From Arcobacter sp. CECT 8986 (GTDB taxonomy: Bacteria > Campylobacterota > Campylobacteria > Campylobacterales > Arcobacteraceae), in NCBI RefSeq assembly GCF_004116725.1, contig NZ_PDKG01000003.1, positions 186,001 through 250,000 on the forward strand: DNA of 64,000 nt, in the 5' to 3' direction. The notes beneath the pieces are model-generated. The model searched no databases. It saw nothing but the letters and a program-made list of their open reading frames with translations, and was not told the origin of the DNA. The translations under genes were made by a program, and so were the position numbers. This document shows, in pieces, positions 1-64,000 of the stretch (the stretch's first letter is position 1; each line of letters begins with the position of its first letter).

Positions 1-170
1 TATGCATTTCCATATGCATCAGTTGCTGTATTAGTATTTATATCAGATGTTGAGTAGCCATTTGCATCTCTTTTTTTAATTGTGTTATATTGAGTTTCAT
101 TATAACCAGTATTACTTGTATAAGAGCCTGTATACATCCCACCTTTTGTAGTCGTACTATCAACTGCCAT
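1..170 (-). CDS. Partial flagellar-cluster protein, N-terminus only
   Basis: This gene runs off the left edge; only the first 56 or so codons, starting at the ATG at 170-168, are visible. The peptide begins MAVDSTTTKGGMYTGSY and is rich in Thr, Ser, Asn, Tyr and Gly with no hydrophobic segment. It lies 9 bases downstream of fliN in the same direction, so it probably ends the fliF-fliG-fliH-fliN transcript. A polar, low-complexity N-terminus would suit a secreted hook-assembly protein such as the hook cap FlgD or a hook-length protein, but nothing in the visible part decides this. Function is unassigned. Confidence 0.55.
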   Translation of the reverse strand, partial: MAVDSTTTKGGMYTGSYTSNTGYNETQYNTIKKRDANGYSTSDINTNTATDAYGNA

Positions 171-179
171 ATTAAATCC

Positions 180-470
180 TTATAATAAGTTTTCTTCAAA
201 GAAATATCGAACTACGTTATCAGAATCCATAGCATCCTGCACTCTTACAGCAAGCTTTTCATCAATAACAATAATATCTCCTGTTCCTATGATTCTTGAG
301 TTAACATAAATATCCCCACCAGTTCCAGCTAACTTATCCAAAGATAAGATATCTCCTTCTGTAAGGTCTAAAAACTCTTTAATTGTAATACTAGCATTAC
401 CTAAAATCACATCAACGACAATTTCGGTATCTACTAATAAATCATAGTCTCTTTCACTAATTTCTACCAT
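180..470 (-). CDS. fliN: Flagellar motor switch protein FliN
   Basis: A 96-residue protein that is almost entirely one SpoA (FliN/FliM C-terminal) domain. Its core reads VDTEIVVDVILGNASITIKE, followed by a DLTEGDILSLDK segment and a VNSRIIGTGDIIVIDEKLAVRV strand pair typical of FliN. FliN forms the rim of the cytoplasmic C-ring with FliM and FliG and helps switch rotation direction and dock the export ATPase complex. It follows fliH (85 bases upstream) in the fliF-fliG-fliH order. Length is normal for a short FliN. The similar FliY is ruled out because there is no long N-terminal CheC-like region. Confidence 0.9.
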   Translation of the reverse strand: MVEISERDYDLLVDTEIVVDVILGNASITIKEFLDLTEGDILSLDKLAGTGGDIYVNSRIIGTGDIIVIDEKLAVRVQDAMDSDNVVRYFFEENLL

Positions 471-555
471 TATATTACTTTTTTAAGATTTTGCATATAT
501 TATAACACAAAGTTTTGTATATTGAGATAATATGAGATTTTTTATAAGAAATTTA

Positions 556-1227
556 TTAAATAACAGTATCTAAAGTCTCTAACATTGAAGCAACTTTTGC
601 TTCTATATTTCCATCAAAGTTTCCTAAATCACTTGCAATTACAACTCCACCAGGAGCTACATTTACATCTTGTTGAAGTTCAATAAAAGACTCTAAATTC
701 AACTCATGTCTTAATATTTCATAATCTCTAGGATTTAAGTGTATTTTTACTCTTGAAGCAGTTTTTATTTTTGATAAAAGATGAGATATAGTCTCTTTTG
801 CTATTTTAGAAGAGTTTTCTCCAACTTCGATTGAGATAATTTTTTGTGCAATGGAAACAGCAGTTTTAAGTAGTTTTGTCTCCATTTGAAAAGTAGCTTG
901 TTCAAAAAAAGTTGCATAATGTTTCAAATCTTTTATTGCTTCAACCACTTGTCTATCAATATCTCTTGATGCAACTCCACCTTGCTCTAAAACATCAACT
1001 TTTTGAGATAGTGTTGAGATTTGACCTGAAATTTTCTTCATCTCTTCTACTAAAGGGTCAACAGAAATTGGGATTTCTCTATCACTTAATGTAGCAATAT
1101 TTTGCATCTGCTCATTTTGTGCAGCAGATTCTAATTTTTTATGTAAAAAAGTACCTAACTTATAATCTTGTACTTCATCATTAGAACTTATAACTTTAGC
1201 TGTTGAGTATACGTTACTATTTGCCAT
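556..1227 (-). CDS. fliH: Flagellar assembly protein FliH
   Basis: 223 residues. The middle is a long amphipathic helix (about residues 60-130) and the C-terminal half has the FliH/HrpE pattern: FEQATFQMETKLLKTAVSIA followed by AQKIISIEVG and VKIHLNPRDYEIL. FliH is the peripheral stalk and regulator of the flagellar export ATPase FliI and links it to FliN. Its start overlaps the fliG stop in a TAATG arrangement, so the two are probably translationally coupled. Position between fliG and fliN agrees with the assignment. Confidence 0.85.
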   Translation of the reverse strand: MANSNVYSTAKVISSNDEVQDYKLGTFLHKKLESAAQNEQMQNIATLSDREIPISVDPLVEEMKKISGQISTLSQKVDVLEQGGVASRDIDRQVVEAIKDLKHYATFFEQATFQMETKLLKTAVSIAQKIISIEVGENSSKIAKETISHLLSKIKTASRVKIHLNPRDYEILRHELNLESFIELQQDVNVAPGGVVIASDLGNFDGNIEAKVASMLETLDTVI

Positions 1228-2234
1228 TATTCTTCATCCATATCTCTATCAATTACACCCTCTTCAATCATTTTTTGGGCAACATCTAACATTTTTCTTT
1301 GTGCAGCTTCAATATCTTTAATTTTTACTTTGTTTAACATCTCATACTCTTCTTTAAATCTATCACTTGCTCTTTGAGACATCGCACTTGTAATTTTTTC
1401 TAAATCTTCATCTGTTGCATTTTTCATAGCAACAGCAACATCAGCTGTATCAACATTTTGTAAGATTTTCATTACATATTCTGTATCTAAATTTAATAAA
1501 TCTTCAAATACAAACATATTCTCTTTAATCTTAGTTGCTAATGAAGTATCAACCCCATTAATATTTTTAAGAATGTCTTGAGATTTTGGACCAACTCTAT
1601 TTAACATATCAGCAACAACTTTAACACCACCAACATCTACAATAGAAGATAATAAAGATTCTAATTTCTTCTCTAAAATAACAGAAATAGTTCTAACTAC
1701 ATCAGGAGAAACATCTTTAATTGTTGCCATTTGCATTGTTACTTTAACTCTTACATCCTCTTCAAGTTGCATAAGTACTTCTGCTGCTCTTGGAGCTTCC
1801 ATGTGAGATAAAATAACTGCAATTGTCTGAGGTGATTCATCTTTAATAAAATCTGATAGTTGCTTTGGATTAATTGCATCCAAATATGCAAATGATTGTG
1901 CAGCTAATTTCATTCTAGAAAGTTTGGCTAATACATCATCAGCTTCACCTTTACCTAAAGATTTATATAAAATATCTTTAGCATAATCAAAACCACCAGA
2001 ACTAATAAAACCTTTAGAACGAGTATATAAATGAAACTCATCTAATACAGCTAATGAAACATCTTTATCAATTGAGTTTATTTGAGTAATTGCTGTCGAA
2101 ATCTCTTCAACAACATTTTTAGGTAAATGTTGAAAAATTTTAACAGTTGCATCTTCACCAATTAATACACAAAAATGCGCAACTTTTTCAAGCATTGACA
2201 TTCCTTTTAGTATTTCTCTGTCGATATCTTCCAT
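1227..2234 (-). CDS. fliG: Flagellar motor switch protein FliG
   Basis: 335 residues, the normal FliG length. The N-terminal domain opens with MSMLEKVAHFCVLIGEDATVKIFQ; the middle carries the family signature DESPQTIAVILSHM near residue 130; and the C-terminal torque-generating domain has the charged helix VFEDLLNLDTEYVMKIL, which interacts with the stator MotA. FliG couples the MS ring (FliF) to the C-ring. Start and stop overlap fliF and fliH by one base each, indicating tight translational coupling. Confidence 0.97.
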   Translation of the reverse strand: MEDIDREILKGMSMLEKVAHFCVLIGEDATVKIFQHLPKNVVEEISTAITQINSIDKDVSLAVLDEFHLYTRSKGFISSGGFDYAKDILYKSLGKGEADDVLAKLSRMKLAAQSFAYLDAINPKQLSDFIKDESPQTIAVILSHMEAPRAAEVLMQLEEDVRVKVTMQMATIKDVSPDVVRTISVILEKKLESLLSSIVDVGGVKVVADMLNRVGPKSQDILKNINGVDTSLATKIKENMFVFEDLLNLDTEYVMKILQNVDTADVAVAMKNATDEDLEKITSAMSQRASDRFKEEYEMLNKVKIKDIEAAQRKMLDVAQKMIEEGVIDRDMDEE

Positions 2235-3967
2235 TATCTACCTTCTTTTTTCTTACTTGTAAATTTTGCATCACCTTCAGATAATAATAGCTCAATCATT
2301 CTCGCCATTTCACCTGGATTTGTATTTATCTCTTTATCAAGTTCTTCAATTAAAATCTCATATTTAGCTGCACCCTCTTCATCAAGACCAGAAAGGTTAT
2401 TCATAATTTGACTTTTTACTTTTGCTTTTAGTCTTCCTTTAGCACTTTGCATATCAAATTCATCTTCAAAACCATGAAGCATATCATCAATTAAGCCATC
2501 ATTACTACCATCTTCTGCTTTTTTTGCAGCACTTTTATCACCTAATATTACAACTTCATGATTTACAATAAATTTTCTATAAAAAATGAATAATAAAATC
2601 GCTGCTATTAAGTATTGAATATATTCACTAAACTCTTTTAAAACTGACTTAACCATTGTTAATGTATCAGTGTTTCCTACTATATTACCATTTTCATCTA
2701 CTGTTTGTCCAGAGGCTTCACCTAAAGCTTTAAGTCCAACAAATTTAAAACTTCTTACACTAACTTGGTCACCTCTTTTAGGGTCATAACCTATTGAGTC
2801 TTGAACAACTGCTTCTATTGAAGCTATGAATTCCTCTTTATTTTCAACATCATTTAACACAGTTGAATCAAAAGTTACTGCTGCACTAATTTTTTTAACT
2901 GTTGAATAATTATTATCTTTTTGGTCAATTACTTTTTTAGAAATTTCATAATTAGTTAATGTCTTTGTTGATTCATTATTTGATTTTGTACCTTGATTTG
3001 CTGCACCATCTTGAGGTTGTTCAATATTACTATCAACTCCTGCAACTGCCCCACCACCATTTGTTCCTTGAGAAGAAGCAGTTTTTTCTGTTGATTCTTG
3101 ACTTCTAATTGTACCTTCTGGGTCATAAATCTCTTGTTGAATATGTTTTTTTATAAAATCTAAATTTACAGTTACTCTTGCTACTACTCTATTTGGACCA
3201 ACTATTGGTTCAAGTAGTGATACAATTTTCTTTTCATATCCTGTTTCTAACTTAGTCTTATACTTATTTTGAGTCATAGATTTTACATTATCCATCTCAT
3301 CTTTAGAGTGCTCTAATAATGTTCCATCTTGGTCGATAAGTTTAATATTTTCACTATTTAAATCAGAAACAGCAGAGGCAATAAAGTTTCTAATACCATC
3401 AATTTGTTTTTGAGTTAGATAAACACCTGGTTTTAAAGTAAGTACAGCAGATGCTGTTGGCTCTGTTTTTCTTTCAGTAAAAATAGTTTGTTTAGGAATT
3501 GCAATTTTTACACTTGCTCTTAAAATCCCAGATAAAGATTCTAAAGAACGTGAGAGTTCGCCCTCTAAAGCTCTTAAATACTTAACTTTATTTTCAAAAT
3601 TAGTTGAACCTAAAGAAGATTTTTCAAAAATTTCCCATCCTACATGTTTACTTGTTGAAGCTTCACTTGTAACAAGTTTAATTTTCGCAATATTAATAAA
3701 CTCTTTTGATGTTTTTAATGTTAAATCATTTCCACTTCCAATTACAGTAAAAGGAACTCCTGAACCTTCTAGTTCACTACTTGCTAACATTACTTGATTT
3801 TTTGTAAGATTTGAGGCAATTGTATAATTAAATTTTTTATCTTCAGCTTTTATGTTTGAATAAATTAGTAATCCAACTAATAACACAAAGAGAATAGAAA
3901 AACCTCCTATTATAACTGCTCTTTGTGCAGCATTTAAATTATTTACAAACTTAAAAAGTTGATCCAT
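2234..3967 (-). CDS. fliF: Flagellar MS-ring protein FliF
   Basis: 577 residues. An N-terminal membrane helix (about residues 17-38, AVIIGGFSILFVLLVGLLIY) is followed by YscJ/FliF ring-building motifs, a low-complexity Gly/Asn/Thr-rich stretch near residues 290-330, and a second membrane helix (about 444-462, YIQYLIAAILLFIFYRKFI) before the cytoplasmic FliG-binding tail. FliF forms the inner-membrane MS ring that nucleates basal-body assembly and houses the export gate. It heads the fliF-fliG-fliH-fliN run; flgB ends 16 bases upstream, so the flgB-flgF pair probably belongs to the same transcript. Confidence 0.97.
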   Translation of the reverse strand: MDQLFKFVNNLNAAQRAVIIGGFSILFVLLVGLLIYSNIKAEDKKFNYTIASNLTKNQVMLASSELEGSGVPFTVIGSGNDLTLKTSKEFINIAKIKLVTSEASTSKHVGWEIFEKSSLGSTNFENKVKYLRALEGELSRSLESLSGILRASVKIAIPKQTIFTERKTEPTASAVLTLKPGVYLTQKQIDGIRNFIASAVSDLNSENIKLIDQDGTLLEHSKDEMDNVKSMTQNKYKTKLETGYEKKIVSLLEPIVGPNRVVARVTVNLDFIKKHIQQEIYDPEGTIRSQESTEKTASSQGTNGGGAVAGVDSNIEQPQDGAANQGTKSNNESTKTLTNYEISKKVIDQKDNNYSTVKKISAAVTFDSTVLNDVENKEEFIASIEAVVQDSIGYDPKRGDQVSVRSFKFVGLKALGEASGQTVDENGNIVGNTDTLTMVKSVLKEFSEYIQYLIAAILLFIFYRKFIVNHEVVILGDKSAAKKAEDGSNDGLIDDMLHGFEDEFDMQSAKGRLKAKVKSQIMNNLSGLDEEGAAKYEILIEELDKEINTNPGEMARMIELLLSEGDAKFTSKKKEGR

Positions 3968-3983
3968 ATATTATATTTCCTAA

Positions 3984-4388
3984 TTAATTTTTCGAAGAGG
4001 CTTCAATAACTGATTTAAAAAGAGTTGAATCTTTTCTAATACTTGCTTGTATTGCATCAAAAATAACTTTATTTTTAGCCATCTCACTCATTTGTGTATC
4101 TAAATTTACATTATTACCATCATTTTGTTCTTCTAATCCTTTTACATCAACAACACGTTTTGTTGCTGGAGTTATATCATCAGAAAAAGAAGATAGATGA
4201 TTTTTATCTGTTGTATATAGTTTAAGCCTACTATCATCAGCTTTTTTTAGTTCATTTTCAAAAACTAACTCTTTTGTTTTATATCCGGGAGTATTTATAT
4301 TTGCAATATTACTTGATATTACTTTTTGTCTATCACCTCTAAAGTTTAGTTGACTAAATAATGTTTGAGTTACGCTACTTGGCTTCAT
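3984..4388 (-). CDS. flgB: Flagellar basal-body rod protein FlgB
   Basis: 134 residues, the usual FlgB size. It carries the rod/hook N-terminal signature as QKVISSNIANINTPGYKTKE near residues 21-40 and the C-terminal amphipathic helix that packs the axial structure. FlgB is the proximal rod protein exported through the flagellar type III system. Its start codon overlaps the stop of flgF by four bases (ATGA). FlgC, which usually accompanies FlgB, is not next to it here. Confidence 0.9.
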   Translation of the reverse strand: MKPSSVTQTLFSQLNFRGDRQKVISSNIANINTPGYKTKELVFENELKKADDSRLKLYTTDKNHLSSFSDDITPATKRVVDVKGLEEQNDGNNVNLDTQMSEMAKNKVIFDAIQASIRKDSTLFKSVIEASSKN

Positions 4389-5104
4389 TGCATATTATTC
4401 CCAATTTTATCAATTACATTTGAATTCATTTCATCAATTGCACTTATACCTTTTTGTGTTTGCTGAAATCTTCTATTTGCATCAATTAAGGCAACCATTG
4501 TTGACACAGTATTTATATTAGATTTTTCAAGAGCACCTTGCATCATTTCACCATCATTTAACTCTAATTGTTCAACTTGTGCACCAGGTTTAGTTTTATA
4601 ATTGTTGTAACCTACTTTTTCTAAATCTTTAAAATCAATTTTTACAACTGATATTTGATTTATATAATCATCTTCTGCAACAATTGGTTCATTATTATTA
4701 TCTAAGATATTTCTACCTTTTGAATCAACTAAAAAGTTATCCATAATTTTAAAAGAACCATCTCTTGTGTACTCTACTTGTCCACCTTCATTCATAACTT
4801 TAAAGAAACTATTTGAATCTTTTAAAGCAAAATCAAGTGCATCTCCTGTTTCAACAATAGGCCCTACTTCTTCATTTATATATTTTCCATCAAGCTTTGG
4901 AATTGTATTAGTTATTGTATTAATTTTTGTTGGAGTAAAGCCCTCTTGTTGGGCTCTATTTAGATAGTTATTAAATGAACCTTCTGTCATACCTTCTTGC
5001 TTAAATCCAACTGTATTAGCATTTGCTAAGTTGTTTGAAATCATATCAACTCTATTTAGTTGGTTTACCATTGCTGCTGCTAAAGGGTATGTTCCTTGAT
5101 TCAT
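4385..5104 (-). CDS. flgF: Flagellar rod/hook basal-body protein, FlgF type
   Basis: 239 residues with the rod-protein N-terminus NRVDMISNNLANANTVGFKQ and the C-terminal motif SNINTVSTMVALIDANRRFQ. It has the FlgE/F/G central region, including the EYTRDGSFKIMDNFLVDSKG stretch. It is shorter than, and distinct from, the canonical 261-residue FlgG encoded at 6758-7543, which favours FlgF. Exact naming within the FlgF/FlgG family is somewhat uncertain. It is transcribed with flgB and probably with the CheZ-like gene 14 bases upstream. Confidence 0.8.
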   Translation of the reverse strand: MNQGTYPLAAAMVNQLNRVDMISNNLANANTVGFKQEGMTEGSFNNYLNRAQQEGFTPTKINTITNTIPKLDGKYINEEVGPIVETGDALDFALKDSNSFFKVMNEGGQVEYTRDGSFKIMDNFLVDSKGRNILDNNNEPIVAEDDYINQISVVKIDFKDLEKVGYNNYKTKPGAQVEQLELNDGEMMQGALEKSNINTVSTMVALIDANRRFQQTQKGISAIDEMNSNVIDKIGNNMQ

Positions 5105-5118
5105 ATTATCTACTCCTT

Positions 5119-6201
5119 TTAATTTCCAAATTCTGCTATTAGCGACTCTAAATCATCATCATCTAAAACATCAGCAGTATTATCACCATGGATATGTTTT
5201 GCTACTACTATTTCTTGATGAGAACCTTCATCTTCAAAAAGGTTATTTAAATAAATAGAAAGTTTTCTAATTACTGCCATTACTCTTTCTATTTTTTGTC
5301 TATTAATATCATGGAACTGCATTAACTCCATTGCTTCAAAAATTTGCATGTTTTCAGCTTCAATTTTTGAATTAATTTTATTTAATTCCATTTTAATTTC
5401 ATTTGCTTTTTTTAAGTTATCATCAAAAATATTAATGTTTGGAAATTTTTTGTTTAAAGACTCTAAAAGAGCTGCTTGTTTATTTAAAAATTCATCACTA
5501 TTTTTAATAGTTTTTTGAATTTCATTATTGTCATCTAAAACATAACTCAATACATCAAATATTTTAGATGCTTTCTCTTCTGAATCATTAGCAACTTGAC
5601 TAAGTTGATTTACAACTTTAGTATCATTTTCAGCAGGTAATGGAAATATTCCACTATCAATTTTATTCAAAAGTTCTTCCTCATCATCTATTTCGTCATT
5701 TTTTTGTTTGACTGTTTTATCTTCAACTACTGGTTCACTTTTTGGTGCACTATCAGTTAGACCATCTATTCCTGCTAAAATGTCATCAAAATTTTCTTCA
5801 TCATTGTTACTCTCATCATTTGAAGGAGTATCACTATCTATATCTTTTAAAAGCTCATCTATATCATCGTTTGATACAGGTTTAGAATCTGTTTCATCAA
5901 CATCATCTATATTTGATAAAATATCATCTAATTTAGCACTTGGCTCTTCAACTGAATCAGCTGTGATATCTTCAGGAATCTCTTCATTATCATCTTTTGG
6001 TAACTCAATCTCTTCTGAAGTTATCTCTTCTTCTTTATCTTCTTCAATGTTAGTTTCTGCTAATAATTTATCAATATCATCATTTGAAATTGTTTCAGAT
6101 GAAGCAGAATCATCTTCCATTACTACTTCTTCAGAATTTTCGTTTTCATCTAAATCTAAACCATTCATCAATGATTCTATTTCTTCTTGACTCATACTCA
6201 T
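5119..6201 (-). CDS. cheZ: CheZ-like CheY-P phosphatase with repeated FliM-like peptides
   Basis: 360 residues. The C-terminal third is a long helical region containing ELMQFHDINRQKIERVMAVI (residues about 292-311), which lines up with the active-site helix of E. coli CheZ (FQDLTGQVIKRMM); Asp298 and Gln302 occupy the catalytic positions. This matches the remote CheZ known from Helicobacter (HP0170). The acidic first 180 residues repeat a short motif resembling the CheY-P-binding N-terminus of FliM: SQEEIESLM (4-12), SNDDIDKLL (39-47), SNDDIDELL (110-118) and weaker copies. cheY lies directly upstream. Role: dephosphorylation of CheY-P near the motor or receptors. Phosphatase call is well supported; docking role of the repeats is inference. 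Confidence 0.82.
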   Translation of the reverse strand: MSMSQEEIESLMNGLDLDENENSEEVVMEDDSASSETISNDDIDKLLAETNIEEDKEEEITSEEIELPKDDNEEIPEDITADSVEEPSAKLDDILSNIDDVDETDSKPVSNDDIDELLKDIDSDTPSNDESNNDEENFDDILAGIDGLTDSAPKSEPVVEDKTVKQKNDEIDDEEELLNKIDSGIFPLPAENDTKVVNQLSQVANDSEEKASKIFDVLSYVLDDNNEIQKTIKNSDEFLNKQAALLESLNKKFPNINIFDDNLKKANEIKMELNKINSKIEAENMQIFEAMELMQFHDINRQKIERVMAVIRKLSIYLNNLFEDEGSHQEIVVAKHIHGDNTADVLDDDDLESLIAEFGN

Positions 6202-6233
6202 TTTATAACCTTTTTATTTTAAGTCACTAAAAT

Positions 6234-6605
6234 TTAGTTTTTTAATACCCCATCAAGTTTCTCTTTTAAAATATCAGCACTAAATGGTTTAACAATATAG
6301 TTATTAACACCTGCTTTTAACGCTGTGATAACTTCAGACTTACCACCCTCAGTTGTAATCATAATAATTGGAGTTTTTTGATGATTACCTTCTGATCTTA
6401 CTTTTTTAACTAGTTCTAAACCATTCATATTTGGCATATTCCAGTCAGTTAAGATAATATCATAAGCACTTTCACTAAGCAATTTCCAAGCTTTTACACC
6501 ATCTTCTGCTTCATCAAAATCATCTTTGGAAAAACCCAATTGCATAACAACATTACCGATAATTCTTCTCATTGTAGAGCTATCATCAACTATCAAAATT
6601 TTCAT
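6234..6605 (-). CDS. cheY: Chemotaxis response regulator CheY
   Basis: 123 residues forming a single receiver domain. The acidic pocket is DDSSTMRR near the N-terminus, the phospho-acceptor aspartate is in DIILTDWNMPNMNGLELVKK (about residue 56), the conserved Thr is in IIMITTEGG and the Lys in YIVKPFSAD. CheY-P binds FliM to change rotor direction and is dephosphorylated by CheZ. It lies 32 bases upstream of the CheZ-like gene in the same direction, a natural regulator/phosphatase pair. Confidence 0.95.
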   Translation of the reverse strand: MKILIVDDSSTMRRIIGNVVMQLGFSKDDFDEAEDGVKAWKLLSESAYDIILTDWNMPNMNGLELVKKVRSEGNHQKTPIIMITTEGGKSEVITALKAGVNNYIVKPFSADILKEKLDGVLKN

Positions 6606-6757
6606 TATTCCAGCCTTTAAAACATTTTATTTTAAAAATTATTAACTATTATATTTAATTTGTTTTAAATTTACACTTAATATTTTAATAAAATTTTATC
6701 TAACTTTAAAAATTCTTTAAATATAATTTAATAATATGACTAAAGAAAGGATTCCAT

Positions 6758-7543
6758 ATGATTAGAGGGTTATATACTGCTGCCACAGGGATGAATGCTC
6801 AACAAAATCAAATTGATGTTACTTCAAATAATATCTCAAATGTAAACACTATTGGATTTAAAAAAGATAGAGCTGAATTTCAAGATTTAATGTATGAACA
6901 ACTAAACTATACAGCTGGACAAACATCTGAAACTACAAGGAATCCTACTGGAATTGATGTTGGTATGGGTGTAAAAATATCAGGTGTTCAAAAGAGTTTC
7001 TTACAAGGTGATTTAAAAGAGACAGGAGACACTTTTGATGTTGCAATTGAGGGTAAAGGATTTTTAAGAATCACTATGCCAGATGGACAAATAGCCTATA
7101 CAAGAAATGGTGCTTTTAAATTAGATGATGAAGGTGCTATGGTTAACTCAGCAGGTTATAGACTAGACCCAGAGATAATTGTTCCGGACAATGTAAAAGA
7201 TGTAACAATTGCAAAAGATGGTACAGTTACTGCAATTGATGAAAATGATGCAACTGTTGAATTAGGTCAAATTACACTTTCAAGTTTTATTAATCCAGCT
7301 GGACTTTCTCCTATTGGTGATTCACTTTATAAAGAGACTGATGCTTCAGGAGCTCCAGTTGAAGGAAATCCAACAGAAGATAACTTTGGTAGTTTAAGAC
7401 AAGGTTTAGTTGAACTTTCAAATGTAAAACTTGTAAATGAAATGGTTGATTTAATTACAGCCCAAAGAGCATATGAAGCTAACTCTAAAGCGATTACAAC
7501 AACTGATGAAATGCTTGATACTGTTAATACATTAAAAAGATAG
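6758..7543 (+). CDS. flgG: Flagellar distal rod protein FlgG
   Basis: 261 residues, the normal FlgG length. The N-terminus MIRGLYTAATGMNAQQNQID with the following VTSNNISNVNTIGFKKDRAE is diagnostic, and the C-terminus contains VNEMVDLITAQRAYEANSKA. FlgG forms the distal rod that crosses the periplasm. A purine-rich ribosome site (AAAGAAAGGA) precedes the ATG, and a TATAAT box at 6722-6727 is a candidate -10. It is divergent from cheY. Confidence 0.96.
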   Translation: MIRGLYTAATGMNAQQNQIDVTSNNISNVNTIGFKKDRAEFQDLMYEQLNYTAGQTSETTRNPTGIDVGMGVKISGVQKSFLQGDLKETGDTFDVAIEGKGFLRITMPDGQIAYTRNGAFKLDDEGAMVNSAGYRLDPEIIVPDNVKDVTIAKDGTVTAIDENDATVELGQITLSSFINPAGLSPIGDSLYKETDASGAPVEGNPTEDNFGSLRQGLVELSNVKLVNEMVDLITAQRAYEANSKAITTTDEMLDTVNTLKR

Positions 7544-7566
7544 GAATTAGGTAATTTATAGTAGCT

Positions 7567-8007
7567 ATGGATTTAGAAGAATTAAAAAGAGTTCGGAAAG
7601 AAAATTTTTTATCCCATAAAAAGAAAAAAAGAGAATATTATCTAAAGAATAAGTTAGAAAAAAAACTTTCAACTCAGATGAAAAAAAGAGAGATAATTGA
7701 TTATGAGCAAGAGTTAAATGAATTTAACTTTGAAGAAAAAATCAAATCAATTATCAAACAACAAAAAGCACACGTAGATACAAGAAAAGATAGAATCGTT
7801 GCAAAGATTAAAGAGTACAAAAATAAAAAAAGAGAGTACTACTTAGAGCATAAAGATGAACGACTAGAATATGATAAAGAGTATAGAGAAGAAAAAAAAG
7901 AAGAATTAAGAGAATATAGAAGAGAGTATTATCAAAAAAATAAAGAAAGAATTTTAAAGAAACAAAGAGAAAGAAGAAAAAAACAAAAAATTAAAGATAA
8001 AGAGTAA
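7567..8007 (+). CDS. Highly charged Lys/Glu/Tyr-repeat protein, unknown function
   Basis: 146 residues, about half of them Lys, Glu or Arg, with no hydrophobic segment or cysteine. A loose unit recurs: KKREYYLKNK near residues 20-29, KKREYYLEHK near 89-98 and RREYYQKNKE near 117-126. The whole protein should be one extended helix or coiled coil. It sits 24 bases after flgG and 4 bases before a membrane protein gene, so it is probably cotranscribed. No family is recognised. There is no strong ribosome site before the chosen ATG, so translation may depend on flgG. Confidence 0.65.
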   Translation: MDLEELKRVRKENFLSHKKKKREYYLKNKLEKKLSTQMKKREIIDYEQELNEFNFEEKIKSIIKQQKAHVDTRKDRIVAKIKEYKNKKREYYLEHKDERLEYDKEYREEKKEELREYRREYYQKNKERILKKQRERRKKQKIKDKE

Positions 8008-8010
8008 AAT

Positions 8011-9144
8011 ATGGCAGAAAAAATAAATCTTGATGAAAATCAAAACGAAATTGTTGATGAAATAAAACTTGAATCAGATATTAATGACAATGATTCTTTA
8101 TCACTTGATAATGAAATAAAAATTGAAGAAGAACCATTAAGCGAAAGTTTAGAACCAACTCAAGAAGCAGAAGATTTAGAAAAAGAGAACTTTCAAAATA
8201 AAGAAGAAAAAGACATAAGTGAATATGCCACAGATGAAGATGACTTAAGTGATTACAAACTACAAAAAAAACAGACTAAACTTCAAAAAATATTAACTGC
8301 TGTTGCTGCTATATTATTAGTTGTACTTACTATTGGACTTATTTTATATTTTACAGGTTTTTTTGATAAGAAAAAACCTAAAAAAGAAGAGCCTAAAATT
8401 GAGCAAGTTGTAGAAAAGAAAAAATTTGATTTTAAATCAAGAGATATTGATTCTAATGAGCTAAATAAAAAATTTAATAATTTAACAAAATATGACCCAA
8501 CATTAGAAACACAAAGAATGAAAGAAGAAGCTAAAAGAAAAGCTGAAGAGGAAGCTAAGAAAAAAGAAGAAGCTGAAGCAAAAAGAATACAAGATATTGA
8601 AAATCTTAAAAAAGAGCTAGAAGAACAAAAAAAAGCTTTAGAAGATAGAAAAAATGAACTTGTAACACAAAAAGAAGAACTTTTAAAAATAAAACAAGAA
8701 CTACTTAATGAAGTAGAAAGAAAAAAAGAAGAGTTAAAAAACTTAGTTGAAAACAAAGACCAAGTGCAAGAGAAAACAACTCAAGATGAAGTTGCAGCTA
8801 CGAATCAAGAAATAGCTCAAGATGAAAATACAGATACAGTAAATACAATGCCAGAACAAACAAATCATACTGTTCCTAGCAATTCTAATAGTTTCTTACC
8901 TTTAATTAATGTAACAGTTTTAAATGGTGAGCTAACAAAAGATTATTTACAAAAAATTGAAAGAATTGACAAAAAAATACTTCTTTGTAGAGATAATAAA
9001 AACCACATAGAGATATATGTAGGTCCATATGAAATGCCAAGTGCAAGAAAAGACTTATTAAGTAAGTTTCTACAAAATGGATTTAATAAAGCTATGTTAG
9101 TTGATTTAACTAAAGAAGAGTTTAATAAAAGATGTAATTATTAG
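8011..9144 (+). CDS. Single-pass membrane protein with coiled coil and SPOR-like C-terminus
   Basis: 377 residues. An acidic cytoplasmic N-terminus (1-90) is followed by one membrane helix (about 94-118), a long Lys/Glu heptad-rich coiled coil (about 155-255), a Gln/Asn/Thr linker, and a compact C-terminal domain (about 290-377) with the pattern HIEIYVGPYEMPSARKDLLS that resembles SPOR peptidoglycan-binding domains. The layout suggests a periplasm-spanning envelope protein. Position behind flgG suggests, but does not prove, a motility or polar role. SPOR assignment is tentative. Confidence 0.7.
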   Translation: MAEKINLDENQNEIVDEIKLESDINDNDSLSLDNEIKIEEEPLSESLEPTQEAEDLEKENFQNKEEKDISEYATDEDDLSDYKLQKKQTKLQKILTAVAAILLVVLTIGLILYFTGFFDKKKPKKEEPKIEQVVEKKKFDFKSRDIDSNELNKKFNNLTKYDPTLETQRMKEEAKRKAEEEAKKKEEAEAKRIQDIENLKKELEEQKKALEDRKNELVTQKEELLKIKQELLNEVERKKEELKNLVENKDQVQEKTTQDEVAATNQEIAQDENTDTVNTMPEQTNHTVPSNSNSFLPLINVTVLNGELTKDYLQKIERIDKKILLCRDNKNHIEIYVGPYEMPSARKDLLSKFLQNGFNKAMLVDLTKEEFNKRCNY

Positions 9145-9167
9145 AAAACTTTTACGAGTTTTCTAAT
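9140..9167. terminator. Bidirectional terminator hairpin between convergent genes
   Basis: Perfect 11-bp inverted repeat ATTAGAAAACT / AGTTTTCTAAT with a 6-base loop. It overlaps the stop codons of the plus-strand membrane protein gene and the minus-strand rimM, with A/T runs on both sides, so it can serve both convergent transcripts. Confidence 0.75.
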
Positions 9168-9685
9168 ATTTCAAAACATGATTTAGTAAAAAGCTTTTTA
9201 TTTTCTATATCAACTTTAAGTATATAAACTTCAGGTAAATAAGGTATTAAAAAGTTTTTTGGTAATTCTTTTTCAACTAATTTATCATTAGTTGTTACTT
9301 CTAAATAATCACTTACTGGATATCTATGAATATCTTTTATTTTTCCCAATACTATATCGTCTTCAATCACATCACAATTAATTATATCAAACCAGAAATA
9401 CTCATCATCTTCTAAATCACAATTATCTTTTGTAACTTCTTCACTTGTAAATAGTTCTTGATTTGTTAATTTTTTTGCAATATCAATATCTTCGTAAGAT
9501 TCAAATTTTATAACACTCTTTGATTTATTAAATGAAATAACTTTTAATTGTAGGTTTTTGTTTGTAGTAAATGTAGCACCTTTTTTAAACTGTTCAGGGA
9601 AATCAGTGTCTAAATGGATTTTTAAATCTCCTTTTAGACCTACTGTTTTTCCAAGTTTTGCTACGTAAATTTTATCTTTAGACAT
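9152..9685 (-). CDS. rimM: 16S rRNA maturation factor RimM
   Basis: 177 residues. The N-terminal RimM domain begins IYVAKLGKTVGLKGDLKIHL, with the conserved G-x-K-G turn, and the C-terminal PRC-barrel part contains DDEYFWFDIINCDV and FLIPYLPEVY. RimM assists maturation of the 30S head near ribosomal protein S19. It follows khpA by 12 bases in the usual ffh-rpsP-khpA-rimM order. trmD and rplS, which often come next, are absent here. Confidence 0.94.
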   Translation of the reverse strand: MSKDKIYVAKLGKTVGLKGDLKIHLDTDFPEQFKKGATFTTNKNLQLKVISFNKSKSVIKFESYEDIDIAKKLTNQELFTSEEVTKDNCDLEDDEYFWFDIINCDVIEDDIVLGKIKDIHRYPVSDYLEVTTNDKLVEKELPKNFLIPYLPEVYILKVDIENKKLFTKSCFEILENS

Positions 9686-9697
9686 GTTTTGTTATTT

Positions 9698-9937
9698 TTA
9701 GTTTGATAACACTTGTATCTTATAAGATACACCATCTTTTGCTTTACAACCATTTGCCATTACTTTAAGTGCATTAATCATATTACCATTTTTACCAATT
9801 AATTTACCAATATCAGCGCTATTAGCTTTAATTGTTATTTCTGTAAATGTATCATCGATTTTCTCTTCTGATACATTTACTTCTTCTGGTTTACTTACGA
9901 TTAATTTGGCATAGTTTTCTATAAAATTTACTATCAT
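9698..9937 (-). CDS. khpA: KH-domain RNA-binding protein KhpA
   Basis: 79 residues consisting of one KH domain. The GxxG loop is visible as IGKLIGKNGNMINALKVMA near residues 42-60. KhpA-type proteins bind RNA and are regularly encoded between rpsP and rimM, as here (14 and 12 bases from its neighbours). Expected to act on rRNA or small RNAs in the cytoplasm. Confidence 0.9.
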   Translation of the reverse strand: MIVNFIENYAKLIVSKPEEVNVSEEKIDDTFTEITIKANSADIGKLIGKNGNMINALKVMANGCKAKDGVSYKIQVLSN

Positions 9938-9951
9938 GTGAATATGCTAAA

Positions 9952-10179
9952 TTATTTAGCAGCTAATTTTTTAACTTTTTCAGAAGGTTTAGCTCCAACA
10001 CTTAGCCAATAGTTGTATCTTTCTTCATCAATTTTTAAAACTTTTGGTTCAGATACTGGGTTGTAGTAACCAATTGATTCAATCCATCCTGAATCTCTTC
10101 TTTTTCTTGAATCTGTTACAACGATTCTATAAAATGGTTTTTTGTTTCTACCCATTCTTGTTAATCTAATTACTGTCAT
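9952..10179 (-). CDS. rpsP: 30S ribosomal protein S16
   Basis: 75 residues starting [20 protein letters not shown], the family signature, followed by [20 protein letters not shown]16 is an early-binding 30S protein. It is the first gene after ffh in a compact ribosome-biogenesis run, separated from ffh by a 90-base gap that contains a strong stem-loop. Confidence 0.97.
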
Positions 10180-10208
10180 TTATTTTTCCTTTTAATTTTA
10201 TGTTTATA

Positions 10209-10251
10209 GTATTGAATTCTAAACTCAAATATTAAGTTTACAATTCAATAC
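10209..10251. repeat. Stem-loop between ffh and rpsP
   Basis: Inverted repeat of 17 bp with one mismatch (GTATTGAATTCTAAACT versus AGTTTACAATTCAATAC) and a 9-base loop. No T-run follows on the minus strand, so it is not an ordinary terminator. An attenuator or RNA-processing structure in the rpsP leader is possible. Confidence 0.6.
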
Positions 10252-10268
10252 TACAACTGATTATATCT

Positions 10269-11621
10269 CTATCTAGGGATTTTTGGCATTCCACCAGGTC
10301 CCATTTGAGACAACATATTTTGTAAACCTTTCATTCCACCTTTTGATGAAAGTTTCTTAGCCATTTTAGAAGCATTTTTAAATTGCTTTAAAATTTTATT
10401 AACTTGTACTTCTGATAAACCAGAACCAGTAGCAATTCTTTTCTTTCTACTTGGATTAATTAAACTTGGTTGTTCTCTCTCTTTTTGAGTCATAGAGCCA
10501 ATCATAGCTTTAATTCTTTTTATTTCATCAGAGTTTTCAAAATCCATATCTTTTAATGGTCCAGCCATTTGAGAAAGACCAGGAATCATTCCAATGATTG
10601 ATTTCATTGAACCTAATTTACTCATCATTGCAAGTTGTTCTAAAAAGTCATTAAAGTTAAATTCACCTTTTTTTATCTTTTTAGTAACTTCTTTTGCTTT
10701 TTTCTCATCTATTACTGCTGAAGTTTTTTCTGCAAGTCCTTCAATATCTCCTAAACCTAAAAGTCTAGAAACAATTCTATCAGGAATAAAAACTTCTAAA
10801 TCTGGCATTTTTTCACCAATACCAATAAATCTTAATGGAACTCCTACTTGATGAGCAATTGAAAGAGCAACCCCACCTTTTGTGTCACCATCATATTTTG
10901 ATAAAATAACTCCATCAATTCCGATTTTTTCTTTAAATGTTTCTGCTGTTTTAGTTGCATCATGACCAGTTAAAGAATCAGCAACATAGAATATCTCGTC
11001 AGGTTGGATAGAATCTCTTACATTTGCAAGTTGAGTCATTAACTCTTCATCAATTGCTAATCGACCAGCTGTATCTATTAATAAAACATCATAAAGATCT
11101 TTTTTTGCTTTTTCTTGTGCTGCTTTTGCTATTTTTACAGGATCTGTTTCATTATCATCAAAATAGATATCAACTTCAACTTGTGCAGCAATTTGTTTAA
11201 GTTGTTCAACCGCTGCTAATCTTTGTAAGTCACAAGCTGCAACTAATACTTTTTTCTTTCTTGTTTTTAAATAGTTTGCTAATTTACCTGTTGTTGTTGT
11301 TTTACCAGAACCTTGAAGTCCTGTCATTAATATTGTTGTTGGAGGAGTGTTTGAAAATACGAAACCTTGGTTACCCTCAGTTGTAAGAACTTTTGTTAAT
11401 TGATTTTTAAGTGCATTTACAAAAGAGTCTTGTCCTATTCCATTCTTTTTTGTTTCTAATTCAACTTCTGTAACTAACTCTTTTGTTGTTTTATGGTGAA
11501 TATCAGCTTTTAATAAAGACTTTTTTAATTCTGCCGTTGCTTTTTTTAATGCTGCTGCATCATCTTGATGTCTAATTTTATTAATTGCGTTTTTCAGTGA
11601 GCCTGTTATTGAATCAAACAA
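10269..11621 (-). CDS. ffh: Signal recognition particle protein Ffh
   Basis: 450 residues. N domain, then the G domain with MTGLQGSGKTTTTGKLANYL (Walker A, near residue 105), DTAGR, and the TKGGVALSI and GIGEKMPDLE motifs, then the methionine-rich M domain ending GGMKGLQNMLSQMGPGGMPK. Ffh with 4.5S RNA targets nascent membrane proteins to FtsY. It is oriented with rpsP, khpA and rimM downstream. The 4.5S RNA gene was not seen in the window. Confidence 0.98.
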   Translation of the reverse strand: MFDSITGSLKNAINKIRHQDDAAALKKATAELKKSLLKADIHHKTTKELVTEVELETKKNGIGQDSFVNALKNQLTKVLTTEGNQGFVFSNTPPTTILMTGLQGSGKTTTTGKLANYLKTRKKKVLVAACDLQRLAAVEQLKQIAAQVEVDIYFDDNETDPVKIAKAAQEKAKKDLYDVLLIDTAGRLAIDEELMTQLANVRDSIQPDEIFYVADSLTGHDATKTAETFKEKIGIDGVILSKYDGDTKGGVALSIAHQVGVPLRFIGIGEKMPDLEVFIPDRIVSRLLGLGDIEGLAEKTSAVIDEKKAKEVTKKIKKGEFNFNDFLEQLAMMSKLGSMKSIIGMIPGLSQMAGPLKDMDFENSDEIKRIKAMIGSMTQKEREQPSLINPSRKKRIATGSGLSEVQVNKILKQFKNASKMAKKLSSKGGMKGLQNMLSQMGPGGMPKIPR

Positions 11622-11726
11622 AATAAATCTCCAAACTTTTTTAAATTTTGTGGATTTTACTGTTTGTTAACTTTAAAGTAGTTTAAAAGGGGTATACTTT
11701 AAGTTTAATTTTATTTTTATAGTTTT

Positions 11727-11758
11727 ACAAATCCCTAAATTAAGGGATTTGTATTTTT
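11727..11758 (+). terminator. Hairpin with T-run oriented to the plus strand
   Basis: ACAAATCCCT / AGGGATTTGT, a 10-bp perfect stem with a 6-base loop, followed on the plus strand by ATTTTTT. It has the form of a rho-independent terminator for plus-strand transcription, yet both flanking genes are on the minus strand. It may end an antisense transcript or act as a leader structure for ffh. Confidence 0.5.
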
Positions 11759-11773
11759 TAAGAAGCTTAAATT

Positions 11774-12517
11774 TTAATTAAAGTCAAACACTTTAAATTC
11801 TTTTGGTTCAGGTGCTTCAAATGTATAATCTAAGATTTTAGTAATTTTTGAATGTAATAACACTCTATTAACATTAGGATTAGTTTTTCCATAAATTCCA
11901 TCACCAATAATTGGAAAACCAATATGATTTAAATGTACTCTAATTTGGTGTGTTCTACCTGTATCAATTACCACTTTTATTTTTGATTTATGACCTTCAA
12001 CAAACATGGGATATACAGTAGTAGTTGCAGGCTTACCTTTTTTATCAATTTTTGATTTGGCAACACCTTTATTTTTAATTGTTAAAATTGGTTTATCAAC
12101 TACAACTTCATCAATAACTTTACCTTCAACAATTGCAACATACTCTTTATATACTCTGTTTTCTTTAAACTCTTTAATAGCTTTTTTTTGAAAGTCTTCA
12201 TTTTTAGCAAAAAGCATTACACCACTTGTCTCTTTATCTAATCTATTTAATAAAAAGAAATCTTCATATTTTTTTTGAATCTCATCAGTTGTCATATATG
12301 CAGGTTTATCAATTGCTAATATATCATCATCTTGAAATATAATATCTATTTTTGCAAGTTTTTTTACAGTGAATTTTGTATTCTCTTTTATTTCACCTCT
12401 TGCAATTAAAATCTTTTTTCCATTAGCTCTTACTAATCCTCTATCTATTAACTCTTTTGCTTTTGAGTTTGAGATTCTCTCTTGTTTTGCTAAAAGTTTG
12501 TACGCTTTATCATACAT
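11774..12517 (-). CDS. RluA/RluD-family rRNA pseudouridine synthase
   Basis: 247 residues. An N-terminal S4-like RNA-binding segment (KQERISNSKAKELIDRGLVR, about 11-30) precedes the catalytic domain with the family signature LNRLDKETSGVMLFAKN (catalytic Asp near residue 95) and TGRTHQIRVHLNHIGFPIIG. It isomerises specific uridines in 23S rRNA. The start overlaps the waaA stop by 8 bases. Which uridine it modifies cannot be read from sequence. Confidence 0.88.
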   Translation of the reverse strand: MYDKAYKLLAKQERISNSKAKELIDRGLVRANGKKILIARGEIKENTKFTVKKLAKIDIIFQDDDILAIDKPAYMTTDEIQKKYEDFFLLNRLDKETSGVMLFAKNEDFQKKAIKEFKENRVYKEYVAIVEGKVIDEVVVDKPILTIKNKGVAKSKIDKKGKPATTTVYPMFVEGHKSKIKVVIDTGRTHQIRVHLNHIGFPIIGDGIYGKTNPNVNRVLLHSKITKILDYTFEAPEPKEFKVFDFN

Positions 12518-13655
12518 TATTTAATTCCTTTATAATAGGCTCTAAAGAGCCTGCTTTTGCTAATTTTGGTTTTTTTAATTCATTACATTTTGATAAATAC
12601 TCTTTTAATTGATTATTTTCAATAATATAATAATTATCAATACATTCAAAAAGTGATTTTTGATTAAAAATCTCTTTACCACTTATTATTTTACATCCAA
12701 AAAATGCAGGCTCTACTGGATTGTGTCCACCAATTTTTTCAAATGCACCACCTAGTATCACAACATCGGAAATTGCATAAATATTATTTAGCTCTCCCAT
12801 TTTATCTACAAGAATTATATCAGAATTAAAGTCTTCTTGTTGTGAAAATCTATGATGTTTAAGATTATTCTTTTTACAAAAATTTTCTATTAGTTTATTT
12901 ACTTTTTCAAATCTTTCTGGATGCCTTGGAACAATCACTAACTTACCAAATTTTCTATCATAAGAATTTAGTATTAACTCTTCCTCATTTTCATGAGTAC
13001 TTCCAGCAGTAATTAATGTCTCACTAACTTTTTCAAACTTTTTTGTAATTTTTGGAAGTTGAGCAAGTTTGATATTTCCAATCACTTCAATATTTTTTGC
13101 ACCTAAATACTCAAGTCTTTGCTTATCAACTTCACTTTGTGCAAATACTTTATCAATGTTTTTAAAAATAAACTTATAAAACCATCTCATTTTTTTATAT
13201 GAGTTATATGATTTGTCTGAAATTCTTGCATTTATCAAAAAGGTTTTTGCTTTTTTTCTTTTTGCACATAAAAATAACATAAACCAAAGTTCTGCTTCCA
13301 TTACAACTAATGCTTTTTGTCTATTAATCCAAAATGGCAAAAATATTTCATATGGTAAATATCTTACATTACTTGAATGCTTTGAAGCTTCTTCAAATCC
13401 TGTATTTGTTATCACTGATAGATTACAATCACTAAACTCATTAATTAAAGGTTTTATTGCAATTGTTTCACCCATTGAACAACTATGAAACCATATTTTA
13501 TCTCTGTTTTCAAATTTTGGATTATTTTTTAAAAAAAATTTTGCTGGGATTGCTATTTGATACTTTTTATTTCTTAATTTTAATAAAATAAGAGGCATAG
13601 CAATTATATAAATAATAACTGCTAATATATAATAAAAAAATGAAAAGAGGCTCAA
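12510..13655 (-). CDS. waaA: 3-deoxy-D-manno-octulosonic acid (Kdo) transferase
   Basis: 381 residues. A short N-terminal membrane anchor (about 1-24) is followed by a GT30/GT-B fold with IWFHSCSMGETIAIKPLI, VVMEAELWFMLF, the VPRHPERF motif near residue 255, and GGHNPVEPAFFGCKII near residue 315. WaaA adds Kdo to lipid A precursors at the inner membrane. It overlaps the pseudouridine synthase by 8 bases and is 2 bases from the upstream flgZ-like gene, suggesting one operon. Confidence 0.93.
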   Translation of the reverse strand: MSLFSFFYYILAVIIYIIAMPLILLKLRNKKYQIAIPAKFFLKNNPKFENRDKIWFHSCSMGETIAIKPLINEFSDCNLSVITNTGFEEASKHSSNVRYLPYEIFLPFWINRQKALVVMEAELWFMLFLCAKRKKAKTFLINARISDKSYNSYKKMRWFYKFIFKNIDKVFAQSEVDKQRLEYLGAKNIEVIGNIKLAQLPKITKKFEKVSETLITAGSTHENEEELILNSYDRKFGKLVIVPRHPERFEKVNKLIENFCKKNNLKHHRFSQQEDFNSDIILVDKMGELNNIYAISDVVILGGAFEKIGGHNPVEPAFFGCKIISGKEIFNQKSLFECIDNYYIIENNQLKEYLSKCNELKKPKLAKAGSLEPIIKELNNV

Positions 13656-13657
13656 GA

Positions 13658-14377
13658 TTAAGCCTCTACAGTTTCATCTTCTTTATAAAGGATTCTTCCA
13701 CAATGAGGACAATTTATTATCTCATCTGATTTAATAACTTCTGCATAAGTTTTGTCATTAATTTTCATAAAACATCCATAACAAGCTTGTTTTTTAACTG
13801 GAACAACAGCAGTATCTTTTGCCCATCTTTTAATTTTTTCATAGAAAGTTAAAATTTTGTTATCAAATTTTTCTAAAAGTTCACTTCTATCTTGATAAAC
13901 AGAATTTCTCTCTTTATTAATGTCTTCAATTTTTTCATCAACAGCAACTTGAATCTCTTTAATTGATTCTTCTTCTTCTGTTAATTTTTCTTGAAACTCT
14001 TTTAATTGAGCCTCTTTTTCTTCTGTAATTTCATCAAGTCTTTCAATCTCTTCATTTGCAAAAGAGATTTGCTCTTTTGTAATTTCTTCTTCTAATTGTA
14101 ACGCTTTTAACTCTTTTTCATTTTGAACTTCATTATGTTTTCTTGAAATATCATCTAACTTAGTTTTTAATTCTGCTAAGTGAATGTTATTTTTAGTTCT
14201 TTTTGATTTAACATCATCAATTTGTGCATATGTATCATTAATTGATGTTTTAATAGCTTCTGCTGTCTCTACAAAAGTAGCTAATTTTGCTTTTTCATTC
14301 TCAATTTGAGGTTCAAACATACTAATTTTAGTATCAAACTTAGATAATTTAACTAGATCCTCTAAATATTTATTCAA
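13658..14377 (-). CDS. flgZ: Coiled-coil zinc-ribbon protein, HP0958/FlgZ type
   Basis: 239 residues: a long coiled coil (about 15-175) and a C-terminal zinc ribbon with CYGC near residue 199 and CPHCGR near residue 223. The architecture matches Helicobacter HP0958 (FlgZ), which binds RpoN and flagellin mRNA. Because this genome encodes RpoN inside its nif cluster, the possible partner is of interest. It overlaps the NIF3-family gene upstream by 8 bases. Family match is good; function in this organism is inferred. Confidence 0.82.
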   Translation of the reverse strand: MNKYLEDLVKLSKFDTKISMFEPQIENEKAKLATFVETAEAIKTSINDTYAQIDDVKSKRTKNNIHLAELKTKLDDISRKHNEVQNEKELKALQLEEEITKEQISFANEEIERLDEITEEKEAQLKEFQEKLTEEEESIKEIQVAVDEKIEDINKERNSVYQDRSELLEKFDNKILTFYEKIKRWAKDTAVVPVKKQACYGCFMKINDKTYAEVIKSDEIINCPHCGRILYKEDETVEA

Positions 14378-15146
14378 CTGTTTCTCCTTGTATACAAAAC
14401 TTAAATGGATTTTTCGAAGCTGATATTATAGCTTTTAATTTATTTTTTTTCAAATTTTTTTCTAATAGTCCCATTAAAAGGGTATTAAAATACTTTTCAC
14501 TTTCATAATGTCTTATATCAATTAAAGATATTCCTCTAGATTTTGCATCCATTGCTTCATGATACTTAATATCACCAGTTAAATAACAATCCGCATCTAC
14601 TTCACTTAATAAAGACATACCAGCACCAGTAACTATTCCTACTTTTTTTACTACTTGATTACACTTTACAACATTAGTTGATTTAATTCCTAATTTAGAT
14701 GTAATATCTTTTGCAAAAGTATCAAAATCTTTATCTACATTTGCATAAAGTATAAAATCGTTTATGTCATCTTTTTCTATTACATCTAATTTCAAAACCT
14801 CTTTTGCAACATACTCATTTAGATGAGTTTTATCAATGTTTGTATGCATTGAGATTAAAGATATATTTTTTTTGATTAGTACTCTTAATAACTTAGTACA
14901 ATAATCATCAAAATTTATCTTTTTAAGAGGAGAAAAGATTAATGGATGATGAGTGATAATAAGAGAATTTTCATCTACTTCATCTAAAAACTCTTCATCC
15001 AAATCAATACTTATATATACTTTTTCTACTTCATCTTCTTTATTACCAACTAATAGTCCACTATTGTCCCATTTTTCTTGTAAATAAAAAGGTGAAATCT
15101 TATCTAAAATATTATAAATATCAATTACTTTCAATTTATCTTCCAA
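14370..15146 (-). CDS. NIF3/YbgI-family dinuclear metal protein
   Basis: 258 residues of the NIF3 fold (name unrelated to nitrogen fixation). Motifs include [10 protein letters not shown] near residue 26, [10 protein letters not shown] near residue 63 with paired metal-binding histidines, MHTNID near residue 100, and [17 protein letters not shown] near residue 185. Members bind two metal ions and have been linked to GTP cyclohydrolase-like activity. It overlaps glyQ by 11 bases and the flgZ-like gene by 8, so all three are probably coupled. Confidence 0.88.
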
Positions 15147-16017
15147 CTCTTTTTAATCTATCTTGTTCTTGTTCTTTGTATAAAACTGCACAACCTTGCG
15201 CTAATTCTCTTACTTTTAAAATATAATTTTGTCTTTCAGTAACAGAAATTGCTTTTCTTGCATCTAAAGTATTAAATGCATGAGAAGCTAACATACATTG
15301 GTCATATGCAGGTAAAGGAAGTCCTGCTTCAAGACAAGATTTACACTCATTGAAAGCATCATCAAAATGTTTAAACAACATTTCAGTATTTGCTACTTCA
15401 AAGTTGTATTTAGAGAATTCGTACTCTCCTTCTTTATGAACATCCGCATATGTTGTTTTTCCATGTTTATTTTCATTCCAAACAATATCAAATACAGAAT
15501 CAACACCTTGTAAATACATTGCAAGTCTTTCAGTACCATAAGTAATTTCAACTGCAACAGGGTCACAAGCTAATCCACCAACTTGTTGGAAATATGTAAA
15601 TTGAGTAACTTCCATACCATCTAGCCATACTTCCCAACCAAGTCCCCAAGCTCCAAGAGTTGGAGATTCCCAGTTATCTTCTACAAATCTAATATCATGT
15701 TTTGAAATATCTAATCCTAAATACTCCAATGATTGTAAATATAAATCTTGAATATTTTCTGGACTTGGTTTTATTAATACTTGGAATTGATAATAAGCTC
15801 CCAATCTATTTGGATTTTCTCCATATCTTCCATCTGTTGGTCTTCTACTTGGTGCAACATAAGCTGTACTCCAAGGTGTTGAGTCTAAACTTCTTAATAA
15901 AGTAGCTGGGTGAAATGTTCCTGCTCCTGCTGGAATATCATATGGTTGAACAATATTGCATCCTTGTTCAGCCCAGAATTGTTGAAGTTTTAATAACATA
16001 TTTGAAAATGTAATCAT
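15136..16017 (-). CDS. glyQ: Glycyl-tRNA synthetase alpha subunit
   Basis: 293 residues. Strong family signatures: [39 protein letters not shown], and [19 protein letters not shown]. GlyQ is the catalytic subunit of the alpha2beta2 glycyl-tRNA synthetase; glyS is not in the window. The gene follows the glutaredoxin gene with no intergenic space. Confidence 0.98.
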
Positions 16018-16251
16018 CTATTTAATCCCTAATTCTTTATTTATTTTTTCTTTATCAAAACCACAGATCCAACGATTTCCTATTAAAACCACAGGAGCGC
16101 CATTACATCCATGCTTTTGACAATCTTTTAATGCTTGTTTGTTTCTTGATACGTCAATTTGATTGTATCTTATATTTTTAGATTTAAAGTAAGCTTTAGC
16201 CTTATCACACCATTTACAATTAGGTATAGTAAATAGTGCGACAGGTTTCAT
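16018..16251 (-). CDS. Glutaredoxin-like protein
   Basis: 77 residues with a thioredoxin-fold layout. The redox motif CKWC sits at about residues 11-14 and is followed by DKAKAYFKSKNIRYNQIDV; the cis-proline region is GAPVVLIGNRWICGFDKE. Expected to be a small cytoplasmic disulfide or glutathione-linked reductase. It lies between purE and glyQ in the same direction, one base from each. Confidence 0.88.
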   Translation of the reverse strand: MKPVALFTIPNCKWCDKAKAYFKSKNIRYNQIDVSRNKQALKDCQKHGCNGAPVVLIGNRWICGFDKEKINKELGIK

Positions 16252-16252
16252 A

Positions 16253-16747
16253 TTATAAAATAACTTCTATTTCTTTAGAATCTGCTTCAACAGCTTTTGA
16301 CTTAACGATTCTATCTTCTTTAAGTTTAACTGCTAATTCTTTATCAGAAATTGCTAAAATTTGCATAGCTAAATATGCAGCATTAACAGCTCCTGCTTTA
16401 CCTAAAGCAAGTGTAGCTACTGGCATACCAGAAGGCATTTGAACAGTAGAAAGCATTGCATCCATCCCATCCATTGCTCCACCTTTCATTGGAACACCAA
16501 TAACAGGTTTAGTTGTAGTTGCAGCTAATGCACCAGCTAAGTGAGCAGCCATACCAGCAGCAGCGATAAATGCGATAGCACCTTTTTCTTCTGCATTTTT
16601 AACATACTCTTTAGTTCTTTCTGGACTTCTGTGAGCTGAAGAGATAATCATCTCATAATTTACATCAAATTTTTCAAATGTATCAGCACAGTTTTTCATA
16701 ACTTCATAATCTGACTTACTTCCCATTATTATAGAAACAAAGCTCAT
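16253..16747 (-). CDS. purE: N5-carboxyaminoimidazole ribonucleotide mutase
   Basis: 164 residues, the usual class I PurE length. Motifs: VSIIMGSKSDYEVMKNCADT at the N-terminus, the active-site SAHRSPERT near residue 41, and AAAGMAAHLAGALAATTTKP. It converts N5-CAIR to CAIR in purine synthesis; PurK is not nearby. It heads the purE-glutaredoxin-glyQ run. Confidence 0.96.
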   Translation of the reverse strand: MSFVSIIMGSKSDYEVMKNCADTFEKFDVNYEMIISSAHRSPERTKEYVKNAEEKGAIAFIAAAGMAAHLAGALAATTTKPVIGVPMKGGAMDGMDAMLSTVQMPSGMPVATLALGKAGAVNAAYLAMQILAISDKELAVKLKEDRIVKSKAVEADSKEIEVIL

Positions 16748-16789
16748 TTTTTTCCTTATTAATTTTTTTGGTATTATATTTTATCTAAT

Positions 16790-18088
16790 TTAATCTAATA
16801 GTTTTATAATCTTATCAACATTAATATTTTGCCAACTTTCAAACCTATTGAGTACTAAGGAACTCTCATCAAATTTAAAAAATGATAATTTTTTTGACTT
16901 ATCATCTACTATAACTGTTTTTATATAGCTATAATTTTCTACTCTTTTTAATGGATTTTCCGTTGTAAATAAAACAATAGTTGGGATAAAAAAAACATCA
17001 CTTATATGATACGTAGCAGTATCAACTGTAATAATATTATCCGCATTTGAAATAATATAAGCAAAATCTAGAAAACTTTTAGAATAGTTCGACACACTAA
17101 CGAAGGCACTATCATTTATTCCATCTATATTTAAAGCACTTACAATAACATAATCATTTAACTTATCTAACAACTCTTTTACTATTTTACTTGAAATCTC
17201 TTTTGGAATAGATCTTTTTGCATCTGCTGAATAAGGATGAAATAAAAGGATTTTACCTTTTAATTTTAACTCTTCAAACTTTTCAACAAGTGATTTAGTA
17301 GGTTTATATCTACTTAAATCTAAAGTATTATATTTTCTTTCTTTTGTTATTTTTGTAAAGTCTATTCCAAATTTATAAAGCCAAGCATCTACATAGTTTA
17401 GTTCTTTATAATAAGCTTGTTTAGTCACCAAACTTGTATCAATAAAGTAATCATAATTAAATAATTTTTTCACACTCATTGATAAAGCTGAGACATTTGA
17501 TATAAAATACTGATTTGAAAATATCTGTTTATCTCTTGTAAATTGTTTATTATCTGAAGAGTTTAAAAAGAGTTCTATTTTTACAGTCTTAAACTTCTTT
17601 TTAAGCTCTTCGTAGAGAATTCTTATTGCACTACACGAAGCAATCATCTCTCCAATATCAAAGCCCATATTTCCAATTATTGCTACTTTAATATCTTGCT
17701 TCAAGCTATTTTTTATTTCATCTTCTAATAAAACTTGATTATTGTCTAAAAACAGCGAAATATAATCTAACTTCTCACTATAATTGTTATTTTTTGTTTT
17801 AAGGATTTTTTTACTATTTGTAATATTTAAAAATTCATTTTTATTTTGTATTCCTAACTCTTTTGGAAAATACTCAAGACTTCTAACTCTTTTTTCAACA
17901 ATAACTTTGGCTTGATATTTTTCTGATATTTGAGAAAAGACTTCTTTTAAGTCTTGAAAATCTTCATAAGTAGTTATATAAAGAGTATCATTTAGTAAAT
18001 TTGATGGGTTCTTTAGTTTCACGTACGAAACTAAAGTTCCATCAGTAGTTTTAATATTAATATTTTCAGTAACTCTAAATATTACCAT
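16790..18088 (-). CDS. Glycosyltransferase family 9-like (heptosyltransferase-like) protein
   Basis: 432 residues. From about residue 150 it has a GT-B fold like ADP-heptose:LPS heptosyltransferases: VAIIGNMGFDIGEMIASCSA, ILLFHPYSADAKRSIPKEI near residue 285, and IISNADNIITVDTATYHISD near residue 345. The first 140 residues do not match the family and may be a separate domain. The usual family motif is partly degenerate, so substrate and activity are uncertain. Its start overlaps the U32 peptidase stop by one base. Confidence 0.68.
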   Translation of the reverse strand: MVIFRVTENINIKTTDGTLVSYVKLKNPSNLLNDTLYITTYEDFQDLKEVFSQISEKYQAKVIVEKRVRSLEYFPKELGIQNKNEFLNITNSKKILKTKNNNYSEKLDYISLFLDNNQVLLEDEIKNSLKQDIKVAIIGNMGFDIGEMIASCSAIRILYEELKKKFKTVKIELFLNSSDNKQFTRDKQIFSNQYFISNVSALSMSVKKLFNYDYFIDTSLVTKQAYYKELNYVDAWLYKFGIDFTKITKERKYNTLDLSRYKPTKSLVEKFEELKLKGKILLFHPYSADAKRSIPKEISSKIVKELLDKLNDYVIVSALNIDGINDSAFVSVSNYSKSFLDFAYIISNADNIITVDTATYHISDVFFIPTIVLFTTENPLKRVENYSYIKTVIVDDKSKKLSFFKFDESSLVLNRFESWQNINVDKIIKLLD

Positions 18089-19380
18089 TAGTTATTTATA
18101 GTTTCCTCATCATTTTCAATACGTAACATCGTTAAATATGGAAGTTTTGAAGGTAATTGTATTTTATTTGTATTTCCACTGTGAACTGATTCTAACTCTT
18201 TATTTGTATCTGTTAAAATCTTTTTAAATACAACATAAAATTTTCCATCATCTTTTTTATAGATTTTTCCTATCTCATTGTCACACTCTTGGATATTTGC
18301 TCCAATTGGTGCAAATATTTCAATTTCATCTCCAGGATATGTTTTATATTTACAATAGAAGTGTTCTTCATCTTCTGTTACAAGCCCACTTACTTCATAA
18401 CTTCCTTTACTTAATGCATACTCATGGTTTTGTGTATCATTTTTATCAAAAGGTCTATGAATTAAATATGCATCTGTAAAACCTCTATTTTTTGTAGTAT
18501 ATAACTCTTTTTGATATTTATTTGCATCAAATTTATCATCAAAATAATCATCAATTGCTTCTCTATAAGCATGAGCTGTAACTGCTGCATAATAAGGAGA
18601 TTTTGTTCTTCCTTCAATTTTTACAGAATCAACAGCACCAGAGTCTAAAATCTCTTGCATATGTGAAGCTAAATTCATATCTTTTGAATTGAAGATATAT
18701 GTACCAACACCTGGTTCTTCTTCCAATCTAAATAGAGTACTATGGTCTTCATTTGCTGCATATAAAGTATATTCAAATCTACAATCATTTGCACAACTTC
18801 CTCTATTTGGAACTCTTCCCATTTGAACAGCACTTACTAGACATCTTCCTGAGTATGCAAAACACATTGAACCATGTACAAAAATCTCAATTTCCATATC
18901 TGGTAGATGCTTTTTAATCTCTTTTACATCTTTTAATGATATTTCACGTGCAGCAATAATTCTTCTTACGCCCATATCCCAGAAAACTTGAGCATCAAGA
19001 TAATTTAATACATTTGCTTGTGTTGATAAATGTATTGGAATTTGAGGAGCTATTTCTCTACAAAGCCTAACAACACCAGGTGCAGCTACAATAAAAGCAT
19101 CTGGCTCTAGTTCAGCCATTTTTACAATATGTTTTTTTAATAATTCTATTTGAGAATTAAAAGGAAACCCATTTATAGTTGCATATACTTTTTTACCTCT
19201 TGCATGAGCATAATCAATACCCTCTTTGAAAGATTCAAAAGTAAACTCTTTTCCTGCTCTAATTCTTAAGCTAAAATGACTAACTCCACCATAAACTGCA
19301 TCTGCACCATATGCAAATGCGATTTTTAATTTTTCTAAGTTACCCGCTGGAGATAGTAATTCTATATCTTTTTTATCCAT
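18088..19380 (-). CDS. U32-family peptidase/tRNA hydroxylation-type protein
   Basis: 430 residues from the ATG at 19380, which follows an AAGGGA ribosome site by 6 bases; an upstream TTG at 19422 is less convincing. Motifs: LSPAGNLEKLKIAFAYGADA, GKKVYATINGFPFNSQ, FVHGSMCFAYSGRCLVSAV and NRGSCANDCRFEYTLY, with the cysteine cluster of the YegQ/TrhP branch. Members of that branch act in tRNA 5-hydroxyuridine formation. Peptidase activity need not be present. The gene is cotranscribed with the GT9-like gene. Confidence 0.88.
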   Translation of the reverse strand: MDKKDIELLSPAGNLEKLKIAFAYGADAVYGGVSHFSLRIRAGKEFTFESFKEGIDYAHARGKKVYATINGFPFNSQIELLKKHIVKMAELEPDAFIVAAPGVVRLCREIAPQIPIHLSTQANVLNYLDAQVFWDMGVRRIIAAREISLKDVKEIKKHLPDMEIEIFVHGSMCFAYSGRCLVSAVQMGRVPNRGSCANDCRFEYTLYAANEDHSTLFRLEEEPGVGTYIFNSKDMNLASHMQEILDSGAVDSVKIEGRTKSPYYAAVTAHAYREAIDDYFDDKFDANKYQKELYTTKNRGFTDAYLIHRPFDKNDTQNHEYALSKGSYEVSGLVTEDEEHFYCKYKTYPGDEIEIFAPIGANIQECDNEIGKIYKKDDGKFYVVFKKILTDTNKELESVHSGNTNKIQLPSKLPYLTMLRIENDEETINN

Positions 19381-19510
19381 ATTAATCCCTTGTGCACCTT
19401 TTGCACATATATTTTTTCGCAATTATATCAAAAGTTTTTATAAAAAAGATTTTACTGGAAAGTTAAAAATATTATATAAATAAAAAGAAAGCTATAAAAA
19501 TGAAAGAGCT

Positions 19511-22369
19511 TTAGAAGCTCTCCCACTCATCTTCATCTTTAGTATTAGAAGTAATAACTTTTGGTTCTTGTTTTTTTACAAAAGTTTTTTCTTCTTTTTT
19601 AACGCTTGGTTTAGTATGTGCTTCAACTACATCAATAGAAGCGCAATACTCAATTTTTATTTTGTCAAGACATTCAAATAATTTAGTTGTACAATCATCA
19701 ACATCACCTGATATTTTTGCAAGTACTTTATTTGATGCTTTATTTGCATTTTCATCTATATACTCTTGTACTCTTTGATGTACACAAGCATGATACTCTT
19801 TTAAAGAGTTCCAATTTGAACTTTTTGTAAAAGGTGTACCTTTAGACTCTTCATGTGCTATCCATTTACCAAATTCACATTCTGTACATTTAGTAACGCT
19901 CCAAGATTTAATATCTTTTTGCCCTACTTTTGCAAAGTTTCTATCTTTGAAAGAGATATGGTCATTTTTTATTTTAGAGATTTTAAAAACTAAATCAATA
20001 TCACAAATTTGTTTCTCTTTTGATTTATCAAATTTTGCTCTTTGTGAAATTTCATTTAAATTTCTAGAAAGATTTGATACACCTTCTGATAAAGAGCTTA
20101 TTTCACTTGCTGAATTTGCATTAACTTGTGTTGCTCTATCAAGGTCATTAATAGTATCATTGATTTGAACAATTCCTTGTTCTTGCTCTTTACTTGCAGT
20201 TGATACAGAATCAATTAATCCAATAGTTTGTTCTATTTTCTCATTTAATTCATTATATCCACCAATCATTTTATTAGAAATCACTTTACCTTCATTTGCT
20301 TTTGATGTAGCAGTTTCAACTAACTCTTTTATCTCTTTTGCTGCTTCTGCACTTCTACTTGCAAGATTTCTAACTTCTTGTGCAACTACTGCAAATCCTT
20401 TTCCTGCTTCTCCAGCTGTTGCTGCTTCAACTGCTGCATTAAGTGATAAAATATTTGTTTGGAAGGCAATTTGGTCAATTACTGTAATTGCTTCATTAAT
20501 TGCTGATACTTTATTATCTATATCTTCCATTGCTTGAGTTGTTTCAGTTGCTAGATTTTTTCCAACTTTTGAAGAGTTATTTAAATCATTTGCCAAAATT
20601 GACATTTCATCTACTTTTGCTGTACTTGATTTAATAATAGAAGTAATCTCTTCAATAGCAGCAGCTGTCTCTTCTAAACTTGCAGCTTGTTCATTTGCTG
20701 ATTTTGCAAGTTTTGTTACTTCTGTTGATAAAATATTTGTATCTTCATTTAACTTTTTACCACTTGTTGTAATCATTGCTAAAAATTCTGATACAGTATT
20801 TCCAATAAATGTTGTACTTGTAGAAATAGAACCAACTATACCATTTGCAGTATGATGTTCATCTTGATTTGTTTTATAATCAAAGTTTGAGTTTCCATAC
20901 TCTACTAATATATTATTAATCTCTTCAAGTTTTTCATTTGTTTTATCTATCATTGAATTAATAGATTGTTTTAGTTTTTGAATTAATGGATTTGATGAAT
21001 CACCATGCACTTTATAAACATAAAATCCATTATTTACTTTTTGAATTACATCTTCAACTTCTTCAATAACTTTTTCATCTTGTTTATATCCCTCTTTTAA
21101 ATTATTTATATAACCATTGAAGCTATCAACGACTTTTCCTATCTCATCATCTGAATCTTTTTTTATTGTTCTATTTTTTGAATCAGTTGATAACTCTTTT
21201 ATTGCATTATCTAAATTATCAAGAGGTTTTATAATTGCTTTTTTAATCAAATATGTATAAATAAGATAAATTAACACAACTGCAATCAAAGAATATAATA
21301 AAATATTTTTAACTATTTCACTAATTTCTGAGTGCGTTACTTCTTCCATTTTTACTATTTCATTTTGAATATCAGTTACATATGCACCTGTTCCAATTAT
21401 CCAATCCCAAGGACCAAATTTTTGAACATAAGAGAATTTTTCTTGTGGTTTATCAACACCAGGTTTTGGCCATAAATATTTTACAAGACCACCCTCTTCA
21501 TCTTTATTTGCAACTTTAGACATCTCTTTAAATAAATGCATGTCATTTTTATCTTTTATATTTGATAAATCTTTACCATCAAGTTGTGGTTTAAATGGAT
21601 GCATAATCATATTAGGATGAGAATCATTTATCCAAAAATATCCATTTTTACCATATCTCATTTTTGATATAGCAGCAAGTGCTTCTTCTTGGATTTTTTT
21701 AGTTACATCTGAAACATAAGCGCCAGTTCCAATAACCCAATAAAAAGGTTTAAATAATTTTACATAAGATACTTTTGGTTGAGGCTTGTCAAAACCTGGT
21801 TTTGGCCATACATAATCAACAAATCCAGACTCATTTTCTTTTGCAATTTTAGCAAATACAGAAAATATTTTTTTGCCATTTTTATCTTGAAAATTTGATA
21901 AGTCTTTTCCATCTAATTGTGGTTTAGTTGGATGCATAACAATCACAGCATCAGTATCATTTATCCAAAAATACCCACTATCTCCATATCTTGAGTTTTT
22001 AACAATTGTTCTTAAATGCTCTTTTAATTCATTAGAAGACATCTTATTTTTTTGTTTTTCATACTCTGATTCTAATATAGAGAATATAAAACTTGATTGT
22101 TCTTGTAAATAATCTTGAACTTCTATTTTTATTTTATCAATAGAAGTTCTTTCATTATATGAACTCACTGTTTTTATTGCTAAAGAAACATAGTTTTTTA
22201 ATTCTGCTTCTTTTTTAGCATATGCTTCTTTTTTATAATTTTCTACACTCGTTTTAGAAAATTTATTTATTGATACTATTGATTCCATTGAAATAATAAA
22301 AGCAAGAATAACAATAGTAAGAAAAGCCAAAACAAGTAGTTTTGCTTTAATAGATATTTTCCCCAACAT
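19511..22369 (-). CDS. Methyl-accepting chemotaxis protein with two sCache domains, CZB domain and C-terminal xWxxF peptide
   Basis: 952 residues. TM1 (about 10-30), a tandem pair of related single-Cache domains (each with GYFWIND, MHP.KPQLDGKDLSN and WPKPG.DKPQ; about 60-210 and 210-345), TM2 (about 352-375), HAMP, and a signalling hairpin with IDQIAFQTNILSLNAAVEAA. Behind it is a CZB zinc-binding domain (His in NDHISFK, CEFGKW, then HACVH), and the protein ends in EWESF, resembling the NWETF CheR/CheB-docking pentapeptide of E. coli receptors. Sensing of a small organic acid is typical of sCache_2 domains, and CZB domains respond to zinc or oxidants; the ligand here is unknown. Confidence 0.9.
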   Translation of the reverse strand: MLGKISIKAKLLVLAFLTIVILAFIISMESIVSINKFSKTSVENYKKEAYAKKEAELKNYVSLAIKTVSSYNERTSIDKIKIEVQDYLQEQSSFIFSILESEYEKQKNKMSSNELKEHLRTIVKNSRYGDSGYFWINDTDAVIVMHPTKPQLDGKDLSNFQDKNGKKIFSVFAKIAKENESGFVDYVWPKPGFDKPQPKVSYVKLFKPFYWVIGTGAYVSDVTKKIQEEALAAISKMRYGKNGYFWINDSHPNMIMHPFKPQLDGKDLSNIKDKNDMHLFKEMSKVANKDEEGGLVKYLWPKPGVDKPQEKFSYVQKFGPWDWIIGTGAYVTDIQNEIVKMEEVTHSEISEIVKNILLYSLIAVVLIYLIYTYLIKKAIIKPLDNLDNAIKELSTDSKNRTIKKDSDDEIGKVVDSFNGYINNLKEGYKQDEKVIEEVEDVIQKVNNGFYVYKVHGDSSNPLIQKLKQSINSMIDKTNEKLEEINNILVEYGNSNFDYKTNQDEHHTANGIVGSISTSTTFIGNTVSEFLAMITTSGKKLNEDTNILSTEVTKLAKSANEQAASLEETAAAIEEITSIIKSSTAKVDEMSILANDLNNSSKVGKNLATETTQAMEDIDNKVSAINEAITVIDQIAFQTNILSLNAAVEAATAGEAGKGFAVVAQEVRNLASRSAEAAKEIKELVETATSKANEGKVISNKMIGGYNELNEKIEQTIGLIDSVSTASKEQEQGIVQINDTINDLDRATQVNANSASEISSLSEGVSNLSRNLNEISQRAKFDKSKEKQICDIDLVFKISKIKNDHISFKDRNFAKVGQKDIKSWSVTKCTECEFGKWIAHEESKGTPFTKSSNWNSLKEYHACVHQRVQEYIDENANKASNKVLAKISGDVDDCTTKLFECLDKIKIEYCASIDVVEAHTKPSVKKEEKTFVKKQEPKVITSNTKDEDEWESF

Positions 22370-22606
22370 ACCTATACTCCTTATTAGTAATATTCTATTT
22401 TATCTATAAAGAAATACAAATGTCAACTATATGTAAAAATTATATAATAAAAAGTTTTTTTTGTTTATTTTCGTTTCATTTAAAATTAATTTATTTTTTT
22501 ATATATTTATTAAAAATATGACGCTTTACAAAATTATTTTTTATTTTAATACAATGAAAATTTTAATTATGTTATTATAAATAAACTTTCTAAACAGGTA
22601 TGATAT

Positions 22607-24499
22607 ATGTTAAATAAACTTTTTAAAAAATATACCAGAGAAGATTTACTTGAAGCACTAAAAAGTTCTACATTTAATGACACTAAAGCAGATGCAATGC
22701 TTAAAGATGTCGATGTTAACTATAGAGATGAAACAAATAAAACTTATTTACACATTATTGCAGAAGAAAATTTAGTTGAATCTATTAAATGGTTGGTATC
22801 AAAAAAAGTAGATATTAATGCATTAGATACTGAGAGCAATACTCCTTTGATGTATGCAGCAAGATACGGATGTACACAAGCAGTTAGAACTTTATTACAA
22901 TTACATGCAGACCCAAATATAGTAAATGCAAAGGGTAGAACTGCAATTCAAGAAGCACTTAAAAACAATAAAAAAGATGTATATGTATTATTAAAAAGTG
23001 TTACAAAAAATCTTGATAATGTAGATGAAGATGGACATACTATTATTTTTGATGCTATTGATAGTCAAAATCTTGATTTAGTAAAAGATGTAATAAAACT
23101 TCAAGGTAATGCTTTAAATAAAAAGATTTTATTTTATCCTAATACTTACATAAATACTGCCATTATAAAATTTTTAGCTGAATTTATTGATTTAAATACA
23201 ACTGATTCAAGAGGAAGAACACCTCTGTTTTATTTAGTTAAAAATGGTGCTTTAAATATTGATTCTTTTACATTTGCAATGGAAAAAGGTGCTGATATAA
23301 ACCATGTAGATGAAGATGGAAATACAGTACTAATGGCACTTATTGAAGAAATTCTTGAAACAGCTCCAAGTGAAAAAGAAAAAGTAAAAAATCTTATTGG
23401 TATGATTCCATGGCTAATAGATGAAAACGTTGATTATAATTTATGTAATAAAAATGGTGATAATGCACTTATGCTTGCAACTAAAAACAATAATTTGAAA
23501 GTAGTAGAAACACTTTTAGATTATGAAGTTGACCCAAATTATATAAATGATAGAAATGAAACAGCACTTGCTTTTGCAGCAGTAAAAGGAAAATCAAATA
23601 TTGATTTAGTTTCTCTTCTTCTTGATTATGGTGCAAGACCAAATATTAGTGACCAAAATGGTAAAACTATTATAGAAAAATTAATTGAAATTGAGTTGTA
23701 CTTAAGAAATAAGAAAAAGCTTAAAATGAAAGCTCGTCAAGAAATCAATGAAAATGAAAACTATAAATCAGTTCTTGAAGAGATATTACTAAATGGTGAA
23801 GTAAACCTAACAATGCTAAACTCAGAAGGTAATCCATACTTTTTTGATGCAGTTGAACATGGAAATATTGATTTAGTAAAAATGCTTGTGAAATATGGTG
23901 CAGATATAAACTTAAAAAATAAAGATGGATACAATATTATCTACTATTATATGTCTAAAAATATTTCATTTAGAAAAGTTGCTGACCAACAAAACTATTT
24001 AATTATGTTAAGAAATATAATTAGTTTAGGAGCAGATCCAAACTCAAGGGACGATTTTGGTGGAATTACTTTACATAAAGCAATATTAGATAATGATATT
24101 CAAACAATAAAAGTTCTAATAAATGCAGGTGCAGATATAAATGCTGTTGATAATAAAGGAAGAAACATGGTACATAATGCTATGTGGCAAAACAAAGTAA
24201 AAGTGTTTAGACTTCTTTATTCATACAATAAACAGCTAATTAATAAACCTGATAAATTTGGGGTATTACCAATAAACTATGCTGCATTTTTAGGATACAA
24301 TGAATTAGTAATTGAACTTATTGATTCGGGTTCTTATGTAAATAATCCATATAGAAAAACACACTATATTTTTAATTTTTTGAAAAAGTTTCATAAAAAT
24401 TTACGGCCACTTCTTGAAAATACAAGAAATCCTGCAGACCACTTAAAAATGAAAACTTTAGTTGAAAATATGGTTAAAGAGTTTAATGTAAAGCTATAA
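22607..24499 (+). CDS. Ankyrin-repeat protein
   Basis: 630 residues, almost wholly ankyrin repeats of about 33 residues. Clear units include DINALDTESNTPLMYAARYG, DPNIVNAKGRTAIQEALKNN and DINLKNKDGYNIIYYYMSKN. No signal peptide, membrane segment or catalytic domain is seen, so it is probably a cytoplasmic protein-binding scaffold. It is a single-gene unit, divergent from the chemoreceptor and convergent with recN, with a terminator hairpin at its stop. Partner unknown. Confidence 0.85.
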   Translation: MLNKLFKKYTREDLLEALKSSTFNDTKADAMLKDVDVNYRDETNKTYLHIIAEENLVESIKWLVSKKVDINALDTESNTPLMYAARYGCTQAVRTLLQLHADPNIVNAKGRTAIQEALKNNKKDVYVLLKSVTKNLDNVDEDGHTIIFDAIDSQNLDLVKDVIKLQGNALNKKILFYPNTYINTAIIKFLAEFIDLNTTDSRGRTPLFYLVKNGALNIDSFTFAMEKGADINHVDEDGNTVLMALIEEILETAPSEKEKVKNLIGMIPWLIDENVDYNLCNKNGDNALMLATKNNNLKVVETLLDYEVDPNYINDRNETALAFAAVKGKSNIDLVSLLLDYGARPNISDQNGKTIIEKLIEIELYLRNKKKLKMKARQEINENENYKSVLEEILLNGEVNLTMLNSEGNPYFFDAVEHGNIDLVKMLVKYGADINLKNKDGYNIIYYYMSKNISFRKVADQQNYLIMLRNIISLGADPNSRDDFGGITLHKAILDNDIQTIKVLINAGADINAVDNKGRNMVHNAMWQNKVKVFRLLYSYNKQLINKPDKFGVLPINYAAFLGYNELVIELIDSGSYVNNPYRKTHYIFNFLKKFHKNLRPLLENTRNPADHLKMKTLVENMVKEFNVKL

Positions 24500-24515
24500 A
24501 ATATATAGCTTTACA
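24487..24515. terminator. Bidirectional terminator hairpin at ankyrin/recN junction
   Basis: Perfect 12-bp inverted repeat TGTAAAGCTATA / TATAGCTTTACA with a 5-base loop, overlapping the ankyrin-gene stop codon and just ahead of the recN stop. Suits both convergent transcripts. Confidence 0.72.
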
Positions 24516-24519
24516 AAAT

Positions 24520-26046
24520 TTATTTTAAAAGATTTCTTGCAAATTGAAGTGCTTCATCTGTAATGTTTTCACCACTTATCATTCTTGATATTTCATCAAT
24601 TCTTTGATTTTTATTTAATAATTTAACACTAGATTTTCCATCTTTTTTATCAACTAAAAAATGTTGATTTGCTGTTGATGTTAATTGTGGTTGATGAGAT
24701 ATTGCAAAGATTTGATATGATTTTGATAATTCACTTAAAACTGTTGCAATTGCTGAACTCTCTTTACCACTTAAGTTTGCATCAATTTCATCTAAAAATA
24801 AAACTCCATTTTCAACAATTTGAAATTCGCTAATTGAAGTTAAAAGTGCAAGTCTAAGTCTATTAAACTCTCCACTACTAATAGTATCCAAATCAACACC
24901 ATTTAATTCAAAAATTACTTCATCAAATCCAGTAGAATCAAGAGCTTTTTTTTCAATTAATATTTTTGCATTTGATAAATAAAGAAATTTTAAATAGTGA
25001 TTTATTCTTTTTTCAAGTGTTACAACTGATTTTTTTCTTTCAATACTGATACTTGAAGCTAACTCTTCTACTTTTACTTCAAGTGTTTTAATATCTTTTT
25101 CTAATTTACTTTTTTCAAAAGTGATATTTTCATATTTATCTAATTCTAACTTTTTTTGTTCTTTATACTCTAAAGCCTCTTTTATAGAACCAAATCTTTT
25201 TTGTAATGAAGATAGTTTTTCAATTCTTGTTAATACATCTTCTACATCCATCTCTTCTAATTCATATAAGGTATCATTGAATTTTTCAAAATGATTATTA
25301 AGCTCATTTATTGCATCATCAAAAAATGAACTATCAACTTCTAATAATTCTAAAGCACTTGAAACAAAGTGTGAATTATCAAAAATAGGTGCAACACTTT
25401 TTATTGCATCTTCTATTTTATCTTTTTTTGATAATTTTCTTTTAATATCAATTAACTCTTCATACTCTTCAACTTTGGGGTCAATTGCTTCTATTTTTTC
25501 TATTTCAAACTTTGCAAATTCTTTTAACTCTTCAACTTTATTTTCATCTTCAATTAATTTATTTAACTCTTTTTTCAATGAATATAACTTTTTATACTCT
25601 TCTTGAAAACTATTTTTCAAAGTAACAAATTTCTTATTATTTTTTGAAGACAACAAATCTAATGAATCTATTAGTTTTGAACTTTCAAAATCACTTTTAT
25701 CTTTCAAGCTTAAATGCTTGATTAATAAAGAAGAAAAACTATGTAATCTTTTTTTTGATATTGTTTGATTATTTAAAAGATATCTAGTTTTATCTTTTTT
25801 TATCTCTTTTATAACAATTTCATCATCTTTATTAATATCAAAATCTTCATCTTTAACAGAACTATTTAATACAACTTCAGCCAATTTTGCTTTTGCTTCT
25901 TTTATAGCAAATAAAGAAAGAATTGATTCCATTAATATTGATTTACCAGCACCACTTGGCCCTGTAAAAACAACTAAACCTTTATCAAACTCTAAATCAA
26001 CTTCATCAAAAGATAAAAAATCTTTTATAAAAATTCTATTTATCAT
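24520..26046 (-). CDS. recN: DNA repair ATPase RecN
   Basis: 508 residues with an SMC-like split ATPase. The N-terminal head has GLVVFTGPSGAGKSILMESI (Walker A, about 25-44), the middle is a coiled coil (about 140-340), and the C-terminal head has ISSGEFNRLRLALLTSISEF (signature) and VLFLDEIDANLSGKES (Walker B). RecN acts early in double-strand break repair. It starts 6 bases after nadK in the same direction, a pairing familiar in Campylobacterota. Confidence 0.93.
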   Translation of the reverse strand: MINRIFIKDFLSFDEVDLEFDKGLVVFTGPSGAGKSILMESILSLFAIKEAKAKLAEVVLNSSVKDEDFDINKDDEIVIKEIKKDKTRYLLNNQTISKKRLHSFSSLLIKHLSLKDKSDFESSKLIDSLDLLSSKNNKKFVTLKNSFQEEYKKLYSLKKELNKLIEDENKVEELKEFAKFEIEKIEAIDPKVEEYEELIDIKRKLSKKDKIEDAIKSVAPIFDNSHFVSSALELLEVDSSFFDDAINELNNHFEKFNDTLYELEEMDVEDVLTRIEKLSSLQKRFGSIKEALEYKEQKKLELDKYENITFEKSKLEKDIKTLEVKVEELASSISIERKKSVVTLEKRINHYLKFLYLSNAKILIEKKALDSTGFDEVIFELNGVDLDTISSGEFNRLRLALLTSISEFQIVENGVLFLDEIDANLSGKESSAIATVLSELSKSYQIFAISHQPQLTSTANQHFLVDKKDGKSSVKLLNKNQRIDEISRMISGENITDEALQFARNLLK

Positions 26047-26052
26047 ATTAGA

Positions 26053-26916
26053 TTATTTTCCCCATTGTAATTTTTCATTTAAAACTTCAAAATAATTTCT
26101 CTCTTTTCTGTGAATCAGTTTCGCTTTTTTTGATGCAATTTGTATTTTAACTGATTGATTATGTTCTATTTCATATATATCTTGCCCATCTACAATAACC
26201 ACAGCACCTTGATTATCACTAACTGTAAATTCAATTTCAAAATCCGCAGGTAAAACTAAAGGTCTTTGAGTTAGACTATGTGGAGCAACTGGTGTTACAA
26301 TAAATACATCAGTTAATGGATAAACAAGTGGCCCACCAACAGATAAGTTATATGCTGTTGAACCATTTGGAGTTGATATAATAACTCCATCTCCATAATA
26401 AGAATTAAAAGGTTTTCCATCAATTTTTGCATCTATTTTAATCATAGAAGATAATGATTTTCTTGAGATTACAATATCATTAAAAGCAAAAAAAGTTCTA
26501 ATATTTGTACTTCCTTTTATAATCATTCTACTATCAATTCTATAATTATCAGTCTCTAAATTATTTAAAAAATTGTCTAAATCTGCAATTTTTAAATCAG
26601 TCAAGAAACCTAAATTACCTAAATTTATACCTAATACAGGTTTGTTTGATTTGAAGGTTCTTCTCACAACAGATATTAATGTTCCATCTCCACCAATAGA
26701 AGCAAAAAAATCTACTGTTTCACAAATCATATCTAAATCATGTCCCTCTTCACCTATCATTGAAGCACTACTTCTTTCTAAGAATACTTCAATATTATGT
26801 TTTTCAAAACACTGTTTGATTATAAAATAGTTCTCTTTTATTTGAGGAGTTGAAGGTCGTAAGACAATTCCAACTTTTGATTTTGAATGTAGTTTTTCTT
26901 TAGATATTTTGTGCAA
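26053..26916 (-). CDS. nadK: NAD kinase
   Basis: 287 residues. The GGDGT motif is visible in FFASIGGDGTLISVVRRTF near residue 73 with NLGNLGFLTD behind it, then the NE/D-type and STPNGSTAYNLSVGGPLVYP motifs of the C-terminal beta domain. It phosphorylates NAD to NADP. The gene is the first of a nadK-recN pair and lies behind the fusA terminator. Confidence 0.95.
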   Translation of the reverse strand: MHKISKEKLHSKSKVGIVLRPSTPQIKENYFIIKQCFEKHNIEVFLERSSASMIGEEGHDLDMICETVDFFASIGGDGTLISVVRRTFKSNKPVLGINLGNLGFLTDLKIADLDNFLNNLETDNYRIDSRMIIKGSTNIRTFFAFNDIVISRKSLSSMIKIDAKIDGKPFNSYYGDGVIISTPNGSTAYNLSVGGPLVYPLTDVFIVTPVAPHSLTQRPLVLPADFEIEFTVSDNQGAVVIVDGQDIYEIEHNQSVKIQIASKKAKLIHRKERNYFEVLNEKLQWGK

Positions 26917-27002
26917 AGTTTTACCTTCTTTATTATAAATTGCACTATTTTATCTAATTTGAGAATAAAAATGCTTTAAATTAACAAATTGTAATATTTT
27001 TG

Positions 27003-27037
27003 TAAAAAAAAAGGCCCAGTTAAAAAACTGAGCCTTT
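27003..27037 (-). terminator. Rho-independent terminator of the str operon
   Basis: On the minus strand AAAGGCTCAGTT pairs with AACTGGGCCTTT (one G-T wobble) around a short loop and is followed by a run of about ten T. It is 39 bases behind the fusA stop codon. Confidence 0.9.
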
Positions 27038-27075
27038 AAAATTTACAGATATGTTATTTAAAACTAAAGTTTAAA

Positions 27076-29181
27076 TTATCCGTTTCTTTTTTTGATGATT
27101 TCGTCAGAAACATTTTTTGGAACTTCTGCATAAGAATCAAATAACATAGAGTATGTTGCTCTACCTTGAGACATTGATCTTAAGTCAGTAGAGTAACCGA
27201 ACATTTCAGATAATGGAATCATTGCAGTAACTAGTTTAACCCCAGCTCTGTCATCCATAGATTGAACTTGTCCTCTTCTTTTGTTACAATCTCCAATAAC
27301 ATCTCCCATATATTCTTCAGGAGTTTCAATTTCAACTTTCATCATTGGTTCAAGAATAACTGCTTGTGCTTCAGCTTTTCTACAACCTTGTTTGAATCCC
27401 ATAGAAGCAGCAAGTTTAAATGCCATTTCAGATGAGTCAACGTCGTGGTAAGAACCATCATATAATGTAACTTCGATATCTACCATTGGATAACCAGCTA
27501 AGATACCACCAGCCATTGCTTCTTCACAACCTTTTTGAACTGCAGGAATATACTCTTTTGGTACAACCCCACCTTTAATTTCATTGTTGAATTTAAAGTT
27601 ATCATCTGAATCAACTAATGGTTTAATGTCTAAGTATACGTGACCGTATTGACCTTTACCACCAGATTGTTTAGCATATTTGTACTCTTGTTTAATAGGA
27701 TTTTTAATAGTTTCTCTATAAGCAACTTGAGGAGCACCAACTTCAGCTTCTACTTTAAATTCTCTTTTCATTCTATCTACAAGAATTTCAAGGTGTAATT
27801 CACCCATTCCTGAAATAATAGTTTGTCCAGATTCTTCATCAGTAGCAACTCTAAATGATGGATCTTCTTCTGCAAGTTTACCTAAAGCAATACCCATTTT
27901 TTCTTGGTCAGCTTTTGTTTTTGGCTCAACCGCAACAGAGATAACTGGTTCTGGGAATTCCATTCTTTCTAAGATAACTGGATCTTTTTCAGAAGCTAAA
28001 GTATCACCAGTAATAGTAGCTTTAAGACCAACTACTGCACCGATTTCACCAGCATATAACTCAGAAACCTCTTCTCTATTGTTAGAGTGCATTTTAAGTA
28101 ATCTTCCGATTCTTTCTTTTTTCATTTTAGTTGAGTTCATTACATAAGTACCAGATTGTAACTGTCCTCTATAAACTCTTGTAAATGTTAATTGTCCAAC
28201 AAATGGGTCAGTCATAATTTTGAATGCTAATGCTGCAACTTCACCTTCATCAGTTGAAGGAACGATAACAGCTTCACCATCTTGAGTTTCACCTCTAATA
28301 TCAGCAACTTCTGTTGGAGCTGGTAAATACATTGCAACAGCGTCAAGTAAAGTTTGAACACCTTTGTTTTTAAATGCAGTACCACAAGTCATAGGAGTAA
28401 TAGTCATAGCTAAACAACCAGCTTTAAGACCTGCAACGATTTCTTCTTCAGATAATTCACCCTCTTCAAAGTATTTTTCCATTAACTCTTCAGATGACTC
28501 AGCTGCAGCTTCAATCATTCTTTCTCTATACTCTTCTGCTTTTTCTTGTAAATCAGCTGGAATTTCTTCTACATGGTAGTGAGAACCCATAGCTGCATCT
28601 TCATCCCAAACGATAGCTTTCATTTGTACTAAATCAACTACACCTTGGAAGTTATCTTCTGCACCAATTGGTAATTGAATTGGCACTGGATTAGCTTTTA
28701 ATCTTTCTTTTACTTGTTTTTCAACATTATAGAAATCTGCACCAGTTCTATCCATTTTATTAACGAATATCATTCTTGGTACTCTATATTTGTTTGCTTG
28801 TCTCCAAACAGTTTCAGATTGTGGTTGAACCCCACCTACAGAACAAAATACTGCAACTGCACCATCAAGAACTCTCATAGATCTCTCAACTTCAATTGTA
28901 AAGTCAACGTGACCTGGAGTGTCAATAATGTTTACTTGTAGTTTTTCGTTAGTTTTTGGGTGTGGCCAGAAACAAGTTGTAGCAGCAGAAGTAATTGTAA
29001 TACCTCTTTCTTGCTCTTGTTCCATCCAGTCCATAGTTGCAGCACCATCGTGTACCTCACCAATTTTGTGAGATACACCAGTATAGAATAAAATTCTTTC
29101 TGTAGTAGTTGTTTTACCTGCATCAATATGTGCTGCAATACCAATATTTCTAACTCTATTAAGTGGTGTTTTTCTAGCCAT
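27076..29181 (-). CDS. fusA: Elongation factor G
   Basis: 701 residues, full length. GTPase motifs: [20 protein letters not shown] (P-loop), [13 protein letters not shown] (G3) and [11 protein letters not shown] (G4). Domains II to V are intact and the end is [11 protein letters not shown] drives translocation and, with RRF, ribosome recycling. It follows rpsG by 9 bases in the rpsL-rpsG-fusA operon and is closed by a strong terminator. Confidence 0.99.
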
Positions 29182-29190
29182 AAATTATTC

Positions 29191-29670
<480 letters not shown>

Positions 29671-29674
29671 CTAC

Positions 29675-30049
29675 TTATTTCTTAGGTCTTTTAGTACCAT
29701 ATTTAGATCTTGCAACAGTTCTGTTTGCAACACCAGCAGTATCTAAAGCACCTCTAACGATGTGATACTTAACCCCAGGTAAATCCTTAACTCTTCCCCC
29801 TCTAACTAATACGATAGAGTGTTCTTGTAAGTTGTGACCCTCACCACCGATATATGAAATTACTTCAAATCCAGTTGTTAATCTAACTTTTGCAACTTTT
29901 CTTAAAGCCGAGTTAGGTTTCTTTGGAGTAGTAGTATATACTCTTGTACATACACCTCTTCTTTGTGGACATTTGTCTAATGCTGGTGATTTAGACTTTT
30001 TAATCACCTTTTTTCGCTCTTTTCTAATAAGCTGATTAATAGTAGGCAT
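29675..30049 (-). CDS. rpsL: 30S ribosomal protein S12
   Basis: 124 residues starting [20 protein letters not shown]; contains the decoding-site segments [18 protein letters not shown] and [20 protein letters not shown]. The Lys in [10 protein letters not shown] is the usual streptomycin-resistance position and is wild type here. It heads the str operon. Confidence 0.98.
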
Positions 30050-30176
30050 TCTTTCCCTTTATTTTAATTGGTTTGAGCAATTAAAGCAATGCTCATGCTT
30101 CTCGCTTGACATCAACACAAAGTTGATACGATACTACCATTCTAGGAAACATGTAAGTTTTCTAAAAAAGTTCGTG

Positions 30177-30182
30177 ATTATA
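30177..30182 (-). promoter_or_regulatory. Candidate -10 box of the str operon promoter
   Basis: TATAAT on the minus strand, in the context AAGTATAATC, about 130 bases before the rpsL start. No clear -35 box is seen, which is common in Campylobacterota. The leader contains short inverted repeats (ATCAAC/GTTGAT and GAGCA/TGCTC). Confidence 0.45.
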
Positions 30183-30231
30183 CTTAAGTAGAACTTAGAG
30201 TATCCTTAGTTGTTCCTTAATAAAAAACTAT

Positions 30232-30296
30232 TACTTTACTTTAAGTTGGTAATAAACTATTATTACTATAATTCGCAAAAAATTTAAAGTAAAGTA
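30232..30296. repeat. 13-bp perfect inverted repeat flanking the MFS promoter
   Basis: TACTTTACTTTAA at 30232-30244 and its exact complement TTAAAGTAAAGTA at 30284-30296. A candidate -10 box TATAAT for the MFS gene lies between them at 30267-30272. The spacing and symmetry suggest a two-site operator or looped leader. Confidence 0.5.
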
Positions 30297-30304
30297 GTTT
30301 ATAT

Positions 30305-31471
30305 ATGATGACAAAACAGTTATTTCCTTTAGCCTTAGGAGGTTTAGGAATCGGTACAACAGAGTTTGTAATAATGGGACTTTTACCAGATGTTGCAAAT
30401 GATATTGGTGTTAGTATTCCAGTTGCGGGACACCTTATTTCAGCATACGCATTTGGAGTAGTTATTGGAGCTCCTATTTTAGTTGCACTTAGTGCAAAAT
30501 TTCCACCTAAAAATGTTTTAATTGCATTTATGCTTTTATTTACATTTTTCAATTTTTTATCAACTATTGCTCCTGATTACAATACTCTTATGATGTCAAG
30601 ATTCTTGAGTGGTTTACCACATGGTGCATTTTTTGGTGTTGGAACAGTTGTTGCTTCTAAACTTGCAAAAGAGGGGAAATCAGCCCAAGCAATAGCAACT
30701 ATGTTTACAGGTCTGACAATTGCAAATCTTGCAATGGTTCCTTTTGTTACTTATATAGGTCATAATTTTCATTGGAGATATGCATTTGCTATTGTTTCTT
30801 TGATTGGATTGTTTACTATTTTATTTTTATATAGAAATTTACCAAAACAAAAAGTTTTAAGAACAGTTACATTTAAAGAGGAGTTAGAGTTCTTTAAAAC
30901 AGTAAAAGCTTGGCACATACTTACAATTGTTTCTATTGGTTTTGGAGGATTATTTGCTTGGTTTAGTTATATTGCACCTTTATTAACTAATGTTTCAAAT
31001 TTTGATAAAGGAAGTGTTTCTTATTTAATGATTGTTGCAGGTGCAGGAATGGTTGTAGGAAATATTCTAGGGGGAACACTTGCAGATAAAAAAGACCCAA
31101 TAAAAGTATGTATGTTTTTACTATTTTGTTTGGTTATTGCTCTTTTATTAGTATTTTTATTATCATCTTCAAAAATTATATCTGTAATACTTGTTTTTGT
31201 TTGTGGAACACTTGCTATGTCAATTGGGGCACCTATTAATATGGTTATGCTAAATAGTGCAAAACACTCAGCAATGTTGGGAGCTGCATTTTTACAAGCA
31301 GCATTTAATATTTCAAACTCTTTGGGTGCATTTTTTGGAGGTCTTCCACTATTTTTTAAATTAGATTATAATTATCCTTCTTTAGTAGGAGCTTCAATGG
31401 CAATTATTGGAGTACTATTATGTATGTTATTTATAAGAAACTATAATGAAAAGGATAAATCATTCAACTAA
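30305..31471 (+). CDS. MFS transporter, AraJ-like family
   Basis: 388 residues with about 12 membrane helices. The N-terminus PLALGGLGIGTTEFVIMGLL and the MSRFLSGLPHGAFFGVGTVV segment match the AraJ/YdhP-type drug:H+ antiporter branch. Probably an efflux pump for small molecules; substrate unknown. It is divergent from rpsL and overlaps the downstream hydrolase by about 10 bases if that gene starts at 31462. Confidence 0.85.
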   Translation: MMTKQLFPLALGGLGIGTTEFVIMGLLPDVANDIGVSIPVAGHLISAYAFGVVIGAPILVALSAKFPPKNVLIAFMLLFTFFNFLSTIAPDYNTLMMSRFLSGLPHGAFFGVGTVVASKLAKEGKSAQAIATMFTGLTIANLAMVPFVTYIGHNFHWRYAFAIVSLIGLFTILFLYRNLPKQKVLRTVTFKEELEFFKTVKAWHILTIVSIGFGGLFAWFSYIAPLLTNVSNFDKGSVSYLMIVAGAGMVVGNILGGTLADKKDPIKVCMFLLFCLVIALLLVFLLSSSKIISVILVFVCGTLAMSIGAPINMVMLNSAKHSAMLGAAFLQAAFNISNSLGAFFGGLPLFFKLDYNYPSLVGASMAIIGVLLCMLFIRNYNEKDKSFN

Positions 31472-32214
31472 AATATAAATGCCTAGGAGAAGGTGAGAAT
31501 ATAGTTTTTATTCTACATGAACTTATGGGTGATTGTAGAAATTATGAAGCTACTTTAAAATATTTAGATACAAAAAATTATAAATACTTTTTTATTGATT
31601 TAAGAGGATATGGACTTTCAAAAGATATTTTAGGTGAGTATAACTGCAAAGAAGCAGTTAATGATATTTTAAATCTTATAAAACTAAAAGAATTAAAAAA
31701 AATCACTTTGTTAGGTCACTCTATGTCTTCTTTGATTGTTCAAAAATTTGCAATAGATTATCAAGAGTATTTAAATAAAATCATTTTAGTTACTCCTGTT
31801 TTAGCAAGTGGAGTTAAAATGAAAGAAGAAGATAAACAAAAACTTCTTAATGATATGCAAAATGATAATAAAATAGAAGATATAGTAGAAGCTGCAAATA
31901 AAAGATACAATCAAACTTGGAATGATTATAGAATAAAATTAGCATATAGTTCATCAACACTTGAAGCAAGAGTTAATTATATGAAAATGTATCTAGAAGA
32001 AGATTTTTCAAATGAAGCTTCTAATATAAAAATACCAGTAAAAGTGATAGTTGGAAAATATGATTTTCCAGTTTTTTCTAAAATAGTTATAAAAAAAGCT
32101 TTTGAGAAATGGTATAAAGATTTAGAGATATTTGAAATAGAAGATGCGGGACATTATCCTATGGTTGAAACACCTGTATTATTTGCTTCAAAAATAGAAG
32201 AGTTTTGTAAATAA
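31462..32214 (+). CDS. Alpha/beta hydrolase, apparent ATT start
   Basis: About 250 residues if translation starts at the ATT at 31462, which follows AAGGA by 6 bases. Starting at the first ATG (31525) would delete the first beta strand and the oxyanion-hole region, which read LKYKCLGEGENIVFILHE in frame just upstream. Downstream features are normal: the nucleophile elbow GHSMSS (Ser near residue 95), KVIVGKYDFPV and the catalytic His in DAGHYPMVE. Substrate unknown. It is translationally linked to the MFS gene. Confidence 0.75.
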   Translation: MQLKYKCLGEGENIVFILHELMGDCRNYEATLKYLDTKNYKYFFIDLRGYGLSKDILGEYNCKEAVNDILNLIKLKELKKITLLGHSMSSLIVQKFAIDYQEYLNKIILVTPVLASGVKMKEEDKQKLLNDMQNDNKIEDIVEAANKRYNQTWNDYRIKLAYSSSTLEARVNYMKMYLEEDFSNEASNIKIPVKVIVGKYDFPVFSKIVIKKAFEKWYKDLEIFEIEDAGHYPMVETPVLFASKIEEFCK

Positions 32215-32223
32215 CTCTTCTAT
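32194..32223. terminator. Bidirectional terminator hairpin
   Basis: Perfect 11-bp inverted repeat ATAGAAGAGTT / AACTCTTCTAT with an 8-base loop at the convergent stops of the hydrolase gene and the DUF234 gene. Confidence 0.7.
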
Positions 32224-33098
32224 AAAATTAAAGCTTTTAAACTCTTAACAGTAAATAATCTTAATTGTTCTGATTTTTGAGCTTTCAACTCAGTTGAAAA
32301 ACCTGCTTTTGAAAAAAGTACAACAATATCTGGATTTACATCTAAAGATTCACAACTATCTATAAATGAATGCAATTGTTTTGTTTTTATTTTTTGATTA
32401 TTATATTTACATAAAGAAACTATTGTTTTATCATCTTTTGTTTTAGCAACTATTTGAATTTCATCATTTGATTCATTCCAAAAACTTCCAACTGTTTTAA
32501 TATCATCTTTATAAAACTCTTTAATATACTCTTGGCAAAGTTGTTCAAAAATCAAATCCATAAATTGCATCTGATGATTACTAAACTTTTCAAAAAACTC
32601 ATCATAATTATTTTTAGAAATACCTCGGTATAAAGGTGAAATAAAAGCAAACCAAAATCTTAAAAAAGGTGTAGTAAAAATAAACTTATTATATTTATCA
32701 TTTAATTTTTCTTGCTCTTTAGAAAGTTCAAGAGGTTCTTGTTTCTCAATCAACTCCATATCTTCCAAATCTAACATTGACTCGTAATCAAAATCAAACT
32801 CTAAATTTGCTCTTTTAAATGTAGTTGAAACTCTTCCATCACCTAAAGCAATTCCTGTTAATAACTTATGATAAATAGAGTCATTTTTTGTTAACTCTTC
32901 TATTTGTTTTTGTATTTTGTCATAATCTTTTAAAATATGTCTAGTTATTAAAGTTCCAAGTGGTTTTGTTGTGTCAACTTTTATATCAAGACCACCAAAT
33001 ACAGCAAAATAATTTACTGCTGTTTCCATATCTTTTGGAGAGTTCTTTTCACAAAAGATTTTAAACTGTTCTTTTAATGTTTTTGTTTTTAGTATAAT
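32220..33098 (-). CDS. DUF234-type protein (nuclease-like C-terminal domain), apparent ATT start
   Basis: 292 residues when extended to the ATT at 33098; the first ATG (33029) gives 269. The in-frame extension LKTKTLKEQFKIFCEKNSP continues the fold without interruption and an AAAAAGG site lies 7 bases before the ATT. The C-terminal part (LRFWFAFISPLYRGISKNN, then FEQLCQEYI and IQIVAKTKDDKTIVSLCKY) resembles the DUF234 domain found at the end of archaeal-type ATPases, which has a restriction-endonuclease-like core. Here no ATPase domain is attached. Function unknown. Confidence 0.7.
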   Translation of the reverse strand: MILKTKTLKEQFKIFCEKNSPKDMETAVNYFAVFGGLDIKVDTTKPLGTLITRHILKDYDKIQKQIEELTKNDSIYHKLLTGIALGDGRVSTTFKRANLEFDFDYESMLDLEDMELIEKQEPLELSKEQEKLNDKYNKFIFTTPFLRFWFAFISPLYRGISKNNYDEFFEKFSNHQMQFMDLIFEQLCQEYIKEFYKDDIKTVGSFWNESNDEIQIVAKTKDDKTIVSLCKYNNQKIKTKQLHSFIDSCESLDVNPDIVVLFSKAGFSTELKAQKSEQLRLFTVKSLKALIL

Positions 33099-33110
33099 TT
33101 TAAAGCCTTT

Positions 33111-33569
33111 TTATATATTTGCACGATATTTTTGAAAAAACATATTTAACTGATTTGCAAAACTTTGTGCATCTTTTTGTGTAAATGGTGCTGGTCCTTT
33201 TGTCACTTCACCACTATCTCTTAGTTCTTGCATCAAATTTCTAATTGCAAGATATTGTTTGATATTATCTTGTGTGTACAATTCACCTCGATGGTCAATC
33301 GCATGTGCTTTTTTCTCTATTACTCTATTTGCTAGTGGAATATCAGCTGTTATTACTAAATCATCATTTTTTAATAACTCAACAATTTTATTATCAGCCT
33401 CATCTGCACCTTGTTCTACTATTAAGTAGTTAATCAATGAAGATTTACCTATATCTATTTTTTTATTTGCAATAACATAAGTTTGAATACTTAATTTATT
33501 TATCGCTTTAAAAACAATTGGTTTTAATAAATTAGGAAAAGCATCACCATCAATATATAAAGTTATCAT
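33111..33569 (-). CDS. YaiI/YqxD (DUF188) family protein
   Basis: 152 residues with the family pattern: IDGDAFPNLLKPIVFKAINK at the N-terminus, EQGADEADNKIVELLKNDDLVITADIPLANRVIEK in the middle (acidic PIN-like residues), and IDHRGELYTQDNIKQYLA. Members are predicted nucleases with a PIN-like fold, but no role is established. Overlaps the YwbE-like gene by 4 bases. Confidence 0.85.
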   Translation of the reverse strand: MITLYIDGDAFPNLLKPIVFKAINKLSIQTYVIANKKIDIGKSSLINYLIVEQGADEADNKIVELLKNDDLVITADIPLANRVIEKKAHAIDHRGELYTQDNIKQYLAIRNLMQELRDSGEVTKGPAPFTQKDAQSFANQLNMFFQKYRANI

Positions 33570-33757
33570 AAAATTTCTTGAACCCTACCTACTTGACCAT
33601 CTTGTAATCTTACTTTTATTCCATGAGGATGAAAAGCTGAATTAGTTAAAATATCTTTAACAACACCTTTCGTAAGTTTTCCGCTTCTTTGATCTTTTTT
33701 TAAAACAATATTTACACTTTGTCCTTGTTTTATATCAAATCTTTTTTTATTATCCAT
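33566..33757 (-). CDS. YwbE-like (DUF2196) small protein
   Basis: 63 residues: FDIKQGQSVNIVLKKDQRSG, LTKGVVKDILTNSAFHPHGI and KVRLQDGQVGRVQEIL, the typical compact YwbE pattern of a small all-beta protein. Function unknown. It overlaps the DUF188 gene (4 bases) and follows a hypothetical gene by 10 bases. Confidence 0.85.
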   Translation of the reverse strand: MDNKKRFDIKQGQSVNIVLKKDQRSGKLTKGVVKDILTNSAFHPHGIKVRLQDGQVGRVQEIL

Positions 33758-33767
33758 CTTTATACTT

Positions 33768-34253
33768 TTATTTATAAGCTAAAATTTCTTTTGAGAAACC
33801 TACATTATAAAAGAATATAATTTTAAACAGTAGTGAAATTTTTATGTCCTCTTCATTTGAAGAATCAATAATACTTATAGAGAAACCTTGACCTTCAACT
33901 TCACTTTTAGGCTTAATTTCAATTTCTACTGGTTTTAAAGCTTTCATCATATTGATAGTATTTTTTTTCGCTTTTGGTTTAATATTTTCCATAAATTCAC
34001 TATCTTTTTCTTCTAATTTCATAGTTTCATATAGTGATACTAAAGTATCTTTATATATTTTTTTGTTCCAAGATATTCTACCTTTTGAGTAGTGATAAGC
34101 AGAACTTTTATTTAATAATGGATTCTCTTTTTCTTTTTTAATATCTTCTATTAGTTGTAAAAAGAAGTTAACACCACCAAGACTATTTGCAAAATCTTTT
34201 ATTGTAGTATTTAAATACTCTTTTGTTTGTTCATCTAAATCTTTAAATTTCAT
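33768..34253 (-). CDS. Hypothetical protein
   Basis: 161 residues, not recognised. It is rich in Lys and Glu with a helical N-terminal half (DEQTKEYLNTTIKDFANSLG) and a more hydrophobic C-terminal stretch (IKISLLFKIIFFYNVGFSKE) that is too polar at its edges to be a confident membrane helix. No signal peptide and no cysteine. It is transcribed toward the YwbE and DUF188 genes. Confidence 0.6.
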   Translation of the reverse strand: MKFKDLDEQTKEYLNTTIKDFANSLGGVNFFLQLIEDIKKEKENPLLNKSSAYHYSKGRISWNKKIYKDTLVSLYETMKLEEKDSEFMENIKPKAKKNTINMMKALKPVEIEIKPKSEVEGQGFSISIIDSSNEEDIKISLLFKIIFFYNVGFSKEILAYK

Positions 34254-34302
34254 TTTACCCCGATTGTTTTTTTAATGAAAGTATACCTAAATGTTTATTG
34301 TT

Positions 34303-35229
34303 TTACTTTCTTATTGATGTAGCAGTTAAAAAAATATAGTTTTTACCAGTCAATGTAACTCTAAATTTTTTTTGTTGAAGATACTTTTTACAAAACATTG
34401 CATCTTTATATAAAACAGACATTTCTGAAAATGAATAGTTTTTTGGCATTGCTCCATAAACCATAGCACCATCATACCATCTACAATTTGGAAAACCAAG
34501 AATCATAGCTGCATCTTTTTTTAAATATTTTTGAACTATATTCATCAAAGTCTCATTAAAATTTAGATTTGAACTTTGCAATGTTCCAATAGAGATAATC
34601 AAATCAAACGTTCCTAAGTCTAACTCTTCTAACTTATTTATATCCCATGCATAAAAACTTACATTTTTATATTCACTAAATTTAGTTTTGGCATAATCAA
34701 TGGCACTTTTACTATAATCAATTCCTACAAGTTCTAACTCTTCAAAGTTTTCACACAATTTTTCAATAACTTCAAACTCTCCACCACTATTTACACCAAG
34801 ATTTAAAACTCTTTTTCTTTTTTCTATTTTTGTATTTTTCAGACAACTTATATAATTTAATAAAAAATCAGGCTCTTCATTTTTATTTATTTTTGAAAAA
34901 GATGATGTTATCCCATATTTTTCTTCACTATTATCATCTTTGTGAAAAGACTCTTTTTTATTTAGTTTTTTAAATGTTATTTCAATTAATTTTTCATCTA
35001 AATATTTTGGCATTAGCATTTTACAGTTAAGTATTGAAGCTAAATCTACAAAAGAGTACAAACTTCTATATGTAAACTCTTGATTATCTAAAATAAGTTT
35101 TTCTCCTGCATAAACTCCATCTTTTATATCTGGATTTAGTGCATAAAAACTTATTTGTTCTTTTTGTTCTAGTTGTGTAAGTAAGGTATTATATATTTCA
35201 AACATAAGTTTATTTGAAAAATCTTGCAT
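34303..35229 (-). CDS. Class I SAM-dependent methyltransferase
   Basis: 308 residues. The SAM-binding core is in the middle: motif I RVLNLGVNSGGEFEVIEKL near residue 140, the acidic strand end LVGIDYSKSAIDYAKTKF, and motif IV FDLIISIGTLQSSN. The N-terminal 120 residues are a separate domain of unknown type. No substrate can be inferred. It stands alone between the hypothetical gene and the N-acetyltransferase. Confidence 0.8.
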   Translation of the reverse strand: MQDFSNKLMFEIYNTLLTQLEQKEQISFYALNPDIKDGVYAGEKLILDNQEFTYRSLYSFVDLASILNCKMLMPKYLDEKLIEITFKKLNKKESFHKDDNSEEKYGITSSFSKINKNEEPDFLLNYISCLKNTKIEKRKRVLNLGVNSGGEFEVIEKLCENFEELELVGIDYSKSAIDYAKTKFSEYKNVSFYAWDINKLEELDLGTFDLIISIGTLQSSNLNFNETLMNIVQKYLKKDAAMILGFPNCRWYDGAMVYGAMPKNYSFSEMSVLYKDAMFCKKYLQQKKFRVTLTGKNYIFLTATSIRK

Positions 35230-35269
35230 TTGTTCTCTTTATTTTTTATATAGATTATATAAAATTTAT

Positions 35270-36028
35270 CTATATTTCAATATTAAAGTAGTCCCTTAGC
35301 ACCTCTGCTCTATTTTCTAAACTTATTTCCCAAACTCTTTTTTCTTTATCTTTTTTATAAGTCATTGTCTCATCTGTTAAAGTTACTCTTCCATCTTCTA
35401 ATGCTTTAGTAACCAATAAAGGCGCATGATTAGAAAACTGTTGATAATTTTTTGTATTTTCAAAAACACAAGAAAAATCACTAACTTCTCTTTTTTCTTT
35501 TGTAAAGATATATCTTGTTTGCCAACTTCTGTATTTATGATTGTACATAAGAGCAAACTCTTCTTCATTTATTTTTTTTAGTTTATACTCTATTCCTTCA
35601 CTTTTTACAATTGTATCTTCACCTAAACAAAGAGGAACTCTTACATTTTGTCCATTTGCAACATCAACTAAATACTCTTTATTTTCAATTCTAACTAAAA
35701 GTGCCAAATGAGGATAATCTGCACCAATATAAGTAATATCTTCAACTTTAGCAAATATCATTTGTACATCAAAACCTAAGTTTTTTAATAAATACATAAA
35801 TAAAGTATTTGACTCATAGCAAATTCCACCACGATTATTACAAACTATTTTTTCGTAAATTTTTAAGATATTTACAGAAAACTCTTTTTTAAAAACAAAG
35901 TCAAGATTTTCATAGGGTACATTTAATATATAAGATTCATGTAGTTTTGTTAGATTTTCTATGCTTGTATCTATTTTTGATGGCTCATCAAAAATTTCTA
36001 TTCTATTTAATATTTTTTCTATTTCCAT
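35270..36028 (-). CDS. Arylamine N-acetyltransferase
   Basis: 252 residues. The catalytic triad is visible: Cys70 in RGGICYESN, His107 in ADYPHLALL and Asp122 in YLVDVANGQ. N-terminal helices with LHESYILNVPYENLDF match the family. These enzymes move acetyl groups from acetyl-CoA to aromatic amines or hydrazines. The gene is slightly shorter than common NATs. Single gene with no clear operon partner. Confidence 0.9.
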   Translation of the reverse strand: MEIEKILNRIEIFDEPSKIDTSIENLTKLHESYILNVPYENLDFVFKKEFSVNILKIYEKIVCNNRGGICYESNTLFMYLLKNLGFDVQMIFAKVEDITYIGADYPHLALLVRIENKEYLVDVANGQNVRVPLCLGEDTIVKSEGIEYKLKKINEEEFALMYNHKYRSWQTRYIFTKEKREVSDFSCVFENTKNYQQFSNHAPLLVTKALEDGRVTLTDETMTYKKDKEKRVWEISLENRAEVLRDYFNIEI

Positions 36029-36105
36029 AAAACAACCTTTATTTAAAACTCTATTATATAAATTTGAATAAATATAAAACTTAAATAAATAAAGATTGAA
36101 ATTTC

Positions 36106-36756
36106 TTAAATTTTTTCTAAACCATTCTCATTTAGTTTATAAACTGTTGGTGCTAATTTTTCAATAAAACTTTTGTGATGAGATACTATAATCATTGATT
36201 TTTTTATTGAATTTAATATATCTATAATTCTTTTTTCTGCATTTGAGTCTAGTGCATTTGTAGGTTCATCTAAAAGTAAAATTTTTGGTTGTGTGATTAA
36301 AATTCCAGCAAGTGCAACAATTTTTTGTTCACCACCACTTAATTCTAAAATAACTCTATTTTTTAAATGTGAAATTCCTAAATCTTCAAGCATCATAACT
36401 GCTTTATGATATGCTTCTTCTTTATTCATTCCTTTTGCTCTTAAATTAAACATAACATCTTCAATAACAACGGGACATAAAAAATAATCATTTACATCTT
36501 GTGGCAAATACCCAACATCACTTCTAAAATTTTTATACTCTTTTTTTGAATGTATAGGATTATGAAATAATTGAAGTTCACCATCATAAGAGTATTGTAA
36601 TCCTGCAATTATTTTAAGTAAAGTACTTTTCCCTGCACCATTTGCACCAATAATTGCTACTTTTTCTTCATGTCCAACACTTAAATCAATATTTGAGAAA
36701 AGTTGTCGATTTTCATTTTTATATGAAACTTTTTTTAGTGTTATTGAACAGCTCAT
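36106..36756 (-). CDS. nikO: Nickel ECF transporter ATPase NikO
   Basis: 216 residues. ABC ATPase with Walker A IIGANGAGKSTLLKIIAG, a Q-loop region VGYLPQDVNDYF, signature LELSGGEQKIVALAG and Walker B PKILLLDEPTNALDS, then the switch His in IVSHHK. It powers uptake through the CbiM/NikM-type channel. It overlaps nikQ by 4 bases at the end of nikK-M-L-Q-O. Cobalt rather than nickel cannot be excluded from the ATPase alone; the NikK and NikL neighbours favour nickel. Confidence 0.9.
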   Translation of the reverse strand: MSCSITLKKVSYKNENRQLFSNIDLSVGHEEKVAIIGANGAGKSTLLKIIAGLQYSYDGELQLFHNPIHSKKEYKNFRSDVGYLPQDVNDYFLCPVVIEDVMFNLRAKGMNKEEAYHKAVMMLEDLGISHLKNRVILELSGGEQKIVALAGILITQPKILLLDEPTNALDSNAEKRIIDILNSIKKSMIIVSHHKSFIEKLAPTVYKLNENGLEKI

Positions 36757-37397
36757 AATATTACCTTTGTAACAATAACAAGTAAAATTAAAAGTAGTAA
36801 AATTTTATCTTTACTTGTTATTATAAATTCATCGTTTAAATATATTTTTTTATTAAATCCTCTTGTAATAAAAGACTCTTTTAATTTATAGGATTTTCTA
36901 ATAGATTTAATAAAAAGCATTCCTAAAATATTTCCGAAAGTATAATATGTAAAAAGATTTGTTTTAGCTTGAAATCCTCTTGCTCTTAGTGTACTTTTTA
37001 TACTTTTAAAATCATTTGTAAGATTATCAATCATCTTTAGTGTGAAATAAGTAGTTGATATAAAACTATCTGGAAATTTCAAAAGATTAAAACCCCTTAC
37101 AATATCATAACCTTTTGAATTATAAAAAATTGAGATATTAAATAAAATAATCATATTAGTTCTAATAAATATATTTATTGCTTCTTGGGGTTGATTTTCT
37201 ATATATAAAACAATACTCAATGCTAAAATAAATGAGTTTAAAAAAACTAATGTTTTGAAGATTTTTAAAATATGTGATTTATTATAAAATAAAATTAAAG
37301 CAATTGGGAATAAGTAGTAAATTTCATAAGAGGTAAAACTTACTACACTTGAAAATAAAAATGCGCAAATCAAAGAGATTGCAGGGGAGAATATCAT
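36753..37397 (-). CDS. nikQ: Nickel ECF transporter membrane component NikQ
   Basis: 214 residues with about 5 membrane helices and the ECF T-component coupling motif as STLRARGFQAKT near residue 138 plus a second ITRGFNKK near residue 185; these Ala-Arg-Gly-type motifs contact the ATPases. Start and stop overlap nikL and nikO by 4 bases each. Confidence 0.87.
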   Translation of the reverse strand: MIFSPAISLICAFLFSSVVSFTSYEIYYLFPIALILFYNKSHILKIFKTLVFLNSFILALSIVLYIENQPQEAINIFIRTNMIILFNISIFYNSKGYDIVRGFNLLKFPDSFISTTYFTLKMIDNLTNDFKSIKSTLRARGFQAKTNLFTYYTFGNILGMLFIKSIRKSYKLKESFITRGFNKKIYLNDEFIITSKDKILLLLILLVIVTKVIL

Positions 37398-37879
37398 TTC
37401 TTAACTCTTTTTAAAAAATAAAATATTCCCACAATTACAAGTAATGCAAATATAATTTTTGCAAAATTTAAATACTCAAGTTCTTGCTCTAAAAGTTTTA
37501 CTTTTGCTTTTAATCTTTCATTCTCTTTTTGTAAATCAGATTTAACAATAGCCTTTTTCTCTTTTTGCTCTTCTATTGTAGTTTGTTCTTCATTTAAAGA
37601 AATCTCTTCTCTTGCAATGTGTCCACCCATAGCATCAACAATAACAACAAATTTTTTATTTTTTATATCTAAATTTGCTTCACCATCTTTGTTTGTTTTT
37701 AGTTGATTCAAGATTTTTCCATCTGGTGATTTTACTTTTACATCACAATGTTGACATCCATTTCCATTTGCAAAATATGCATTTATATATAAAGTTCCAT
37801 CTTCATAATCTGTAAATAGATTTAATTTATGAGCAAATAAAGAAGCACTCAATAAACAAAATATTACTAATAATCTCAT
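37394..37879 (-). CDS. nikL: Nickel ECF transporter accessory protein NikL
   Basis: 161 residues. An N-terminal signal sequence (LLVIFCLLSASLFAHKL), a periplasmic beta domain with CQHCDVKVKSPDGKIL near residues 37-52 (a possible metal-binding Cys pair), a short coiled coil, and a C-terminal membrane helix (about 139-157). This matches the NikL component of NikKLMQO systems. Overlaps nikM and nikQ by 4 bases. Confidence 0.8.
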   Translation of the reverse strand: MRLLVIFCLLSASLFAHKLNLFTDYEDGTLYINAYFANGNGCQHCDVKVKSPDGKILNQLKTNKDGEANLDIKNKKFVVIVDAMGGHIAREEISLNEEQTTIEEQKEKKAIVKSDLQKENERLKAKVKLLEQELEYLNFAKIIFALLVIVGIFYFLKRVKK

Positions 37880-38478
37880 ATGTTATACTCTTTTAATAAA
37901 CTTGGCATTGATTTTTTTATATACATTAATAAAAATAGAGTAATTATACCTTCTAATATCATTGCAGGAATATTTGCAGCAATTACAGCATATGATGCAA
38001 TTGCATATTCACTTTTTGCAAATAACAGCACTAAAGCAAGAAGAATTGTGGCAAAAAATACACCTAAAAAACCAATCATAAAAAATTTAACTTTTTCACT
38101 AAATCTTTTTAAAATCCCTAATTTTAATATAATATAGGTTAAATATGCAGGTAAAGCCATCACAATGATATTTGCTCCTAATGAAGTTACTCCACCATAA
38201 CCTAAAAGAGTAGCTTGTAAAATCAAAGCAATTGCAATAGGTAAAAAACTCATACTTCCTAAAAATGCACCAATTACACCAACTAAAATAAGATGAATTT
38301 GTGTAGGGCCTAAAGGAATATGAATAAAAGAAGCGATAAAAAAAAGTGCACTCATAGCTGCACATAAAGATATATCTTTATTTTTCATCTTTTTTAGTGA
38401 ATATGCACACATACCAATAGCTGCAACACCTAATGTCGCAGCTACTTGTACACTTAAAACTCCGTCTGATATATGCAT
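37876..38478 (-). CDS. nikM: Nickel ECF transporter substrate-binding membrane protein NikM
   Basis: 200 residues with about 6 membrane helices. It begins MHISDGVLS; in CbiM/NikM proteins the N-terminal amine and His2 of the MHI segment coordinate the metal. The next metal-contact His is likely in IHIPLGPTQIHLILVGV. It is the S-component of the transporter and is encoded 12 bases behind nikK. Confidence 0.92.
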   Translation of the reverse strand: MHISDGVLSVQVAATLGVAAIGMCAYSLKKMKNKDISLCAAMSALFFIASFIHIPLGPTQIHLILVGVIGAFLGSMSFLPIAIALILQATLLGYGGVTSLGANIIVMALPAYLTYIILKLGILKRFSEKVKFFMIGFLGVFFATILLALVLLFAKSEYAIASYAVIAANIPAMILEGIITLFLLMYIKKSMPSLLKEYNI

Positions 38479-38490
38479 TTTAACCTCTTA

Positions 38491-39216
38491 TTAATAAGCT
38501 TTTATCCAAAGTAAAGCACCATTTTCAATAGGATATTCTTTACCTTCATGCATTTTTGTTCCCTCTTCAATTAAAGCAGCAAATCCCCACCAACCTTTGT
38601 GGTTCATAACAAAAGAGAAGTTTCCATTTTCATCTGTTTTTACAACTTGTGTTATATGAGAATCTGTTGGAGCTTTTAATTTAAACCCATTATATAACTC
38701 AACTTCTACCTCAACATTTGCAGCTGGTTTTCCATTATGTAATACTTTTCCAGTAAATATATTTCCAGCATACAAACCAAATGGTTTACTCATTGGAACA
38801 ATTTCATATTTTAATCCAATTGGTTCATCCCATCCCTCTTCTAAACCATAAGCACTTACAATTACTTTTGGAACATGAGATATAAACTTTGCTTCTGCTG
38901 GTTCAAAATATGGTTGAGGAACTGTAAAAAATTTGTAAACACCTGGTTTTTTTATTTTATAGTTAGTTTTCCATGCTTGATGGTCAAATTTAGTAAAACT
39001 TTTTAAAGGTAAAGGATTTTTCGTACTATTTACATAAATACCAACTGGTTTTACCATTTGCATACCATTTTGCTCAAAAGGGTGAATGAACATTGATTTT
39101 ATCTCTATATTTGCTTGCTTTTTACTTGTTACATTATCTGTACTTGGTGTCATCATAAGAAAATGTGCATTTGCAAAAATAGCTAAAGATGAAAGAAGAA
39201 CTAATATTTTTTTCAT
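38491..39216 (-). CDS. nikK: Periplasmic nickel-transport protein NikK (DUF4198)
   Basis: 241 residues with a cleavable signal peptide (KILVLLSSLAIFANAHFLMM; the residue after cleavage is likely His, a potential N-terminal metal ligand). The C-terminal part has the DUF4198 pattern GKVLHNGKPAANVEVEVELY and TDENGNFSFVMNHKGWWGFA. First gene of the nickel operon. Candidate -10 boxes (TATAAT) lie in the 66 bases upstream. Confidence 0.87.
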   Translation of the reverse strand: MKKILVLLSSLAIFANAHFLMMTPSTDNVTSKKQANIEIKSMFIHPFEQNGMQMVKPVGIYVNSTKNPLPLKSFTKFDHQAWKTNYKIKKPGVYKFFTVPQPYFEPAEAKFISHVPKVIVSAYGLEEGWDEPIGLKYEIVPMSKPFGLYAGNIFTGKVLHNGKPAANVEVEVELYNGFKLKAPTDSHITQVVKTDENGNFSFVMNHKGWWGFAALIEEGTKMHEGKEYPIENGALLWIKAY

Positions 39217-39325
39217 AATAAACCTTTGTTTTTGTTTATTATAAAGATATTAGTGTTAGATGATTATAAGTTTTTAATGTTCTTATGTATTTTTAGTACA
39301 AAAGAGACTTAAAATATAGTCTCTT

Positions 39326-39712
39326 TTAAAATTCTTGAACAAATTCTGCTGCTTCTCTTTGTGCAATTGAGATAGCTTCATTGAATTTTTGAGATTTAAC
39401 AATAGGTAGCATAAGACCTTTTTTCTTGTGTTCTCTAATTTTATAAATACCTTCATCATTTCTTGAAGCATAATAATCATTGAACTCTTCAGTATAAGGC
39501 ATATCCCAAACAATTGCACCTTCTGTTGGACAGGCTTCTGCACATCTTGGAGCATCTGCATGCTCAACACATTCAACACAACTTTCAGGTTTTACATAAA
39601 AATAGTCTTCATTTGGGTTCTTTTCATTACCCTCTTCTAAAATCGCTGCAACAGGACATTCACTTGCACAAGCTTCACAACTAATACACTCATCAGTAAT
39701 TCTAACTGCCAT
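39326..39712 (-). CDS. fdxN: 2[4Fe-4S] ferredoxin, nif-type FdxN
   Basis: 128 residues. Two clusters: CISCEACASECP near residues 10-21, and CVECVEHADAPRCAEACP near residues 41-58 with an eight-residue gap, the Allochromatium-type arrangement. The remaining half is an acidic/basic helical tail. Likely an electron carrier for nitrogenase or FeMo-cofactor synthesis. It has its own -24/-12 promoter at 39748-39763, immediately beyond the clpX stop, making it the left edge of the nif regulon. Confidence 0.87.
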   Translation of the reverse strand: MAVRITDECISCEACASECPVAAILEEGNEKNPNEDYFYVKPESCVECVEHADAPRCAEACPTEGAIVWDMPYTEEFNDYYASRNDEGIYKIREHKKKGLMLPIVKSQKFNEAISIAQREAAEFVQEF

Positions 39713-39747
39713 AACAAATCCTTCTTATAAATTTATATTATTATAGA

Positions 39748-39763
39748 TGCAAAAACTATTCCA
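39748..39763 (-). promoter_or_regulatory. Sigma-54 promoter of fdxN
   Basis: TGGAATAGTTTTTGCA on the minus strand: GG and GC are separated by exactly 10 bases. It abuts the stop codon of clpX and lies 36 bases before the fdxN start. The core is identical to the nifE promoter. Confidence 0.85.
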
Positions 39764-40999
39764 CTATTTATTTATCTCATTATATTTCACTTGTTTTGTT
39801 GTTTTTGATTTTTGTTTTGTATTTATTATTGTTACTTCACTATTACCTTGTACATAATCTTTAGTAATAATACAAGTTTCAACTTTATTATCTGATGGAA
39901 TCATATATTGTAAAGGAAAGATAAATTTTTCGATAATTCCTCTAAGTCCTCTAGCACCTACATCTTTTTCCACAGCAATTTGGGCAATTTCATCTAAAGC
40001 ATCATCTTCAAACTTTAACTCAACTCCATCTAATTCAAATAGTATTTCATACTGCTTAATAATCGCATTTTTAGGCTCTTTTAATACTCTTACTAAATCA
40101 TCTTTTGTAAGCTTATTTAACTCAGCAACCACAGGAATTCTTCCGATAAATTCAGGTATTAATCCAAAAGATATTAACTCTTTTGATTCTATTTCTTTAT
40201 AGTATTCATGTTTTGAGTCTTCATTTAAAAATCCCATAACAGCAGATTTTTCTTTCTCTTTGTCTTTTCTAATTCCAACAAAAGCTCCACCACAAATAAA
40301 AAGCACATGAGTTGTATCAAATAAAATAGTCTCTGCACTTGAATTTTTTCTACTTCCTTTTACAGGAACATAAACATCAGCACCTTCTAAAATTTTAAGT
40401 AAACCTTGCTGAACTCCCTCACCACTTACATCTCTACCACTTGTGGCACTTTCACTTTTATTTGCTATTTTATCTATTTCATCAATATAGACAATTCCTC
40501 TTTTTGCTTTTTCTATATCAAAATCAGCTGCTGCCAAAAGTCTAGAAAGAATAGATTCAACATCTTCTCCTACATATCCCGCTTCAGTTAATGCGGTTGC
40601 ATCAGCAATTGCAAAAGGTACATCCATTATCTTTGCTAAAGATTTTGCAAGAAGAGTTTTTCCTGAACCTGTTGGACCAATTAACATAATATTTGATTTT
40701 TCTAGTTCAACATTTTTTACCATTGGTTTATCTATACGTTTATAGTGATTATATAAAGCAACTGCAAGAACTTTTTTAGCATCATCTTGACCAATTACAT
40801 AATCATCTAAATGCTCTTTGATAGTTATTGGAACATTTAAACCTTTTTGAAATTGCTGTTTATACTCTTTAAAAGACTCTTTTTCCAATACATTAAAACA
40901 CATAGATATACACTCATCACAAATATGTGCTTTTTCACTACTAAAGATTTTTTTTACTTCTTTAATCTTTTTACCACAAAAATCACATGAACTATTCAT
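39764..40999 (-). CDS. clpX: ClpX-type unfoldase inside the nif cluster
   Basis: 411 residues. N-terminal zinc-binding domain (CDFCGKK and CDECISMC, about 5-36), AAA+ module with IGPTGSGKTLLAKSLA, pore loop GYVGEDV, Walker B IVYIDEIDKIA, and C-terminal GARGLRGIIEKFI. The ClpP-docking loop reads MGF within SAVMGFLNEDSK rather than the usual IGF or LGF. It overlaps the SIR2-like gene by 8 bases and sits between nifA and fdxN, as a nif-linked second ClpX (compare ClpX2 of Azotobacter). Whether another clpX exists cannot be seen. Confidence 0.92.
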   Translation of the reverse strand: MNSSCDFCGKKIKEVKKIFSSEKAHICDECISMCFNVLEKESFKEYKQQFQKGLNVPITIKEHLDDYVIGQDDAKKVLAVALYNHYKRIDKPMVKNVELEKSNIMLIGPTGSGKTLLAKSLAKIMDVPFAIADATALTEAGYVGEDVESILSRLLAAADFDIEKAKRGIVYIDEIDKIANKSESATSGRDVSGEGVQQGLLKILEGADVYVPVKGSRKNSSAETILFDTTHVLFICGGAFVGIRKDKEKEKSAVMGFLNEDSKHEYYKEIESKELISFGLIPEFIGRIPVVAELNKLTKDDLVRVLKEPKNAIIKQYEILFELDGVELKFEDDALDEIAQIAVEKDVGARGLRGIIEKFIFPLQYMIPSDNKVETCIITKDYVQGNSEVTIINTKQKSKTTKQVKYNEINK

Positions 41000-41816
41000 A
41001 GTTATTTATAAATTCATCAATACCCATATCAATACTTTCTAAATTATGAGTTTTAATAAATTTATCCTCTTTTTTACTTAATTCTTCTTTGTTTAATAAA
41101 ACAAAACCACCATCTAGTCCTAAAGTTATCTCATTTGCAACCATTCTAAAAGTATCCCTTGAAAAATCAACTCCAAAGAAAATATACTGTTTGCCTTTTC
41201 TAAACTCTTTTATTACCTCAGGAACTGCATATCCACCCATAGCTTCAGTTAACCAGTCCACAAAATCTGCATCTGAGATTATAAAATTCATATCAGGAAT
41301 TATTGAGCCCATAGGTTTAAATAAAATTGGTAAGTCTAAAGTTAACTCTTTTTTATCTATTTTTGTATAAGTTTTTGAGATAACATCATATTTGTAAATA
41401 ATATATCTATCATAATCAGCAGTAATTCTAGAAATTCCAGTAATCAAAAAATGATTTACATCAGAGTAGATTTTTTGTAAGCTATCATCTAAGTTTGTAT
41501 CAATTACATATTTAGGTTTTATATTTTCAAGCCATTTATATACAGATGGTACATCATACTCTTTTGAAGTGTAAATATGATTAGTCATTTGAACAATAAA
41601 ATCTCTTCCTTTTCGTTGTTCTAAACTCATAGCTGCTCTTGTATATTCGTACATTAACCTTGGACTCATAGCTCTATTATTATTTAAAGCTAATATCATT
41701 GAGTCACTATCATAAGGTAATTTTTCTCCATCTTTTGTAAGTGTTTTTTCAAAAACACCCATTCCTAAAAAAGGAATAATTTCTCCATCTTTTAATTTTT
41801 TAATTAACTCTTTCAT
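40992..41816 (-). CDS. SIR2-like domain protein
   Basis: 274 residues. The N-terminus EIIPFLGMGVFEKTL is the glycine-rich entry of a SIR2-like NAD-binding fold, followed by WLENIKPKYVIDTNLDDSL and, near the end, YIFFGVDFSRDTFRMVANEI. No zinc ribbon is present, so it is not a classical sirtuin deacetylase; bacterial relatives are NAD hydrolases or sensors. It has its own -24/-12 promoter and is translationally coupled to clpX by an 8-base overlap. Role in nitrogen fixation is unknown. Confidence 0.7.
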   Translation of the reverse strand: MKELIKKLKDGEIIPFLGMGVFEKTLTKDGEKLPYDSDSMILALNNNRAMSPRLMYEYTRAAMSLEQRKGRDFIVQMTNHIYTSKEYDVPSVYKWLENIKPKYVIDTNLDDSLQKIYSDVNHFLITGISRITADYDRYIIYKYDVISKTYTKIDKKELTLDLPILFKPMGSIIPDMNFIISDADFVDWLTEAMGGYAVPEVIKEFRKGKQYIFFGVDFSRDTFRMVANEITLGLDGGFVLLNKEELSKKEDKFIKTHNLESIDMGIDEFINNYE

Positions 41817-41854
41817 AAAATACCCTATCTTGTGTTTTTTATATAAGAATAATA

Positions 41855-41870
41855 TGCAAAATCTATTCCT
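41855..41870 (-). promoter_or_regulatory. Sigma-54 promoter of the SIR2-clpX pair
   Basis: AGGAATAGATTTTGCA on the minus strand, GG-N10-GC. It differs from the others by A instead of T in the first position. It lies 39 bases before the SIR2-like gene and 10 bases past the stop of the Tpx-like gene. Confidence 0.72.
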
Positions 41871-41879
41871 TTAATTTAT

Positions 41880-42386
41880 TTAATGACAACCAACTCCTGT
41901 ATAAGATTGATAAGCTCTATTTAACTCTACTCTCACAACATCTAAATTAAACTCTTTTTCTAAATTTGTTGGCATATCAATATGATAAATTGCTCCATCT
42001 TTTCCTATAATAAATAAAGCTTTTGTTAGACAATTTTCATATTTACCATTTACTATTTTTGTTCCATATAATGAAGCAAAATCCTCATTTGTATCAAATA
42101 TGGTAATCAATTTTTTAAATTTAGGAGTATTAATTTTTTTATCAAAGATTAAATAAGTAGAAATATCAACTTTTGCGCTATTTATAAATTCATCAAAAAA
42201 ATTAATCTCATCTTTAAACTCTTCATAATTAGGAAAAGATAAAAATATCTGAATTGTTCTTTTTTCATTTGATTTTTTAACTAACAAATCTTTATCATCT
42301 AAATCTTTAACTTCAATATCTTCAGCCATATATCCAATATCAATAAATTCATCAATTAAATCAAACTCTTCATTTTTATAAATCAT
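41880..42386 (-). CDS. Tpx/peroxiredoxin-like protein lacking the peroxidatic cysteine
   Basis: 168 residues. The layout follows thiol peroxidase Tpx: strand [10 protein letters not shown] at 44-53, where Tpx has FPSIDTPVC, then [20 protein letters not shown] and [17 protein letters not shown]. The peroxidatic Cys and the PxxxTxxC motif are absent (the segment reads [11 protein letters not shown]); only Cys119 and Cys167 remain, the latter in a C-terminal GVGCH. It overlaps nifA by 4 bases and so should be made with it. It is not a normal peroxidase; a sensor or NifA-partner role is a guess. Confidence 0.62.
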
Positions 42387-43930
42387 TGTAAAATTCCATA
42401 CTCTTTTATTTTGTCATGTATTTCATCTAAAGAAAATCCCAACTCTTTTGCAGCTATCTCTTGATTTAGATTATTTTTAATCAATGCACTTTCAATAGCC
42501 TCTTTTTCATATAAGTCAATTCTTTTATCACTAACTTGTATAGAGCTATACTCTTTTTTTAAATTATCATCATTTAGAGCTGGTAGTAACAAAAGCATAT
42601 CATGTTTACTAACTCCGCCCTCTTCATTTCCTAAAAGAACAATTCTTTCTAATGTATTTTCTAATTCTCTTACATTTCCTGGCCAAGGATAAATAGATAA
42701 AACATCCATTGCTTCTGGAGTAATTTGTACATTTTTCTTATGATTTCTAATAGCTTTTTCTAAAAAAAACTCAACTAATTGTCTAATATCATCACCCCTT
42801 TGTCTTAAAGGTGGTAAATCAATTGGAATAACATTTAATCTATAATATAAATCCTCTCTAAAATCACCATTTTTAACCATCTCTTCCAAGTTTCTATTAG
42901 TTGCTGCAATTAGTCTTACATTTACTTTTATTGTCTTATTTCCACCAACTCTTTCAAACTCTCTTTCTTGTAATACTCTTAAAAGTTTTACTTGTGCAGA
43001 TGCAGAAATATCACCAATTTCATCTAAAAATAGTGTTCCACCATCTGCTAATTCAAATCTACCTTTTCTTGTCTCTTTAGCATCAGTAAAAGCACCTTTT
43101 TCATGCCCAAAAAGTTCACTTTCAAGCAGACTATCTGTAATAGCTGCACAGTTTAATTTAATAAAAGGCTCATCTTTTCTTTTACTTCTTTTATGAATTG
43201 CTGCTGCAACAAGCTCTTTTCCTGTTCCTGTTTCTCCACGAATTAGTACAGTTACATCAGATTGTGCAATTCGTTGAATTGCATTGAAAACTTGTTTCAT
43301 CTTTTCACTATCACCAATAATATCTCCAAAGTTATGAACTTTAGAATCCCATTCCATTTTATAGTAAAGCTTTAACTCTTTTAATCTCTCTTTTTCTTTT
43401 TTATTTAATAAATATGAGTAAATTGATTGTGCAAAAATTGAAGAAACTATCGTCAAAATCCTAACACAGTCATCAAATCCAATTTCTGTTGTTTTTGTTA
43501 AAGTTGCTCCTAAAACTCCTATTGTTTCATCTTCTATTATTAAAGGAACTGCAACATAAGATAGATTATTTAAATCTCTTTTCCCTGATTTATTCAAAAA
43601 CAAAGAATCATTATGAATATTTTCTACAACAACTGGTTCTTTAGACTCAGCTGCTAGACCAGTTACACCCTCACCTAACTTATAACATGATAATTTTTTT
43701 TGTATTGTACTTAATTCAACAGAAGCAAATACATTTAAGTAACTATCCTCTTCTAAAAGATGAACAGAACAGTTTGTTAGGTGTAGAGAATTTTTCAGTA
43801 TCTTCATAGATTTTTCTAAAGAAGTCTCTAAATCATAATGGTTTGATATCACAGAAGCGATATCATACAGTGTTGTTAATTCTTTTAATGTAAGACAACT
43901 CATACATGCTGTTTTATCAAAAAGTGCCAT
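42383..43930 (-). CDS. nifA: Nif-specific sigma-54 activator NifA
   Basis: 515 residues. N-terminal GAF domain (about 20-180), AAA+ domain (about 205-440) with [25 protein letters not shown] in place of the usual GAFTGA, and [11 protein letters not shown], and a C-terminal Fis-type helix-turn-helix (about 470-515). The interdomain cysteine motif of oxygen-sensing rhizobial NifA is absent, as in Azotobacter, but no nifL is in the window. The N-terminus has an extra C9-x2-C12 pair. The HTH recognition helix ([10 protein letters not shown]) is unlike that of typical NifA. Confidence 0.9.
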
Positions 43931-43965
43931 AATACTTGTCCTTCATTATTAAGTGTTATATTTCT

Positions 43966-43993
43966 ATTATAAATCAATTTTATAGTTAGTAAA
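43966..43993 (-). promoter_or_regulatory. Sigma-70-like promoter of nifA
   Basis: On the minus strand TTTACT (43993-43988) and TATAAT (43971-43966) are separated by 16 bases. No GG-N10-GC element was found before nifA, so nifA appears to be read by the housekeeping sigma factor. Confidence 0.55.
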
Positions 43994-44021
43994 TACCTTT
44001 CTTGTTTATTAATTATTCATT

Positions 44022-44237
44022 TTAATTAGAATTTTTTATTTTTTTACAGATCTCTTCTTTTGGAAGTTTTTTTGCTCCTGGTTTAATCCACCAAATCTCT
44101 CCATTTGATAACTCAACTTCTCCACCCCAATTACTTTCATCATCAAACTCCAAAGATTCAATTGTCTCTTCCATATCTTTTTTTGCAAAATAAAAAAAGA
44201 TTTTTCCTTCTTGTTCTCGTAACATTACTTTTGCCAT
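44022..44237 (-). CDS. nifT: NifT/FixU family protein
   Basis: 71 residues. It matches NifT throughout: AKVMLREQEGKIFFYFAKKD MEE at the start, then WGGEVELSNGEIWWIKPGAK. NifT is a small, usually dispensable nif protein of unknown mechanism, commonly encoded behind nifK. Here it is the last gene of the reductase-flavoprotein-nifT run and is far from nifK. An AAAGGAGAAAAA ribosome site precedes the start. Confidence 0.85.
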   Translation of the reverse strand: MAKVMLREQEGKIFFYFAKKDMEETIESLEFDDESNWGGEVELSNGEIWWIKPGAKKLPKEEICKKIKNSN

Positions 44238-44247
44238 TTTTTCTCCT

Positions 44248-45897
44248 TTATTTTTTATTTATTATTAGCTTTCTTATTTTTGACCAAAAGTCATCTTCTT
44301 CAAACTCCAATTTAAAAAAACCTTTTTGAAATTCACTTATTAAAATATGTTTATTATATTTTTCATTTAAAGTGGGGAAATCTTTTCTAAAATGAGAACC
44401 TCTACTCTCTTTTCTCAAATTTGCACTTAGTATTATTGCTTCAGATATTTCAAGGGCATTTCTTAGCTCCAAAATAGAACTTAACTCCACATTATTTCTT
44501 TTTTCTTTATTTATACAATGTAAAGAGTATGATTGTGTTCTTAGATATTTTATATAATCAAATGCCTTTATTAAACTTAACTCATCTCTTATAATTCCTA
44601 CATTTTCATACATACAATTTCCCAAAGAGATTCTAATTGCATTAAAATTTTTAGAACTATCTGAAGAAAATATATAATCTATCATCTCTATATCTTTTAT
44701 CACATTGTTATAGTTAATAATTTCAAAACTATTATCAATACTATAAGTCAATGCTTTTTGTCCTGCTAATTCTCCAAATACAGTTGATTCTAATAAAGAG
44801 TTTCCTCCTAATCTATTTGCACCATGTATTTGAGTATTTGCCATCTCACCACATATAAATAGACCTTTTATTTTACTTTCTACCATATTTGTAACTTCTA
44901 CTCCACCCATACTATAATGTGCAACTGGTTTTATTTGTAAAAGTTCTTTACTTATATCTACTCCAACTTGATTAAATGCAGCATTATATAAACTTGGTAA
45001 TTTTTGTTGTATTTTTTCTAAACCTAAATGTCTTAAATCAATATAAACTTTTTTGTTTTTTTGTTGTTGTTCTACTATTGCTTTTGCAAGTTTATCTCTT
45101 GTTTCAAGTTCATTTACAAAACGTTCATTATCTTCATTTATTAAATATCCACCCTCAGCTCTTGCCGCTTCTGTTACCAAATAGTTTGTTTTTTCAATTC
45201 CTGTTGGATGAAACTGTATAAATTCCATATCTTTTAAAGCTAATTTTGCACGCAAACAAACTGCAATTAAATCACCCGTATAATCTTGTGCATTTGTAGA
45301 GTTTCCTCTAAAAATACCTGCATATCCACCACCTGCTAGAACAACAGCTTTAGCGGGATATACTAAAACATTTGAATCTACTCTTCTTAAAGCAATAACT
45401 CCACTGATTTTATTTTTATGTACTGATAAATTTAAAACAAAAGTATTAACTAAAAAAGTTATTCCAAGTTGTTTAGCTTGTTTTATTAAAGCTTGAGTAA
45501 TTGCACTTCCTGTTTTATCTTTGACATAACAAGTTCTATTATGTTTACCTCCACCAAAAGGTCGTTGCAAAATATTTCCATCTTCATCTTTATCAAAATC
45601 AACTCCATAAAGTTCTAACTTCGAAATTATTTTATTTGCACGTTTACACATATAAGTTATATTTTCTAAATTTGCTAAATATTTAGATGAATTATATGTA
45701 TCATCAATATGAGATTGGATTTTTTCTGAATCACTTTCATCTAAAACTGCATTTATTCCACCACATGCCATAGATGAATTTGATTTAAAGATATTTCCTT
45801 TTGTGATAATTGCTACTTTATTTGTAGAAGTTTTTGCTTCTATTGCAGCCATAAGACCTGATACTCCACCACCTACAACTATTACATCATAAATCAT
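44248..45897 (-). CDS. FrdA/NadB-like flavoprotein of the nif cluster
   Basis: 549 residues. FAD-binding DVIVVGGGVSGLMAAIEA at the N-terminus, then SMACGGINAVLDESDS, FIQFHPTGIE, HYSMGGVEVTN and GANRLGGNSLLES, all typical of the fumarate reductase/aspartate oxidase flavoprotein family. The histidine that binds FAD covalently in FrdA/SdhA is replaced (KSNSSMACGG), as in L-aspartate oxidase and soluble fumarate reductases. Read with an aldo/keto reductase and nifT from a sigma-54 promoter. Its substrate, and whether it serves NAD synthesis or redox supply, is unknown. Confidence 0.8.
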   Translation of the reverse strand: MIYDVIVVGGGVSGLMAAIEAKTSTNKVAIITKGNIFKSNSSMACGGINAVLDESDSEKIQSHIDDTYNSSKYLANLENITYMCKRANKIISKLELYGVDFDKDEDGNILQRPFGGGKHNRTCYVKDKTGSAITQALIKQAKQLGITFLVNTFVLNLSVHKNKISGVIALRRVDSNVLVYPAKAVVLAGGGYAGIFRGNSTNAQDYTGDLIAVCLRAKLALKDMEFIQFHPTGIEKTNYLVTEAARAEGGYLINEDNERFVNELETRDKLAKAIVEQQQKNKKVYIDLRHLGLEKIQQKLPSLYNAAFNQVGVDISKELLQIKPVAHYSMGGVEVTNMVESKIKGLFICGEMANTQIHGANRLGGNSLLESTVFGELAGQKALTYSIDNSFEIINYNNVIKDIEMIDYIFSSDSSKNFNAIRISLGNCMYENVGIIRDELSLIKAFDYIKYLRTQSYSLHCINKEKRNNVELSSILELRNALEISEAIILSANLRKESRGSHFRKDFPTLNEKYNKHILISEFQKGFFKLEFEEDDFWSKIRKLIINKK

Positions 45898-45899
45898 AA

Positions 45900-47012
45900 C
45901 TATACTTTGTACATTAAATCATATTTTGCTCTTGGCACTGATTTAATCTTTGTTATTTCTAAATTACTTTTTATATGAACAGGAACTTTTGAAGCAAACA
46001 GTGAACTAATTATTCCAGGTGTAGAACGAACAAATTGTAAAGCAAGTTGAATATCATTTTCTAATATCATCTTTGAATCAAGTAAATATCCTATTTCGGC
46101 TTTAAAAGAGCGTTTAAAAAGATTCATTTGAAGTAAAGAAGAACTAGAAATAAGGCCAAGTCCTAATCTATGTGCTGCTTGAACAACAGTACATCTTTCA
46201 TTTGTTACTATTTGTGTTGGCATTGTATAAATAGAAGTTTTTGCTAAATTAAAAGGCGTTTGAATATATCTAAAGTGATGTTCTCTTCCAGCTACTTTTA
46301 CAGCAATTTTTACTAAATCTTCTAAATTTATATGCTCTTTGGAATTCTCATCATTTATAAAAGCATTCCAAACAGCAACTCCATAATATTTAATTAGTCC
46401 AGAATCAACCATCTTCTCAAATCTTTCAAATACTTTCTCTATTTTTTTTAAGAATTTTTTATATCCAAGTGATATTAGTTGCATTTCTGGATTATGTAAA
46501 AAGAAGATATCAATTGAATCAAGTTGCAGGTTATTTAGTGATTTTTTACAAGACCATTCTAAAAAGTCAGGGGTCATACAGTGTTGGTCTAATTCGATAT
46601 CTTCTCTTGTTGCAAGTTTTTTACTTATAATATTATCTTCTATCCATGTATAAGGATTTTTAGGGAAAGGATAATCAAGTTGAATAAACCCAGCTTTTGA
46701 ACAGACAATTAACTCCTCTCTTGATACTTCACCATCATTTATAAGCTCTTTTATAGCTATTGCAATCTCTTTTTCACTTTGGCCATATCTGTAATTACTT
46801 GCTGTATCTATTAAATTTATTCCATCTCTTATCGCTTCTTTTACACCTTCAATATAATGAAAAACATAATTTTCCTCTTTATAAGGTTCTTTATTAAAAG
46901 TTCCTAAGCCCAACTTTGAGAAAATTAAATCATTGTGTTTCACATAAAAATCTTTATAATTTGAAAATTTTTTTGCAAAATTATATGTTGATTGAGGTGT
47001 TGCATAAGACAT
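45900..47012 (-). CDS. Aldo/keto reductase of the nif cluster
   Basis: 370 residues with a TIM-barrel aldo/keto reductase pattern: LIDTASNYRYGQSEKEIAIA (catalytic Asp and Tyr), VCSKAGF (Lys) and FFLHNPE (His). An inserted segment around residues 115-150 is longer than in minimal family members. It is the first gene of a three-gene sigma-54 operon with a flavoprotein and nifT; its stop is 2 bases before the flavoprotein start. Substrate unknown. Confidence 0.85.
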   Translation of the reverse strand: MSYATPQSTYNFAKKFSNYKDFYVKHNDLIFSKLGLGTFNKEPYKEENYVFHYIEGVKEAIRDGINLIDTASNYRYGQSEKEIAIAIKELINDGEVSREELIVCSKAGFIQLDYPFPKNPYTWIEDNIISKKLATREDIELDQHCMTPDFLEWSCKKSLNNLQLDSIDIFFLHNPEMQLISLGYKKFLKKIEKVFERFEKMVDSGLIKYYGVAVWNAFINDENSKEHINLEDLVKIAVKVAGREHHFRYIQTPFNLAKTSIYTMPTQIVTNERCTVVQAAHRLGLGLISSSSLLQMNLFKRSFKAEIGYLLDSKMILENDIQLALQFVRSTPGIISSLFASKVPVHIKSNLEITKIKSVPRAKYDLMYKV

Positions 47013-47060
47013 ATCTCTTCCTTAAAAATAATCCTTTTATCTAAAGGTTATATATCTATA

Positions 47061-47076
47061 TGCAAAAACTGTTCCC
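47061..47076 (-). promoter_or_regulatory. Sigma-54 promoter of the reductase-flavoprotein-nifT operon
   Basis: GGGAACAGTTTTTGCA on the minus strand, GG-N10-GC, 49 bases before the aldo/keto reductase start. Its first base overlaps the stop codon of the 31-residue ORF at 47076-47171. Confidence 0.78.
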
Positions 47077-47171
47077 TAGAGTTTTTTATTTTTATATTTA
47101 TAGTTTGTATAAGCTATTATAAAACCTATATAAACTATTAAAACAGAAGCTATAATTATTTTTGTAAACAT
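47076..47171 (-). CDS. 31-residue membrane peptide downstream of nifK
   Basis: A short ORF on the minus strand from ATG at 47171 to TAG at 47078-47076. A strong GAGGAG ribosome site lies 5 bases before the ATG. The peptide is MFTKIIIASVLIVYIGFIIA followed by a Tyr/Lys-rich tail (YTNYKYKNKKL): one membrane helix with a positively charged C-terminus, like small subunits such as CcoQ. It lies 39 bases after nifK and in the same direction, so it could be the last gene of the nifHDK transcript. No known family. Confidence 0.65.
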   Translation of the reverse strand: MFTKIIIASVLIVYIGFIIAYTNYKYKNKKL

Positions 47172-47185
47172 TATGACTCCTCAAA

Positions 47186-47209
47186 AACTAGAAGAAAAAT
47201 CCTCTAGTT
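47186..47209 (-). repeat. Stem-loop between nifK and the 31-aa ORF
   Basis: On the minus strand AACTAGAGGA pairs with TCTTCTAGTT (one G-T pair) around a 4-base loop. It begins one base past the nifK stop codon and lacks a clean terminator T-run, so it could stabilise or process the nifHDK mRNA while letting some transcription through. Confidence 0.5.
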
Positions 47210-47210
47210 A

Positions 47211-48758
47211 TTATCTTACTGCATCAAAGAAATAATCTGTTTGAGCAATATCTTTAGTCTCTTCATCTAAATGGTCTAAAATTGAGTTTGTAATCCATGT
47301 TAATAGATTTATTCCACCTTCATAACCACTAATTGAATATCTATGTAAATGGTGTCTATCAAAAATAGGGAAACCTATTCTAATTAGAGGAATTTTAGTA
47401 TCTCTATATAACTCTTTTCCATAAACATTACCAATCATAAAATCAACTGGTTCTGTAAATAATAGACTTCTTAATGCCCATAAATCTTTATTAGGCCAGA
47501 TGTTACATTCATCAGCTCTATTAGATTTCTCTAAAATAGCTTTCATTTCATCTTCCCAACCTTTTCTTGGGGCATTATGACAAACAACATGAGTTGGAAT
47601 AGAACCCATTTCAACTAAGAAAGAAACCATCCCTAATAAAAAGTCAGGGTCTCCCCAAATTGCAAATTTTTTACCATGCATATATGCATAAGAATCTTGC
47701 ATTGCATCAACTAATTTAGCCCTTTGATTTTTTAACTCATTTGGAACTTCTTTATTAGTTAATTCTGATAATTTCATAACAAAAGCATCAGTACCACTTA
47801 AACCAATTGGATTACAAGTTACATACTCTTGTTTCCATTTATTTTTAATTGTTTTAGCAGTTGAAACAGTAGAATACTTTTGCAAAGAGATAGTTGTTTT
47901 TGCATTTATTGCTGTTTTTGCATCTTCAATTTTTGTTCCACCAGCATATAATTTATATTCACCAGCTCCAGTGTCCCATTGTTCTTCATGGTCACCAATC
48001 ATAATAATTTTATCACTGAACATTTTTGAAATATTTTTAATCTCTCGTAAAGAACCTAAATATGGTTCAAATCCAGGGATTATATTGATTCTTTCTTCAT
48101 CTTCAACTCTTTCACTTCTTGAAGGGTTTAGTTGTTCTAAAGTTGCTTTCATCATATTATCATAACCTGTAATATGTGAACCAACAAAAGATGGAGTATG
48201 TGCATATGGGATTTCAATATTATCTAATTCCCCTTCTGCTTCTTCTCTTGCACCTGTAACAAATGCATTTAAATCATCTCCAATAACTTCTGCCATACAA
48301 GTAGTAGAAACTGCTATCATATCTGGTTTATATAAAGCATTACAGTTTCTTAAACCATCTTTCATATTTGCTAATCCACCAAAAACAGCCGCTGATTCAC
48401 TCATAGAATCAGATACACAAGGAGTTGGCTCTTTAAAGTGTCTAGTAAAATATGTTCTAAAATATGCAACACAACCATGTGAACCATGAACATAAGGCAT
48501 TGTATTTTCAAATCCAAGCCCTACCATAACAGCACCTAAAGGTTGACAAGCTTTAGCAGGATTAACTGTAATTGCTTCTCTACTTAAGTTTTTTTCTCTG
48601 TATTCCCATGATTTTGTCCACTCTGCAATCTCTTCAACTTTTTGAGGATTTGTTGCACCAACTGAACTTTCAAATTGTTTTTTATTTTCTAAAACCTCTT
48701 GATATTCTGGTTTTAAAAATAGTTTTTGTCCATTTACTATATTATCTACGTCTTGCAT
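47211..48758 (-). CDS. nifK: Nitrogenase MoFe protein beta chain NifK
   Basis: 515 residues. The P-cluster cysteines are Cys71 (AKACQPLGA), Cys96 (GSHGCVAYF) and Cys154 (STTCMAEVIGDD), matching positions 70, 95 and 153 of the Azotobacter protein with a shift of one. The characteristic FTRHFKEPTPCVSDSMSESA segment is present. It pairs with NifD in the alpha2beta2 component that reduces N2. It follows nifD by one base and is last among the structural genes of the transcript before a small ORF. Confidence 0.98.
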   Translation of the reverse strand: MQDVDNIVNGQKLFLKPEYQEVLENKKQFESSVGATNPQKVEEIAEWTKSWEYREKNLSREAITVNPAKACQPLGAVMVGLGFENTMPYVHGSHGCVAYFRTYFTRHFKEPTPCVSDSMSESAAVFGGLANMKDGLRNCNALYKPDMIAVSTTCMAEVIGDDLNAFVTGAREEAEGELDNIEIPYAHTPSFVGSHITGYDNMMKATLEQLNPSRSERVEDEERINIIPGFEPYLGSLREIKNISKMFSDKIIMIGDHEEQWDTGAGEYKLYAGGTKIEDAKTAINAKTTISLQKYSTVSTAKTIKNKWKQEYVTCNPIGLSGTDAFVMKLSELTNKEVPNELKNQRAKLVDAMQDSYAYMHGKKFAIWGDPDFLLGMVSFLVEMGSIPTHVVCHNAPRKGWEDEMKAILEKSNRADECNIWPNKDLWALRSLLFTEPVDFMIGNVYGKELYRDTKIPLIRIGFPIFDRHHLHRYSISGYEGGINLLTWITNSILDHLDEETKDIAQTDYFFDAVR

Positions 48759-48759
48759 A

Positions 48760-50226
48760 TTACGCTCCTATCTCTTCTTTTTCCCATGGTGCTTGAGTAT
48801 GATTCCATACAGGTGAATTCATAGCCAAATCCATATCTTTTGCAAATACTGCAAATGCATCATATCCATGATAAGGACCACTATAATCCCATGAGTGCAT
48901 CTGTCTAAAAGGTAATCCCATTTTTTGGAATACATATTTCTCTTTTACCCCAGCAGCTACTAAATCTGGTCTCATTTTTTTAACAAACTGTTCAAGTTCG
49001 AACTCATTTGCATCATCATAAATCAAAGTAGATCTTTTTAAATCCTCTTTTGTTCTTTTATAATCATCTCCATGTGCAAACTCATAACCAGTTCCAATAA
49101 CTTCCATACCTAAATCTTCATATGCTCCAATAACGTGTCTTGGTCTTAATCCACCAACATAAAGCATAACTTTTTTACCCTCTAATAAAGGTCTATATTT
49201 TGCAATAACAGCATCAGTCATAGCAGTATATTTTGCAATAACTTCTTCAGTTTTCTTTTGAATTTTTTCATCAAAAAATGCTGCAATTTTTCTTAAACTT
49301 TCAGTAGTATTTGATGGTCCAAAAAAGTTATATTCCATCCAAGGAATACCAAACTCTTGTTCCATATGTCTTGAAATATAGTTCATTGATCTATAACAAT
49401 GAAGTAAATTTAATTTTGATTTTGGAGCAATAGCCATCTCTTTATAAGAAGCATCACCAGACCATTGTGCAATTACTCTTAATCCTATCTCTTCTAATAA
49501 AATTCTTGTTGCCCATGCATCTCCACCAATATTATAATCTCCAATAATTGATACATCATAAGGTGTTGATTCAAAATCTTTTTTATATGAACTATCAGGC
49601 ATCACATGATCTCTAATCATATCATTTGCAATATGATGTCCTAAACTTTGAGAAACACCTCTAAACCCTTCACATGAAACTGCTACAGTTTGATGTCCAG
49701 TCTCTTTTTTGTGGATTTTTGCAACTGATTGAATATCATCACCAATTAGACCAATTGGACATTCAGATTGAACAGAAATACCATTATTTAAAGGGAAAAG
49801 TTCATCTATCTCTTCAAGAGCTTTTTTTAACTTTTTATCCCCACCAAAAACAATATCTTTTTCATTAAAATCAGTTGAGAAGTTCATAGTTACAAATGTA
49901 TCAACACCTGTTGTACCAATATAGTAATTTCTTCTTCCACCTCTTGAGTATTGACCACAACCAATAGGACCATGAGAAATATGAATCATATCTTTAATTG
50001 GTCCCCAAACAACCCCTTTAGAACCTGCATATGCACATCCTCTTTGAGACATAACTCCAGGAACTGTTTGTTTATTACTTCTTGTTGTATCACAAGAACC
50101 TTTTACGCCTTCTGGACTATCAACTCCTAAGTGCTTAGCTCTATTTTTAGCAGCTTTTGCAGGATAAGCACTTAAAACTTCTTCAATAGCCTCTTGCTGT
50201 TGAGTTTGTAATGTTTCTTCACCCAT
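48760..50226 (-). CDS. nifD: Nitrogenase MoFe protein alpha chain NifD
   Basis: 488 residues. All key residues are visible with a constant shift of two from Azotobacter: P-cluster Cys64, Cys90 and Cys156, FeMo-cofactor ligands Cys277 ([11 protein letters not shown]) and His444 ([10 protein letters not shown]), and His197 ([10 protein letters not shown]). This is molybdenum nitrogenase and a true NifD, not NifE, AnfD or VnfD. It lies between the 117-aa unknown gene (18 bases upstream) and nifK. Confidence 0.98.
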
Positions 50227-50244
50227 GTTTCTTCCTCTTTATAT

Positions 50245-50598
50245 TTATGCTACTTTTACTCTGTAAAGATTCATATCATCTAATTTTTTACAAAGTTCCT
50301 TTGTTATCTCTTTATCTACTGATTTTGAGATTTCAGAAATTTGATATTTATTTGTGTAATAAACCATTTTTGTTTCACCTTCAATTTCTGAATTTTCATA
50401 ATAATCAACAAATGCTGTATGAGCAAATGTTCCTTCTGGAACTACTAACTCTTCTAAAATAGTTCCTTCTCTTGTTTCACTTGTTAAAGTAACAGTTTTA
50501 CCTTTTGATTCAATTCCATCTTCTACTTTTTCAATAACTTTATCAAAACTTACATCATTTCCCATTTCTGCTGGAAAGTGGTATCCACAAATAAACAT
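50245..50598 (-). CDS. 117-residue protein of unknown function between nifH and nifD
   Basis: 117 residues, start MFICGYHFPAEMGNDVSFDK, with a strong AAAGGAG ribosome site. Predicted alpha/beta, acidic, no membrane segment; only Cys4 and Cys103. It is not a PII-type NifI protein (no T-loop or PII signature), although NifI genes occupy this slot in methanogens and other anaerobes. It is inserted between nifH (36 bases upstream) and nifD (18 bases downstream) and must be made in step with nitrogenase. Its family is not recognised. Confidence 0.75.
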   Translation of the reverse strand: MFICGYHFPAEMGNDVSFDKVIEKVEDGIESKGKTVTLTSETREGTILEELVVPEGTFAHTAFVDYYENSEIEGETKMVYYTNKYQISEISKSVDKEITKELCKKLDDMNLYRVKVA

Positions 50599-50634
50599 TT
50601 TTTCTCCTTTTATTACTTTAATTTTTACTATTTT

Positions 50635-51561
<927 letters not shown>

Positions 51562-51583
51562 TTATGTTTACTAAAACAGAAAA

Positions 51584-51599
51584 TGCATTTAATGTTCCA
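51584..51599 (-). promoter_or_regulatory. Sigma-54 promoter of nifH
   Basis: TGGAACATTAAATGCA on the minus strand with GG-N10-GC geometry. The -24 half matches nifX and nifN; the -12 half (ATGCA) lacks the T-run of the others. Directly repeated elements lie 38-93 bases upstream. Confidence 0.82.
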
Positions 51600-51636
51600 C
51601 AGAAGATTTTTCTAAATAAAATTATTTTAATTTAGT

Positions 51637-51692
51637 GATTTTTTAGATAATTTAACTATAATAATTCAAAATAACTATAGATTTTTAGATAA
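51637..51692 (-). repeat. Direct repeats upstream of the nifH promoter
   Basis: The plus strand shows GATTTTTTAGATAA at 51637-51650 and GATTTTTAGATAA at 51680-51692, about 43 bases apart (roughly four helical turns). They lie where an enhancer site for NifA would be expected. No canonical TGT-N10-ACA site was found there. Confidence 0.45.
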
Positions 51693-51705
51693 ATAGGAAC
51701 ACACA

Positions 51706-52329
51706 ATGGAAGTAAATTTAAAAAGTATTGCAATTGGAAAAATAAAAAATTATTCAAAAAATGACAAAGAATTTGAAAGTGCTTATAAAAAAGATATTTT
51801 TTTAGATTCTGCAAAGATTGATTTTGATGGATTTATTGATGATTTTCAAGCAGATAAAAGATACCATGGAGGAGCAGATAAAGCTATTCATATTGGTTCA
51901 AATACTCACCTTTTGAAAAATCCTGATTTTGATAAACTTTTTATTGGATGTAATATAATAGTTGAAAGATTAGATGAAAAAGATATTTGCGTAGGAGATA
52001 TTTATAAAATTGGTGAAGTGCAAATTCAAGTAACTCAACCAAGACATCCTTGTTGGAAAATTGGAGCAATCTTTAATAAAGAGATAAATAGATACATTGT
52101 TAAAAATCATGCAACAGGTTGGTATGTAAAAGTTCTAAAAGAAGGGACTATCAATATATCAGATAAAATAGTTTTAGAAAAAAGAGTTTCAAATTTAACA
52201 ATTTATGATTTATCAAGTTTTCTTAAAAATAAACCAAATGATAAAAGAATAATAAATGAAATTCTAGAATCAGAATTTATCGCACAAAGTTATAAAAAAG
52301 ATTTTTTAAAAGCATTAGATAAAAAGTAA
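51706..52329 (+). CDS. MOSC-domain protein, YiiM-like
   Basis: 207 residues. A MOSC fold with FQADKRYHGGADKAIHIGSN near residues 49-68 and IQVTQPRHPCWKIGAIF near residues 107-123, containing the family's conserved Cys. MOSC proteins handle molybdenum-cofactor sulfur or detoxify N-hydroxylated compounds (YiiM). It is the only plus-strand gene in this part of the island, divergent from nifH; a molybdenum link is tempting but unproven. Confidence 0.85.
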   Translation: MEVNLKSIAIGKIKNYSKNDKEFESAYKKDIFLDSAKIDFDGFIDDFQADKRYHGGADKAIHIGSNTHLLKNPDFDKLFIGCNIIVERLDEKDICVGDIYKIGEVQIQVTQPRHPCWKIGAIFNKEINRYIVKNHATGWYVKVLKEGTINISDKIVLEKRVSNLTIYDLSSFLKNKPNDKRIINEILESEFIAQSYKKDFLKALDKK

Positions 52330-52343
52330 ACTTACTTTTTATC
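52318..52343. terminator. Bidirectional terminator at MOSC/DUF2235 junction
   Basis: Perfect 12-bp inverted repeat GATAAAAAGTAA / TTACTTTTTATC with a 2-base centre, at the convergent stops of the MOSC and DUF2235 genes. The T5 and A5 arms serve as the U-tract on each strand. Confidence 0.65.
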
Positions 52344-54933
52344 CTCTTGTAAACTTCTCTCCAGATGCAGTATAGATAACTCTTTTTCCATAAAAATCAG
52401 TTCTGTCTTTATTCTCAAAAGAGGCTTTATTTACAAAATCAGCATATTTTGAAGAGTGATGAATATAATTATCTTTTAGTTTTTTATATTTATCATCATC
52501 ATTTTTAAACTCTCCTTTTACTTCCAATACTTTATATATACTAGTTAAAAAATCATCTTTTTTTAAACTGTATAAAGATAAAGAACCAAAAGGAACAATC
52601 TCTAAAGCTTCTTTTTTACCTAAATGTTTGCCTTTTGTCATATCTTTATAAATAGCTCTTTCATACATAATTTTCAATGTTACATATTCATATTTATTTA
52701 AAATCTCTTTTTTATGCATATATAAAAAAAGAACTGGTTGAAGCATGGATGTTCCTGTAATCACTTCTGGAATAATACAATAATAAAATCCATCTTCATT
52801 ATTTTCTTTTATATCATCTTTTGATTTTACTTTTTTTATATTATTTGTATTTAGCCAATTATATTTTTTATTCCATGCAAGTAGTATATTTTCTATATTT
52901 ATTGGGATTTTATCATAATCTTTAACATATCTTTTAGTTAATAAAGTAGTTTCACTATTATCATTATATCCACCTCCAACATCTGAATGAGCTCCAGGGA
53001 TAAAATACTCTTCAAACTTTTTTCCACCACTTAAAGTTGTTCCTTCTGTTTTTTGTAACTCTTGATTTTTATCTAAAAAAATAGAGTATGCATCAAAGTT
53101 ATATCTAAACTCATCATTTGCCATAAGATGAACAACTTGCCCTATTTTTTTGTCATTTCCATCTTTGAAAAAATCTAAATTTAAAGTTTCAAAATCATTT
53201 GCTTGTTTTATACCAAAGTGAGGAACAGTATCATAAACTCCAGCAAATCTAAAATTTATAGATTCTATTGTTATTTTTTCTTTTCCATAGTATGGATTTT
53301 TTACTCTACTTCTTCCTGAACCATAATATCTTTTTTGTGTATTTAAAGGATTATAATACCTTTTTCCATCAATAGATACTATGTCATTACTTCCAAAAAA
53401 AGGTGTGAAGATATTTTCACCTTTTTTCATTTTTATACTATACTTATCATCACTTTTTTCTGAATTATTTAAAATAGAACAGATAAAATGCCTAGCTGTT
53501 GCTGCACCTCTACTAAAACCAAAAACATCAAAATATAATTCAGTTATATAACTAATTTTTGATGCTCGAAACTGTTCTGCTATTTTTATACAAGTATAAA
53601 TAATATGAGCTTCTATTCCTGTCTTATCTTTTGTTAAAAACTTTTCTCCACCAAGACCAGAACCAAATAAAACAGAATCTTCTTTATACCCTTCTTGAAT
53701 AAAAGGATTATTTGTTCCAGCACCACTTTCATATAATTTAAATCTAGTTGTTGAAAGAATAGTTTTATCTCTTTTTACATCTGCTCCATCATAAAGATTA
53801 TATAATCTACTAATATTTGTCTCACCATTTACAAAACTACTATCTTCACTATCATCAACTAATATATTTTCTCTTATAAATTCTTCTCTATTTTTTTCTT
53901 CACTTGTATTTAACTCTTTTTTTACATCAACAAAATATTCAAATACTTTTTTTGCATGATTTGCTTTTAGACTTTGAAGTAACTCTTTTTCTTCTGTTTC
54001 TAAATTTGAATCTTCATCAAAATATCTTATCTCTTTTTTTGCTTTATCAATTTGAGAAAGCAATAAAAGTAAAACCTCATCATTCATTTTAGGACTTGGT
54101 TCTGATAGTATGTACTCTTGAATTGAATTATATTCTTCAGTTTTAGTTTTTGGCTCAAATAAGAAACTTCTATTATCTTCAATATATTTAGCAGGCTCAT
54201 CTAAAAAATCTACATAATTCCTATAAAAATTTATATTATAGATATTATTATTTGTACCATCAAAAAAGACTCCATATTCAATGACTACTTCAGGCATATA
54301 TGAAGCTGTAATATTCTCTTCATAAATAATTACTTCAAGCTCTTTTTTAGGAGAGTCTTTTTTTATATTATATACATAAGGAATAGATACTATTATATAA
54401 GCACTCTCTTTTTCTAAATTTCTTATTTGTTCTTCATTTATTATCTTTTGGCAACTATCTTTATTAAAATATAAAGTTCCTATGCTTTTAGTATCATCAT
54501 TTTGTTTTAAGCTATCTTCTAGTTTTTGATTATAAGCATGATTATAACCTTTTGCTTTTAGAACACTCCCATATGAATTTGCATTATATAAATTCAAAGA
54601 AGTCAAATTTACTATTTTTTTATTTATTTCTATTTTTGAAAAAGAGGTTAATTTACTTTTTATTAGATTTTCACTCTCTTTTGTTATAGCTTGTGTTAAA
54701 TATTTGCTATATTCATCTTTTACTTTATTTAATATTTTCTTTTTATCTTTTTCATCTTTATTTATTATTTCACTCTCTTCTTCAGATACAATAATATAAG
54801 CACATCTAGTTCTAGAAGAGGAGTCATAATCATCTATATTTTTACTAGTCTCTTCAATAGAGTATCTATAAAAATGTGCACCTTCACTCTCTTTAAAAAA
54901 AACTTCTCCTATTGTTATATCATTACTACTCAT
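52339..54933 (-). CDS. DUF2235 lipase-like protein, probable T6SS Tle-type effector
   Basis: 864 residues. Signature DUF2235 motifs: VIEYGVFFDGTNNNIYN near residue 240, the nucleophile elbow FGFSRGAATARHF near residue 475 and PGAHSDVGGGYND near residue 650, giving a Ser-Asp-His catalytic set. Such proteins are phospholipases delivered by type VI secretion (Tle1 group). The N-terminal 230 residues are unassigned. It overlaps the Sel1 lipoprotein gene upstream by 8 bases, the usual effector-immunity layout. No other T6SS genes are in the window. Confidence 0.78.
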   Translation of the reverse strand: MSSNDITIGEVFFKESEGAHFYRYSIEETSKNIDDYDSSSRTRCAYIIVSEEESEIINKDEKDKKKILNKVKDEYSKYLTQAITKESENLIKSKLTSFSKIEINKKIVNLTSLNLYNANSYGSVLKAKGYNHAYNQKLEDSLKQNDDTKSIGTLYFNKDSCQKIINEEQIRNLEKESAYIIVSIPYVYNIKKDSPKKELEVIIYEENITASYMPEVVIEYGVFFDGTNNNIYNINFYRNYVDFLDEPAKYIEDNRSFLFEPKTKTEEYNSIQEYILSEPSPKMNDEVLLLLLSQIDKAKKEIRYFDEDSNLETEEKELLQSLKANHAKKVFEYFVDVKKELNTSEEKNREEFIRENILVDDSEDSSFVNGETNISRLYNLYDGADVKRDKTILSTTRFKLYESGAGTNNPFIQEGYKEDSVLFGSGLGGEKFLTKDKTGIEAHIIYTCIKIAEQFRASKISYITELYFDVFGFSRGAATARHFICSILNNSEKSDDKYSIKMKKGENIFTPFFGSNDIVSIDGKRYYNPLNTQKRYYGSGRSRVKNPYYGKEKITIESINFRFAGVYDTVPHFGIKQANDFETLNLDFFKDGNDKKIGQVVHLMANDEFRYNFDAYSIFLDKNQELQKTEGTTLSGGKKFEEYFIPGAHSDVGGGYNDNSETTLLTKRYVKDYDKIPINIENILLAWNKKYNWLNTNNIKKVKSKDDIKENNEDGFYYCIIPEVITGTSMLQPVLFLYMHKKEILNKYEYVTLKIMYERAIYKDMTKGKHLGKKEALEIVPFGSLSLYSLKKDDFLTSIYKVLEVKGEFKNDDDKYKKLKDNYIHHSSKYADFVNKASFENKDRTDFYGKRVIYTASGEKFTRG

Positions 54934-56041
54934 AAATAATTCCTAACTCTTTTAATCTAGCTATTGCATTATATTTTACACTTGAATCTAAAGCTTTTTT
55001 ATACCACTCTATGGCTTTTTCTTTGTTTTTTAAATAATCTTGATAAGTTAATCCAAGATTATATGCAGCTTTATCATTACCTTTTTTATAGGCCAATTCA
55101 TACCACTTTATTGATTTTTCATAATCTTTATTTTTTGTATATACATTTGCTACACTTGCAAGACAAGAGATACAATCTAACTCTTCATAACCTTTTTTAA
55201 ACCAATAAATTGCTTTTTGATTATCTTTTAATACTTCCCAATATATAAAGCCTAGTCTATTTACAGATTCTTCACTTCCAAGTTCTAAGCCTTTTTTATA
55301 CCACTCTATTGCCTTTTCATAATCTTTTAAATCTTCTTCATAATATGTACCTAACGCAGCTGCACACAATCCAGAGCCAAGTTCATATCCTTTTTTATAA
55401 TAATCAAGACCTTTTTTATCATCTTTAAATAATTTTTCTTTTCTATAAAAAACACCCAAACTATGATAAGCACCAAGTTCTCCCAACTTAGCAGCTTCTT
55501 TAAAAGTCTCAATAGCTTTTTCATACTTCTCTTGTTTTCTATATATATGAGCCATTGCTAGCAACGAATAAGTATCACCTTTTTCAAAGGATTTCTCATA
55601 CCACTTTAATGCTTTTTTATATTGAAACCTCTTATCATAAATTACACCTAAATTATGTGCTGCTTTTTCTTTTCCATTATTTGCTGCTATTTTATAATAT
55701 TCTATTGCTTTATCTTTTTCATTTAAAAAGTTTGAATACAAACTTCCCAATTGCAAGTAAGACTCTATACTCCCTTTTTCTTTCCCTTTATTAAAATACT
55801 CTTCAGCTTTTTTATAATCTTTATCTCTCATATAATACAAGCCTACACAGTTATAACCTTGTATCTCTCCATCTTTGATTAACTTTTTATAATCTTCTAA
55901 ATCTTCTTTTGTATAAATTCTCTTATTACACTGTTTTATATCATATATACTTTTTTTTAATTCTACTTTTTCATCACGACATGAAGCCAATAACATTGAA
56001 AAAATAATTAGGATAAATAGGGATTTTATAGATAAGTTCAA
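54926..56041 (-). CDS. Sel1/TPR-repeat lipoprotein, probable immunity partner
   Basis: 371 residues from a TTG start preceded by AAGG. The lipobox is LLASC at residues 18-22, so it is probably anchored in the membrane facing the periplasm. The rest is about nine Sel1-like repeats of 35-37 residues, such as YEKAIEWYKKGLELGSEESV. Placed immediately before the lipase gene with an 8-base overlap, it most likely neutralises it. The exact binding role is inferred. Confidence 0.75.
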   Translation of the reverse strand: MNLSIKSLFILIIFSMLLASCRDEKVELKKSIYDIKQCNKRIYTKEDLEDYKKLIKDGEIQGYNCVGLYYMRDKDYKKAEEYFNKGKEKGSIESYLQLGSLYSNFLNEKDKAIEYYKIAANNGKEKAAHNLGVIYDKRFQYKKALKWYEKSFEKGDTYSLLAMAHIYRKQEKYEKAIETFKEAAKLGELGAYHSLGVFYRKEKLFKDDKKGLDYYKKGYELGSGLCAAALGTYYEEDLKDYEKAIEWYKKGLELGSEESVNRLGFIYWEVLKDNQKAIYWFKKGYEELDCISCLASVANVYTKNKDYEKSIKWYELAYKKGNDKAAYNLGLTYQDYLKNKEKAIEWYKKALDSSVKYNAIARLKELGIIYE

Positions 56042-56126
56042 AACAAACCTTAATAATAATTTTTTTGATTATATTAAAATTTATATTCATTTAGGTTTAA
56101 ATAATTTTTTTAGTAGTAAAATAATT

Positions 56127-57374
56127 TTATAAACTTTCCACCTTATAAAGTTTTTTTCTCTCTTTAGAAGAAGGAATATCTAAGATTTTTCGATATTTAG
56201 TAACTGTTCTTCTTACCATTTTAAGATTATATTTTTCAAAAACTTTTTCTAAAATATGTTGGTCTGTTAAAGGTTCAGTTCTATTTTCATACTCAATTAA
56301 ACTCTTAATATAGCTTTTAATTTGAGAAGAAGATAAATCTTTATTATTAACTGCATTTGTAAAAAAGTGTTTTAAAGGAAATACTCCTAAACTACATTCA
56401 ATATATTTATTTGCAACTGCTCTACTTATAGTTGATTCTGCAAAATTAAGTTCATTTGCTAATTCTTGCATAGAGAAAGGTTTAAGTTCACCACCTACAA
56501 AAAATGATATTTGTTTTTCTACAATTAATAATACAATTTTATAAAGAGTTGATTTTCTTAAATTTAATAGATTTACCAAATCTCTTGCTTGTTTTATCTT
56601 CTCTTTTATTTCTGATTTTTTAGAAGAGAAAGGGTCTTTTACTTCTATGTCTGGATAATAAGCATTATTTATTTTTATATTTATATCCTCATTTACTTCC
56701 ACAAAAAAATCTGGAATTATTTGAGTATTTGTATTTATATACTCAATTGCAGGAGGATTATTAAAATGTTTTATAACTTCTTTTGCATCTTCAAATCTAT
56801 GATGAGTTGCATACTTATCTAAAACTTTTATATTTTTAATGATTTTTTTTATAAATTTATAGAGTTCATCATCAATTTTCTTATCAGAAGCATCAAGTTG
56901 AAATAAAAATGATTCTGATAAATCTATTGAGCCAACACCACTTGGTTCTAACATTGAAAACCTTTGTCTAATTGATTCTACATAAGTTGAAGTAACATTA
57001 CAATTTATAGCAATACTTTCAATATCTCCTTCAAAATATCCCTCTTCATTTATATCACATAAAATTTCAGTTGCAACTTTTTGTGAATTTGGAGTTGGAA
57101 AAAGAGGTTCGCATATTTGTTCACTTATTTTATCATTTAATGACTTCTTATATATTGCTAAAGACTCAACAAATTCAGAGCTAGGGCCTTGAGATATAAA
57201 ATCATTATAAAAGTCTTTTGGTTTTTTAACCTCTAAAAATGGATTTTCATAAGATATATTTTTTAGATGTTTTTCTAAATCTTGAAGTGAAGATTGTAGC
57301 ATTGGAAGCCATAACTTCAAAGATAAACTAAGACTTTGTTTTTGTGCTATTGATGTTGATAATACTTGTGCCAT
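56127..57374 (-). CDS. rpoN: RNA polymerase sigma-54 factor RpoN
   Basis: 415 residues. N-terminal activator-interacting region (LSTSIAQKQSLSLSLKLWLP with Gln/Leu pattern), core-binding region, and the RpoN box near the end as MVRRTVTKYRKIL (family ARRTVAKYR). The acidic segment often found after region I is short. It is encoded last in the run nifX-DUF269-nifF-nifW-nifZ-orf97-ferredoxin-rpoN, behind a 14-bp stem-loop. Expected to direct transcription from the -24/-12 sites of this island with NifA. Confidence 0.95.
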   Translation of the reverse strand: MAQVLSTSIAQKQSLSLSLKLWLPMLQSSLQDLEKHLKNISYENPFLEVKKPKDFYNDFISQGPSSEFVESLAIYKKSLNDKISEQICEPLFPTPNSQKVATEILCDINEEGYFEGDIESIAINCNVTSTYVESIRQRFSMLEPSGVGSIDLSESFLFQLDASDKKIDDELYKFIKKIIKNIKVLDKYATHHRFEDAKEVIKHFNNPPAIEYINTNTQIIPDFFVEVNEDINIKINNAYYPDIEVKDPFSSKKSEIKEKIKQARDLVNLLNLRKSTLYKIVLLIVEKQISFFVGGELKPFSMQELANELNFAESTISRAVANKYIECSLGVFPLKHFFTNAVNNKDLSSSQIKSYIKSLIEYENRTEPLTDQHILEKVFEKYNLKMVRRTVTKYRKILDIPSSKERKKLYKVESL

Positions 57375-57395
57375 ATTCTTACCTACTCTTTTTAC

Positions 57396-57430
57396 ATTCT
57401 ACTCAAATTCAAAAACAATTTGAGTAGAAT
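57396..57430 (-). repeat. 14-bp stem-loop between the ferredoxin and rpoN
   Basis: ATTCTACTCAAATT at 57396-57409 and its exact complement AATTTGAGTAGAAT at 57417-57430, loop of 7. There is no T-run after it on the minus strand, so it may lower rpoN expression by attenuation or mark an mRNA processing site. Confidence 0.6.
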
Positions 57431-57442
57431 TATGTATATTTA

Positions 57443-57739
57443 TTAGTATTTAATTCTAACTACACCATTTGGCTTAACTATTTTCATTTGACATGAAAGT
57501 CTAGTTTTATCTGTACATGTTCCTGCACAAGCCTCTTTTATTACTTTTTTCTCTTTTTCATTTATCTCTGATAAAAACTCCATACCCTGTTCTATTTCTA
57601 CGATACAAGTACCGCATTCTCCATCTCTACAACCAAAAGGTAAAGCAGACCCAGATGCTTCAACAACATCTTGGATTGTACTTCCTGGTTTTACATTAAT
57701 TGCTAAAAAATCATTTATAATCTCTACTCTTGTTGTCAT
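57443..57739 (-). CDS. [2Fe-2S] ferredoxin of the nif operon
   Basis: 98 residues of plant-type ferredoxin fold. Cluster ligands are the cysteines of FGCRDGECGTC near residues 35-45 and the distal Cys in RLSCQMKIVKPNG. Extra cysteines occur in EACAGTCTDK. It probably carries electrons to nitrogenase or to cofactor assembly. It lies between the degenerate ferredoxin-like gene and rpoN. Confidence 0.9.
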   Translation of the reverse strand: MTTRVEIINDFLAINVKPGSTIQDVVEASGSALPFGCRDGECGTCIVEIEQGMEFLSEINEKEKKVIKEACAGTCTDKTRLSCQMKIVKPNGVVRIKY

Positions 57740-57796
57740 CTTTTTTCCTTTAATTTAATTTATATGGTTTTACTAAAATATCACCTTTGATTAGCA

Positions 57797-58090
57797 TCAT
57801 TGGTGCAATTCTAATTTTGGACTAATTGTAAATTGTTGGCATTGTAAAGCTTCATCTTTTGAAATTGCTCCAAGTTCAACTAATAAATCTAATTCTTCAT
57901 CTTCCATGTAACTTGTTGGTTCTTCATCTGCTAAGTTTTCCACTTCAATTAAACTTTTTGAATAATCACTTGTGTCACCTGAAATTGGAACATGTTTCTC
58001 TTTTGCTAACCTTACAATTGGTTCACCAATTTTTGCATCATAAACACCATCTGTATTTGTATCAAAATGCATAAAAATCACTTTTGCCAT
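57797..58090 (-). CDS. Ferredoxin-like protein without cluster cysteines
   Basis: 97 residues. The start AKVIFMHFDTNTDGVYDAKIGEPIVRLAKE and the end YMEDEELDLLVELGAISKDEALQCQQFTISPKLE follow the adrenodoxin-type [2Fe-2S] ferredoxin pattern, but the central CxxxxxCxxC loop is replaced by SGDTSDYSKS and only the last cysteine (Cys84) remains. It therefore cannot hold a normal cluster. It is conserved in place between nifZ and a true [2Fe-2S] ferredoxin. Possible regulatory or docking decoy; no family name recognised. Confidence 0.65.
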   Translation of the reverse strand: MAKVIFMHFDTNTDGVYDAKIGEPIVRLAKEKHVPISGDTSDYSKSLIEVENLADEEPTSYMEDEELDLLVELGAISKDEALQCQQFTISPKLELHQ

Positions 58091-58093
58091 TCT

Positions 58094-58510
58094 TTATTCT
58101 CCTTTATTGATTTTTTTAAACTTTTCTCTATGCTTTTTCAAAAACTGCATCTCTTTTTCAACTTCATCTTCATACTCTTGCATAGCAAATAATTCATGTT
58201 CTCTACAACCTACAATCTCAACTAATGCAGATTCAATTCCTAAAAAGTGAACTTCATAAACTCTTATTACTTGAAGAAATTCACCCACTTTTCTTATATA
58301 TCCTATTGAACCAGCTGGCATCATAACTGTACCAATTGAACAAAAAGGATAAGTTCCATCATTTACAATATCTTTTAACAACTTTACTTGTTGTCCTACA
58401 AAAAACTTAGGTTTTTCTTCATCATTTGCAGACCTACTTGCTGTTACCTCATCGTATAATGTAGTATTTACATCCACTATTGATTTATGTTCGTATCCAT
58501 TAGCAACCAC
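58094..58510 (-). CDS. nifZ: Nitrogen fixation protein NifZ, GTG start
   Basis: About 138 residues. The NifZ core is clear: FFVGQQVKLLKDIVNDGTYP, SIGTVMMPAGSIGYIRKVGE and VYEVHFLGIESALVEIVGCR. NifZ takes part in P-cluster formation in NifDK. The open frame extends further upstream inside nifW, but the best start is the GTG at 58510-58508, four bases after a GGGGGA stretch; the gene then overlaps the nifW stop by 11 bases. A longer start inside nifW is less likely. Confidence 0.82.
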   Translation of the reverse strand: MVANGYEHKSIVDVNTTLYDEVTASRSANDEEKPKFFVGQQVKLLKDIVNDGTYPFCSIGTVMMPAGSIGYIRKVGEFLQVIRVYEVHFLGIESALVEIVGCREHELFAMQEYEDEVEKEMQFLKKHREKFKKINKGE

Positions 58511-58826
58511 AACTTCCCCCTGTACTTGATGAACAAGAAGAACATCCAGATAAATTACCTTTTTCAAACATATTCCAAACTTGCGCAGCACTTGGAGCAT
58601 ATCCATTCTTAAAATCCATATATACTCTTAATAATGAAAACTTCAAAAAGTCCATTAGTTTATTCTCTTCTGCTATTGAACTTAAACCCTTTTTTATAAG
58701 ATTTCCATACTCTTTCATAATATGAAATCTTTTTACATTAATTAACTTTTGGTCATACTCAATGTTAAAAAAATTAAAGTAATCCTCTGTATTTGTTAAT
58801 CTATAAAATTCATCAATTGTTTTCAT
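58500..58826 (-). CDS. nifW: Nitrogenase-stabilising protein NifW with Cys-rich tail
   Basis: 108 residues. The family pattern is visible as EDYFNFFNIEYDQKLINVKR and FHIMKEYGNLIKKGLSSI near the N-terminus, then LKFSLLRVYMDFKNGYAPS. The C-terminus ends SGCSSCSSSTGGSCGC, four cysteines in 14 residues, suggestive of metal binding. NifW protects or assists maturation of MoFe protein. It lies 14 bases after nifF and overlaps nifZ. Confidence 0.82.
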   Translation of the reverse strand: MKTIDEFYRLTNTEDYFNFFNIEYDQKLINVKRFHIMKEYGNLIKKGLSSIAEENKLMDFLKFSLLRVYMDFKNGYAPSAAQVWNMFEKGNLSGCSSCSSSTGGSCGC

Positions 58827-58840
58827 AGCTATACCTTTTT

Positions 58841-59359
58841 TTAGAAAATCTCTTTTTTTAAATTACCAATCCAATTTTCTATTCTTGTTTGAGTTTTCTC
58901 TTTTTCATTATGTTCATCTATTGCCAAACCACATAACTTATCACCTATTTGAGAAAGTGAAAATTTGTAGTTATAATCATTTGCATCAACAAAGCCAACA
59001 ATATTTGCACCTGCTTGGGAAAATGTTTTATATAATTTCCCTAATGCAGAACAAAAATGCTCCCCATGTTTTACACTATCACCTGCTCCAAATAGAGCAA
59101 TTTTTTTACCTGAAAAATCAACGCCATCAGATTCAATATCAAGTTGAGGGTCAACCCATTCATGGTGAACATCTCCTTGTCCCCATGTTGAGCTTCCTAT
59201 AAATAAAACATCATAATCCAACAACTGCTCTACATCATCAAAGTCTTCTTCCATATTTATAAAGTCTTCTTCTTCAACATTAAAAGCTTTTGCTAATTCT
59301 TCAGCAATTTTCAAAGATGTACCACCAGCAGTTGCACAAAATATCCCTACATTTGCCAT
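58841..59359 (-). CDS. nifF: Nitrogenase flavodoxin NifF
   Basis: 172 residues of long-chain flavodoxin. FMN-phosphate loop IFCATAGGTSLKIAEELAK, then the ring-binding segments GSSTWGQGDVHHEW and FGAGDSVKHGEHFC. Nif-type flavodoxins donate electrons to NifH. The phosphate loop has A-T-A-G-G-T where many flavodoxins have T-x-T-G-x-T. It sits 10 bases behind the DUF269 gene in the nifX operon. Confidence 0.92.
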   Translation of the reverse strand: MANVGIFCATAGGTSLKIAEELAKAFNVEEEDFINMEEDFDDVEQLLDYDVLFIGSSTWGQGDVHHEWVDPQLDIESDGVDFSGKKIALFGAGDSVKHGEHFCSALGKLYKTFSQAGANIVGFVDANDYNYKFSLSQIGDKLCGLAIDEHNEKEKTQTRIENWIGNLKKEIF

Positions 59360-59369
59360 TTTCTTTCCT

Positions 59370-59798
59370 TTAACTTTTATACTTTTTATATTTTTCTTGT
59401 GCTTTTAATAAATAAGTTTCACCCTCTTGCTCTAACTTTTCAAAAGTTCGAAAAGAGAATCTATGTGCATCTTTAAAATACTTTTCACAAAGTACAATAT
59501 CATTAGCAAAAACAACTACTCTCCCAAAACCTTCATGACTCATCTCCATTACAACTGAACACATTACGCCTGTAAGTTTTTCAAAAGCTAAAGCTATTGC
59601 TTGATAAATAAGTCTTATATCTTGAATTTGCATTTCATCTATATCTGCAATAATTGCAATATTTTTCAAATCCTCTTTTGTCTTTACATATTTTTCATTT
59701 AATAGTTCTTCATCTGATTTATTACTCCAAGTACCAAACTGGTCAAGTGCTCTTATTTGTCCTACTAAAGTGTTTAAAAATAGTTCTTTTAGTTCCAT
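59370..59798 (-). CDS. NifX-associated protein (DUF269)
   Basis: 142 residues. It matches the NifX-associated family: LVGQIRALDQFGTWSNKSDE at the N-terminus and AFEKLTGVMCSVVMEMSHEG FGRVV in the middle, then DAHRFSFRTFEKLEQEGETY. Gene order nifX-DUF269 is standard in nif clusters; its biochemical role in FeMo-cofactor handling is not settled. It shares one base with nifX. Confidence 0.88.
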   Translation of the reverse strand: MELKELFLNTLVGQIRALDQFGTWSNKSDEELLNEKYVKTKEDLKNIAIIADIDEMQIQDIRLIYQAIALAFEKLTGVMCSVVMEMSHEGFGRVVVFANDIVLCEKYFKDAHRFSFRTFEKLEQEGETYLLKAQEKYKKYKS

Positions 59799-60193
59799 TA
59801 GGCAACCTTCTTTTCTACTATTTTTTTAATAAATGGTGGAGGATTTGTATTTAACATCTCTTTTAGTTTTTCTACTTCTTTATCAATTTGGATAATCTCT
59901 TTATATTTAATAGTGAAAATCCCATTATTGATTAGTTTAGCTGCTGCTGTTGCACCAATATTTGTAAAATAAACAATATCAATTCCTTTCAAGGCTTCAA
60001 CTGTTTCATCTGTTTGTTTTGGTGTAACTTTTACTATTTTGCAAAGTGCAGTAGAGACTTTACTTATTTCATAAACCGCAAACTGTTTAGCACTACCAAA
60101 GTGTGAATCTATACTACTTAAATCAGTAGTTGCAAAACCTACTTTTAGTACGCCTTGAGTTTCATTGTTTGATTTAATTTCTATACTATTCAT
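59798..60193 (-). CDS. nifX: FeMo-cofactor carrier NifX
   Basis: 131 residues of the dinitrogenase iron-molybdenum cofactor-binding fold: VGFATTDLSSIDSHFGSAKQ FAVYEI near residue 18, and GIDIVYFTNIGATAAAKLIN near residue 69. NifX holds NifB-co and VK-cluster during cofactor synthesis. It is the first gene of the eight-gene operon ending in rpoN and has its own -24/-12 promoter. Confidence 0.9.
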   Translation of the reverse strand: MNSIEIKSNNETQGVLKVGFATTDLSSIDSHFGSAKQFAVYEISKVSTALCKIVKVTPKQTDETVEALKGIDIVYFTNIGATAAAKLINNGIFTIKYKEIIQIDKEVEKLKEMLNTNPPPFIKKIVEKKVA

Positions 60194-60224
60194 TGTTTTT
60201 TCCTAGTAAATTTAAATATTAATA

Positions 60225-60240
60225 TGCAAATAGTGTTCCA
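60225..60240 (-). promoter_or_regulatory. Sigma-54 promoter of the nifX-rpoN operon
   Basis: TGGAACACTATTTGCA on the minus strand, GG-N10-GC, 32 bases before nifX and just after the nifN stop at 60259. It implies that rpoN is at least partly under RpoN/NifA control. Confidence 0.83.
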
Positions 60241-60258
60241 CAAAAAAATAAACCAAAA

Positions 60259-61539
60259 TTATTCAAATTTATAGTGATTTATTATATTTGCTAATTCAAA
60301 AAGTAAATAACAACTTCCTTCATATAACACATCGTTCTTTAACTGATTTCCAACACCTTCAAAATCAGGAAAACCTCTTAAAAGAAGTGCTTTTTTATAT
60401 TTTTTTGTATATCTTTCACCATGAAAGTTTGAAATCAATACATCACTTTGTAGAAGATATTTTTCCACATCTTCAAAATCTCCAACTAATATATTTTCAC
60501 ACTCTAATTTTTCTAAAACTTCATCTTTATGAGTTGTTATGATTGCTTTAATATTTGCACCTGCTTCTATGATTGTATTTGCTATACTTACACATTGGTC
60601 TGGTTCTAAAGCCAAAACAAAAGAGCTACTTCCTATTGAAAAGTGAGTATCTAAAAGTGCATCTTGTAATCTTTTTCTCCATCTTACAATACTAGGATGA
60701 GGAGTTGTAATCTCTTTTATACTGCACAATTTTTTATAAAATTTATCAGTCTCTTCTAATCCGCATAAACTATCAAAATGAAGTAAGTTTATATTCTCAT
60801 TTTTCTTTAGCATTAACTCACCAGCTTTTTTTACACTATTTCCAATAGTTATAACAAGAGAAGATAAAGCTAAATTTTTAATCTCTTCAACACTAATTCC
60901 ACCAGAAGTCAATGCTCCTTGTTTTTCACCTAAATGTCCATCTAAACTATCACTTAAATCAGGAAGTGAGTAAACTTCATAACCAAATAAAGAAATAGTA
61001 TCTTTTATCTTTTCTACTTCTATTGGTTTTAAATTGACATTTGGAATTATTAAAGCTTTATTATTATCAATATAAGATGTTTTATTCACTAATTGAGTGA
61101 TTATTGCTTCTACACTTTTAGCAAATCCACTTTCTAATGAACCCTCAAAATCAGGAGTATTTACATAAACCATTTTTTGAATATCTTCAAGTAATAATGA
61201 AGCACCTTTAATATCATCACCTTTTGTTTCAGTTAAACCTGTTGTAAAAAGTCCAACTAAATCTGGTTTTACTTTTTTAGTAATATTTTTTATACTCTCA
61301 CTTATTGCATAATCTCCACCATCAATAACTGCTGTTATATCATTTACTGCTGTTGTTTGAACTGCAATTGGATCATTAAAATGTCTTGTGAAAAAAACTT
61401 TTGAAAAAGAGGCACAACCTTGTGCTCCATGCATTAAAGGCATACAGTTTTTAATACCTAAAAAGCACAACATTGCACCCATTGGTTGAGATAATTTTAT
61501 AGGATTTAGTTGAAGTGGTTTTGCACTTAATGCGTCCAT
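60259..61539 (-). CDS. nifN: FeMo-cofactor scaffold subunit NifN
   Basis: 426 residues. The N-terminus PLQLNPIKLSQPMGAMLCFL and KNCMPLMHGAQGCASFSKVF are NifN-like, and FFTRHFNDPIAVQTTAVND distinguishes it from NifK by length and by lack of the third P-cluster Cys context. NifEN receives NifB-co and matures it with Mo and homocitrate. It has its own -24/-12 promoter rather than being coupled to nifE, which lies beyond two other genes. Confidence 0.94.
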   Translation of the reverse strand: MDALSAKPLQLNPIKLSQPMGAMLCFLGIKNCMPLMHGAQGCASFSKVFFTRHFNDPIAVQTTAVNDITAVIDGGDYAISESIKNITKKVKPDLVGLFTTGLTETKGDDIKGASLLLEDIQKMVYVNTPDFEGSLESGFAKSVEAIITQLVNKTSYIDNNKALIIPNVNLKPIEVEKIKDTISLFGYEVYSLPDLSDSLDGHLGEKQGALTSGGISVEEIKNLALSSLVITIGNSVKKAGELMLKKNENINLLHFDSLCGLEETDKFYKKLCSIKEITTPHPSIVRWRKRLQDALLDTHFSIGSSSFVLALEPDQCVSIANTIIEAGANIKAIITTHKDEVLEKLECENILVGDFEDVEKYLLQSDVLISNFHGERYTKKYKKALLLRGFPDFEGVGNQLKNDVLYEGSCYLLFELANIINHYKFE

Positions 61540-61572
61540 AATAAATTCCTTATGGTATATTTTATAAACATA

Positions 61573-61588
61573 TGCAAAAAGTGTTCCA
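61573..61588 (-). promoter_or_regulatory. Sigma-54 promoter of nifN
   Basis: TGGAACACTTTTTGCA on the minus strand with GG-N10-GC, 34 bases before the nifN start. Confidence 0.84.
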
Positions 61589-61662
61589 CTATATTTTTTT
61601 ATAATTAAATAATAATTTTATAATATTTTGTGATATAATTAAAAAAATAAAAAAGGATATTT

Positions 61663-61971
61663 ATGTCTATTGGTACATTTACAACAAATAGCAATTTATC
61701 TCTTCAAGATTTAAACTCTAAAGATGTTCCTTCAGGTAAATATAAACTAAAAGAGACAGCAGTAGAAGTACTTCCTACTCCAAAAGCACAAGAATTTGAT
61801 GGTTATATAATGAGAGGTAATAAAGCAGTTCCTGCAAAAATTCCAGTTTATTATAGTGAAGAATACTACAAAAAGTTAGAAGAAATAAGACAACGTTCTA
61901 TTAAAGAAGTGGAACAAGAACTTCACAATAATTCAGAACTTATGAAAGCTGTGATGGATAAAGATAATTAA
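61663..61971 (+). CDS. Hypothetical 102-residue protein inside the nif island
   Basis: 102 residues on the plus strand, with AAAAGGA ahead of the ATG and a candidate -10 box (TATAAT at 61634-61639). The N-terminal half is polar and the C-terminal half (YYSEEYYKKLEEIRQRSIKE) is a charged helix. No cysteine and no membrane segment. It is convergent with cowN and divergent from nifN. Not recognised; it need not be a nif gene. Confidence 0.6.
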   Translation: MSIGTFTTNSNLSLQDLNSKDVPSGKYKLKETAVEVLPTPKAQEFDGYIMRGNKAVPAKIPVYYSEEYYKKLEEIRQRSIKEVEQELHNNSELMKAVMDKDN

Positions 61972-61982
61972 ATTTTTATCTA

Positions 61983-62288
61983 TCAACAACAATCAATCTC
62001 AACAGTATCAAGTAACTCAATTCCTTTTTCAAAATCATAATCCTCAAATAAATCAAAAATATAAAATACATTTGAACAGATATGATATAAGATATCTTTT
62101 TCATTCTCTTTTGCTAATACTTCATGATAATTTTCAGGAATAAAAGTATCAAACCTTTCCCAAAAACTATTTCTTGCTTCTGGTGTTTTCTCAAAAAGTT
62201 CATACAAAGCATCTAAAACATTTGCTGCATCTTTATAGCAATCAATATTATTAAAAGTTACATATCTATCTCTTATCTCTACTTCCAT
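61983..62288 (-). CDS. cowN: N2-fixation sustaining protein CowN
   Basis: 101 residues. The family pattern is clear: DRYVTFNNIDCYKDAANVLD, NSFWERFDTFIPENY, then DLFEDYDFEKGIELLDTVEI and the terminal CC. CowN lets molybdenum nitrogenase work in the presence of carbon monoxide. It overlaps the nifE stop by 10 bases, so it should be made together with NifE. Confidence 0.88.
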   Translation of the reverse strand: MEVEIRDRYVTFNNIDCYKDAANVLDALYELFEKTPEARNSFWERFDTFIPENYHEVLAKENEKDILYHICSNVFYIFDLFEDYDFEKGIELLDTVEIDCC

Positions 62289-63622
62289 GGTTCTTTTGCT
62301 CCTACTATTTTAAATACTCTATTATTTACTGCATATGAGATATCTTTTGCTAAATTTATAAGTCCATTATATGCGCCATAACTAACTTTTTTTTCTTGAT
62401 TTACATCCACAAATGCTACTTTCTTCTTAATTGCAGTATATAAACTTCTACCACCTGCAAGTAAAATATCAACATTGTGTTCATCAATTAGTTTTGCTTG
62501 TTCAACTCCTGGATTTGTCATAAGAATATCTACATATTTTGAAGCTATCTCTTTATCTTCTAATGTTGCTTTTTTCACACTTGTTGCAACTACGTGAAGT
62601 CCAATATCTTGTAAAGCACTTGCAATTGACCAAGATTTATTTCCTCCAGTATTTAAAATTGCTTTTTTACCTTTGAATATATTTTTATAAACTTGTAACT
62701 GTTTTTCTAAGTTCTCTTCTTCTTGCTTTATTACTTCTTCTGCTTTTTTACTTAGTTCTTCATTTCCAAAAGCATTTACAATACTTCTAATTGCATTTGA
62801 AGTATCTCTTTTTCCATAAAAAGATACACTAACATATGGGATTTGATACTTTTCTTGCATCTTTCTTGTTAAGCTTATTAAAGATTTTGCACACACTATT
62901 ACATTTAGTTTTGCAGTATGTGCCATTTGAATATCTTCTACTCTTCCATCTCCTGCTAAAGTTGAAACAACTTTAATTCCAATTTTTTCTAAAATAGGAG
63001 TATATTGCCACATATCACCAGTCACATTATATTCTCCAATCAAATTTATTCCAAAAGGATGAATACTTTCTGGCTCTTTTGTTCCTATTAATTGATGAAA
63101 TATTGATTCAGCACCAAGTCTTGAACCCAAGTTTTTTCCACCAACAAATCCAGGAGAGTGAATAACAACAATAGGAATATTATATTTTTCTTCCATTCTT
63201 GCACATACATTATCCATATCATCACCAATCATAGCAGTTACACAAGTTTCATATACAAATATTGCTTTTGGATTTTTATTTTCTATTATATACTCAATTG
63301 CATCTTCAAGTTTTTTGTTTCCTCCAAAGATTACATCATTTGTATTTACATCTGTTGTATATCCTAAAACTGTATTGTTTTGTTTATCATAAGAAGTTAA
63401 AGTTTGTCTAGTTTCCCAAGATGCACCAATACAAGTTGCAGGTGAATGAACCAAGTGAACAACATCAGCAAAAGGAAAAAGTGAAATTTGTGAACCTTCA
63501 AAAGCACATCCACCTGATGTAGCTCCTGGTTTTGGTTTATCACAAGATGATTTTTTTGTTTTATTGTGAGAGCAAGAACTTTCATTTAATAACTCACTAA
63601 TTAGTTTTTTATTTACCATCAT
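62279..63622 (-). CDS. nifE: FeMo-cofactor scaffold subunit NifE
   Basis: 447 residues. N-terminal Cys-rich lead (SSCSHNKTKKSSCDKPKPGA), then GGCAFEGSQISLFPFADVVH and LVHSPATCIGASWETR with the cluster cysteines, CVTAMIGDDM, and LIGEYNVTGDMWQYTPILEK. Distinguished from NifD by the missing FeMo-cofactor ligands and by the Trp in ASWETR. It works with NifN as the cofactor scaffold and is followed by cowN. Confidence 0.95.
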   Translation of the reverse strand: MMVNKKLISELLNESSCSHNKTKKSSCDKPKPGATSGGCAFEGSQISLFPFADVVHLVHSPATCIGASWETRQTLTSYDKQNNTVLGYTTDVNTNDVIFGGNKKLEDAIEYIIENKNPKAIFVYETCVTAMIGDDMDNVCARMEEKYNIPIVVIHSPGFVGGKNLGSRLGAESIFHQLIGTKEPESIHPFGINLIGEYNVTGDMWQYTPILEKIGIKVVSTLAGDGRVEDIQMAHTAKLNVIVCAKSLISLTRKMQEKYQIPYVSVSFYGKRDTSNAIRSIVNAFGNEELSKKAEEVIKQEEENLEKQLQVYKNIFKGKKAILNTGGNKSWSIASALQDIGLHVVATSVKKATLEDKEIASKYVDILMTNPGVEQAKLIDEHNVDILLAGGRSLYTAIKKKVAFVDVNQEKKVSYGAYNGLINLAKDISYAVNNRVFKIVGAKEPWK

Positions 63623-63653
63623 TGCCTCTTTATTTATTATTTAATTTTATATA

Positions 63654-63669
63654 TGCAAAAACTATTCCA
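63654..63669 (-). promoter_or_regulatory. Sigma-54 promoter of nifE-cowN
   Basis: TGGAATAGTTTTTGCA on the minus strand, GG-N10-GC, identical to the fdxN promoter core and 32 bases before nifE. Confidence 0.85.
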
Positions 63670-63689
63670 CTTTTTTTATTTATATAAAA

Positions 63690-63705
63690 AGGAACAATTC
63701 TTGCA
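63690..63705 (+). promoter_or_regulatory. Sigma-54 promoter of the divergent NifX-like gene
   Basis: AGGAACAATTCTTGCA on the plus strand with GG-N10-GC, 28 bases before the ATG at 63734 and only 20 bases from the oppositely oriented nifE promoter. Confidence 0.75.
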
Positions 63706-63733
63706 TATATGCTTTATAAAAAAGGATATTAAA

Positions 63734-64000
63734 ATGATTGCAATTCCTATTGACAAACAAAACTCAAAATCTATTTCTCAATACTTTGGAAATGCTTCTT
63801 ACTTTGCACTACTTGATGTAAAATCTGGTGATGTTTGTATTTCTGAAAATAGAGGCAATGGAAATGGTCCAGATACTGCAAACTTTCTAAAAGATATAAA
63901 TGTTACAAGTACTATTTTTTATCATATGGGTGAAGGTGTATTTAATACTTTAGATAAAAACAATATCAAAGTCTATACTTGTGAAAAAAAAGATTTGAGT
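63734..64000 (+). CDS. NifX/NifB-C-terminal-like cofactor-binding protein (partial)
   Basis: The first 89 codons are visible and the gene runs off the right edge. The start MIAIPIDKQNSKSISQYFGN ASYFALLDV and NGPDTANFLKDINVTSTIFYHMGEG match the dinitrogenase iron-molybdenum cofactor-binding family (NifX, NifY, NafY, NifB C-terminus). AAAGGA lies 8 bases before the ATG. It is a second member of the family beside nifX at 59798; exact role undetermined. Confidence 0.8.
   Translation, partial: MIAIPIDKQNSKSISQYFGNASYFALLDVKSGDVCISENRGNGNGPDTANFLKDINVTSTIFYHMGEGVFNTLDKNNIKVYTCEKKDLS

Follow-up and report, generated by a model that had tools for sequence, protein, structure and literature searches.

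Oxygen damages nitrogenase and the proteins that assemble its cofactors, and the turnover of these proteins is poorly understood. SIR2 family proteins are listed in the nif clusters of R. capsulatus, Rhodovulum, Zymomonas, and P. stutzeri, and in R. capsulatus the protein Rcc03262 was undetected in a nifA mutant (PMC6925177). A mutant has been published for pnfA (PST1325) of P. stutzeri A1501, which encodes a 31.7 kDa protein assigned to the SIR2 family by annotation only, depends on NifA and sigma-54 for its expression, and is found only in diazotrophs (PMC2820453). At 0.5% oxygen, nitrogenase activity fell to 23% in a non-polar pnfA mutant, which could be complemented and in which nifH transcription was unchanged; there was no defect in anaerobiosis without nitrate, and nitrate-supported anaerobic fixation was lost (PMC2820453). 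The same island also contains a Clp protease gene (PST1358), which was induced 8.4-fold. In Azotobacter vinelandii, ClpX2 controls the levels of NifB and NifEN, according to Martinez-Noel 2011 as cited in PMC3916325. The first-pass annotation of the locus described here took a SIR2-like protein to be new in a nif setting, which does not hold given these examples and others annotated on rhizobial symbiotic plasmids.

The window (the whole 64-kb stretch of DNA that was analyzed, from a genome of 2.65 Mb in 36 contigs) carries nifHDK, nifEN, nifX, and rpoN in addition to the features listed in Table 1. On the minus strand the gene order is nifT, nifA, a gene for a peroxiredoxin-like protein, the SIR2-like gene, clpX2, and a gene for a 2[4Fe-4S] ferredoxin. 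The peroxiredoxin-like gene overlaps nifA by 4 bp and is separated from the SIR2-like gene by 63 bp, and the SIR2-like and clpX2 reading frames overlap by 8 bp, so that open reading frame coordinates and profile matches agree with the earlier description of a SIR2-like/ClpX pair 3′ of nifA. The pair had also been placed between nifA and fdxN. This is right as to position, but the peroxiredoxin-like gene also intervenes after nifA, and fdxN is a loose name because the ferredoxin best resembles YfhL-type ferredoxins, with a score below their cutoff. NifA scored 501.4 against TIGR01817, just below the cutoff of 528.85. Genes for a CbiM/CbiQ/CbiO-type metal transporter (36106-38478) adjoin the ferredoxin end of the cluster. 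Elsewhere in the window, a flavoprotein gene of the L-aspartate-oxidase/fumarate-reductase type and an aldo-keto reductase gene (44248-47012) were found, with a sigma-54 site preceding the reductase, and in many relatives these two genes are positioned between nifK and nifT.

Table 1. Coordinates in the window of the genes and promoter sites discussed in the text.
Feature	Position	Strand	Remarks
2[4Fe-4S] ferredoxin gene	39326-39712	-	128 aa
Sigma-54 site GTGGAATAGTTTTTGCA of ferredoxin gene	39748-39764	-	Touches clpX2 stop codon
ClpX2 gene	39764-40999	-	411 aa, full-length; NCBIfam ClpX models and motifs
SIR2-like protein (PnfA-like) gene	40992-41816	-	274 aa; Pfam SIR2_2
Sigma-54 -24/-12 site AAGGAATAGATTTTGCA	41855-41871	-	Ends 38 nt before SIR2-like ATG
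Peroxiredoxin-like gene	41880-42386	-	168 aa; conserved partner upstream of SIR2-like gene
nifA	42383-43930	-	Sigma-54 activator with GAF domain

The predicted promoter of the SIR2-like gene is likely under sigma-54 control. Candidate -24/-12 sites were scored in the 90 nt upstream of each of 62 genes. The weights followed the published consensus but were assigned manually, at a point when the SIR2-like site had already been spotted by eye; this site is thus no independent test, whereas the other six are. Seven sites scored at or above the threshold of 13.2, compared to 0.17 expected, and all seven are in the nif region, upstream of nifN, nifX, nifE, and nifH and of the ferredoxin, aldo-keto reductase, and SIR2-like genes. 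The region upstream of clpX2 contains no comparable site (best score 9.4), which fits the promoter common to the SIR2-like gene and clpX2 that had been proposed at first. The ferredoxin gene is probably a transcription unit of its own. In several relatives (e.g., L002, L005, L006, L008, L017, and L018) similar sites were found 29-38 nt upstream of the SIR2-like ATG. In other relatives the site is absent and the SIR2-like gene overlaps the upstream frame, in which case a promoter site of its own may not be needed. The NifA-type upstream activating motif TGT-N10-ACA was not enriched (14 versus about 21 expected). Overall, sigma-54 control appears likely, and control by NifA is presumed.

The SIR2-like protein matched the Pfam family SIR2_2 (31.2 bits against a cutoff of 24.5, E 2.7e-07), as did all 31 family members scanned at E <=0.1; the Pfam SIR2 family of sirtuins proper was not matched. 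It contains no cysteine and therefore lacks the sirtuin zinc site, so that neither the domain nor the zinc-binding cysteines expected of a sirtuin protein deacylase were found. A sequence profile search of the PDB gave weak but in-register matches to ThsA (7uxt, E 0.0075) and DSR2 (E 0.12), and the ThsA alignment pairs the family motifs DTNLD and KP[ML]G with TNYD and KLHG, respectively, which puts Met169 at the position of the catalytic histidine. By this weak alignment, Asn108 is retained in the window protein, and the same combination of Asn with Met or Leu is found in 63 of 64 Campylobacterota members, with the remaining one having Thr and Met; the histidine is thus replaced in all 64. Seven proteobacterial members have Trp for the Asn, with His, Tyr, or Leu at the other position. 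Since the catalytic Asn and His, as placed by this alignment, never occur together in 71 sequences, sirtuin or NADase chemistry is unlikely, as is hydrolysis of NAD through the known mechanism, contrary to an initial suggestion of an NAD-linked enzyme. Nineteen residues are nonetheless invariant, including G18, D106, D110, R130, G170, D182, D184, T190, E191, and R224, and a conserved binding site may therefore remain. An AlphaFold model built on four sequences was of low confidence (mean pLDDT 39.5, pTM 0.41), so assignment of the SIR2-type fold rests on the Pfam and ThsA profile matches. The closest named relatives of the protein are in Arcobacter MAGs (79 and 75% identity). In two loci (L003:10016-10018 and L011) the N-terminal part of the SIR2-like gene contains an in-frame stop, which may reflect either a downstream start or a damaged gene.

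The ThsA (Thoeris), DSR2, and KomC NADases have a SIR2-type domain in which the GxG, TN-D, and K-x-H-G regions follow one another as they do in the window protein. In contrast to these, the window protein has lost the catalytic histidine, has no effector or sensor domain, and is encoded in a nif context with no defense signature. A role as an anti-phage defense module was rejected, as PADLOC gave no hit for the SIR2-like protein, its neighbors are nif genes, and its distribution follows nif. The possibility that it belonged to an unrelated defense module, left open by the first-pass annotation, is thereby removed.

The other conserved partner, the peroxiredoxin-like protein, seemingly lacks the usual peroxidatic cysteine. 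Its C-terminus reads YTGVGCH in the window and retains a conserved GCH tail (YTGxGCH) in relatives. The gene is conserved 5′ of the SIR2-like gene across several families, and no relatives of the protein were found among plasmid records.

ClpX2 scored well above the cutoffs of two NCBIfam ClpX models (555.5 versus 359 and 518.4 versus 370.75 bits) and contains the zinc-binding domain, the Walker A motif GPTGSGKT, the pore loop GYVG, and the ClpP-docking loop MGF. It is not the only ClpX of this genome, as had been a concern, since a housekeeping clpX (C12:42425-43645) encodes a protein 50% identical to it; one clear clpP was found (C3:79324). In a phylogenetic tree the ClpX2 proteins form a clade separate from ClpX1, in which Walker A and GYVG are retained and the ClpP-docking loop is mostly [MV]GF. 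In 17 genomes (L037-L053) the gap of about 640 bp between the SIR2-like gene and clpX2 is a clpP gene with an intact Ser, His, and Asp triad. The encoded protein belongs to a clade separate and far from the housekeeping ClpP1, and the gene is the second clpP in every one of the 17 genomes that was searched. As this second clpP keeps its triad, a full ClpP2-ClpX2 protease would be encoded in these nif loci, which adds weight to the idea of proteolysis put forward for the window. In one genome the contig with the nif genes bears a second clpP of the housekeeping type (G256:C6:19248-19787, L152), some 13 kb away from the SIR2-like gene. The window ClpX2 resembles A. vinelandii ClpX2 in being the second ClpX of a diazotroph beside a housekeeping clpX and in its link to nitrogen fixation. 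It differs in being paired with a SIR2-like gene, in having its own clpP in relatives, and in forming one clade within Campylobacterota.

In order to determine the distribution of the pair, 299 genomes of the order were surveyed, counting SIR2-like genes at E <1e-20. SIR2-like genes were present in 67 genomes and NifD/NifE-type genes in 73, with 66 having both, and the sole carrier without nif genes (G017) is a fragmented assembly; occurrence is thus restricted to diazotrophs, as it is in the PnfA family. The co-occurrence is significant (Fisher p 5e-57), which overstates the evidence because related genomes were counted as independent, and cases of rearrangement and decay served as a check. 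Families f16 and f7 keep the peroxiredoxin-like, SIR2-like, and clpX2 genes together as a unit without adjoining nifA, nifT, or oxidoreductase genes. The unit is likewise intact where nifA no longer adjoins it (L037-L053, L085, and L086), with L085 and L086 keeping the SIR2-like/clpX2 pair without the peroxiredoxin-like gene. In G101 (L064, 8869-19471), nifH, nifD, nifK, nifE, nifN, the SIR2-like gene, and clpX2 are all fragments in a decaying nif cluster, and G165, a genome of the same genus without nif, lacks both the SIR2-like gene and ClpX2. ClpX2 was found in 50 genomes, 49 of which also have the SIR2-like gene, and in 47 of these 49 it is directly 3′ of that gene on the same strand (the other two are split across contigs). 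This bears out the adjacency that the first-pass annotation had proposed to survey, and a search of the open-licence literature gave no paper on SIR2-clp linkage at nif loci. A further 18 genomes, mostly from one genus of family f20, have the SIR2-like gene but not ClpX2, and seven nif genomes lack the SIR2-like gene, which is therefore dispensable.

Relatives outside Campylobacterota were sought by tblastn against 72,556 plasmids. The 72 matching records are nearly all rhizobial symbiotic plasmids, with one Methylococcus nif plasmid and one Paraburkholderia record, and in the annotated rhizobial cases the SIR2-like gene is directly after nifT. The rhizobial and Methylococcus proteins are full-length, nif-linked relatives (24-28% identity, E ~1e-20) that share the same invariant residues. 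Unlike the window protein, they have Trp in place of Asn108 and mostly His at position 169, and their genes have no adjoining clpX. The nif plasmid of Methylococcus sp. EFPC2 does carry a clpP-clpX-lon set flanked by nifQ and a flavodoxin gene (L118 6255-10756), elsewhere in the nif island and not beside the SIR2-like gene. This ClpX groups with E. coli ClpX on long branches, which suggests that it was recruited separately, in parallel to the ClpX2 of Campylobacterota. A common origin of the two was considered, for which the long-branched tree gives no support. PnfA is diazotroph-only and nif-linked, like the window protein, and its sigma-54 promoter has a predicted counterpart upstream of the window gene, but PST1325 is divergent from nifH and is not paired with a clpX (PST1358 being elsewhere in the island). 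From annotation, size, nif context, and diazotroph-only distribution, we infer that PnfA and the window protein belong to one family.

The tight pairing with clpX2 raises the question of whether the SIR2-like protein serves ClpX2 alone as an adaptor or anti-adaptor, delivering NifB, NifEN, or other Nif proteins to it as substrates or shielding them from it. The 8-bp overlap, the 47 adjacent pairs, their retention through rearrangement, and the dedicated clpP in 17 genomes are consistent with such a role, as is the precedent of Azotobacter ClpX2 (Martinez-Noel 2011, in the account of PMC3916325). However, 18 genomes, as well as rhizobia, carry the gene without ClpX2, and the invariant residues are common to lineages without a linked clpX, so that the SIR2-like protein is not merely a ClpX adaptor, the Clp coupling appears to be lineage-specific, and this explanation is unlikely. 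Physical coupling of the two proteins is possible but cannot be the only role of the SIR2-like protein. That it is instead an NAD-dependent enzyme (a NAD hydrolase, a deacylase, or related to ADP-ribosylation) tying Nif turnover to the NAD level would agree with the SIR2_2 match, the weak PDB matches to NADases, and the widely retained Asn108, but the replaced histidine, the proteobacterial Trp, the lack of any sequence with both residues, and the missing zinc site make it very unlikely; enzymatic activity from an altered active site is conceivable.

Two other explanations concern the position of the gene rather than its partner. In many genomes the SIR2-like gene immediately follows nifA, with or without the peroxiredoxin-like gene in between, and the frames overlap; in the single-ClpX lineage f20 its overlap with nifA is 13 bp. 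Such an arrangement might be expected of a NifL-like nucleotide or redox sensor that controls NifA while Clp turns NifA over. We consider this role quite improbable, as nifH transcription is normal in the pnfA mutant (PMC2820453) and several families, as well as Bradyrhizobium, do not have nifA next to the gene. Another is that unrelated genes with no common function travel together with a mobile nif island. Clusters of nif genes do move and gather accessory genes, and seven nif genomes do without the SIR2-like gene, but the unit is kept across several families and through rearrangements, shares a sigma-54 site, and decays along with nif; plain hitchhiking is disfavored for these reasons and is given little credence.

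The reading we prefer, to which we give about an even chance, is that the SIR2-like protein is a nif-regulon factor for the post-translational upkeep of nitrogenase, coupled in Campylobacterota to a Clp unfoldase or protease specific to nif and to a degenerate peroxiredoxin. The gene would be a nif accessory gene of the NifA/sigma-54 type and most likely a homolog of pnfA, with a product that has a SIR2-type Rossmann fold, does not work as a sirtuin or NADase, and probably has a nucleotide or a Nif protein as its binding partner. By analogy, the pnfA phenotype points to a post-transcriptional, oxygen-linked role, in which the protein would sustain nitrogenase activity mainly in the presence of oxygen. 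Campylobacterota would make it together with a nif-specific ClpX2 (ClpP2-ClpX2 in some lineages) and the degenerate peroxiredoxin, and this unit may act on nitrogenase or cofactor-assembly proteins that are in surplus or damaged by oxygen, by refolding, disassembling, or degrading them, the Nif proteins being putative substrates. This genome encodes one clear ClpP; here ClpX2 would use the housekeeping ClpP as its docking partner or work alone as an unfoldase. The neighbors, a nif-only Clp and a peroxiredoxin-like protein seemingly without its peroxidatic cysteine, fit the upkeep or turnover of nitrogenase or its assembly proteins. A more specific version, in which the catalytically dead SIR2 fold acts as an adaptor, gated by nucleotide or redox state, and passes Nif proteins damaged by oxygen on to ClpX2 or ClpP2X2, with the degenerate peroxiredoxin as redox sensor, would amount to nitrogenase-specific quality control in Campylobacterota diazotrophs, and is rather unlikely.

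The PnfA-like protein and the nif-only Clp unit provide concrete genes for deletion and testing. The uncharacterized "SIR2 family protein" of many nif clusters could be assigned a fold, a probable loss of catalytic activity, and a phenotype from the literature. Furthermore, the PnfA-like/Clp unit could be a component that is lacking when nif clusters are transferred to other hosts.
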